From: Bacteroidota bacterium | GTDB lineage: Bacteria; Bacteroidota; Bacteroidia; NS11-12g; UBA955 | Assembly: GCA_016868785.1 (NCBI GenBank) | Contig: VGFS01000018.1 | Location: 1-41,256, forward strand | DNA length: 41,256 bases | Reading direction: 5' to 3' | Part shown: positions 1-41,256 of the stretch, piece after piece | Position numbering within the stretch: the first letter of the stretch is position 1 | Layout: each line of letters starts with the position of its first letter | The notes under the pieces: generated by a model | Databases searched by the model: none | Seen by the model: the letters and a program-made list of their open reading frames with translations, nothing else | Told to the model about the DNA's origin: nothing | Made by a program: the position numbers and the translations under genes

Positions 1-1
1 C

Positions 2-1384
2 CTAATCTTAAATGCCAAATACCGTTTGGGATTGTTTTCGGATCCCTACAGAGGTTTGAGCGATGATGCACCAGCCAGAGTGCATTTGTCGAACCAGCAC
101 CGCGACATCGCCTATCAGGCCGCTGTGGAGTCGTTTGTTTTGTTACAAAACGATTGGCTCTACCAAGAACCCAAAGCGGGCAAATACGGTCAAACCGCAG
201 CTAGGGAACCCACTTCGGCCTTGCCGCTATCGCCCGATGCTAACATCGCTTGGATCGGCCCATACATCAAAGACAAACGCAACCTCATCGGCAACTGGAG
301 CGGTGCCGGCGATTACAAGCAAGCCATCAGTTTGTGGGAAGCATTGCATACGGGTAAAAAATGGGATGGTCAGGCCCTGAACGATTGGGAAAAGCGGGGT
401 TGGGACAATGAAAGCCACTATGCGTTGGGATGCAATGCCCTGGAGGATGAGGCCCTGATTGCGCGGTTGAATGAGCATGGCGGCATGATTGAAAAATCTG
501 CGAAATCGCCCCAAGCATTGATCGACGAGGCCGTGGCTTTGGCCAAAACCAAAGAGGTGGTGGTGGTGTATTTGGGTGAAACATTCGGGATGAGTGGTGA
601 GGCCGCAAGCCGCAGCAACATTCAATTGCCGGAAAATCAGAAAGCCTTGTTGCGCGCGTTGGCGGCCACGGGCAAACCCATCGTTTTGTTGCTGATGAAT
701 GGCCGTCCGCTTGATTTGAGTGAAGAATCGACGTTGGCCTCTTCCATTTTGGTGACTTGGTTCCCCGGAACGCAGGCGGGATTGGCGGTGAGGGATGTGT
801 TGTTTGGCAAGGTATCGCCCAGTGGCAAGTTGACCATGACGTTTCCTAGGTCTGTGGGACAAGTGCCCATCTATTACAACGCGAAAAATACGGGCAGACC
901 GTTTGATGAGAAGCAGAAATACACCTCGAAATATTTGGACATCCAAAACACGCCTTTGTTTGCTTTCGGACATGGCTTGAGCTATGGCAATACGGCATTG
1001 GGATTCGGCGGAATCAGTGTTGGCAGCGACACCCTGGTATTGGATGCAAGAACGGCAAACGCCCAAGTGGAAATCGATGTTGTGGTGTTACATGTTGGGG
1101 GATTATCTCACAGTGAAACGATTCAGTTGTATACGCATCAGCGCAGCACCATGTTCACCCGTCCTGTGAAGGAATTGAAGCGCTTTCAGAAGATGGCGGT
1201 GAATGTGGAAGACAACATCCGCGCTACCGAGCACAAGGCGGTGACTTTCACGCTGGGTGCCAAGGATTTTTCGTATTTCGACGAATCTGGCAAGCCCATT
1301 TTGGAGGCCGGCCTATACGATGTTTGGATTGGTACGGCATCAGACCAACTGCCTTTGCACCAGGTGGTGAAGGTGGTGAAATAA
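2..1384 (+). CDS. Glycoside hydrolase family 3, C-terminal part (beta-glucosidase BglX type), 5' end outside window
   Basis: The reading frame is open to the window edge and begins with a stretch (NAKYRLGLF then DPYR) typical of the linker after the GH3 barrel, so this is the last 460 residues of a longer enzyme. What remains is the GH3 C-terminal sandwich with the SGEAASR segment, which in BglX-like enzymes carries the general acid/base Glu. It is followed by the PRSVGQVPIYYN segment and a fibronectin-III-like tail ending in VVKVVK. The catalytic Asp nucleophile would lie upstream and cannot be seen. Family members release terminal beta-linked glucose or xylose from oligosaccharides, usually in the periplasm. 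The acid/base region differs clearly from that of the GH3 at 31388, so the two belong to different subfamilies. A TTG at 26 could be misread as a start but lies mid-domain. Confidence 0.93.
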   Translation, partial: LILNAKYRLGLFSDPYRGLSDDAPARVHLSNQHRDIAYQAAVESFVLLQNDWLYQEPKAGKYGQTAAREPTSALPLSPDANIAWIGPYIKDKRNLIGNWSGAGDYKQAISLWEALHTGKKWDGQALNDWEKRGWDNESHYALGCNALEDEALIARLNEHGGMIEKSAKSPQALIDEAVALAKTKEVVVVYLGETFGMSGEAASRSNIQLPENQKALLRALAATGKPIVLLLMNGRPLDLSEESTLASSILVTWFPGTQAGLAVRDVLFGKVSPSGKLTMTFPRSVGQVPIYYNAKNTGRPFDEKQKYTSKYLDIQNTPLFAFGHGLSYGNTALGFGGISVGSDTLVLDARTANAQVEIDVVVLHVGGLSHSETIQLYTHQRSTMFTRPVKELKRFQKMAVNVEDNIRATEHKAVTFTLGAKDFSYFDESGKPILEAGLYDVWIGTASDQLPLHQVVKVVK

Positions 1385-1423
1385 AATTCAAAATCCAACC
1401 GCCGATTGATTTGTTAATTGAGG

Positions 1424-2137
1424 GTGAAGACCTTTTTAACAGCCAAGTGGGAAAACCTCATCATGGCGAACTATGTTGTGGAGCCCCAAGTTCTGAAACC
1501 ATTTCTACCAAAGGGAGTGGAATTGGATTTACATGAGGGTGAGGCCTTTGTGAGTTTGGTGGGATTCATGTTCAACCGCAGCAGAATATTCAACGTTCCG
1601 ATTCCCCTATTGGGAACTTTCGAGGAAATCAACCTGCGTTTCTACGTGAAACGAAAAACGGCTGATGGTTACCGAAGAGGAGTTGTCTTCATCAATGAAA
1701 CTGTGCCTTATAAACCCGTAGCGTGGCTTGCGAATAAGCTCTACAAAGAACATTATATCGCCATCCCCACCCAACACAACATAGTCATCGGATCGGATGA
1801 GAAATTGGTTCAGTACAATTGGAAGATGGGACAAACATGGAACAAAATGGCGGTAAAGGCCAGTAAAATGCAGCGAGAGATGAGTCGTGGTAGCTTGGAG
1901 GAGTTCATTTTTGAGCATTACTACGGTTATACCCGTATCGATGCAAATCGCTCACAAGAATACCGCATCCATCACCCCCGTTGGAAGGTGAACGATGTGT
2001 TAGAGGCGAATATTCAATGCAACTTTGCAGAAATGTATGGTGCCGCTTTCGCCCAATTGAGTTCGGAAAACCCCAAATCCGTCATTATTGCCGAGGGCTC
2101 TGCCATTAGCGTAGATTGGAATAGGAAACCCATTTAA
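1424..2137 (+). CDS. DUF2071 (YqjF-like) family protein
   Basis: A protein of 237 residues without signal peptide or membrane segment, so probably cytoplasmic. The opening KTFLTAKWENLIMANYVV, the following segment LKPFLPKGVELDL, and the middle LRFYVKRK and RGVVFINETVP are the hallmarks of the DUF2071/YqjF family, whose biochemical role is not established. I chose the GTG at 1424 because family members usually begin about two residues before the FLTA segment; a TTG at 1418 is the alternative. It follows the GH3 gene after 39 bases and is followed after 10 bases by a small Cys-rich gene, so those two may be co-transcribed up to the terminator at 2337. Confidence 0.85.
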   Translation: MKTFLTAKWENLIMANYVVEPQVLKPFLPKGVELDLHEGEAFVSLVGFMFNRSRIFNVPIPLLGTFEEINLRFYVKRKTADGYRRGVVFINETVPYKPVAWLANKLYKEHYIAIPTQHNIVIGSDEKLVQYNWKMGQTWNKMAVKASKMQREMSRGSLEEFIFEHYYGYTRIDANRSQEYRIHHPRWKVNDVLEANIQCNFAEMYGAAFAQLSSENPKSVIIAEGSAISVDWNRKPI

Positions 2138-2147
2138 TCCACTCAAC

Positions 2148-2315
2148 ATGAAGACCAAACCGTGCGCTTCTTGCAAGCAAGAACACACCACATTGTATCG
2201 CATCCAATTGGTCAAAGGGAAAATCTGGATCTTCGTTTGTGAAGCCTGCTGCCTTGCCGCAAAGTCCAACCCCCACTACCGCTACGGGGGCACCTGGCAA
2301 GGGTATAGACATTGA
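2148..2315 (+). CDS. Small Cys-rich (zinc-ribbon-like) conserved protein, 55 aa
   Basis: ATG at 2148 and TGA at 2313-2315 enclose 55 codons. The protein has a CxxC pair at residues 6-9 and a CxxCC cluster at residues 31-35, spaced like a zinc knuckle, with a hydrophobic strand (KIWIFV) between them. It ends in YRYGGTWQGYRH. From memory, a YRYGGTW-type ending occurs in a family of small uncharacterised bacterial proteins, which supports this being a real gene; I know of no assigned function. It lies 10 bases after the DUF2071 stop and directly before a rho-independent terminator, so it is probably the last gene of that transcript. Metal binding is inferred from the Cys spacing only. Confidence 0.75.
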   Translation: MKTKPCASCKQEHTTLYRIQLVKGKIWIFVCEACCLAAKSNPHYRYGGTWQGYRH

Positions 2316-2336
2316 TGCGGCCTGTAATACCCAAGT

Positions 2337-2361
2337 CCAACACTGCGCGTTGGCTTTTTTT
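2337..2361 (+). terminator. Rho-independent terminator after the DUF2071 and small Cys-rich genes
   Basis: A 5-bp stem CCAAC/GTTGG around a 7-base loop is followed by one C and a run of seven T. It lies 21 bases after the stop of the 55-residue gene. Confidence 0.7.
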
Positions 2362-2410
2362 ATGCTATTCCGTCGCTAGCATTCCTTGAATGCTGACTCC
2401 CTTAGAGCAT

Positions 2411-2442
2411 AAAAAAAGGCCTTAACTTTCGTTGAGGCCTTT
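2411..2442 (-). terminator. Rho-independent terminator of tRNA-Arg
   Basis: A 12-bp stem (one G-T pair) around a TTTC loop spans 2415-2442. On the minus strand it runs into seven U, so it terminates the leftward tRNA transcript 12 bases after the tRNA 3' end. On the plus strand the T-run is short. Confidence 0.85.
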
Positions 2443-2453
2443 ACTCTTGATCG

Positions 2454-2527
2454 TGCACGCGTAGGGATTCGAACCCCAAACCTTCTGATCCGTAGTCAGA
2501 TGCTCTATCCAATTGAGCTACGCATGC
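2454..2527 (-). tRNA. tRNA-Arg(ACG)
   Basis: The minus strand folds into a complete cloverleaf. The acceptor stem is GCATGCG/CGCGTGC with one T-G pair, and the D-arm GCTC/GAGC encloses AATTGGATA. The anticodon stem TCTGA/TCAGA holds loop CTACGGA with anticodon ACG, and the T-arm loop is TTCGAAT. The discriminator is A at 2454 and the following bases are CGA, so CCA is not encoded. A34 would be expected to be deaminated to inosine to read CGU, CGC and CGA. The gene has its own promoter at 2576-2605 and its own terminator at 2411-2442. Confidence 0.97.
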
Positions 2528-2547
2528 ATTACTCTCCAAGGCTGCAA

Positions 2548-2563
2548 GGGTTGGGAACAACCC
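2548..2563 (-). other. Hairpin in the tRNA-Arg precursor leader
   Basis: A 6-bp stem GGGTTG/CAACCC with a 4-base loop lies between the tRNA promoter and the mature tRNA 5' end, within the inferred 5' leader. It may guide processing; no function is proven. Confidence 0.4.
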
Positions 2564-2575
2564 TGGAAAGGGGTG

Positions 2576-2605
2576 CAAATATAATCATTGTTGGAAAACT
2601 TTCAA
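2576..2605 (-). promoter_or_regulatory. Promoter of tRNA-Arg (Bacteroidota type)
   Basis: On the minus strand a TTG (bases 2603-2605) is followed by exactly 19 bases and then TATATTTG (2576-2583), a perfect match to the -33 TTG / -7 TAnnTTTG promoter of Bacteroidota. It points to the tRNA, whose 5' end is 49 bases downstream. Confidence 0.8.
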
Positions 2606-2661
2606 ACGAAATTCAGAAAAAACGAATCCCGACGTTTTGTAGTAAATTGCAACACCATAAT

Positions 2662-5280
2662 ATGAAAAAAATCTGTTTACCCCTCTTGGCATTCGCCCTA
2701 TTTAGCGCTAACGCCTATGGCAATAAGCCACCAAAAAAACAAAAAGGTGCAACCCCCGCAGCCCCCACAGAAGCATCTGCCGCACCAGAAAAGGCCAAAG
2801 ATAAAAATCCATCCATCGAGTCAAAAACCAAAAATGCCAAACGCATAGAAGGACTATTCCCCCTCTTCCTCGACTCAACCGATGGCAAACTCTATATCCA
2901 AATCAATGCCGCCCAACTCAATACCGAATTCATCCACTTCGCCTATACCGAAAATGGCGTCATCGCCGGCGGCCATCATCGTGGGCAATTCCGTGGATCG
3001 CGCATTTTTACCATCCGTAAATGCTATAACAACCTGGAATTTACCCAAATAAATACCAACTTCTACTTCAACCCTAGCTCGGCACTCTCCAAAAGCAAAA
3101 ATGCCAACATCTCCGATGCCCCGCTGGCCTTCGAAAAAATCATCGCCGAAAACAAAAAAACCGGCGACTTCCTCATCGATGCCGATGAACTCTTCCTCAC
3201 AGAAAAACTTCACCAAATCAAAGAAGGTGGCAGACCCGGTGGCGAAGGCTTCAAATTGGGCATGCTCTCCAAAGGAAAAACCCAATATATCAACATCCGT
3301 AACTTCCCCCAAAATACCGACCTCGTGGTGCGCTATGTCTATGACAACCCCGCCCCCGCCGGTGATGGTGGCGAAGAAGTAACCGATGCACGTGCCGTAA
3401 ACATCGAATTGCAGCACTCCATCATCCAAGTGCCAAAAAACAACTTCCAACCCCGATACGATGACCCGCGTGTGGGCTTCTTTACCGACCAGGTCAACGA
3501 CATGACCTCCCCCAACGCCACCAACTATCGTGATGTGATTCATCGCTGGGACCTTCAAAAGAAAGACCCCACCGCATTGCTCTCCGAACCCGTGAAACCC
3601 ATCGTTTGGTGGATCGAAAATACCACACCCGTTGAATATCGCGAAACCATCAAAAAAGCGGCCCTCCAATGGAATAAAGCCTTCGAACCCATCGGCTTCC
3701 AAAATGCCGTGCAAGTGTTCGAACAGCCCGATACCGCCAACTGGGACGCCGGTGATATCCGCTACAATGTACTCCGTTGGACCTCATCACCCAACCCGCC
3801 CTTCGGTGGATATGGCCCCAGTTTCACCAACCCACACACAGGCGAAATCCTTGGCGCAGACATCATGTTTGAATACGTGTTCCTCACCAACCGCTTCCGC
3901 GCCCAAAAATTGTTTAAAACCGATGGCGGCGAAATACTCACCCCCGCAAAACTGATCCAAGCCCTGCACGAAGAAGAAGGCCACACATCGCTTCATGGAT
4001 TCCAGGGTTGCTACGCCGCAGAATGCCTCCACAATGAGCACCTTTTTGCCCAGTCGTTGTTGGATGCGCAAAATGCATCGCCCGCCGAAAAATCACGCCT
4101 CATCAACGAATCCATCTACTACCTCGTGTTGCACGAAATGGGCCATACCCTCGGACTCATGCACAACATGAAGGCCTCCCAGTTGCACACGCCCGCTGAG
4201 CTCGCCGATCCAGGACTCACCTACAAAACAGGCCTCATCGGCTCCGTCATGGACTACCCCGCCATCAACCTGCACAAAACCAAATCCAACGTGCAATACT
4301 GTCAGACCGAACCCGGACCTTACGACCTCTGGGCCATCGAATACGGCTACAGCCAAGCATTGTCAGACCCCACAGCAGAAGCGGCACGATTAAAAGCCAT
4401 CACCGAGCGCAGCATCGAGCCCAAATTAACTTTTGGAAACGACGCCGATGATATGCGTTCACCTGGCAAAGGCATCGACCCCCGAGTAATGGTCAACGAT
4501 TTGAGTTCTGACGCGGTAGGCTATGGCATCGATCGCATCGAAATGACGCAAGAATTGATGAAAAACATCAAGGCCTCCCATACCCAAGATGAAATCAGTT
4601 ACCAGGCCATAGTAGGCGCCTACAGCTCGTTGAGCGGTGCTTACACTACGATGGTGGGTGTGATGAGTCGCTACGTAGGTGGCATCTACGTAAACCGTCC
4701 TATCCCCGGTCAAGCCAATGCGCCTTTCCCTTATGAGCCCATCCCCTATTTCCAACAAAAACGTGCGATGGAAGCCATCAACAAGTTTGCGTTTGCACCC
4801 AATGCGATGGAAGTTCCTAGCGATTTGATTCCTTTCTTGCAGCCCCAACGTCGCGGCTTCGGTTTCTTCGGCAAAGAAGAGGACCCCAAACTCCACAACC
4901 GCGTGGCTCGCATGCAGGCCGAAGTGTTGGCCCATTTGTTGAACCCCAAAACCGTGTTGCGCATCAACGATACCCGCGAATACGGCAACCGTTTCACCTT
5001 GAACGAAATGATGACCATGATGACCAATGGCATTTTCATGGAAGACCTCAAAGGAACCGTGAATACCCACCGCATGGTATTGCAAGAAATGTACTTGGCG
5101 AGTCTGGTAGCAGGGGCCTTGCAAGTAGAACGCAACCCCTTTGATGCGGCCTCCAAAGCGGTGATGTATAGCGAAGTGCTGCGTATCCAAGAATTGCTCA
5201 AAGCCAATCCGGGTACCGGCGAAACCAAAGGACATCGTGCCTTGTTGTTGAAAGCCATCGAAAAGGCACAAAACAACTAA
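2662..5280 (+). CDS. Secreted zinc-dependent metalloprotease (DUF5117/DUF4953 type)
   Basis: An 872-residue protein with a signal peptide (MKKICLPLLAFALFSANAYG) and a Lys/Pro/Ala-rich linker to about residue 55. A large beta-rich N-terminal domain follows, resembling DUF5117. The zincin motif HEMGHTLGLMHN is at residues 491-502: H491, H495 and H501 would bind zinc and E492 would be the catalytic base. The C-terminal third resembles DUF4953. Such proteins are common in Bacteroidota and act outside the cytoplasm; natural substrates are unknown. I chose ATG 2662 because it starts the signal peptide. The frame stays open upstream to 2500, but that stretch runs through the antisense of the tRNA gene. 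Leucine codon choice changes sharply at about 4490 (see findings). The TonB-receptor remnant follows after 28 bases. Confidence 0.92.
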   Translation: MKKICLPLLAFALFSANAYGNKPPKKQKGATPAAPTEASAAPEKAKDKNPSIESKTKNAKRIEGLFPLFLDSTDGKLYIQINAAQLNTEFIHFAYTENGVIAGGHHRGQFRGSRIFTIRKCYNNLEFTQINTNFYFNPSSALSKSKNANISDAPLAFEKIIAENKKTGDFLIDADELFLTEKLHQIKEGGRPGGEGFKLGMLSKGKTQYINIRNFPQNTDLVVRYVYDNPAPAGDGGEEVTDARAVNIELQHSIIQVPKNNFQPRYDDPRVGFFTDQVNDMTSPNATNYRDVIHRWDLQKKDPTALLSEPVKPIVWWIENTTPVEYRETIKKAALQWNKAFEPIGFQNAVQVFEQPDTANWDAGDIRYNVLRWTSSPNPPFGGYGPSFTNPHTGEILGADIMFEYVFLTNRFRAQKLFKTDGGEILTPAKLIQALHEEEGHTSLHGFQGCYAAECLHNEHLFAQSLLDAQNASPAEKSRLINESIYYLVLHEMGHTLGLMHNMKASQLHTPAELADPGLTYKTGLIGSVMDYPAINLHKTKSNVQYCQTEPGPYDLWAIEYGYSQALSDPTAEAARLKAITERSIEPKLTFGNDADDMRSPGKGIDPRVMVNDLSSDAVGYGIDRIEMTQELMKNIKASHTQDEISYQAIVGAYSSLSGAYTTMVGVMSRYVGGIYVNRPIPGQANAPFPYEPIPYFQQKRAMEAINKFAFAPNAMEVPSDLIPFLQPQRRGFGFFGKEEDPKLHNRVARMQAEVLAHLLNPKTVLRINDTREYGNRFTLNEMMTMMTNGIFMEDLKGTVNTHRMVLQEMYLASLVAGALQVERNPFDAASKAVMYSEVLRIQELLKANPGTGETKGHRALLLKAIEKAQNN

Positions 5281-5308
5281 CATGCATGGTTAACCGATTC
5301 ATCCAACC

Positions 5309-5680
5309 ATGAACAAAATGACCAACAGTTTCATTAAAAAAGGCGCAGTATTCTGCGCCCTTTTCTATGCTACGGCAAGCATCGCCCAGCAATTCGAAAC
5401 CCTGCAAGGCGCCCAAATCAACGCGAGCAAACTCAAACTCGCAGCCAACAATGTCGGCAGCAACATCACCATCCTGTCGCGCAAAGACATTGCTAACATC
5501 CCCGTGCAAACCACCGCAGAATTGTTGGGTTACATCGAAGGGGTAGACCTAAGGCAACGCGGTCCCAATGGTGTGCAAGCCGACGTACAAATTCAAGAGG
5601 GAACTTTTGATCAAGTGTTGGTGCTTATTGATGGCGTGCGTCTAGCAGACCCTCAAACCGGACATCATATGTTGAATCTG
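5309..5680 (+). pseudogene. Truncated TonB-dependent receptor (signal peptide and part of the plug domain)
   Basis: Begins with a normal signal peptide (KKGAVFCALFYATASIAQ). It continues into a clear TonB-receptor plug: NITILSRKDIANIPVQTTAELL, GVDLRQRGPNGVQADVQIQ, VLVLIDGVRLADPQTGHH. Homology stops at residue 124, after HHMLNL, where the usual plug continuation toward the RIEVLRG-type segment and the whole 22-strand barrel should follow. The next bases form a GC palindrome (5696-5710), and the DUF423 gene starts at 5751. The frame stays open to 5989 but only as a meaningless overlap with DUF423. An intact version would be an outer-membrane importer of the vitamin B12/siderophore class. Deletion in the genome and an assembly collapse at the palindrome are both possible. 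Confidence 0.8.
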
Positions 5681-5695
5681 ATGGTACCACCAGAG

Positions 5696-5710
5696 GCCGC
5701 CTGCGGCGGC
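5696..5710. repeat. GC palindrome with TGC loop at the receptor truncation point
   Basis: Perfect 6-bp arms GCCGCC/GGCGGC around TGC. It begins 15 bases after the last recognisable receptor codon. Same loop and orientation as the palindromes at 6209, 18146, 32430 and 33874. Confidence 0.7.
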
Positions 5711-5750
5711 GGTCCCCCGCGAAGTTCAAATCATTTCAAAATAATCAGAC

Positions 5751-6125
5751 ATGAAAACACATCAATTAATTGGACTGGGAAGCCTCATGATGGCCCTCTC
5801 CATTGCCCTGGGCGCCATGGGTACACACACGTTGGAAGGTGCCATCACCCCGCGTTATCTCGATGTATGGAAAACCGCTTCCCTGTACTTTGCCCTCAAC
5901 GGCCTCGGCTTTTTGGCAGTGTCGCAAAATGCCGAAAGCACCAAAGGCATTTACATCAAAATCACCATCTTGGGGGCCTTTATTTTTAGCGTTTCCCTCT
6001 GGTTTCTGGCATTAAACGAACTCCTCTCGCCCGCCTTGCGCAAACTGGGTGCAATAACGCCAATAGGCGGACTCCTGATGATCATCGGTTGGGCTATGAT
6101 TGGCATCAACCAGTTGCGTCGTTGA
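5751..6125 (+). CDS. DUF423 family small membrane protein (YgdD-like)
   Basis: A 124-residue protein with about four hydrophobic segments: residues 6-26, 42-60, 68-90 and 101-120. The N-terminal GSLMMALSIALGAMGTHTLE and the following W-x-T-A-x-x-Y-x-x-x-x-x-L-G match the DUF423 family of inner-membrane proteins, whose function is unknown. The ATG at 5751 is the family-typical start. It is directly downstream of the truncated receptor and may have gained its present position through that deletion. A long palindrome at 6209 lies between it and the convergent FKBP-like gene. Confidence 0.88.
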   Translation: MKTHQLIGLGSLMMALSIALGAMGTHTLEGAITPRYLDVWKTASLYFALNGLGFLAVSQNAESTKGIYIKITILGAFIFSVSLWFLALNELLSPALRKLGAITPIGGLLMIIGWAMIGINQLRR

Positions 6126-6208
6126 GTCAAAAACCCATATTAACCAGACCTTTTTGAAAGGAAATCTACTTCCTGGAAAGCAAAAAATCATTTTGAACGT
6201 CATGAACG

Positions 6209-6237
6209 AATTAGGGCGGCCTGCGGCCGCCCTAATT
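6209..6237. repeat. 29-base perfect palindrome with TGC loop between convergent genes
   Basis: 13-bp perfectly complementary arms (AATTAGGGCGGCC and its complement) enclose TGC at 6222-6224. It lies between the DUF423 stop and the stop of the minus-strand FKBP-like gene. There is no clear T-run on either side, so it is not a textbook intrinsic terminator, but it could stop or protect both 3' ends. Confidence 0.75.
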
Positions 6238-6261
6238 ACTATAAATTCCTTAAACCTCGAA

Positions 6262-7017
6262 TTATTTACCCGCTGGTGGTGGGATGTAATCCAAAGGAGG
6301 TTGTGTATTTGCGCTTGGCTTCTGACCAGGTACCACACTCTTTAGATCCACCTCAATCACCGTTACGCCATACATGTCATCGAAACTTCCCGCCATTCTC
6401 GCCAAACTGGGGAATTCTACATTCGACAAATAAACCTCAAACAATCCACCCGCAGCCGTCTTCTGGAAAGCCTCTTCCAAAGGGGCCAAATTCAAACTTG
6501 TGATGTTATTAACGAATGGCTTGTTATCCTTGCGATTGTCCTGAAACACCTTACCCTTGCCATTCTTGATGATAAAATAACAAGTAACTGTATCATAAAT
6601 GCCGGGAATCGCACCCGTGCCCTTTTTCAACTCCTTGTAATAACCCTTGCTTGCCAACGGAGTTACACCCGCCTCTTTGCTCACTTTGGCCATCAAATCG
6701 TTGGTTTCTTTTTGCAAAACTTTGATTTTCTTGTCCTGTACCCCCTGCACATAACCTTGATACACCTTGCCCATGTTCTCCTGCTTGATCGCCAATCCAC
6801 TGTCTTTGGCCATACCGTCCTTCACACCGCGAAGAAAGCTGCCAAAATCAATGCCGTCGATACCCTGCTGCTTCATGCGCTGCGCAGTTTCGTAGCCGTA
6901 AACATAACTAAATGAATCTTCTGAAGTCTTCAACTCCTTGCTCGTGTCGATCGATTCGCCACATCCGGCCAATAAGCCCAAGGCCAACACCGGTAAGTAT
7001 ATGATTTGCTTTTTCAT
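6262..7017 (-). CDS. FKBP-type peptidyl-prolyl isomerase-like lipoprotein
   Basis: A 251-residue lipoprotein with signal MKKQIIYLPVLALGLLAGC and lipid-anchored Cys19. Residues about 30-120 resemble the helical FKBP N-terminal dimerisation domain of FkpA/Mip (SYVYGYETAQRMKQQGI, FLRGVKDGM). Residues about 125-230 follow the FKBP fold: a GTG turn, then VFQDNRKDNKPFV, then PLEEAFQKTAAGG. The Tyr, Trp and IPP-type residues that line the FKBP catalytic pocket are not evident, so isomerase activity is doubtful and a chaperone role is as likely. The C-terminal tail is Pro-rich (PPLDYIPPPAGK). It lies 35 bases after the ABC-F gene on the same strand, probably one transcript. Confidence 0.8.
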   Translation of the reverse strand: MKKQIIYLPVLALGLLAGCGESIDTSKELKTSEDSFSYVYGYETAQRMKQQGIDGIDFGSFLRGVKDGMAKDSGLAIKQENMGKVYQGYVQGVQDKKIKVLQKETNDLMAKVSKEAGVTPLASKGYYKELKKGTGAIPGIYDTVTCYFIIKNGKGKVFQDNRKDNKPFVNNITSLNLAPLEEAFQKTAAGGLFEVYLSNVEFPSLARMAGSFDDMYGVTVIEVDLKSVVPGQKPSANTQPPLDYIPPPAGK

Positions 7018-7052
7018 TGTTTTTCTGTTCGATTATCGCCCAATGCCTTGCA

Positions 7053-9499
<2,447 letters not shown>

Positions 9500-9563
9500 T
9501 CTGCAAATAGAGTTGACGGCAAAATAACCCAATTAAACAATAATTACCAAAAATTGTTTTCGA

Positions 9564-9580
9564 AGTGTTCAATTGACACT
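9564..9580. promoter_or_regulatory. Candidate operator for the adjacent Nudix-type regulator
   Basis: Inverted repeat AGTGT-N7-ACACT in the divergent intergenic region. It covers the -33 TTG of the plus-strand promoter. A third AAGTGTT copy follows at 9581-9587 in direct repeat with 9563-9569, 18 bases apart. The position fits repression by blocking RNA polymerase; the link to the regulator is inferred. Confidence 0.45.
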
Positions 9581-9602
9581 AAGTGTTTTTTTATTATCTT
9601 GC
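9573..9602 (+). promoter_or_regulatory. Promoter of the sugar kinase-pgmB operon
   Basis: TTG at 9573-9575, 19 bases, then TATCTTGC at 9595-9602, which is one base short of a perfect TAnnTTTG. The inferred start of transcription is just before the ATG at 9616. Confidence 0.55.
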
Positions 9603-9615
9603 ACCCACTTTTAAT

Positions 9616-10473
9616 ATGATCTTAGTAGCAGACAGCGGCAGTACCAAGTGCGACTGGGTATTCACAGACGGCGATTCACAGCGCCTTTCCTTCCATACAA
9701 TGGGTTTCAACCCCTTCTTTCACCCCACCGAGTTGATCGAAAGTGAAATTAGAAAAAATACACAACTCTGCGCGGTTGCACCCATGGTTGAACACGTATT
9801 TTTCTACGGCGCCGGTGCCAGTCACCCCGCCAGGAACATCATCCTGGAAAATGCCCTACGCGCTGTTTTCACCAAAGCAAAAGTGGTTGTAGATCACGAC
9901 CTAACCGGTGCAGTTTATGCTACCTGTGGCGATGAGCCCGGCATCTCTTGCATCCTCGGAACGGGCTCTAACAGTTGCTACTTCGACGGTAAAGACATCC
10001 ACGAAGAAGTGCCCGCCCTGGGTTATTTACTGGGCGATGAGGCCGGTGGAACGTTCTATGGCAAAGACCTGCTCCGTATGTTCCTCTACCATGAACTGCC
10101 CGAAAAAATCCACAACGGATTGATCGAGCGTTTCGGACTTACCAAAGAAAACATCTTTGAAGCCGTATACAACAAACCCAACCCCAACGTCTACCTCGCT
10201 TCGTTTATGCGTTTTCTCAGCGATAACCGCGATGAGAAATGGGTGCGCGATTTCATCTACAACGGATTCAGCAAATTCATCAACATCCACATCTGGAAAT
10301 ACGAACACCACCAAGAAGTCCCCGTGCATTTCGTGGGCTCTGTGGCCTTCCACTTCAGTGACTTGCTGAAAGAAGCGTGCAAAATTCACCGCCTCAATGT
10401 GGGTGTGATTACCAGCGAACCCGTAGTTAACTTGGTTGAATATCACCTGAGAAAACTGCAGGTTTCGGCATGA
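9616..10473 (+). CDS. BadF/BadG/BcrA/BcrD-family sugar kinase (N-acetylglucosamine kinase-like)
   Basis: A 285-residue protein of the ASKHA fold. The N-terminus MILVADSGSTKCDW is the phosphate-1 loop of the GlcNAc-kinase group. DHDLTGAVYA gives the likely catalytic Asp region, and ILGTGSNS is the phosphate-2 loop. GYLLGDEAGGTFYGKDLL matches the G-D-E-G-S/G motif of the family. It would transfer phosphate from ATP to a hexose or amino sugar in the cytoplasm. Since the next genes make glucose 1-phosphate and free glucose from a disaccharide, glucose is a plausible substrate, but GlcNAc cannot be excluded. The start at 9616 puts the phosphate loop at residue 7; an upstream TTG at 9583 lies within the promoter. 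The stop overlaps the pgmB start by 4 bases (ATGA). Confidence 0.88.
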   Translation: MILVADSGSTKCDWVFTDGDSQRLSFHTMGFNPFFHPTELIESEIRKNTQLCAVAPMVEHVFFYGAGASHPARNIILENALRAVFTKAKVVVDHDLTGAVYATCGDEPGISCILGTGSNSCYFDGKDIHEEVPALGYLLGDEAGGTFYGKDLLRMFLYHELPEKIHNGLIERFGLTKENIFEAVYNKPNPNVYLASFMRFLSDNRDEKWVRDFIYNGFSKFINIHIWKYEHHQEVPVHFVGSVAFHFSDLLKEACKIHRLNVGVITSEPVVNLVEYHLRKLQVSA

Positions 10474-11111
10474 AAACCGCAATCATCCTCGATCTCGACG
10501 GGGTAATCTGCGATACCGCCCACTTTCATTTTTTGGCTTGGCAGCGTTTGGCCGCCGAATACGGCTATGCACTCACCCACGCCGATAACGAGCAACTTAA
10601 AGGCGTGAGCAGGGTCGACTCCCTCAAATTCATACTTTCATTGGCCAACAAAACGTTGTCCGCCGAGCAATTCGAAACCGATTTGCACCGCAAAAACGAG
10701 TGGTATTTGGAGTTGGTGAAAGACATGGGCCCGAGCGATACCCTGCCAGGTGTTACCGCGTTTTTCGCGGAGGTTGCCGCCCGACATATCCCCTTGGCCC
10801 TGGGATCCGCCAGTAAAAATGCAAACATGGTTTTATCGCGTGTAGGACTGCTTCAAGCGTTTGATGCCATCGTGGATGCATCTCAAGTTAGCCAGGGAAA
10901 ACCCCACCCCGAAACATTCCTGAAGGCCGCCGAACTGTTGGGCATCGCCCCGGAAAATTGCCTCGTATTCGAAGACAGTGCTGCGGGTGTCCAAGCCGCC
11001 ATCGCCGGAGGAATGAAAACCATTGGCATAGGCACACCAAACGATTTACCCGGCGCCATTTTGCACCTGCGCGACCTTGGCGAATTCGATTTCAATCGCC
11101 TACCCGCCTAA
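10470..11111 (+). CDS. pgmB: Beta-phosphoglucomutase
   Basis: A 213-residue HAD-superfamily enzyme. The DxDG motif is at residues 8-11 (LDLDGVICDT): Asp8 would be the phosphorylated nucleophile and Asp10 the general acid/base. LKGVSRVDSL in the cap is the signature that separates beta-phosphoglucomutases from other HAD phosphatases. GSASKNA is motif II, GKPHPETF contains the motif III Lys, and FEDSAAGVQAA is motif IV. It converts beta-glucose 1-phosphate to glucose 6-phosphate, exactly the step needed after an inverting GH65 phosphorylase, which is encoded 106 bases downstream. The start codon overlaps the kinase stop, which implies translational coupling. Confidence 0.95.
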   Translation: MKTAIILDLDGVICDTAHFHFLAWQRLAAEYGYALTHADNEQLKGVSRVDSLKFILSLANKTLSAEQFETDLHRKNEWYLELVKDMGPSDTLPGVTAFFAEVAARHIPLALGSASKNANMVLSRVGLLQAFDAIVDASQVSQGKPHPETFLKAAELLGIAPENCLVFEDSAAGVQAAIAGGMKTIGIGTPNDLPGAILHLRDLGEFDFNRLPA

Positions 11112-11217
11112 AACACCCTCGTTTGTTCTCGCAACATCACAATGAGTAAATCGCAAAACAACCCCTGATTTTTAACCCAATTTCAACCGTACTTTTACCA
11201 TATTAATCCTACCCACC

Positions 11218-13563
11218 ATGATCGACTACTTCAAAGCCCACCCCTGGAAAGTCATCGAAGAAGGCTTCAACCCGGCCATGAACGAAATCGCAGAGAGTGT
11301 TTTTTCTTTGGGTAATGGCATGATGGGACAGCGAGGCAATCTCGAAGAGAGTTTTAGCGGACACTCCTTGCAAGGTACCTATGTTGGTGGGGTGTACTAT
11401 CCCGACAAAACACGTGTAGGGTGGTGGAAGAATGGATACCCTGAATACTTTGCCAAAGTACTCAATGCCACCTATTGGAGTGGGTTGCGCATTTGGATCA
11501 ACAACGAACTGCTGGATTTGGCCCAGGTAACGGTAAAATCGTTCACCCGTGAGCTCGACATGCACCAAGGTGTGTTGAACCGCCATTGTGTTGTGGTCCT
11601 AAAGAATGGCATCGAACTCACCATAGAGTCGCACCGATTCTATTCGCTCATCAACAAAGAATATGGCGCCCTTCAATACAACATCACGACAAACACCGCT
11701 TGTGTAGTGAAAGTTGAGAATTACCTCGATGGCGATGTGGCCAACAAGGATTCGAACTACGAAGAAAAATTCTGGGATGAAGTAAAGCAAGAAGTGCACA
11801 ACCACGATTTGTTGGTGACGGTAAAAACCAAAAAACTAAATTGGATGGTAACCAATGTCCTCTCGTTTGAGATTTGGAAAAACGCCATTAAATACAACGA
11901 AATTGCCAAACCCTTCACCCGCAGCAAATTCGCGAGCAACACCTATGAAATTGCTGTGGCCGCTGCCGAGAAACTCACATTGGTAAAGCACTGCATCACC
12001 GGCAGCAGCTTCCACCATGCGCCCGAAGCGCTGGAATTGTACACCAAAAAAGCACTCGATAAAATGAGTGCCTCCAGTTTTGAAGCACACCTGCAAATGA
12101 GCGCCGCCGCATGGGCGAAAAAGTGGGAAACCACCGACGTTCGCATCGATGGCGATGTGAAAGCCCAGCAAGCCGTGCGTTTCAACATCTATCACCTCAA
12201 CCAAACCTACTGTGGCGATGACGCCAGACTAAACATTGGCCCAAAAGGATTTACCGGAGAGAAATACGGAGGAAGCACCTATTGGGATACCGAGGCCTAT
12301 TGCCTGCCCTTCTTCCTGGTCTCCGCCGATGCCGCCATCTCTCGCCAGCTGCTCGTTTATCGCTACAAACAGCTGGGAAAAGCCATTGAAAATGCTGCGA
12401 AATTGGGCTTTACCGACGGGGCAGCCCTCTACCCCATGGTTACAATGAACGGGGAAGAATGCCACAATGAATGGGAAATTACCTTCGAAGAGATTCACCG
12501 CAACGGAGCCATCGCCTATGCCATTTATAATTACATCCAACATACCGGCGATCAACAATACCTCCTCGAAGGAGGGTTTGAAGTGCTGTTGGGTATCTCA
12601 CGTTTTTGGAAACAACGCGTTCATTGGAGTGGCATCAAACAACGCTACGAAATGCACGGCGTAACAGGCCCCAACGAATACGAAAATAACGTAAACAACA
12701 ACTGGTATACGAGTTACATCGCCAATTGGTGCATGCAATATACCGCCGAATGCGCAGAATGGATCAAATCAAACCACCCTGCCGCATGGGCCGAAATTAG
12801 ACAAAAAACACAGTTTCAAGCTGATACAGAAATCGCCGATTGGAATCACATCCACGCCAATTTGTATCTTCCTCAAGACGATTCACTGGGCGTTTTCGTT
12901 CAACACGATGGCTTCCTGGAAAAAGAACTCATCCCCGTCAAAGACTTGTCGCCAGCACAACAACCCATCAACCAAAAATGGAGCTGGGACCGCATTCTGC
13001 GCAGTGTTTACATCAAACAAGCCGATGTACTGCAAGGCCTTTACTTTTTTGAGGACAACTTCGACTACGGTACCCATGTGCGAAACTTCAAATTCTACGA
13101 ACAGTTCACCGTGCATGAAAGTTCTTTGAGTCCCTGTGTCCATAGCATTTTGGCAGCCAAAATTGGGGAGACCGACAAAGCCTACGAAATGTATTTGCGC
13201 ACCGCCCGATTGGATTTGGACAATTACAACAACGATACCGAAGATGGTTTGCATATCACCTCGATGGCGGGGTCGTATTTGAGTATCGTTCAAGGCTTCG
13301 GTGGTTTGCGCATCAAAAACCAAACCTTGTATCTGAATCCCCACTGTCCATCACAATGGGAAGGCTACGGTTTCCATATTTTGCTCAACAACGAGCCCGT
13401 AAAAATCGAAGTCACCAAAGCCGGACATCACATCACCAATTTGGGTAGCCAAGACATTACGGTTTACCTGAATCAGGGCAATCCAACACAGGGTAGCGAC
13501 CATACAGCGCAAGCATCTGCACTTCATTTGAAGTCGGGAGAAGAAAAATTCACAGCGCACTAA
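11218..13563 (+). CDS. Glycoside hydrolase family 65 disaccharide phosphorylase (maltose phosphorylase type)
   Basis: A 781-residue cytoplasmic enzyme with the GH65 layout. An N-terminal beta-sandwich (ESVFSLGNGMMGQRGN) and a linker precede an (alpha/alpha)6 barrel with GGSTYWDTEAYCLPFFL and HGVTGPNEYENNVNNNWYT. A small C-terminal sheet ends the protein. The first Glu of GPNEYEN is residue 487, the same number and context as the catalytic acid of Lactobacillus brevis maltose phosphorylase (from memory). It would split an alpha-glucosyl disaccharide with phosphate into glucose and beta-glucose 1-phosphate. Trehalose, kojibiose or nigerose phosphorylases share this fold, so the substrate is not certain. 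pgmB and a sugar kinase lie upstream, giving a complete route to glucose 6-phosphate. A 7/8 match to the -7 element (TACTTTTA) lies about 30 bases upstream of the start. Confidence 0.93.
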   Translation: MIDYFKAHPWKVIEEGFNPAMNEIAESVFSLGNGMMGQRGNLEESFSGHSLQGTYVGGVYYPDKTRVGWWKNGYPEYFAKVLNATYWSGLRIWINNELLDLAQVTVKSFTRELDMHQGVLNRHCVVVLKNGIELTIESHRFYSLINKEYGALQYNITTNTACVVKVENYLDGDVANKDSNYEEKFWDEVKQEVHNHDLLVTVKTKKLNWMVTNVLSFEIWKNAIKYNEIAKPFTRSKFASNTYEIAVAAAEKLTLVKHCITGSSFHHAPEALELYTKKALDKMSASSFEAHLQMSAAAWAKKWETTDVRIDGDVKAQQAVRFNIYHLNQTYCGDDARLNIGPKGFTGEKYGGSTYWDTEAYCLPFFLVSADAAISRQLLVYRYKQLGKAIENAAKLGFTDGAALYPMVTMNGEECHNEWEITFEEIHRNGAIAYAIYNYIQHTGDQQYLLEGGFEVLLGISRFWKQRVHWSGIKQRYEMHGVTGPNEYENNVNNNWYTSYIANWCMQYTAECAEWIKSNHPAAWAEIRQKTQFQADTEIADWNHIHANLYLPQDDSLGVFVQHDGFLEKELIPVKDLSPAQQPINQKWSWDRILRSVYIKQADVLQGLYFFEDNFDYGTHVRNFKFYEQFTVHESSLSPCVHSILAAKIGETDKAYEMYLRTARLDLDNYNNDTEDGLHITSMAGSYLSIVQGFGGLRIKNQTLYLNPHCPSQWEGYGFHILLNNEPVKIEVTKAGHHITNLGSQDITVYLNQGNPTQGSDHTAQASALHLKSGEEKFTAH

Positions 13564-13626
13564 TCGCCCCCAGAAGGGTTGGATTTGACTGAGAAAATCA
13601 GCGTCTAAAGTTCGCTGTGTTTGAAG

Positions 13627-13634
13627 TATTTTTG
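13627..13634 (+). promoter_or_regulatory. -7 promoter element before the SGNH-MBOAT operon
   Basis: TATTTTTG, an exact TAnnTTTG match, 7 bases before the TTG at 13642. No clear TTG is seen at -33. If used, the message would be almost leaderless. Confidence 0.45.
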
Positions 13635-13641
13635 CCCCACT

Positions 13642-14691
13642 TTGGCGGACAACGAAGATCAAATCACCCCTGACAGCCCCGAGGCGACGTCCGCGAAGTT
13701 GAATTCCATTTCTTCCTCGGATGAACACGCGCGCGTCTCAGATGGCGAAAAACAACCCAAAAGCAGTGCAACACCCCACGAAAAATCATCCCCTTGGCTG
13801 ATTATCTGGGCTGGATTGAGTATTTCTTTGCCCTTATTGCTGCTGTACATATATAGCTGTAGTCCACAAACCCTAAAACTGGGACAGTTAGAACTCAAAC
13901 AAATTTTGGGCAATCAAGACATCGATGCCATGCTGGCCGCCTTGGACGAACCTGAACCGGTTCCGGTCAAAGTTACCCACGACAGTACATCAAACCTAGC
14001 GAGGGATTCCGCCGACTTTACCCCTGCCTTTGGAGGAACTATACCCATCTTGAATAAAAACTACCATCAACCTTTTGTCTTACCGCCCTACGAATTACCC
14101 GTATTTGCTGACACCACCAAACACCGCATACTCCTCATTGGTGATTCTGAAAGTGGTGGCTTGCGGTATCCGTTGAATGATTATTGTTTGGCGAATGGAC
14201 ATAAAATCATCCTTTCGTTGGAATGGTATTCCGCGACCACATTCAATTTTGGCAGGTCCGATACCATTCAGAAGATCATTGCCAAATACAAGCCCACCTA
14301 CATATTTTTGGTGTTTGGGTTGAATGAATTGTACGCCCGCGATTTAAAGGCCCGCAAAATTGCCGCCAACCAGCTGGCAAAAAAATTACGCGGCATCCCC
14401 TACGCATGGATCGGACCTGCCAACTGGGAGGAAGACAATGGCATCAGCAAAGTATTCCAATCATCGGCCGATTCCGGCGCTTATTTCCTGACAAAAAAGC
14501 TGACCCTTACCCGTGCCGGAGATGGTCGTCACCCGGATGTTCAAGGTTACAGGGTTTGGATGGATAGCATCGCAACTTGGATACAAACTTCTTCGCGATA
14601 CAAAATGCTCATGAAGCCGCCGCGCAAGCGCGGCCGGCCTTTCCGTGCCCCCGTCATCACCATTAATGCAGCCAATTACCGTGGATATTAA
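13642..14691 (+). CDS. Membrane-anchored SGNH hydrolase-like protein (acyl-transfer partner of MBOAT)
   Basis: About 349 residues. A polar, low-complexity N-terminus (Ser/Glu-rich) is followed by one membrane anchor at about residues 52-75 (WLIIWAGLSISLPLLLLYIY) and a linker. An SGNH domain follows: ILLIGDSESGG with Ser169, VFGLNE as the Asn block, and DGRHP with D294 and H297. That gives a Ser-Asp-His triad facing the periplasm. It overlaps the MBOAT gene by 26 bases, so it is likely the periplasmic partner that moves acyl groups onto an envelope polymer, as AlgX, PatB and DltD do in other systems. There is no ATG before the anchor, so the start is a TTG at 13642 or 13621; I prefer 13642 because 13621 lies within the promoter. 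The tail (RKRGRPFRAP) is encoded by a GC palindrome. Confidence 0.75.
   Translation: MADNEDQITPDSPEATSAKLNSISSSDEHARVSDGEKQPKSSATPHEKSSPWLIIWAGLSISLPLLLLYIYSCSPQTLKLGQLELKQILGNQDIDAMLAALDEPEPVPVKVTHDSTSNLARDSADFTPAFGGTIPILNKNYHQPFVLPPYELPVFADTTKHRILLIGDSESGGLRYPLNDYCLANGHKIILSLEWYSATTFNFGRSDTIQKIIAKYKPTYIFLVFGLNELYARDLKARKIAANQLAKKLRGIPYAWIGPANWEEDNGISKVFQSSADSGAYFLTKKLTLTRAGDGRHPDVQGYRVWMDSIATWIQTSSRYKMLMKPPRKRGRPFRAPVITINAANYRGY
14619..14634. repeat. GC palindrome inside the 3' end of the SGNH gene
   Basis: Arms GCCGCGC/GCGCGGC flank AA, so the effective loop is CAAG. It encodes a basic tail (PPRKRGRP) beyond the SGNH domain. The loop differs from the TGC-loop palindromes. Confidence 0.5.
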
Positions 14692-16177
14692 TTGGTTGAA
14701 TCAACTGTTTGCCCCTTTGCGTGATCCCAAAACATGGGAATCAGCCTTCGGATATTCTACCAAAGAACCCTGGTTCTTCACCGAATTTACCTTCTTGGCT
14801 GTGTTTGGCGTATTCCTCGTTTTTTATGCCGCCCTCGTCCAAAAGAATACCTGGCGAAAAATCTACCTCATCTCTTTCTCCCTGTTTTTCTATTACAAAT
14901 CGAGCGGACCTTTCCTTGGGCTATTCGCGCTGATGATTCTGTCCGATTACCTCTTTGCCCTGGCCATAGAAAAACAAAAAGGCATCAAAAAGAAGGTTTT
15001 ACTTTGGTTATCGCTCAGTTATAGCCTCAGTTTTCTGCTGTACTTCAAATACGCCAACTTCTTCATTCACAATTGCAATGACCTGCTCGGCACTCACTTC
15101 ACCGACCGCGATTTGTTCTTGCCCATTGGCATTTCTTTCTACACGTTCCAATCAATCAGTTACCTGATGGACGTCTACCGGAAAGAAATCCCCGCCACCC
15201 GCAATGTGAGCGATTACGCCTTCTACATGACCTTCTTCCCCCACCTAGTGGCAGGTCCCATTGTTCGTGCCAAAGACTTCCTTCCCCAAATTTTCACCCC
15301 ACAAATCATCAATGCCTCGCTCTACAAAGAGAGTTTACTGCGCATTCTGACCGGTTTATTGAAAAAATTGTTCATCGCCGATTACTTGGGAAAATACGTT
15401 GACATCGTTCATGAGCTGCCTGCCAATTTCTCCGGTGCTGAAAATGTATTGGCCATGTACGCCTACAGTTTTCAGATTTATTTCGATTTCTCGGGATACT
15501 CAGACATTGCCATCGGCATTGCACTGATGTTGGGGTACCGACTCAAAGAAAACTTCGACAACCCCTATGCCTCGAGCAACATCACGGTTTTTTGGCGGAA
15601 ATGGCACATTTCACTCAGCAGTTGGCTCCGCGATTACATCTACATCCCTCTGGGGGGCAACCGCAAAGGCGAATTCAACACCTATCTATTCCTCCTCATC
15701 ACAATGTTGGTGGGTGGATTTTGGCACGGAGCCGATTGGCGATTTATTTTCTGGGGACTGTCGCACGGTCTCGCATTGGCCTTCCACAAAGCGTGGATGC
15801 AATTGTTCCCATCCAAATCTACACGTTGGTATAGCCAAGTATTCGGCACCATTCTCACCTTCCATTTTGTTGGTTTCTGTTGGATATTCTTCCGCGCCAC
15901 CTCCTTTGGCTCAGCATTTGCTAGCATTGAACAAATTGCCTTCCACACCCAATGGAAAGACTTTGCAGGATTTTGGATATCGCGACAAGAAATGGCCATC
16001 ATGATATTGGTGGCAGCCTTCATCGCGTTCTTCCCTCCCCAACTCAAAGAACGCATCTTCCAAAAAACACAAGTATTGCCCACCTTCACTTGGATTCTCT
16101 GGGTTCTCATTGCACTTCAAATCATCATCCAATTCAAGGACGATGTTGTACAGCCCTTCATCTACTTCCAGTTCTGA
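14666..16177 (+). CDS. MBOAT-family membrane O-acyltransferase (AlgI/PatA-like)
   Basis: A 503-residue polytopic membrane protein with about 10-12 hydrophobic segments. The diagnostic MBOAT elements are YTFQSISYLMDVYR, FFPHLVAGPIVRAKDFLPQ, FSGYSDIAIGIALMLGY, WRKWHISLSSWLRDYIYIPL with His314, and GGFWHGADWRFIFWGLSHG with His354, the likely catalytic His. Such proteins pass an acyl group, usually acetyl, from the cytoplasm across the membrane to a periplasmic SGNH partner. Here such partners are encoded on both sides, overlapping by 26 bases and by 1 base. I chose ATG 14666; a GTG at 14645 would add 7 residues. The acceptor polymer could be peptidoglycan, a capsule or an exopolysaccharide. Confidence 0.93.
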   Translation: MQPITVDINWLNQLFAPLRDPKTWESAFGYSTKEPWFFTEFTFLAVFGVFLVFYAALVQKNTWRKIYLISFSLFFYYKSSGPFLGLFALMILSDYLFALAIEKQKGIKKKVLLWLSLSYSLSFLLYFKYANFFIHNCNDLLGTHFTDRDLFLPIGISFYTFQSISYLMDVYRKEIPATRNVSDYAFYMTFFPHLVAGPIVRAKDFLPQIFTPQIINASLYKESLLRILTGLLKKLFIADYLGKYVDIVHELPANFSGAENVLAMYAYSFQIYFDFSGYSDIAIGIALMLGYRLKENFDNPYASSNITVFWRKWHISLSSWLRDYIYIPLGGNRKGEFNTYLFLLITMLVGGFWHGADWRFIFWGLSHGLALAFHKAWMQLFPSKSTRWYSQVFGTILTFHFVGFCWIFFRATSFGSAFASIEQIAFHTQWKDFAGFWISRQEMAIMILVAAFIAFFPPQLKERIFQKTQVLPTFTWILWVLIALQIIIQFKDDVVQPFIYFQF

Positions 16178-18111
16178 TGAAGTTGAAACACTGTTGTATA
16201 AATCCACTCACCTTATTCTTTCTGGCAGTTTGTGCCATCATTCAGCCTATACAAGCCCAACAAGGATCGAATCCACCCGCAGAAGGATCAGGCAATCCCG
16301 CAGCAAGATTGGGGAGGCCCGCCGGAAACCCCCAAAATCCTACCCATCAAAATTCAACGATTGAACCCTTCAACAACGACGTTCACGAAGATAGTTCCAT
16401 CATTTGTCTTACCTGCAACGAGTTGCAAGAATCGCCAAAGCTTAAAAAGGCGTTGCAAAAATTGCACAATGTTCGGGTGAACAACCTCCCCTACATCGTA
16501 GCGGCCTATCCCAACCAATTGGCCAACCAACCAATCAAAAAACCGGCCCTCCCACCCGTGAGAAACATGGCCAAAACCGGCAAAAATGGTACCAATACCA
16601 ACCAAACTGGCATCAACCCTGCAGATACGCTCTTTACCATCATTCACATTGGTGATAGCCACATTCAGGGTGATTATTTCTCGGGGGAAATACGCATGCA
16701 ACTGCAGTCCGTATTTGGAAACGCTGGCCGCGGAATCCTCTTTCCCTATGCCTTGGCAAAGAGTTTTGGTCCCAGAGGCGTATCGGTAAAACCATTGGGC
16801 GTGTGGACCGGATACAAAACACTCACAGGCAACCTCACAGAACCCCTGGGAGTATCTGGGTATGGCGCGAGCACCCAAACGGTGGGATCGAGCATACAAG
16901 TGTCGCTCTCAGAAAAATTCAAGGAAGAAAATGCGCTCGGACAGTTTAGCATCCCTGAGTTTCAAAAAGTCAACATTTGGCATTCTGCGGACAATGCTTC
17001 TTTCGTCACGCAACTGAATCCAGAATTCCAATGGACAGGCAGCCAATTCTATTCTTCGGGTTGGGGTGTTAGCTCCTATTTGGCCCCCGAAGCACAGAGT
17101 ACATTCACCCTTTCCTTGGCCGCAAACTCGCCTACCCAAAACCACTTTGGATTTTATGGTTTTGAAATCATTCCGATGCAACAACGCGGCGTTGTTTACC
17201 ACCATTGTGGGGTTGTTGGGGCGCAATTCACGCACCTGATCAACAAAGCGCCGTATACCGTTGAGCAAATTGCACACATAAAACCAGACATCCTGATTTT
17301 TTCTTTCGGCACAAACGAAGCGTACAACGGAAAACTCGACAGCCAGGTATATACCCCCGCCGTGATGAAATTTCTGTCTGATATCGCCGTGGCAAGTCCC
17401 ACCACCGCCATCATTATCACCACGGCCCCAGATACCCGCAGTCGCAATCGCATCCCTCCGCAACAGAAAAATGTAAACAACCAACTGCGTAAAATCGCCA
17501 AGAACCAGAAAGCCACCGTGTACGATTTAAACGAAGCGATGGGCGGATGGGGATCGCTGCATGTTTGGTACAACAACAAACTGACCCTCACAGACAAACT
17601 ACACTTCAATGCGGCGGGTTATGCGTTGCAAGGACAGCTTTTCACGTTGTCGCTGCTACAAGCCTACAACAAAGCAAACAGCAAGGACACCCTGAATATT
17701 CAAGGATTGAGAACGGTAGTCCACAACAGCATGATATCATTGGTTCGGAATTTCGAGGCGGTTTCGATGGGCGATTCTTTGTCGGGCGATACCCAAGCAG
17801 CCAACCGCAAGGTTGACAGTACCGGACTTACCACCATGGCCGTTCACGTGGATACAACCCATGCCCCCAACCGGGTAACAACCGTTCCACAACGCAGCAA
17901 CCAGCCGGCAAGAAATAGGCCGACGACCCAAACGAACAGCAGCCCCCGGACACAGCGCGGCGAAATCACCCATATCGTAAAATCTGGAGAGAATTTATAC
18001 CGAATTGCGCAACGCTACCATGTAACCCATGAAGCCATTGCCCGACGGAATAATCTCACCAACCCCAGGAGTTTAAGACCCGGACAGCGGTTGGTGATCC
18101 CATCCCTTTAA
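16177..18111 (+). CDS. Secreted SGNH hydrolase with C-terminal LysM domain
   Basis: A 644-residue protein with a signal peptide (LTLFFLAVCAIIQPIQAQ) and an Asn/Pro-rich linker to about residue 140. An interrupted SGNH domain follows: IHIGDSHIQG with Ser161, FSFGTNEAYNG with Asn380, and DKLH with D473 and H476. About 200 residues of beta-rich insertion separate the Ser and Asn blocks. After a low-complexity linker comes one LysM domain (about 598-642: THIVKSGENLYRIAQRYHV, LRPGQRLVIP). LysM binds peptidoglycan glycan strands, so this enzyme probably acts on the cell wall, adding or removing O-acetyl groups. The ATG at 16177 shares one base with the MBOAT stop (TGATGA). The frame is open upstream to 15952, but that part is an antiphase shadow of MBOAT. 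Confidence 0.88.
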   Translation: MKLKHCCINPLTLFFLAVCAIIQPIQAQQGSNPPAEGSGNPAARLGRPAGNPQNPTHQNSTIEPFNNDVHEDSSIICLTCNELQESPKLKKALQKLHNVRVNNLPYIVAAYPNQLANQPIKKPALPPVRNMAKTGKNGTNTNQTGINPADTLFTIIHIGDSHIQGDYFSGEIRMQLQSVFGNAGRGILFPYALAKSFGPRGVSVKPLGVWTGYKTLTGNLTEPLGVSGYGASTQTVGSSIQVSLSEKFKEENALGQFSIPEFQKVNIWHSADNASFVTQLNPEFQWTGSQFYSSGWGVSSYLAPEAQSTFTLSLAANSPTQNHFGFYGFEIIPMQQRGVVYHHCGVVGAQFTHLINKAPYTVEQIAHIKPDILIFSFGTNEAYNGKLDSQVYTPAVMKFLSDIAVASPTTAIIITTAPDTRSRNRIPPQQKNVNNQLRKIAKNQKATVYDLNEAMGGWGSLHVWYNNKLTLTDKLHFNAAGYALQGQLFTLSLLQAYNKANSKDTLNIQGLRTVVHNSMISLVRNFEAVSMGDSLSGDTQAANRKVDSTGLTTMAVHVDTTHAPNRVTTVPQRSNQPARNRPTTQTNSSPRTQRGEITHIVKSGENLYRIAQRYHVTHEAIARRNNLTNPRSLRPGQRLVIPSL

Positions 18112-18114
18112 AAA

Positions 18115-18138
18115 TTAGCTCGGCCTAATTAGCTCGGC
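18115..18138 (+). repeat. Short direct repeat after the SGNH-LysM gene
   Basis: TTAGCTCGGC occurs at 18115-18124 and again at 18129-18138, separated by 4 bases, directly before the terminator hairpin. Confidence 0.6.
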
Positions 18139-18145
18139 ACAAAAA

Positions 18146-18178
18146 AACGGGGGCTTGCGCTGCGCGCAAGCCCCCGTT
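18146..18178. terminator. Bidirectional terminator, 33-base perfect palindrome with TGC loop
   Basis: 15-bp perfect arms around TGC at 18161-18163. A run of seven A precedes it (U-tract for the minus strand) and a T-rich stretch with TTTTTT follows within 10 bases. It lies between the convergent SGNH-LysM gene and a T9SS cargo gene, so it should serve both. Confidence 0.85.
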
Positions 18179-18215
18179 CCTATTTTTTCCTGCGGAGCTA
18201 TCTCCGGTGTTTTAA

Positions 18216-20117
18216 TTAATGAGCCACTTGTAATCCCAAAGAAGAAATTCCTTCCTTAGATTTCAAACGAACCGTGTACAATCCCTCCGCTAAATTAGCC
18301 GTAGGAATCACAATGACCTGATCGCCGTTCACCGCAGTGAAAGTCTGGCTGTAAACCTCTCTACCCAAAGCATCTACCAATAGTACCTCCAAATTGGCCT
18401 CTACACCATTGAACTTAACCATCACCTGCTCGCTAGCGGGGTTTGGCATCATGCTCAAATTCATTAAGGTCTGCGCACGCGTTCCCACATTGGTCACCTT
18501 TACGTCGAAGTACATTGTGTCTGATTTACATGGAGGGTTGTTGGCAACCAACATCACCTTGTAAGTACCGTCTGCACTGAAAGTGTAAGTAGGCTTAGGT
18601 TGGAAGCTCTCATTACCATCGCTGTAATTCCAATAAACATTCGCCGCGTTGCTACCCGTGAATTCAAATTGGAATTTGCGACCGCCCAAACTGGTGTATT
18701 TGTATGCATTGATTGGCTTCAACACCCCGTAAACGGTCTTGGTTTTGATGGTTTCACAACCCGCGTTGTTCTTCACTGATACCTGATAACTAGAACTAGC
18801 TCCTTTCGCCTTTGCAAAAGTGGTATTCGTGGTTGACCCATTACTCCATGCATAGGTATAGGTCTGTGGAGGACCGCCTACTGGCGCTACGGTGGCTGTC
18901 AATTGAACAGAATCACCCTCGCACACCATCGTGTCGCTGGCAGTCAATGTTACGTTCGGACCATTTTGCACCTGCACCGTTACGTTGCGCTGACCTGTGC
19001 AACCCTTGTCATCAATACCGGCTACCGTGTAAATTGTAGAAGCAGTTGGCAAAGCATAAATGGTATCACCCGTATTGGAACTCAATCCGGTGGTTGGCGT
19101 CCAACTATATGTCAACGCTCCACTTGCTACCAATTTCACCCCAGTAGTTGCACCCGCACACAACGTCGCATTTGCAGGCGTAACCGTAATGGTTGGTGGT
19201 GTTGCTGTATTGTCGATCCAAATACGAATACAATTCGAAGTATCTGATTGTCCGCTGTTTGCACAAGTTACTATCGCACGAATATAACGGTACGTACCAA
19301 TGGCCGCGCTAAAGTTACCCGTATTCACGTTGGTTGTCCAAGTATTGGTTGTAAAGGTGTTTGAATCGGTAGAAGTTTGATACTTCAACGAAATGCCTGT
19401 AGACGCCGTATTTCCTGCCAAGGTAACGGTTGATGGACCTATTGCACCACAAACATAATAGGTAGACGCACTCAAAGTACCTGCATTGGGTTTGCCCTCA
19501 CAAAAGGTCGGATAAGCATCCCAAGTAACACTGTCGATGAAAATGTTACCGCCATTCGCACCACCGCGTGCAGTGGCCTGAATCAAGAAATAGTTGGTGG
19601 TTCCGGTGAACGTTGAAGGAATTGCAAATGAATATTTGTACCATCCATGAGCTACAGAATCTGGGTAAGTCTTCTTCGCGTAACGCGTAATACCACCCAA
19701 ACGCTTGGCACCCGTTAAACTGCGTATGGTGTTGAACCAAACAGTTACAGAATCATCGGTATTGTAAACCGTGTCACGGAACATGTATAAAGAGATGTAA
19801 GTGTTGGCGCTGCCACGCTTGCTCAAATCAATCACTGGCGATCCCAAAGACTGGGTTCCACCTGCGGTTGCGCCGCGTGAAGAAAAACGAGCCATTCCGG
19901 CGCCACCAAAAGGAGTACATGCAGGCATAGTACCTGCGGTGGCCGTAGTACGGCGCGACCAAGTAGGGGCACCAAATCCACCTCCACCCACAGTTTGCCA
20001 ACCAGCAGGTGGAAAAGCCGTGCCCTCAAAACCCTGTCCTGTTACAGTTTGTGCCATCAAATCTGAACCTAAAAAGGCCAGACCCAACGACATTGCATAA
20101 GTAATTATTTTTTTCAT
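18216..20117 (-). CDS. T9SS cargo protein with cleaved-adhesin/MAM-like and Ig-like domains
   Basis: A 633-residue secreted protein. The signal peptide (MKKIITYAMSLGLAFLGSDLMAQ) is followed by a cleaved-adhesin/MAM-like jelly roll at about 26-205 (GFEGTAFPPAGW, then SLGSPVIDLSKR). Several Ig/PKD-like domains come next, including LCAGATTGVKLVASGALTYSW and VCEGDSVQLTATV, and a PKD with WNYSDGNESFQPKPTYTF. The end is a type A sorting domain (MMPNPASEQVMVKF, then LAEGLYTVRL). The sorting domain directs outer-membrane crossing by T9SS and is then removed. No catalytic domain is visible; adhesion is the likely role. It starts 18 bases after the stop of the other T9SS gene on the same strand, so the two are probably co-transcribed. 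Confidence 0.88.
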   Translation of the reverse strand: MKKIITYAMSLGLAFLGSDLMAQTVTGQGFEGTAFPPAGWQTVGGGGFGAPTWSRRTTATAGTMPACTPFGGAGMARFSSRGATAGGTQSLGSPVIDLSKRGSANTYISLYMFRDTVYNTDDSVTVWFNTIRSLTGAKRLGGITRYAKKTYPDSVAHGWYKYSFAIPSTFTGTTNYFLIQATARGGANGGNIFIDSVTWDAYPTFCEGKPNAGTLSASTYYVCGAIGPSTVTLAGNTASTGISLKYQTSTDSNTFTTNTWTTNVNTGNFSAAIGTYRYIRAIVTCANSGQSDTSNCIRIWIDNTATPPTITVTPANATLCAGATTGVKLVASGALTYSWTPTTGLSSNTGDTIYALPTASTIYTVAGIDDKGCTGQRNVTVQVQNGPNVTLTASDTMVCEGDSVQLTATVAPVGGPPQTYTYAWSNGSTTNTTFAKAKGASSSYQVSVKNNAGCETIKTKTVYGVLKPINAYKYTSLGGRKFQFEFTGSNAANVYWNYSDGNESFQPKPTYTFSADGTYKVMLVANNPPCKSDTMYFDVKVTNVGTRAQTLMNLSMMPNPASEQVMVKFNGVEANLEVLLVDALGREVYSQTFTAVNGDQVIVIPTANLAEGLYTVRLKSKEGISSLGLQVAH

Positions 20118-20135
20118 GGTTAATTGTTTGTCTAT

Positions 20136-22898
20136 TTATCGTTTTGAATCCACCACCAAGAAAGTTCCTTGGCGGATCATATTTCTAAATCCTGAAACCG
20201 TTTCATCGAAAGTCACGTTCACAATGTACACATACATACCCGTCATCACCGGTTCATCCATGTACAATCCATTCCAGGGTTCGGTGATAGGTCGTCTATC
20301 AAATACACACTCACCCCAACGGTTGTAAACACTCCAAGTACCCCTTTTAACCGCGCAGGGCTTGCCCCAGTCATCCACAAACATGGGCTTTACCTCATCA
20401 TTTATGCCTTGGGATGAGAATGGACTAAACGCTGTGGGCATCCACATCTTGCAATCGCAGCGAATGGCATTGACTTTTACTGTATCTCGGCGCTCGCCAC
20501 AAGCATTGTACGTATGCAAACTGTAATTTCCAGATTGAGACACATTCAAATTGCCTGTTTTGGCGCCCGTATTCCACAAATATTTGCTGTATCCCGAAAA
20601 TTGTGCCCCTTTCAATGTATAACTCACACCGCCACAGAACCATTCCTCTGCAACCAAACGCTTTTCGGGAATCGTATCCTTGTAAATGTAAAAGGTATCG
20701 GTTCTAACCCCACAATCGTTGGTCATTGTCAACCAAAATTTCCCTGTACCCATGATCACCCGCTGCGGAGAACCCGTCAAATCATCCCATTGGTAACCCT
20801 TCACATCCGGATGCGTCATATCCAAATTCCATGCGAATATACTACTGCAAAATGTGGTATCCTTCACCCGACTTTTGGTGGGAGGCAATTTGATTTTGAT
20901 GTTAAAGGTATCATACGCCACCCCGCACAAATTGGTTACAGTAAGAGTCGCCGTCATAGAAGAATTGAACGTTTTTGGCACCATTGTATCACCATCCAAC
21001 CATGTATACAAACTGGCGGGCACTTTGGGAAAATCCACCACGATGTTCTTGCCAACACAAACCCCTGTATCCTTAATTTTAGGTGCCACAGGCGGCAGTA
21101 ACAATTTAAACCGCACGCTATCCACACGACTTCCGCAGGCATTTCTCGTATCCAACCAATAAACTCCTGGCTTGGTAAAAGTCCGCGTCGATAGCGTACT
21201 TCCATTGTCCCAAACGTATTTACAAAATGGCTGCGCCACATCAATGGTATAGTTAAAAGGACTCTTACAAAACAGAGTATCTTTCAAATTGGGCTTTACC
21301 GGAGCCGAGGCCTTACCCACGATTACCGTGTCTTTGCGCGTTCCACAGGCATTGGTGCTGTTCACTATATAAGTACCCTCAACAGTGAATGTTCTGGAAG
21401 GGGATGTATTTCCATCCGACCAAGAATAACTCTCCGCCAATGCTTGCGTTGCATCGGTGGATACACTGGTGGTGGATGGACACATAACCAATGGCGAGGT
21501 CACCACCTTAATGGGCATCGGACAGACCTGTGTGCAGTTCACCGCTTGGTTGATATACAATGAAGTTGTATCAAAATTCACGATAGCAAGATCACCGAAA
21601 CTACTCTCTGTGTATCCTGTGGATGCAGCCCATGTCCAAGTTAATGCCGTATTGTTCACCGTAGATGTAGACGTTCCACAGTTGGTGTTACACGGACTGT
21701 TGATCATGAAATTGTTGTGTACACCCGCTGAATTATCTACGCCAATGGCCACCATACCTCCTTTGGGCATAGGCACAAAGGACCGCATGAAACCCGCCAA
21801 TGCGAAGTTTGTGTTTCCGTTCGATAAAATCTTCTGCGTTTGTGTGGTTGCGCCCGTTGCCGTATCGATTTGGACCAACAATTCCCGGTTATTGGCAAAA
21901 GTTTGATAAGTTGAACTCACCCACAACGACCCGCCCTCGAGGATCAGATGCTGCCCCGTCTCATTCACATTATTCGCACCAATGCTGCGTGTCCATTTCC
22001 GGGTTCCATCTGCCGTAAAGGCGCAGACTAAGATTTGTGCCGTCAAATTCGCACCAGAAGTTCCCACGGTATAAATCGTACCACCTGGAGCTACCAACAC
22101 ATGGCCAAATTGATTAATACCATTGCTCGTTCCTTTCCAAAGACTGCGCAGGGTTCCGTCGGTTTTCACATACGCTGCAAATGGATATGTTTGCGTGGAT
22201 CTGCACCAACCTGTAATTACCCACTCACCGCCTACCCTTGCTACGCCCCAACCATGGTGCTCGTTGTTGCCCATGTCTAGGTTTAATGTCCATTTGGTAA
22301 CACCGTTGCTATCCAATTGGGCTGCAATCAAATTGCGCTTTCCAGTTAACTGAGCACCTGTCCCCACCACCACGATGGTATTGGCATCGTAAACCAACAC
22401 ATGGTTAAATACATCGCCCTGACCGTTTCTATTCGAACTCGGGGTTTCTCTCGTCCATTTCAATTGCCCGCCTGGGGTAAAATAACTCACCGTGGCAAGC
22501 GCGGCATTTACCGAACCCACAACACTTGAACCTACCGCAACCGCCCCTCCCGATGGAGTGGTAGCTACGTCGTTGATGATCTCATTTGAACCAGTCCCTT
22601 TCACACCGTAGCGTATGGCACCCACAAATTTCCCGGTGTCATCGTACTTCATGAGCCATCCATCGCCGTGATTCGCCCCGTTCACCGTTCCGTATCCAGC
22701 CACCCAAAAACCTTTGGAGCGATTCGACACGGCCATGGTATTCCAAGAGCTAAACTGTCGGGTACCCACAACCTTTTCTGTGAGCGTAAAGTATTGTCGC
22801 TTAATGAATGGATAACAAATTTGTCCATTCAAACCCACGATACTTAAAAATACCATAATAGATACTAATGTATTTTTACATTGGCTAAAAATTTTCAC
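20136..22898 (-). CDS. T9SS type B cargo: beta-propeller plus five Cys-containing PKD-like repeats
   Basis: About 920 residues. The N-terminal region of about 400 residues has repeated strands of the type W-L-M-K-Y-D-x-x-G, A-A-Q-L-D-S-N-G-V-T-K-W and V-C-A-F-T-A-D-G-T-R-K-W, as in beta-propellers. Next come five tandem units of about 75-85 residues, each with an early Cys and ending in N-x-C-G-x-x-x-D-T/S (NACGTRKDT, NACGSRVDS, NLCGVAYDT, NDCGVRTDT, NACGERRDT). The end is a gliding-motility-type CHU_C domain (MPTAFSPFSSQGIND, VYNRWGECVFD, WNGLYMDEPVMTGMYVY), which marks type B T9SS cargo kept at the cell surface. I chose the GTG at 22898 because it gives a compact signal peptide; a TTG at 22934 would add 12 basic residues. 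Confidence 0.85.
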   Translation of the reverse strand: MKIFSQCKNTLVSIMVFLSIVGLNGQICYPFIKRQYFTLTEKVVGTRQFSSWNTMAVSNRSKGFWVAGYGTVNGANHGDGWLMKYDDTGKFVGAIRYGVKGTGSNEIINDVATTPSGGAVAVGSSVVGSVNAALATVSYFTPGGQLKWTRETPSSNRNGQGDVFNHVLVYDANTIVVVGTGAQLTGKRNLIAAQLDSNGVTKWTLNLDMGNNEHHGWGVARVGGEWVITGWCRSTQTYPFAAYVKTDGTLRSLWKGTSNGINQFGHVLVAPGGTIYTVGTSGANLTAQILVCAFTADGTRKWTRSIGANNVNETGQHLILEGGSLWVSSTYQTFANNRELLVQIDTATGATTQTQKILSNGNTNFALAGFMRSFVPMPKGGMVAIGVDNSAGVHNNFMINSPCNTNCGTSTSTVNNTALTWTWAASTGYTESSFGDLAIVNFDTTSLYINQAVNCTQVCPMPIKVVTSPLVMCPSTTSVSTDATQALAESYSWSDGNTSPSRTFTVEGTYIVNSTNACGTRKDTVIVGKASAPVKPNLKDTLFCKSPFNYTIDVAQPFCKYVWDNGSTLSTRTFTKPGVYWLDTRNACGSRVDSVRFKLLLPPVAPKIKDTGVCVGKNIVVDFPKVPASLYTWLDGDTMVPKTFNSSMTATLTVTNLCGVAYDTFNIKIKLPPTKSRVKDTTFCSSIFAWNLDMTHPDVKGYQWDDLTGSPQRVIMGTGKFWLTMTNDCGVRTDTFYIYKDTIPEKRLVAEEWFCGGVSYTLKGAQFSGYSKYLWNTGAKTGNLNVSQSGNYSLHTYNACGERRDTVKVNAIRCDCKMWMPTAFSPFSSQGINDEVKPMFVDDWGKPCAVKRGTWSVYNRWGECVFDRRPITEPWNGLYMDEPVMTGMYVYIVNVTFDETVSGFRNMIRQGTFLVVDSKR

Positions 22899-23152
22899 AG
22901 CTTTTTTGTACTTTTTTGTAAATATAGACGACAAAACACCTCTTTTCGTTCACTAACGATCAAAAAAGTTTTGCCACATTGAGGCAAAATACAAAAATGA
23001 TTCCCACCCCCAAAAAAAAATACTTTTTTTTATTCCTGTGCTTTCCAGCTTCTTGGCAATTTTCGCCAATCTTCCTCGGAGGGCACACTGCCATTTGGTG
23101 ATTACGTTCCAAATTGCCGACCTTTACATTTTGAAAATCCTCTCGTAAGACA

Positions 23153-23722
23153 TTGGAAAAACTCATCATCTTTTCTGCACCCTCCGGATCGGGCAAAACC
23201 ACTGTGGTTAAACACTTACTGAGTGTCATGAAATCCAAATTGGCCTTTTCCGTGAGCGCCACCACCCGCAGTCCCCGCCCAGGAGAACTCGACGGGCGAG
23301 AATACCATTTTCTTGAACTCGATGATTTTCGTAAAAAAATCAAAGCCGGTGAATTCTTAGAACATGAAGAAGTCTATGCCGGCATCCTTTATGGTACCCT
23401 CATGAGTGAAGTCCGCAAGATATGGTCAGAAAGCAAAGCGGTAGTATTCGACGTTGATGTAAAGGGGGGCTTGAACTTGAAACGACAGTTTGGCAACCAA
23501 GCACTGGCGGTATTCTTACGTCCACCCAGCATAGATATATTGATGGAACGCCTCACCAAACGCAGCACAGAAGTTGAACATCAACTGCAAGAGCGCATCG
23601 CCAAAGCCAATTACGAATTGAGCTTTGAAAACCAGTACGATACGGTTGTTGTCAACGATAAATTGGAAGAAACTTTCGCCACATGCGAAAAATTGGTCAG
23701 TGATTTCTTAACCAATCCTTAA
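23153..23722 (+). CDS. gmk: Guanylate kinase
   Basis: A 189-residue cytosolic enzyme that phosphorylates GMP to GDP with ATP. The P-loop is APSGSGKTT at residues 9-17. The GMP-binding region follows (ATTRSPRPGELDGREYHF, then FLEHEEVYAGILYGT). DVDVKGGLNLK matches the D-V-x-G-x-x-x-V/L-K segment, and the lid has LTKRSTEVEHQLQERI. The start is a TTG directly before EKLIIFSAPSG; no ATG lies near. It is 30 bases before nadD on the same strand, so both nucleotide-metabolism genes may share a transcript. Confidence 0.95.
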   Translation: MEKLIIFSAPSGSGKTTVVKHLLSVMKSKLAFSVSATTRSPRPGELDGREYHFLELDDFRKKIKAGEFLEHEEVYAGILYGTLMSEVRKIWSESKAVVFDVDVKGGLNLKRQFGNQALAVFLRPPSIDILMERLTKRSTEVEHQLQERIAKANYELSFENQYDTVVVNDKLEETFATCEKLVSDFLTNP

Positions 23723-23752
23723 ACAAACCCACCCCAATATCGTTAAGTAACC

Positions 23753-24343
23753 ATGCGCGTTGGCTTATATTTTGGATCGTTCAACCCCTTGCACACGGGA
23801 CATCTGCAAGTGGCTCGCTATTTCCGAGATATTGAAGTCTTTGATGCGATTTGGTTTGTACCCTCGCCCCTCAACCCCCACAAATCGGAAGAAACTTTGG
23901 TTCCGGCAGAACTCCGGTTGTCATGGGTCAACACAGCGCTACAAGGTGAGCCATACTTTCATTGTTGCGATGTAGAATTTGGCTTGGGATTACCCAGCTA
24001 CACCCATCGAACAGTGAAACACCTTCAGTCGCTGCATCCAGAACACCAGTTTTCATTGATTATGGGTGCCGATAATCTCTTGCATTTTCACAAATGGAAC
24101 CACGCCAAAGAACTGGCCGAAATTTGTCCGCTTTTCGTCTATGCCCGCCCCGGTTACAACAAACCCCAAGACCCAATGCCATTTGGGGCAACATGGTACG
24201 ATGCCCCCCTGTTGCATATTTCAGCCACTGAAATTCGCGACAAACTAGCCAACCATGAATCCATTCATGAATTGGTGCCATCAAGCATTCTGGCCGAGGT
24301 CGAGGCTTTTTTTCAGCACTTTTTCGCGGAACAACACCAATAG
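23753..24343 (+). CDS. nadD: Nicotinate-nucleotide adenylyltransferase
   Basis: A 196-residue enzyme that adenylates nicotinate mononucleotide in NAD synthesis. The nucleotidyltransferase motif GSFNPLHTGH is at residues 8-17 and the second motif ISATEIRDKL sits near the C-terminus. SLIMGADNLLHFHKW is the substrate-binding stretch typical of NadD. It follows gmk after 30 bases. Its last 63 bases overlap the 3' end of the convergent transporter gene, so both proteins end within the other's antisense sequence. Confidence 0.95.
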   Translation: MRVGLYFGSFNPLHTGHLQVARYFRDIEVFDAIWFVPSPLNPHKSEETLVPAELRLSWVNTALQGEPYFHCCDVEFGLGLPSYTHRTVKHLQSLHPEHQFSLIMGADNLLHFHKWNHAKELAEICPLFVYARPGYNKPQDPMPFGATWYDAPLLHISATEIRDKLANHESIHELVPSSILAEVEAFFQHFFAEQHQ

Positions 24344-25204
24344 ATAGCCCACGGTAAAGGTCACAACCACACTGTACAACGCGTATACCAATGCGGGCTT
24401 TTCCATCAAGGGATTTTGTAGTTTATCGCCCGCTATTAGCAATGCCAAGGCCGTATTGTGAAGTCCCACCTCAATGGCAATGGTGATGCGATTTCTATAG
24501 CTCAATGCAAAGGGAATTCCCACCGCAAACCCCAGCAACATAGAAAGCACATTAAGAGCAATCACGTAAGGGGTAAGGGTGAGGATGTCACTGCCCGACA
24601 TAGCTGTACCGCCTTGATCTAGGCCTGCAATGAATTTAAAACCAAAAACCATGAGCAACAGCAAGGGCAATACCACATTCAACCATTTGCTTACGCCCAC
24701 CACGTTTTTGCCTAACCGCAATCGCGCTGCCATACCCAACCAAGCGGGAATGATTGTCACCGCAAAGATTTCTAACAGGGTATTCCAAAACGGCAGCGAT
24801 ACCGACTGATCGCCTTGATTCATGAAATGCGATAAGAACAAATTCACCATCAAAGGAATCGACAAGAGCGACAACAGCGCATTGGACACAGTGAGCGACA
24901 CGGCCAGGGCCACATTGCCCTTCACAAAATAACTGATAAGGTTGGAAGTGATTCCGCCCGGACAAACACTCAAAATCATGATGCCCACTTTCCACTCTGG
25001 AGATAAAGACGAAGAATACACCATCGCGGCAGCCAACATCGGCAGCAACACCATTTGGGCGAACAACCCTATAGTCAAAGACTTAGGCTGATCAAAAAGG
25101 GCTTGGAAATCTTCCTTTTTCAGCGAAAGACCCAATCCAAACATGATCAGTGCCAACACCCCGTTTAGGAGCCAATTGATGTTAATGACCGACAGGAGCA
25201 ACAT
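24281..25204 (-). CDS. Bile acid:sodium symporter (BASS/SBF) family transporter
   Basis: A 307-residue inner-membrane protein with about 8-10 hydrophobic segments. Family marks are MFGLGLSLKKEDF near the N-terminus and ILSVCPGGITSNLISYFVKGN, which contains the cation-site Pro-Gly-Gly and Asn-Leu residues. The EVGLHNTALAL segment is also typical of BASS proteins. They use a sodium gradient to carry organic acids; the natural substrate here is unknown. The ATG overlaps the LysE-type gene by 23 bases, implying coupled translation. The 3' end overlaps nadD by 63 bases. Confidence 0.9.
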   Translation of the reverse strand: MLLLSVININWLLNGVLALIMFGLGLSLKKEDFQALFDQPKSLTIGLFAQMVLLPMLAAAMVYSSSLSPEWKVGIMILSVCPGGITSNLISYFVKGNVALAVSLTVSNALLSLLSIPLMVNLFLSHFMNQGDQSVSLPFWNTLLEIFAVTIIPAWLGMAARLRLGKNVVGVSKWLNVVLPLLLLMVFGFKFIAGLDQGGTAMSGSDILTLTPYVIALNVLSMLLGFAVGIPFALSYRNRITIAIEVGLHNTALALLIAGDKLQNPLMEKPALVYALYSVVVTFTVGYLLVLFREKVLKKSLDLGQNA

Positions 25205-25841
25205 ACCAAGCGTGCAGCAAGACTACAAAATGATAGGCGAAATACAAACCGATGGCCGATAAAATAGCGCCAAAATAACGGTTCACCAGCTGATATACAC
25301 GCTCGCTGAGTTTCTTTCCGATGTAATCACTGAGATACACCTTACCCAAATCCAAAGCCAACAAAGTGCACAAAATTGTAATCAATTCTACCAAAATAAA
25401 GGTGCGACCTGCTTCGGTATGGGCTTCACCTCCCACACTCAACGTGGCTATCACACTCACCCACAACAACATCACAAATGGGTTGATGATGTTCATGAAA
25501 AAACCGCGGTACACCGAAGCCGATGCACTCACTTTGATTTCGGGCAATTTATGGTGCTTGATGAATGCCGATTGCAAACCCAAGTATAAAATGGTAGCGG
25601 CAGCAAGCCCTGTAAAAATGAGCTGGAAGGTAGGTTTGGTGAAATAACGACTCAAGCCAAAAAAACACAGCAAAGCCACAAACATTTCACTCAAGAAAAT
25701 TCCCAAAGCCACTTGCATGCCTTGCCTCTTGCCGCCATGAATGCCTGTGTGTATCAATGTAAAAAAGGAAGGACCAAAACTGAGCAGGCCGATTAAAAAA
25801 CCGTACCACACTCCTTTCCCTATTGACAAAACCAATTCCAA
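25182..25841 (-). CDS. LysE/RhtB-type amino-acid exporter family protein
   Basis: A 219-residue inner-membrane protein with about six hydrophobic segments. The opening GVWYGFLIGLLSFGPSFFTLIHTGIHGGKRQGM is the LysE signature (a G-x-x-x-G-P-x-x block followed by a G-x-x-x-G-x-x-x-A loop), and GFFMNIINPFVMLLWV is the second conserved block (N-x-x-N-P). Such proteins export amino acids or related solutes. The start is a TTG at 25841, with further TTG codons two and four codons on. It is followed by the BASS gene with a 23-base overlap and preceded by the inositol-monophosphatase gene, 54 bases away. Confidence 0.88.
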   Translation of the reverse strand: MELVLSIGKGVWYGFLIGLLSFGPSFFTLIHTGIHGGKRQGMQVALGIFLSEMFVALLCFFGLSRYFTKPTFQLIFTGLAAATILYLGLQSAFIKHHKLPEIKVSASASVYRGFFMNIINPFVMLLWVSVIATLSVGGEAHTEAGRTFILVELITILCTLLALDLGKVYLSDYIGKKLSERVYQLVNRYFGAILSAIGLYFAYHFVVLLHAWYVAPVGH

Positions 25842-25895
25842 AGCCGTGGTCGCAAATTAGGCCCGATTTATGGGTTGTACAACTCCGAATTTGGC

Positions 25896-26711
25896 TTAGC
25901 CCAATTTATCTGTCACTCGTTGTAAGAATTCTTTCGCCAGGGCCGGGTGCGATGCAATGATCTCTCGCTGAAAAAGAACCTGAGACCCCCCTGAAAAATT
26001 GGAAACAAAGCCTCCCGCCTCCTCCACCAGCAGGGCTCCGGCGGCCACATCCCAAGGGGCCAATCCCATTTCGTAGAACGCTTCAAACCGACCAGCAGCA
26101 GTATAGGCCAAGTCAATGGCCGCCGAGCCCATCCTGCGCAATCCGTGGGTGCTTCGCATCAAATCGGACAGCAACAACAAATAAGGCCCCATTTTGGCAA
26201 AATCGTAGTACGGAAATCCGGTGGCAATGAGGGAGTCGGCTAAGGCTACATGACCCTCCAAACGCAGCGACTTCCCATTCAAAAATGCACCCCCACCGCG
26301 GTAAGCCGTAAAAGTTTCACCCAAAGCCGGAGCATGAACCACCCCCAATTGGGTATCACCCGAATCCCACAAAGCCACACTCACCGCAAAAACTGGCAAT
26401 CCATGCAGAAAATTTGTGGTCCCATCCAAAGGATCAATGATCCACGTGGGATTTTCACCCAAAGAAGAATCGGGATGAAACTCCTCCCCAATAAAACTAG
26501 ACCCTGGCAGAATTTGCGCCAGTCCATCCATCAGTCGCTGTTCGGATTCTTTGTCCACAAAACTCACCAGCTGGTTGAGTCCTTTGTCGACAATATCCAG
26601 AGACTTTACCGATTGCCAATGCTGCATTTGGAACGCACCCACTTCGGCGCACAATGCCTCAACCGCATCCAACATGGGCAATAATTGATTGGCAGTCAAA
26701 GCCGAAGTCAT
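25896..26711 (-). CDS. Inositol-monophosphatase family protein (SuhB-like)
   Basis: A 271-residue cytosolic, metal-dependent phosphatase. The metal-binding set is visible: GEEF with E76-E77, IIDPLDGTTNF with D93 and D96, and APWDVAAGALLVEEAGG with the third Asp. Family members remove phosphate from inositol phosphates, 3'-phosphoadenosine 5'-phosphate, fructose 1,6-bisphosphate or histidinol phosphate, so the exact substrate is open. It starts 3 bases after the bacilliredoxin stop, clearly one operon. Confidence 0.92.
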   Translation of the reverse strand: MTSALTANQLLPMLDAVEALCAEVGAFQMQHWQSVKSLDIVDKGLNQLVSFVDKESEQRLMDGLAQILPGSSFIGEEFHPDSSLGENPTWIIDPLDGTTNFLHGLPVFAVSVALWDSGDTQLGVVHAPALGETFTAYRGGGAFLNGKSLRLEGHVALADSLIATGFPYYDFAKMGPYLLLLSDLMRSTHGLRRMGSAAIDLAYTAAGRFEAFYEMGLAPWDVAAGALLVEEAGGFVSNFSGGSQVLFQREIIASHPALAKEFLQRVTDKLG

Positions 26712-26714
26712 AGA

Positions 26715-27131
26715 CTAGCAGTGGGTTGCGTAGGCGCCCTGAAGGTTGTCGGCCACCATATCTGCGGTACGACCTTCGATCATGTGTCGCTCCACCATAT
26801 GTACCACCTCACCACCTTTGAACAAGGCTACAGCGGGTGATGACGGAGGATAAGGCGCCATGTATTCGCGAATTTTCGCTACGGCATCCAAATCTTGTCC
26901 TGCAAAAACCGTCACCATTTTCGATGGCTTTTTATCGCCAGACAGCGACTTCAATACACCTGGGCGGGCAGAACCTGCAGCACAACCGCAAACAGAATTC
27001 ACCATGACCAGGGTGGTATCCTCATTGCCTTCCATGAAAACAACAACATCTTCTGCTGTTTTCAATTCGGTAAAACCGCCGTTTGTCAATTCTGCACGCA
27101 TGGGTGCTACAAGCATTTCTGGGTATGGCAT
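26715..27131 (-). CDS. BrxA/BrxB-family bacilliredoxin (YphP/YqiW type)
   Basis: A 138-residue thioredoxin-fold protein. The motif VCGCAAG has Cys48 and Cys50 (CGC), diagnostic of bacilliredoxins, which remove bacillithiol from mixed disulfides. LKSLSGDKKP and PYPPSSPAVALFKGGEVVHMVERHMIEG are conserved family segments. The C-terminus carries a third Cys. It is the first gene of a minus-strand operon with the phosphatase and two transporters, and has a strong promoter just upstream. It suggests that the organism uses bacillithiol or a similar thiol. Confidence 0.93.
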   Translation of the reverse strand: MPYPEMLVAPMRAELTNGGFTELKTAEDVVVFMEGNEDTTLVMVNSVCGCAAGSARPGVLKSLSGDKKPSKMVTVFAGQDLDAVAKIREYMAPYPPSSPAVALFKGGEVVHMVERHMIEGRTADMVADNLQGAYATHC

Positions 27132-27154
27132 AATCGTAGAATGTTAAATTTTTA

Positions 27155-27181
27155 CAAAGATACAAAATTCAAAGAGTGCAA
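27155..27181 (-). promoter_or_regulatory. Promoter of the bacilliredoxin operon
   Basis: TATCTTTG (27155-27162, minus strand) is an exact TAnnTTTG match. A TTG at 27179-27181 lies 16 bases upstream of it, slightly closer than usual. The ATG is 23 bases downstream. Confidence 0.6.
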
Positions 27182-27291
27182 CCATTGACGACAGTAGTGT
27201 CATTTTCACAAAACACATCCAGAAACCATTCAAAATATTGTATATTCCCGGTTGTTTTCAAAACAACATAACACGACAATTCAGTGTCAAT

Positions 27292-30200
27292 ATGATTCAA
27301 TTTCATCCCATGCAACAACGCTACTCGCTTAAAACTTTTTCCCTATACATTTCCTTGATTTTCTTCGGGTTGTTGGCATCACCTTTAAATGCGTCACATT
27401 ATACATTCGGGAGTGAAGTTTGGGCCACGCACATCACGAAGAACAAATATGAAATCAGCTATCGCGCCTACAGAATGTGTGGTGCAGCAATTTCAGCACC
27501 GTCTTCCGTTTTTGTGGTCGCCTATGGTGGCAAAAGCGCGGCTTGTGGAACGGTTTCTTTAACCGCCTCGTTGGTGTCTAGTGCAGCGATTGGACCCAAA
27601 TGCTCCACGGCGGTAGACTGTAACAAAAGCTATCTATTTAAAGAACATATTTATAAGTGCACCGCGGATCTTGACAGCTCCATTTTCAAAAACATTCTCT
27701 CTGGCAGCACCTGCAAAAACATCACTTTCGCTGTTTACGGCTATTTTTTTCCATCCACGCTTCCATGTGGTAATTATGATGCCTATTCTGCAACAACCCT
27801 GTATTTAGAAAATCTCGCGAATTGCGCGAAAACGACCAATACACCCCCAGCGAGGATGTTTGATCCACTGAGAATAGTACAACTCGATCGCACCACCATC
27901 TTCAACCAAGGTCTTTCCGATACCGCCGAAAGAGACGTCCTTCGCTACGAACTCTCACCCTCGAATTTGGATCTGCCCTACAAAGGCAAAACCTGCGTCA
28001 ACACGCCCACCAAAGACTTAAGTCATCCCTTTACACCCACCTGTGCGGGAACCACCCTGTGCAGTGCCAACACCAAAACCAACCCAGTTCGCGGCACCTA
28101 TTTCGACACTTCTGACGGAGTTTTTATTTTCACGCCCAGCGTAGATGGCGAAGTCGGCATGGCTACCGTGAAAGTGAAAGAATATCGCATCAACAAAAAA
28201 GGAAAATACACCCTCATCGCAGAACATCAGCGGGAAATGGCCGCCGTGGTGGTTGATACAAAAGGCGACAATGAATCTCCCAAGGCCCTTCTCAACCAAA
28301 AAAGTGTCATCAAGGTGTGTGTGGGCACCACATTAAAGCAAAAATTTGTGGATTTCGACGACGTTGTAGCACCCTTTCAATCGGGTACTGACAGCCTTCA
28401 AGTCATTGTGCCGCCCACCTTCCGCGGAGCTTCGATCAAAGTATACAGCTCCGCCAAAAATAAGCGCAGTTTGGAATTCAATTGGACCCCCACACTGGCC
28501 GATACCTTCGCCGAGGGTTATGTATTCCCCATCAAAGTGGTGGACCTGCATTGCAGCGAACCCCTGTCAACCACCTACAACCTCATCGTCAAGGTTTATC
28601 CTCAAACTTCTGGCACCCCACAAATCGCCTACAAAGGCTGCAACAAACTCAGCCTCAACGTGAAAAACTTCTCCGGTGGAAGCGCTCCAAAGGTCAGCTG
28701 GCAAGTATTGGATGCCGCCGGTAGCTCGGTGGGAACATCCAATCGCGTGAGCGACAGTTTGCGACTCAACGGAACAGGCAAATACAAAATTTTGGCCTTG
28801 TTCTCCAACGAAGGGGGCTGTTTAAGGTCTTGGGATACCACCATCAGCATCCTAGATACCGTCATCAATTTCCAATTGGGATCGCAAAAACCCTTTGCCG
28901 ATACACTCAATTGTCCCAATGGTTCCTTGTACTTAGAGCCACAAAATGTCACTGCCCGCAAAGGCACGTTACAGTACCGCTGGTATGGAATGAACTTCGA
29001 TATCGCCAAAAAGAACCAAACTCCCCGCGACATCCCAACTTCCACCCTGGCTTTGGTTGGAAGCGGCAAAAACATCACCGTAAAAACCAACAAAGACACA
29101 GCCATTTTGCTGTTCATTACTGATGCCCAAGGCTGTACGGAAGCACAACAATTGAATATCACCCAGCTTTACACCGACCCCGTTCAATGGAAACGCTCAC
29201 CGTTGGCGCCGGTTTGCGCCTCAGATCCTCCGTTGAAATTGATCGATCCCATGAGCAAAGACATGTTGGATGGCGGACCTAAAACCAACATACGCTGTCT
29301 GAATGGCAAATACCTCGATAGCATTGGCCCAAACTACTACAAACTGCGTTCACCTGCGGCCATCAAAGGGGTTGACAAGATCGTACTCACCCTAGTGGCT
29401 GCCTACGATACGATGGGTTGTGTAAGTTATGATACCAACACCATTGATGTTATTTACCGTCCGCAATTCGATTTGGCTACCACCAAAACCGTCTGCTCTG
29501 GGGATTCTGCCTTTTACCCGGAAGACGCCGTTGACAAGCCCGCAAAAAATGCGTTGCCATACGAGTGGAAAATCATTGGCATGCCGTCAAAATCCATCGC
29601 CCAGTTGATGACTGCCACCGTAGGTGGCAGGACCGCGACTTATTTGGTGACCCATTTCGACTCCATTGCCGTAGGCAATTACAAATTGCAGGCCTGTGCG
29701 GTAGATTCAAACCTAGGATGCAGGGCTTGTGACACCACCACCATCATTTCCAAAGCCCAAACGAAATTCAAGTACACCGGCGACACCCTATTTTGTCCGA
29801 ACGATGTTGCAATGCGACTTCGCGATCAATTGAAAATTTCATCGGGAGAACTCAGCGACACCATTTACAGTGTAAAGCTCATCGCATTCAATGGCAACAC
29901 CAATCCCAGTGCTGCGGTGCAAAAAATCTTAGACCAAAACAGCAGTGTTTTCACGCCCCGTGTAGCGGTGGGTAAAGCCACAATTCGGATAGAATCTCCC
30001 AAATATTGCTATGCCGATGGAAACATCAACCTGCGCATCCAAGATACCCTGCCCATCAGTTACAGCGTCAGTCCCGACACAGTGGTGAGACTCCCGCGCA
30101 CATCGTTTACGTTCACGGCCAATACCAACTCACCAAAAGTATGGTGGTATTTTGGCACAGGAAACGCAGCAGACACCTCGCAGCTAGACCCCATTTCTTG

Positions 30201-30546
30201 GTCGTTCGATAACAAAGTAGCCAATTACAAGGTATCTGCACGGAGTTTCCACAACAATGGCTGCTACGGTGAATTCACCCGTACAGTTTCGGTTTGGGAC
30301 GTTTCGGGCCTCACACAGTTCGATCGCGAAGCCAAAATCACCTCGCGCTTGGTCCTGGTATCCAACACTTGGCAACTTGTGGAGTTGGAAGTGTTCGATG
30401 TACAAGGAAAATGCATCTACCGCAGCCAAAGCAACGAGGGGGTTCCTTCCACAGGCATCGCCCAAGGCATTTACACCTACAAAATCAAAGCGCAGTCAAC
30501 TTCAGGATCCGTGGAAAAATCGGGCAAATGGTTGAACGTTGAATAA
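27292..30546 (+). CDS. Large secreted PKD-like surface protein with probable T9SS sorting domain
   Basis: About 1084 residues. The signal peptide (LKTFSLYISLIFFGLLASPLNA) is followed by SHYTFGSEVWATHITKNKYE and SYRAYRMCG, the opening of a Bacteroidota surface-protein family (H-x-x-G-G-x-I-x-Y ... Y-R-D-C). Paired Cys residues continue through the first 150 positions. The middle consists of beta-rich Ig/PKD-like units with recurring LFCPND-, TVCSGDSAF- and APVCASDPP-type starts. The last 75 residues (LVELEVFDVQGKCIYRS, then GIAQGIYTYKIKAQS) look like a degenerate type A sorting domain. No enzyme motif is seen; adhesion or matrix binding is likely. The start is ATG 27292, or ATG 27310, which gives a shorter signal peptide. 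It is divergent from the bacilliredoxin operon. Confidence 0.82.
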   Translation: MIQFHPMQQRYSLKTFSLYISLIFFGLLASPLNASHYTFGSEVWATHITKNKYEISYRAYRMCGAAISAPSSVFVVAYGGKSAACGTVSLTASLVSSAAIGPKCSTAVDCNKSYLFKEHIYKCTADLDSSIFKNILSGSTCKNITFAVYGYFFPSTLPCGNYDAYSATTLYLENLANCAKTTNTPPARMFDPLRIVQLDRTTIFNQGLSDTAERDVLRYELSPSNLDLPYKGKTCVNTPTKDLSHPFTPTCAGTTLCSANTKTNPVRGTYFDTSDGVFIFTPSVDGEVGMATVKVKEYRINKKGKYTLIAEHQREMAAVVVDTKGDNESPKALLNQKSVIKVCVGTTLKQKFVDFDDVVAPFQSGTDSLQVIVPPTFRGASIKVYSSAKNKRSLEFNWTPTLADTFAEGYVFPIKVVDLHCSEPLSTTYNLIVKVYPQTSGTPQIAYKGCNKLSLNVKNFSGGSAPKVSWQVLDAAGSSVGTSNRVSDSLRLNGTGKYKILALFSNEGGCLRSWDTTISILDTVINFQLGSQKPFADTLNCPNGSLYLEPQNVTARKGTLQYRWYGMNFDIAKKNQTPRDIPTSTLALVGSGKNITVKTNKDTAILLFITDAQGCTEAQQLNITQLYTDPVQWKRSPLAPVCASDPPLKLIDPMSKDMLDGGPKTNIRCLNGKYLDSIGPNYYKLRSPAAIKGVDKIVLTLVAAYDTMGCVSYDTNTIDVIYRPQFDLATTKTVCSGDSAFYPEDAVDKPAKNALPYEWKIIGMPSKSIAQLMTATVGGRTATYLVTHFDSIAVGNYKLQACAVDSNLGCRACDTTTIISKAQTKFKYTGDTLFCPNDVAMRLRDQLKISSGELSDTIYSVKLIAFNGNTNPSAAVQKILDQNSSVFTPRVAVGKATIRIESPKYCYADGNINLRIQDTLPISYSVSPDTVVRLPRTSFTFTANTNSPKVWWYFGTGNAADTSQLDPISWSFDNKVANYKVSARSFHNNGCYGEFTRTVSVWDVSGLTQFDREAKITSRLVLVSNTWQLVELEVFDVQGKCIYRSQSNEGVPSTGIAQGIYTYKIKAQSTSGSVEKSGKWLNVE

Positions 30547-30590
30547 GAATAATTCGGCATCCCGAATATTTTTTTCCGTAGGCTTTTAAT

Positions 30591-30609
30591 TATTGTACTT
30601 TTTACAATA
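30591..30609. promoter_or_regulatory. Candidate operator upstream of the second Nudix-type regulator
   Basis: A perfect dyad with 7-base arms TATTGTA/TACAATA around 5 bases, 32 bases before the regulator's ATG. It overlaps a TACTTTTT sequence that could be a weak -7 element, so autoregulation is plausible. Confidence 0.5.
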
Positions 30610-30641
30610 TATTCGCCTTCATTGGAAGAAAAGGAATACGG

Positions 30642-31334
30642 ATGGACGAAAAATTTGAATCTTATTTTAAAGCAGCGGTTTCGGTAGACAACGTAGTTTT
30701 CGGGTTTGACCATACCGGCCTCAAAGTATTGCTGATTTATCGCGGGGCGGATCCGTATCGAAACTGCTGGGCTTTGCCCGGGGATTTGATCAGTCTCGAC
30801 ACCAATTTGATTGATTCAGCGGAGAAAGTCTTGCAAGACCTAACGGGCTTAGAGGAGATCTACATGGAGCAGATCCACACTTTTGGCAAGGTAGACCGAC
30901 ACCCATACGGTCGCGTATTCACCGTGGCCTATTTCGCCCTCATCAAAATTGAAGACTACCACTTGCATCCTTCTTCATGGGCAGAAGAAGCGGCATGGTT
31001 TCCCATAGGTGAAATTCCAGAATTGCCGTTTGACCACAACGATATCTTGGCTTATGCAAAAGAGCAGCTGAAAAGCAAAATCCGTCGCCAACCCATCGGA
31101 TTTGAATTGTTGCCCAAGCATTTTACCCTCACAGAATTGCAAAATTTGTACGAATCAATCTTGGAGACCGAATTCGATGTCAGGAATTTTCGAAAGAAAA
31201 TCCTATCGATGGATTTTATCACCGATACGGGTTTAAAACAAACCAGCGTAACCCACCGTCCTGCAAAATTGTATAAGTACAACGCCAAACGTTACAGCAA
31301 CCTCATCAACACAGGGTTTGCGTTCGACCTTTAA
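30642..31334 (+). CDS. Nudix-winged-helix transcriptional regulator (NrtR/AraR-like), glucan-locus copy
   Basis: A 230-residue paralog of the regulator at 8729. The Nudix-fold part begins VSVDNVVFGFDHTGLKVLLI and WALPGDLISL. The winged helix begins at FELLPKHFTLTELQNLYESI and ends HRPAKLYKYN. The Nudix box end reads EKVLQDLTGL, so the Arg, the first Glu and the last Glu of REUXEE are all replaced. The domain is then probably a ligand sensor, as in the arabinose regulator AraR. It lies 53 bases before the GH3 gene on the same strand and close to the SusCD operon, so it is the best candidate regulator of the glucan locus; no hybrid two-component or sigma/anti-sigma regulator is present in the window. 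Confidence 0.9.
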   Translation: MDEKFESYFKAAVSVDNVVFGFDHTGLKVLLIYRGADPYRNCWALPGDLISLDTNLIDSAEKVLQDLTGLEEIYMEQIHTFGKVDRHPYGRVFTVAYFALIKIEDYHLHPSSWAEEAAWFPIGEIPELPFDHNDILAYAKEQLKSKIRRQPIGFELLPKHFTLTELQNLYESILETEFDVRNFRKKILSMDFITDTGLKQTSVTHRPAKLYKYNAKRYSNLINTGFAFDL

Positions 31335-31387
31335 ACCAACCGTATCTTTTTCGATGCGATACCCCACCCCTTAACAAGAACTTTTTC

Positions 31388-33787
31388 ATGATACATTTGA
31401 CGATTCATCGCCACTTTCCCATGCTACCATGCTTGATGGCTGTTTTTTCTTTGAGTATTCCTCGCGCTGGCATCGCCCAGACACAAAAAGCGGTCAACAG
31501 CAGCCCCCAATTTTCGGTCCCGGCTGAACGAACCTTAGACATGGCCATTGATGAAGTGGTTGGCAGACTGAGTCTCGAGCAGAAAGTAGGTCAAATGACA
31601 CAAATTGATTTGGGTGTGATTGCGGTTGGAAGTCCTTGCGGACTGCAGCAGCCCCAGACCTTGGACCAAACTAAGTTGCGTGAAGCCATCGAAAAGTACC
31701 ACATTGGGTCGGTTTTGAATGTTGGCTGCGGTTCGGGCACAATCGCATTGGATCGTTGGAGAACAATTCACCGCGGCATTGCCTCGGCTGAAGAGACTTG
31801 GTCGAGCACACAAATTCCCATTTTATTTGGGATCGATGCGATTCATGGGGTAAATTACACTGTGGGTGGCACGATATTTCCACAGCAAATTGGTCAAGCC
31901 GCCACTTGGAACCCTGATTTAATTTTGAAAGCAGCGGAGATTACCGCTTTGGAATGCAGGATTTCGGGTATTCCCTGGAACTTCTCGCCGGTATTGGATT
32001 TGGGCCGACAGCCTCTGTGGTCGCGCTTTTTCGAAACCTATGGCGAGGATGTTTTTTTAGCAAAAAGCATGGCCAGGGCTAGCATTCGCGGATACCAAGG
32101 CAGGGGCGATGTCGACGTCATTGATGGCCGACATGTAGCCGCTTGCATGAAGCACTTTTTAGGGTACAGTTACCCATTGAGCGGCAAAGACCGCACACCA
32201 GCATGGATTCCCGAGCGCGAGTTGCGGGAATATTATTTACCCACTTTCCAAACGGCCATTGCAGAAGGTGCGTTAACGGTGATGATCAATTCTGGGGAAT
32301 TGAACGGCACTCCGGTGCATGTAAACCACGATATTTTAACCAAGTTGTTGCGTGAAGAATTGGGATTCAAGGGCCTGGCGGTTACTGACTGGGAGGACAT
32401 TTACAAACTACACACCACACACAAAGTGGCGGCCTCGCTGCGCGAGGCCGTAAAATTGGCCATCAATGCAGGGATCGACATGTCGATGACACCCAATGAT
32501 TTTCAGTTCAACGAACACTTGATCGACCTCATAAAATCAGGGGAAGTTTCCATGGATCGCATCAACGAAGCCGTACACCGCATCCTGTATGTAAAACATA
32601 AATTGGGCATCTTTGACGCAGCCCGTCCTACCGTATACCCGGTTTACGATTACAGCAATTTTTCTTTGGGGAGCTTAGAGCATCGCGCTGTGGCATTAAC
32701 CGCTGCCGAGGAAAGTATCACCTTGCTCAAAAACAACCCAACCTCCAATGGCACACCCCTCCTTCCTCTTGGTAACCAACCCATATTCGTGTTTGGCAGC
32801 GCTGCCGATGACCTCAATTTATTAAATGGCGCATGGACGAACACTTGGCAGGGGAACGACAGTCAGTATCGCCACAATCTACTTTATCCAACCATTTGGG
32901 AGGCATTGGTGAAGCATCGCGCAGTGGGTGCAATCGAACCGAAGTCCTCTAAAGGATTGCAATACTTTGCCCAAGCACTTTCTGGCAAAACCCGTAGTGC
33001 AAAACAATTAAAATTACTCAAAAAATCACTAACCCCGAATGCCGTAGCCATTTTATGCATCGGAGAAACACCCGGAACAGAAATCCCAGGCAATATTGAT
33101 GATTTGGCCGCCGAAATCAGCGCGGGCGATAAACAACTCTTCGATTTTTTCGTGGAGAATCAGGTGCCTGTGGTATTGGTATTGGCGACAGGACGTCCAC
33201 GCATTATCACCGAATACGCCAACAAATCTGCAGCGGTTTTACAAGTCTACCTCCCCGGCAACGAAGGGGGAACCGCCATCGCCAAAATCATGTATGGCGA
33301 AACCAACCCCTCGGGCAAACTGCCTTACACCTATCCCCGCTTCGCGGGGGATGTGGTGCACTACGACCACAAATCCACAGAAAAAAACGACAAGCTTTTC
33401 AGCACCAATGCCTATCAGCCGCTGTTCGATTTCGGATCAGGCCTGAGCTACACCCAATTTGGCTATACAAACCTGTTGGTATCTGCACTGGGCGACCTTG
33501 GATTTCAAGTAACTACGACGGTTACCAACACTGGCAAAGTGGCCGGCAAAGAAGTGTGTCAATTATACTACCGCGATGAATTTGCAAGCATCACCCCATC
33601 GGCAAAAAAGTTGTGCGCCTACCATAAAACCCTGTTGCTAAAACCTGGGGAGTCCGAGACCATCACGTTTTACATCTCCCGGGAAGACCTCAGTTTCATC
33701 AACAAAAACTTACAACGCGTTACTGAGCCCGGTGATTTCACTTTCATGATGAAAGACCAGGCAGTTACAGTGAAACTCGCCAAATAA
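31388..33787 (+). CDS. Glycoside hydrolase family 3, exo-beta-glucanase (barley ExoI-like subfamily)
   Basis: A 799-residue secreted enzyme. A signal peptide (MLPCLMAVFSLSIPRAGIAQ from the Met at 31421, or 11 residues longer from 31388) precedes the GH3 barrel with KVGQMTQIDL, ILFGIDAIHG and ACMKHFLGYS. Within it, LAVTDWEDI contains the nucleophile Asp334. The second domain has ILCIGETPGTEIPGN. The Glu at 565 aligns with the acid/base of the barley exoglucanase type, unlike the SGEAASR type of the GH3 at position 2. A fibronectin-III-like end follows. It would release glucose from beta-1,3 or mixed-linkage glucan oligomers made by the nearby GH16. It is downstream of a Nudix-type regulator and convergent with the GH16-SusCD operon. 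A perfect GC palindrome (32430) lies within the coding sequence. Confidence 0.93.
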   Translation: MIHLTIHRHFPMLPCLMAVFSLSIPRAGIAQTQKAVNSSPQFSVPAERTLDMAIDEVVGRLSLEQKVGQMTQIDLGVIAVGSPCGLQQPQTLDQTKLREAIEKYHIGSVLNVGCGSGTIALDRWRTIHRGIASAEETWSSTQIPILFGIDAIHGVNYTVGGTIFPQQIGQAATWNPDLILKAAEITALECRISGIPWNFSPVLDLGRQPLWSRFFETYGEDVFLAKSMARASIRGYQGRGDVDVIDGRHVAACMKHFLGYSYPLSGKDRTPAWIPERELREYYLPTFQTAIAEGALTVMINSGELNGTPVHVNHDILTKLLREELGFKGLAVTDWEDIYKLHTTHKVAASLREAVKLAINAGIDMSMTPNDFQFNEHLIDLIKSGEVSMDRINEAVHRILYVKHKLGIFDAARPTVYPVYDYSNFSLGSLEHRAVALTAAEESITLLKNNPTSNGTPLLPLGNQPIFVFGSAADDLNLLNGAWTNTWQGNDSQYRHNLLYPTIWEALVKHRAVGAIEPKSSKGLQYFAQALSGKTRSAKQLKLLKKSLTPNAVAILCIGETPGTEIPGNIDDLAAEISAGDKQLFDFFVENQVPVVLVLATGRPRIITEYANKSAAVLQVYLPGNEGGTAIAKIMYGETNPSGKLPYTYPRFAGDVVHYDHKSTEKNDKLFSTNAYQPLFDFGSGLSYTQFGYTNLLVSALGDLGFQVTTTVTNTGKVAGKEVCQLYYRDEFASITPSAKKLCAYHKTLLLKPGESETITFYISREDLSFINKNLQRVTEPGDFTFMMKDQAVTVKLAK
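32430..32450. repeat. GC palindrome with TGC loop inside the GH3 gene
   Basis: 9-bp perfect arms (CGGCCTCGC and complement) around TGC at 32439-32441, encoding part of AASLREAV. Family members have a similar-length helix here, so reading frame and fold seem intact. Confidence 0.6.
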
Positions 33788-33873
33788 CCGCGCCATGTCA
33801 ATCACATGATAGAATAATCATTTAAATTAGCAGTAAGTAGATTCACCACCTAACCCAAATCATGTCAATAAAA

Positions 33874-33898
33874 AAAGGGCCCGCTGCGCGGGCCCTTT
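33874..33898. terminator. Bidirectional terminator with TGC loop between GH3 and GH16
   Basis: 11-bp perfect arms (AAAGGGCCCGC and complement) around TGC at 33885-33887. Runs of A before and T after the GC core give U-tracts to both strands. The stops of the convergent genes are at 33787 and 33920. Confidence 0.85.
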
Positions 33899-33919
33899 CC
33901 TGTATGATTCTGATCGATT

Positions 33920-35032
33920 TTAAATTTTTTGAAACACCCTCACGTAATCTACATCCATCTGCTGCGGGAATACCGTAGTGGCATCCGGATAACCCGGCCA
34001 AATTCCACCAACAGCCACGTTGAAGATGAAGAAAAACTTCTGATTGAATGGGTAAATACCTCCTGTATTGCCTGGTGTCAATGAGTGATATTTGATGTCA
34101 TCCACATACCATTCTACCAAATTATTCTCCCACTTCAATGTAAACACGTGGTATGCATCCGAAAATGTGCCCGAGGATATCCCATACGATGCAGTTCTCT
34201 GTGTAGACGGTGCTTGATTTCCGAAATGCGCCGTTCCATGAACTCTATTGGGCTGGTGTCCAACCAATTCCATAATATCCAACTCGCCACACTTTGGCCA
34301 TCCCACACTGCCAAAATTTGAACCCAACATCCACAATGCAGGCCAAATGCCCTGTCCTTTGGGCAAACGCGCCCGGATATCGATTCTTCCATACTGAAAC
34401 TCGCGTTTCCCTTTGGTCAAGATTCTTGCCGACGTGTAATTGTAGCCCCCCTGCGATTCTTTTTTGGCAGTGATGGTCAGTTTTCCGTTCGATACCACAC
34501 AGTTTGCGGTACCCGAGGTATAGTACTGAGATTCATTGTTACCCCATCCACTTGAGCCATTGCCTACATCAAAACCCCAGCTGCTCAAGTCCAAGGCATC
34601 GCCAGAAAATTCATCGGCCCAAGCCAAATTATATCCGGCGTAAGCATTCGGTGTAGAATACCCATCGGCCAAAGTCACTCCCCTAATTTCAACGGTATCC
34701 AAGGCTTTCACATAGTTTGCCGCACTCGCATGCGCTTTCAACACCACTTCATAGGTTCCTTCCGCAGCGAATGTATGGGATACCACCCCGTTGGGTGATT
34801 CCACCGTTACATCGCCTAACTTATCTTTAAAAATGGCCGAAAAATAGTTGGCATTGGTTGCGTTCATGGTAAACGTCACCTTGCCTTTGGTGGTGGCAGA
34901 GTAATCTACCTTCCAAGTAAAGTTCTCAGGCAAAACCACCGGATCCACAGGCTTGTCTTCACAACCCATGAATCCGAAGGTCAATCCCAAAGAAATCAAT
35001 CCTAACATGGCCATCTTGATTCTTTGGCGCAT
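33920..35032 (-). CDS. Glycoside hydrolase family 16 endo-beta-glucanase (laminarinase-like) lipoprotein
   Basis: A 370-residue surface lipoprotein. Signal MRQRIKMAMLGLISLGLTFG leads to lipid-anchored Cys24 followed by EDK, an acidic export signal seen in Bacteroidota surface lipoproteins. A PKD-like domain (about 35-120) precedes the GH16 jelly roll. The catalytic motif GELDIMELVG gives E250 as nucleophile, D252 and E255 as acid/base. The extra Met in ExDxMxE marks the laminarinase/beta-bulge branch. LAWADEFSG, QGIWPALWMLGSN and IFNVAVGGIWPGYPD are further laminarinase segments. It would cut beta-1,3-glucan at the cell surface. ATG 35032 is one base after the stop of the upstream lipoprotein gene; an upstream ATG at 35053 would overlap that gene by 20 bases. 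Confidence 0.94.
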   Translation of the reverse strand: MRQRIKMAMLGLISLGLTFGFMGCEDKPVDPVVLPENFTWKVDYSATTKGKVTFTMNATNANYFSAIFKDKLGDVTVESPNGVVSHTFAAEGTYEVVLKAHASAANYVKALDTVEIRGVTLADGYSTPNAYAGYNLAWADEFSGDALDLSSWGFDVGNGSSGWGNNESQYYTSGTANCVVSNGKLTITAKKESQGGYNYTSARILTKGKREFQYGRIDIRARLPKGQGIWPALWMLGSNFGSVGWPKCGELDIMELVGHQPNRVHGTAHFGNQAPSTQRTASYGISSGTFSDAYHVFTLKWENNLVEWYVDDIKYHSLTPGNTGGIYPFNQKFFFIFNVAVGGIWPGYPDATTVFPQQMDVDYVRVFQKI

Positions 35033-35033
35033 G

Positions 35034-36365
35034 TTACTTTTGCTTGATATCATCTATGTAAAAAGTACCCGCATTGGCAACGCTCCAACCGGGGAACAAT
35101 ACCAATCGATTGTATTTGCCTGCTGCAGCATCGCTGAAATCAATGCTCACCTCTACCCATTGGTTGGCCACGGTCACATCAACATCCTTCTCAACGAATT
35201 CTGCTGTGTTGTCGCCGTTCTCCAACTTCATTCTCAACACACCCGTTGTTGGCGCATACACTTTGACCGCAATGGTTTTGCTGCTGCTGAAATTCAATTT
35301 ATTTGTCAAGTTGATAAAGAATCCAGCCCATGTTTCGTTGCCATGAACGGTTTCTAAAACTTTGGCACTGGTATTGATTCCGCTCGATTTTGGGTTGCTA
35401 ATCACCGCCGAGGTACTCCCACCAAACGTGGTCAATTTGGGCTCTACGTTCTCAAAATCAACCGGCAAAGTGTAAGTAGGGTCTGTACCATTGTCCACAG
35501 GGTAGGTATCAGGTACCAAACGGATGTACCAAGCCAATTGGCTGTTGGCAGCATCTACGTATCTCAAGAACAATTCATTCTCCGACATGCGAACTACTTT
35601 GTACGTGTTTACACCGGTGTAGTAACCAATGAAAGACTTACCAGATACCGTCAAGGTAGTGTCCGCACCAAAGGTCATTGTCCAGTTTTGATTGGTCTGA
35701 TCCGCGTAAGGGGCTGTGTAGTCCGTTTTTACGTTCAAAGTTGCACCGGGGAAGTTTGCCGCTTGGGCATTGTTCACATAAACATCGCCTTTGGTCATTT
35801 GGTCAAAGCCAAACCCTTTCAGTCTGAACACAAACTGGTCGTTGTACAACCCTGTATTGGATTTGTCATTCTTCTTCGCCGCCCACCACTCTGGGTAGTT
35901 ACCGGCAGCACCCACGGGGTTTGGACCTACACCAAAGTGACCGTCGCGGGTTGAATCGATCACCCAAGTCTTGTAACCCTTGCCGGCACTTCCACCGGTT
36001 AAAATGGTGTACAAAGGATTGTTCAACAAAGTGGCATCGTCTTGTGCGATGGTGATGGTCTGTGAAGTTGATGCACTTCCTCCCGAATTAAACACCGTCA
36101 ACGTAACCACATAGGTACCTTTCAATGGGAATGTTCCCTGAACGGTTGGACCTTCTGCTTTGGTGCCGTTTCCGAAATCCCACTTGGCGATCAAATTCTT
36201 GTTTTTGGCATCGAATTCAATCACGTTGGGGTTAGCAGCCGTTGGCGTGTAAGTAAATTCGGCATCGGCCGTGGTTGGTGCCGGTCCCAAAGAAGGCTCG
36301 TCCTCACATCCTGAAAGCGCAAAAGCACCCATTACACCGAGAAATAACAATTTTATGGTTTTCAT
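35034..36365 (-). CDS. PKD-containing surface glycan-binding lipoprotein (SusE-position)
   Basis: A 443-residue lipoprotein with signal MKTIKLLFLGVMGAFALSG and Cys20, followed by EDE, indicating surface export. A PKD domain (about 32-105: IAKWDFGNGTKAEGPTVQGTF, TYVVTLTVFNSGG) is followed by a middle domain with many aromatic residues (YPEWWAAKKN, NQNWTMTFG). The C-terminal beta-sandwich resembles a family-4/22-type carbohydrate-binding module (KTIAVKVYAPTTGVLRMKLE, VEVSIDFSDA, FYIDDIKQK). It has no enzyme motif. It sits third in the SusC-SusD operon, where binding proteins are usual, and its partner GH16 suggests beta-glucan as ligand. It starts 23 bases after the SusD stop. Confidence 0.85.
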   Translation of the reverse strand: MKTIKLLFLGVMGAFALSGCEDEPSLGPAPTTADAEFTYTPTAANPNVIEFDAKNKNLIAKWDFGNGTKAEGPTVQGTFPLKGTYVVTLTVFNSGGSASTSQTITIAQDDATLLNNPLYTILTGGSAGKGYKTWVIDSTRDGHFGVGPNPVGAAGNYPEWWAAKKNDKSNTGLYNDQFVFRLKGFGFDQMTKGDVYVNNAQAANFPGATLNVKTDYTAPYADQTNQNWTMTFGADTTLTVSGKSFIGYYTGVNTYKVVRMSENELFLRYVDAANSQLAWYIRLVPDTYPVDNGTDPTYTLPVDFENVEPKLTTFGGSTSAVISNPKSSGINTSAKVLETVHGNETWAGFFINLTNKLNFSSSKTIAVKVYAPTTGVLRMKLENGDNTAEFVEKDVDVTVANQWVEVSIDFSDAAAGKYNRLVLFPGWSVANAGTFYIDDIKQK

Positions 36366-36388
36366 ATTTTTATAGTTTCAAGTTACGA

Positions 36389-37867
36389 TTAATAGTTGGG
36401 ATTTTGTTTCCAATTTCCACCGGCTAAGTCAATTTCCACCTGGGGAATTGGAAACAATTCGTGTTTACCCGCCACAAATCCGGTAATAGATGATGCCGCT
36501 TGTTTGGTGCGCACCAAGTCAAAGAAACGATGTCCTTCACAGGCCAATTCCAATCTGCGCTCGTTCCAAATGTCCGACACCAACGTTTGTCCAGACGATG
36601 TAACATCCGACAAATTCACCCGTTTTCTCACCAAATTCAAGTAAGTCTTGGCCTTGTTTTCATCGGGCGATGCCTTTCTCGCATAAGCCTCAGCCGCCAT
36701 CAACAACACATCGGCATAGCGAATCACTTTGTAATTCACCGGACTGGTCAAGTCGTTATCGGGTAGACCAATTTCTGTCTGACGTTTGATGTACTTATTG
36801 TTGTAGTAGCCCGTATGACCTCCCGCACCCTTGGCATATTTAATATCCGCCGGTTTGGCTTGCTTGGCGATGAATGCATCGATGTCCAAAATGGTTGCAT
36901 CCCTGCGCAAGTCACCGCTAGCAAAAGCATCGTACAAGTTCTTTGTAGGCAAGTTGTAGCTGTTGCCATCGCCGTAAACAGGACCATTGTATTGACGGAT
37001 TCCTTGGAAACCCGGACCCGCATTACCCTCTAAGCAAATCAAGCAACCGTAACTCCCACCCTCTGCGCCGGTGTACTCTACATCAAAAACAGTCTCTTTA
37101 TGACCTTCGTTGGCCACCGTAAACAGTTGATTGTAGTTGGGGATCAAGGTGTACAAATTTTGGTCGATGAGCGTCTGGAAGGTAGTTGCCGCCTCGTCAA
37201 ATTTGTCTTGGTACAAATACACTTTACCCAACAAGGCTGTTGAGGCCCCTTTGGTAATTCGGCCTTTTTCTGCGGCTGTCCAGTCGAGTTTAGAGATAGC
37301 ATACGTCAAGTCGGACTCAATTTGCTTATACACTTCCGCTTTGGGGGTGCGATCTAAGGTTGTCACCTGATCGGCTCCCAAACGCTTATCTACCACCAAT
37401 GGCACATCGCCGAAGAATTTTACCAATTCAAAATAATAGAAAGCACGCAAGAAAGACGCTTGGGCCAAAATCTTGTCTTTGCCCTGGAAATCGATCTTGT
37501 TTTTGTTTTCCATGATGAAATTCACACGGGTAATACCGGCGTAATTCCAACGAAACACGTTGCGCAACTCTTGGTTTACCGCCACATGACTCATGTCGTC
37601 GATCTCGTGTAGCCCCTTGGTGTCGGTAACGCTCTCACCACCAGCAATGGTGTTATCTGAGGCGATTTCACCGATCCAAACCGACATAAAAGATCCCTGC
37701 ATCAAATCGTAAGCACCCGTCAGTGCACGTTCGTAGTCAACAGGGGTATTAAAGAAATTATCTGCATCCTGTGTGTAGGCGGGATCTACGTCCAAAAACT
37801 TCTCACAGCCGAACTGCGGCAAGAGGAGCATTCCACCCAACAGGGTTGTTATGATTGTCTTTTTCAT
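36389..37867 (-). CDS. SusD/RagB-family nutrient-binding outer-membrane lipoprotein
   Basis: A 492-residue lipoprotein with Cys21 in LLPQFGCEKFLDVDP, the classic SusD start. NFFNTPVDYERALTGAYDLM and AQASFLRAFYYFELVKFFGDVPLV are SusD N-terminal helical-repeat segments. YADVLLMAAEAYAR, WNERRLELACEGHRFFDLVR and FPIPQVEIDLAGGNWKQNPNY are the C-terminal signature. SusD forms the lid over the SusC barrel and captures glycan chains. It starts 2 bases after the SusC stop. The ligand is inferred from the GH16 and GH3 neighbours as a beta-1,3-glucan. Confidence 0.96.
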   Translation of the reverse strand: MKKTIITTLLGGMLLLPQFGCEKFLDVDPAYTQDADNFFNTPVDYERALTGAYDLMQGSFMSVWIGEIASDNTIAGGESVTDTKGLHEIDDMSHVAVNQELRNVFRWNYAGITRVNFIMENKNKIDFQGKDKILAQASFLRAFYYFELVKFFGDVPLVVDKRLGADQVTTLDRTPKAEVYKQIESDLTYAISKLDWTAAEKGRITKGASTALLGKVYLYQDKFDEAATTFQTLIDQNLYTLIPNYNQLFTVANEGHKETVFDVEYTGAEGGSYGCLICLEGNAGPGFQGIRQYNGPVYGDGNSYNLPTKNLYDAFASGDLRRDATILDIDAFIAKQAKPADIKYAKGAGGHTGYYNNKYIKRQTEIGLPDNDLTSPVNYKVIRYADVLLMAAEAYARKASPDENKAKTYLNLVRKRVNLSDVTSSGQTLVSDIWNERRLELACEGHRFFDLVRTKQAASSITGFVAGKHELFPIPQVEIDLAGGNWKQNPNY

Positions 37868-37869
37868 GA

Positions 37870-40758
37870 TTAAAAGCGAATTGAGAAGCCCAACATTACG
37901 GTTCTAGCCTGTGGGTAGAAACCATTATCGATACCTGCACCCAAAGCACCACCTACAGATCCGAGGTCTGGATCGTAACCCATGTATTTGGTGAGGGTGT
38001 AAACGTTATTGGCCGACAAATAAACGCGCAGGCCTGTCATTTTTAATTTCTCCAAGCGCTGGCCTTTCAGAGTATAGCCCACTTGCAAGTTACGTAAACG
38101 CATGAATGAACCGTCTTCCACATAGTAATCCGAAAACACCGTATTGCGGGTCAAAGAAGTTGTGGCGCGAGGGTGTTCGTTGGTGCTATTTGGACCTGTC
38201 CAACGGTTGATCGTATACGACAACTGGTTAGCATAGGGCTGCTGACGTTCGTAGTTACGCACGATTTTTTGTCCAACCGCCGCATACAACTGCATGGAAA
38301 TATCCCATCCCTTGTGTGAAAGGCTCAAGTTGTATCCTGCTGTGAACTTTGGCAAGGGCGATCCCAACATTTTTTTATCGCTATCGTCAGAGAAATTGAT
38401 CACGCCGTCGCCATTGATGTCTTTGAACTTGAAGTCACCCGGTTTGGCACCCGCTTGTTTCACAGGAGAGTTGTCGATTTCTGCCTGACTTTGGAATACG
38501 CCATCGGTTTCATAACCCATGAAGAAACCAATGGGATAATCTTTTTGGAAGCGCGATGCCACACTGCCACCCACGCCAAATCCAGCACCGGGAATAAAAT
38601 CAACCCCTTTGGGCGTACTCAAAACAACGTTTTTCAAGTAAGCGAAGTTCAAGCCCATGGCCACATTCCAGCGTTTTTTCATGGCACCTTGGTATTGAAT
38701 ATCCAACTCTACCCCACTGTTCGATACGTCTCCCGCATTGATGATAGGTGGGTAGCTACCCGGACCAGCGGTTCCCAAAACCCCGGAAACCTCAGGTTGG
38801 AACAACAAATCCTTGGTGCGCTTCACAAAATAGTTCGCGGTTGTGGTGATGTGACGCCCGATGCTCATGTCAGCACCTACGTTGAATTGCGACGTAGATT
38901 CCCATTTCAAATCGGGATTACTCGCCCTTCCAATAGCCACACCTTTGACGATGATATCGTTGAATATATAATCACCCTCACCGTTGAGCAAACCGCGGTA
39001 GGCAAAGTTCTCAATTTGGTCGTTTCCGCTCACCCCGTAACTCATGCGCAGTTTCGCAGTACTCATCCAAGGGATGTTGTAAAAGTCTTCATCGGAAATC
39101 ATCCAAGCCCCTGACAATGTAGGGAACCATCCCCAACGGGCGTTTGGACCGAACTTGCTTGATCCGTCGCGACGTAAAATGCCCGACAAGAAATAGCGAT
39201 TTTTTACATTGTATTCGCTGCGCACGAATGCCGATAGCAATCGCTCTTTGAATTCCCAAGAATACACGTTGTTCAAGTATCCCCCCGCAGCCAAGTTGGC
39301 TGAGATATCAGCGAAGTCCAATGAGTTATTGGGGATGTTGTAAGCCGTTCCGCCCAAGTAATTACCGCGGCGTTGGAACACTGAAATACCCGCGGTGGTT
39401 TTCAATTTATTGCCACCAGCAAATTCTTTCTGGTGGTTCAAAAATGATTCAAAGTTTAGGTCGCCATAGGTAGCACGACCTTCCGATACCGAAGCACCAC
39501 GTTCTATTTTTACATCTGGAGCAATTTCCACCATGGTGGGATCCAAATTGGCATTCAGCGCGGTATTTTGCGCCTTACCAGGTCCAAACCAAACCAAAGG
39601 AGAAAATGCTTTATTATCGACCAACGCATAATTGTAGTTGAAGCGATTGGTGAAAGTTAAGTTGTCGTTTATTTCCGCCGTCAACTCCTGCTTACCCACA
39701 AATTTGTTAACCCAAGCCCAGTTGTGGGTATTTTCCATTTGGGCAAAGGGGTTGATGATATCAGCCACTTCTTCCAAGTAGGTGTATTTTCCGTTCGACC
39801 CCTTGATAGGATCGGTGGGAAATGCATTGATGGTATTGTACAACACACTGCCGATGCCGTTTTCAGGCAATGCAGAACGCTTTTCGTTGGTGTACAAAAA
39901 CACACTGCTGTATTTCCATTTGTCTGACAAGCGAGTATCGAAATTCGCTCTACCATTCAATCGGTTAAAATTCGCCTTTTGAAGCCCTACGATACCTTGT
40001 TGATCGTAAACGCTACCCCCCAAAGAGTAGGTGGTTTTGTCGTTTCCCCCACTCACTGATACGTTGTATTGATACACGGGTGCGAGTTTGAAAATAGAAT
40101 CTTGCCAATTGGTGCCTTCACCCAATGAGGTGTTTTTGAATGGCATGTCTTCACCACCGGCGGCGAACATTTCATTTTTCAGTACCGCATATTCTCTGGC
40201 ATTGAGCAAATCCAATTTTTTGGCTGTTTGTTGGAGCCCTTGAAACCCTGAAATCTCCCAGCGAGGGGCCGATTTCAATTGTCCTTTTTTGGTCTCTACG
40301 ATAATCACCCCGTTGGCGGCGCGCACACCGTAAATACCAGCAGTGGCGTCTTTCAACACGTTGATTGATGCGATATCGTTGGGATTGAGTGCATTCAATC
40401 CTTCACTATCGTAAACAACACCATCCACCAAAATCAACGGATCGTTATCGCCAAAAGTGCTTAGTCCACGAATGCGGATGCTGGATGTACCGCCGGGAGA
40501 ACCCGAATTGGTACTCACCACTACACCCGGGATCTGTCCCTGCAGGGCTTGGTCCATTCGTGGAATGTTCAACTTCTCCAGGGATTGACCCTTCAGTGAA
40601 GAGTTAGCTCCGGTAAATTCTTTTTTGGTGGCCTTACCATAACCAATGATCACAACATCTTCCATTTTTCCGGAGGTATCAGTGACATTGGTTTGGCCTT
40701 GTACTGCTGTTCCATATAGGGTACAGCAAACCACGACGCATTTTAACAACAATCGCAT
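37870..40758 (-). CDS. SusC/RagA-family TonB-dependent glycan importer lacking the N-terminal extension
   Basis: A 962-residue outer-membrane receptor. The signal peptide (MRLLLKCVVVCCTLYGTAVQGQ) is followed after about 10 residues by the TonB box region EDVVIIGYG. The plug comes next (LQGQIPGVVVSTNSGSPGG, IRIRGLSTFGDNDPLILVDGV, IASINVLKDATAGIYGVRAANGVII). The barrel includes the SusC landmarks WGWFPTLSGAWMISDE and DFKFKDINGDGVINFSDD, and the last strand ends FSIRF. The usual N-terminal carboxypeptidase-regulatory-like domain of about 80 residues is missing. It is first in the operon with SusD, the PKD lipoprotein and GH16. TAATTTTT, a 7/8 match to the -7 element, lies about 30 bases upstream on the minus strand. 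Confidence 0.96.
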   Translation of the reverse strand: MRLLLKCVVVCCTLYGTAVQGQTNVTDTSGKMEDVVIIGYGKATKKEFTGANSSLKGQSLEKLNIPRMDQALQGQIPGVVVSTNSGSPGGTSSIRIRGLSTFGDNDPLILVDGVVYDSEGLNALNPNDIASINVLKDATAGIYGVRAANGVIIVETKKGQLKSAPRWEISGFQGLQQTAKKLDLLNAREYAVLKNEMFAAGGEDMPFKNTSLGEGTNWQDSIFKLAPVYQYNVSVSGGNDKTTYSLGGSVYDQQGIVGLQKANFNRLNGRANFDTRLSDKWKYSSVFLYTNEKRSALPENGIGSVLYNTINAFPTDPIKGSNGKYTYLEEVADIINPFAQMENTHNWAWVNKFVGKQELTAEINDNLTFTNRFNYNYALVDNKAFSPLVWFGPGKAQNTALNANLDPTMVEIAPDVKIERGASVSEGRATYGDLNFESFLNHQKEFAGGNKLKTTAGISVFQRRGNYLGGTAYNIPNNSLDFADISANLAAGGYLNNVYSWEFKERLLSAFVRSEYNVKNRYFLSGILRRDGSSKFGPNARWGWFPTLSGAWMISDEDFYNIPWMSTAKLRMSYGVSGNDQIENFAYRGLLNGEGDYIFNDIIVKGVAIGRASNPDLKWESTSQFNVGADMSIGRHITTTANYFVKRTKDLLFQPEVSGVLGTAGPGSYPPIINAGDVSNSGVELDIQYQGAMKKRWNVAMGLNFAYLKNVVLSTPKGVDFIPGAGFGVGGSVASRFQKDYPIGFFMGYETDGVFQSQAEIDNSPVKQAGAKPGDFKFKDINGDGVINFSDDSDKKMLGSPLPKFTAGYNLSLSHKGWDISMQLYAAVGQKIVRNYERQQPYANQLSYTINRWTGPNSTNEHPRATTSLTRNTVFSDYYVEDGSFMRLRNLQVGYTLKGQRLEKLKMTGLRVYLSANNVYTLTKYMGYDPDLGSVGGALGAGIDNGFYPQARTVMLGFSIRF

Positions 40759-40790
40759 TGTTTTCGTAAAGGGGTTTTGTAAAAATTAAG

Positions 40791-40817
40791 AAAAAAAAGG
40801 GGGTGTTTCCACCCCCC
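40791..40817 (-). terminator. Rho-independent terminator between the T9SS gene and SusC
   Basis: A 7-bp stem (GGGGGTG/CACCCCC) with a TTTC loop, followed on the minus strand by eight U. It lies 20 bases after the stop of the upstream T9SS gene, so SusC should have its own promoter; some read-through cannot be excluded. Confidence 0.85.
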
Positions 40818-40836
40818 AATATAAACTATGAAAAAA

Positions 40837-41256
40837 TTATTGCTTGATAAAACGCTGAGCCGCAGTGCCTTCGTTGGTTTCTACAGAAATCAAATATGCA
40901 CCAGCAGCCAAAGCAGAAGCAGAGATGCGGGCGTTGCTGCTCTTCACAGAAACTTCGCTCACTACTTGACCGCTCAAGTTCATCACTCGAACCATGTTGA
41001 TTACACCACCATTGGCCAGGCTTACGTTGAAATCACCATTGCTAGGGTTAGGATAAACCACAACACCGTTGACAACTGCAGACTTCACACCACTTACAGG
41101 ACGGGTAGTTTTCACCAACTCAAAGTGCCAATAAGCACCGCCAGCAATCGCGATATCCACTTTCATCGTATCGGCAGTGATCGCCACTTCGTATACGATG
41201 GTATCTTTGGCATTGGCAGGAGAAGACAATTCACCCCCGTTGTAAGCCTTTGGCAA
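40837..41256 (-). CDS. C-terminal part of a T9SS type A cargo protein, 5' end outside window
   Basis: The last 139 codons of a longer gene; the frame is open to the window edge. About 60 residues of a beta-rich domain (KDTIVYEVAITADTMKVDIA, GGAYWHFELVKT) precede a clear type A sorting domain. Its marks are VVVYPNPSNGDFNVSL, VRVMNLSGQVVSEVSV, LAAGAYLISVETN and the basic end QRFIKQ. The missing N-terminal part could hold an enzyme or a binding module. Because it lies directly upstream of SusC on the same strand, it may belong to the glucan locus, although a terminator separates them. Confidence 0.85.
   Translation of the reverse strand: MPKAYNGGELSSPANAKDTIVYEVAITADTMKVDIAIAGGAYWHFELVKTTRPVSGVKSAVVNGVVVYPNPSNGDFNVSLANGGVINMVRVMNLSGQVVSEVSVKSSNARISASALAAGAYLISVETNEGTAAQRFIKQ

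Follow-up and report, generated by a model that had tools for sequence, protein, structure and literature searches.

A PatB-like, PatA-like and Ape1-LysM gene cassette as a likely peptidoglycan O-acetylation operon of uncultured Bacteroidota

Introduction

What does a gene set do in which a single MBOAT is bracketed by two SGNH proteins, one tethered to the membrane and one secreted with a LysM domain? Such a cassette lies at positions 13642–18111 of the window, the whole 41,256-nucleotide stretch of Bacteroidota DNA analysed here. The closest precedents are the O-acetyl-peptidoglycan (OAP) clusters defined in 2005 by Weadge and Clarke, which occur in the orders pat-ape2-ape1a, ape1b-ape1c-pat, and ape2 with ape1b upstream of pat (PMC1199599); later work identified ape2 as the transferase PatB (PMC6174289). 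The order ape1b-ape1c-pat, with two SGNH genes and one MBOAT, is that of Bacteroides and Porphyromonas, and the third of these arrangements is that of Zymomonas (PMC1199599). Bacteroides species with OAP clusters O-acetylate their peptidoglycan, at 69% in B. fragilis and 27% in B. thetaiotaomicron (PMC1199599). Here we examine the three proteins, their conservation and their relation to the known systems.

Results

The cassette consists of a single-TM SGNH protein (SGNH1; 13642..14691, plus strand), an MBOAT of 503 aa (14666..16177, plus strand) and a secreted SGNH protein of 644 aa with LysM (SGNH2; 16177..18111, plus strand). A direct check of the open reading frames found this set, with its 26- and 1-base overlaps, exactly as an earlier note on this DNA had described it: SGNH1 ends at 14691, inside an MBOAT gene that starts at 14666, and the MBOAT stop ends at 16177, where the ATG of the SGNH2 gene begins. 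The start of SGNH1 is uncertain, because the only in-frame candidates are TTG codons (13621, 13642 and 13699) and there is no ATG. No outstanding sigma-70-like promoter was found, and a TATTTTTG box at 13627 represents no more than chance expectation. Directly 3' of the cassette lies a terminator-like hairpin (18146..18178, plus strand; 15-bp stem with 11 GC pairs, followed by a T-run), a pattern match only. Directly upstream on the same strand (10470–13563), a HAD hydrolase gene (beta-phosphoglucomutase-like) is followed by a GH65 phosphorylase/hydrolase gene, a pair that adjoins the cassette in close relatives only; on the minus strand at 18216–22934 are genes for two large secreted proteins that bear sorting domains for type IX secretion (Por_Secre_tail, CHU_C).

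SGNH1 is present in 18 genomes from four genera of its own family (among 58 relatives), and a scan that took a single genome from each species recovered 36 named loci carrying it, 35 of them in Bacteroidota MAGs, many labelled Flavobacteriales. The order SGNH1-MBOAT-Ape was retained in all 35 Bacteroidota loci; two of these (L078 and L079) are truncated within the MBOAT by a contig end, and in the other 33 all three genes are represented at least in part. The remaining locus, from Ignavibacteria (L107), has the order SGNH1-Ape-MBOAT. The earlier note had named a search for this order across Bacteroidota as a check and a lack of conservation as grounds for rejecting its reading; the order is conserved in every Bacteroidota locus recovered. 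Flanking genes are common to close relatives and differ in more distant ones and between genera, indicating that the cassette itself is the unit and that an arrangement constant across 35 loci with varying flanks is not a matter of chance. This subunit has a narrow range: of 396 genomes sampled across the phylum, SGNH1 was found in 2, that of the window and a single further one.

The central protein matches the MBOAT family (PF03062, E 4e-31) and DltB structures (E 1e-43). It contains a catalytic-type histidine (His354), together with His314, and its C-terminus reads FIYFQF (16157..16174, plus strand), which fits the FxYxxF acyl-tyrosine shuttle motif with Tyr500 as the tyrosine. PatA proteins end similarly, with FIYSSF in C. 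jejuni and FIYANF in N. gonorrhoeae; the PatA tyrosine is auto-acetylated from acetyl-CoA, and both the conserved histidine and the C-terminal motif are required (PMC12148441). Tyr500 and His354 were invariant in the 33 aligned rows, an alignment that omits one decayed copy (L097), two more that are truncated at a contig end and another that is split; the shuttle tyrosine was lost only in the decayed copy. Phylogenetic analysis placed the window's protein among MBOATs encoded beside DUF459/PatB or Ape-like genes and apart from those partnered with DHHW proteins, in a tree with several poorly resolved inner forks. By sequence, the protein appears to be a PatA-like MBOAT of the bacterial acyl-tyrosine type.

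SGNH2 has a hydrophobic, signal-like N-terminus, a split SGNH domain with a beta-rich insert, and a C-terminal LysM domain (residues 599–642, 17971..18102, plus strand; PF01476, E 2.6e-15). Both GDSL and LysM families were matched, and the SGNH motifs comprise S161, N380, D473 and H476, so that the catalytic triad assigned earlier (S161, D473, H476) is correct. These four residues and G345/G348 are invariant in 29 orthologues, with the block II glycine in its canonical, esterase-type form. Against Ape1 of N. meningitidis (4k3u), SGNH2 scored an E value of 3.5e-21 by phmmer and 2e-41 as a profile. The AlphaFold2 (AF2) model (mean pLDDT 73) places a beta-rich module at residues ~201–332 (16777..17172, plus strand) inside the SGNH domain. 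The triad-splitting insert of 200 residues described by the earlier note is this module, which has ~130 residues and lies within the 184 residues between S161 and block II. When the model was searched against the PDB with Foldseek, Ape1 chains took all of the top five places (E 1.7e-20 to 8e-18, TM 0.67–0.78 on target), and the next match followed at 7e-7. The best was 4k3u (E 1.7e-20, TM 0.77–0.78 on target, over ~350 residues), and C. jejuni Ape1 (8gkd) scored 2.7e-18. This uniform top group and the gap below it identify the insert as the counterpart of the Ape1 carbohydrate-binding module, classed as CBM35 in the literature (PMC12148441). The LysM residues are likewise invariant in the 29 orthologues, and this domain is an addition relative to the Ape1 structures; no description of an Ape1 bearing LysM was found in the literature searched, mostly outside subscription journals. 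By modelled fold and by sequence, SGNH2 is an Ape1-type peptidoglycan O-acetylesterase.

SGNH1 is predicted to consist of a cytoplasmic N-terminus, one TM-like segment (residues 50–73; helix 51–73 in the AF2 model), a disordered linker, an SGNH domain (residues ~160–316) and a conserved C-terminal strand and tail (338–349). Its motifs are GDS169, GLN228E and D294xxH297, with block I GDSE encoded at 14140..14151 (plus strand), and the membrane-anchored SGNH protein anticipated for this position is borne out. Ser169, Asn228, Asp294 and His297 are invariant in 37 of 37 sequences. In 36 of these, block II has a serine (Ser197 in the window protein). In PatB of N. gonorrhoeae, the usual block II glycine is replaced by Ser161, 28 residues past Ser133 (PMC12148441), and Ser197 stands at the same +28 spacing from Ser169, an equivalence drawn from sequence alignment only. 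SGNH1 shares with PatB the Ser-Asp-His triad, the block III asparagine, the N-terminal membrane anchor and a serine at block II.

Family assignment is less direct. Pfam equates DUF459 with the PatB family (PMC9487903), and the window's SGNH1 matched no Pfam family, DUF459 included; 11 of the 37 sequences touched this family, the best at 26.9 bits, below the cut-off of 27.2. Elsewhere in the phylum, DUF459 matches were mostly small GDSL-type proteins, and only two loci (L110 and L111) had a strong match beside an MBOAT. Profile comparison by hhalign preferred PatB over Ape, Ape1b and DHHW, weakly, at 48% probability and with a profile of 2 sequences; the idea of a shortened Ape1b was not supported (hhalign probability <1%). 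Sequence and profile searches of the PDB with SGNH1 returned no PatB entry. Predicted structures of both SGNH proteins had been proposed as a check, and the SGNH1 model gave only generic matches: nothing in the PDB fell below 1e-3 by Foldseek, the matches were Rossmann/flavodoxin-like, and a GDSL lipase appeared at rank 15, so the model does not decide between SGNH families. No ALGX or DHHW Pfam domain was detected in SGNH1 or SGNH2 by a test that does detect DHHW in two relatives (L055 and L071).

SGNH1 is also ~40 residues shorter than PatB between blocks III and V, and Arg296 precedes the catalytic His297 where the hydrophobic wall of PatB has Ile/Val. The C-terminal tail NAAxYRGY (14665..14688, plus strand), which follows the predicted strand and overlaps the MBOAT start, is kept in 36 of 37 orthologues. 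Overlap alone is no explanation for this conservation, because the tail is also kept where the two genes do not overlap. Taken together, SGNH1 appears most like PatB; we call it PatB-like by role and do not count it as a member of the PatB family, given the DUF459 score below cut-off, the ~40 missing residues and the arginine before the catalytic histidine. A further reading, which we hold to be unlikely, sees SGNH1 not as a PatB but as a class of its own among the transferases that partner MBOATs, confined to its lineage. Docking on the MBOAT would then rely on the conserved C-terminal strand and the NAAxYRGY tail, which would stand in for the wing hairpins of PatB, and the acyl group carried or the acceptor site used might differ as well.

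Catalytic residues in the orthologues, whose loss the earlier note had listed as evidence against its reading, are near-invariant, with one decayed copy (L097, 5980–9826) as the exception. There, the MBOAT lacks the WHG histidine motif and its shuttle tyrosine (the C-terminus reads FITHLF) and SGNH1 lacks the block II serine; the SGNH1 triad and the Ape gene frame are still intact. Joint loss of the histidine motif, the shuttle tyrosine and the block II serine is what a decayed system should show.

Other genomes of the window's family carry MBOAT-DHHW-Ape1-LysM or SGNH-SGNH-MBOAT, the latter order being found in relatives L060 and L062–L066. One genome (G023) holds both SGNH1-MBOAT-Ape1-LysM (L054, G023:C23) and MBOAT-DHHW-Ape1-LysM (L071, G023:C21), which suggests two acetylation systems that have separate esterases. 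The genome of the window itself contains a second MBOAT (L053, G000:C44; 6572–8053) ending in HPFVYFQF and overlapped by a 487-aa frame (7969–9432) with no Pfam match; the two are a possible second acylation pair. The same genome also encodes a further Ape1-like protein, which carries LysM repeats (L052, G000:C1:105000-119000; 6671–8482), with no MBOAT beside it and a gatB-like gene before it.

Discussion

Directly observed sequences, motifs, conservation and synteny, together with the fold match of SGNH2, make it likely that the cassette is an OAP-type operon in the order patB-like, patA, ape1-LysM, its products taking the PatA, PatB and Ape1 roles. As in the definition of OAP clusters, a patA-type gene adjoins at least one ape/patB gene, here with overlapping genes and a conserved order. 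The closest counterpart is the PatA-PatB-Ape1 operon of Neisseria and Campylobacter, which likewise has adjacent genes, one MBOAT with the histidine and a C-terminal FxYxxF, a membrane-tethered SGNH transferase-like protein and an Ape1 esterase with a CBM35-type insert. The two differ in order (patA-patB-ape1 there, patB-like-patA-ape1 here), in the C-terminal LysM of the cassette Ape1, and in SGNH1, which scores below the DUF459/PatB cut-off, is shorter than the PatB of those operons and has its own conserved C-terminal tail. The Bacteroides/Porphyromonas cluster comes from the same phylum and also combines two SGNH genes with one MBOAT; however, its MBOAT is last rather than central and both of its SGNH proteins are Ape1-type, whereas SGNH1 is a short SGNH protein without insert. 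In Zymomonas mobilis (ape2/patB and ape1b upstream of pat), PatB is upstream of pat as in the cassette, and the Ignavibacteria order SGNH1-Ape-MBOAT may be compared with it, but in the window, as in every one of its Bacteroidota relatives, the MBOAT is the central gene. More broadly, DltB/DltD, AlgI/AlgJ/AlgX and PatA1/PatB1 (DHHW) follow a common logic of MBOAT–SGNH acyl transfer with an acyl-tyrosine step. Compared with these, the cassette lacks an AlgX/AlgJ or DHHW domain and has an Ape1 esterase, and its shuttle tyrosine sits on the MBOAT itself, unlike that of the DltB/DltD system, which is on DltX.

The order patB-like, patA, ape1-LysM was not found in the OAP literature examined. The earlier note had called the layout unfamiliar, and this holds only for how the genes are ordered, for the fusion of LysM to Ape1 and for the PatB-like subunit, which is divergent; one MBOAT with two SGNH proteins is already the make-up of PatA-PatB-Ape1 operons and of the clusters in PMC1199599. 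The cassette is best seen as the known PatA/PatB/Ape1 operon in a rearranged form and not as a new kind of system.

Three elements of the proposed mechanism are taken over from relatives: that the acyl group is acetyl, that peptidoglycan accepts it, and which way each SGNH enzyme works. The MBOAT, in the PatA role, would take acetyl from cytoplasmic acetyl-CoA via its conserved histidine and load it onto Tyr500 of the C-terminal FIYFQF at the periplasmic face. Membrane-tethered SGNH1, in the PatB role, probably attaches acetyl groups to the cell wall; it would pick up acetyl on Ser169 and pass it to peptidoglycan, most likely to the C6 hydroxyl of MurNAc. Secreted SGNH2, held at the wall by LysM and the CBM35-like module, very probably removes acetyl groups again by hydrolysis, which would open peptidoglycan to lytic transglycosylases; three SLT-type lytic transglycosylase genes are present in the same genome. 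This division of labour largely agrees with the earlier proposal of cell-wall O-acylation with transfer assigned to one SGNH protein and removal to the other: SGNH2 is Ape1-type by fold and sequence, and the traits of SGNH1 are transferase-like.

Since MBOAT–SGNH pairs act on several polymers (PMC12148441) and PatB membership of SGNH1 is not proven, the same enzymes might instead modify another envelope polymer, a surface or periplasmic polysaccharide, as in the acetylation of alginate, cellulose or secondary wall polymers. We regard this as improbable, given that SGNH2 is an Ape1 by fold and bears LysM, that no polysaccharide synthesis genes lie inside the cassette or directly adjoin it while its flanks vary, and that the MBOAT is separated in the tree from DHHW-partnered ones. 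An arrangement modelled on alginate acetylation, where two SGNH proteins and one MBOAT also work together (PMC9487903), would have SGNH1 and SGNH2 relay one acylation step, like AlgJ and AlgX, with no dedicated esterase; yet neither protein matches the AlgX/AlgJ families and SGNH2 combines an esterase-type block II with an Ape1 fold, making such a relay very improbable.

To an exchange of roles, with SGNH2 as the transferase and SGNH1 as an esterase or regulator, we give almost no credence: SGNH1 is the membrane-tethered protein with a transferase-like block II, and the wall-binding modules on SGNH2 are typical of an esterase. What speaks for the exchange comes from Bacteroides, whose clusters pair an MBOAT with two Ape1-type SGNH proteins and no named PatB (PMC1199599), so that in those clusters transfer may fall to an Ape1-type protein. 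The preferred reading of the cassette remains transfer by SGNH1 and removal by SGNH2.

On this reading, uncultured Flavobacteriales-type bacteria possess a defined unit of three genes for O-acetylating the wall and for reversing that step. The transferase subunit that accompanies a PatA-type MBOAT and an Ape1-LysM esterase varies: it is PatB-like in this cassette, and close relatives have a DHHW or an Ape1-like protein in its place. With its private tail, the divergent PatB-like protein offers a natural test of partner recognition between MBOAT and SGNH proteins, and is the part most worth following up.
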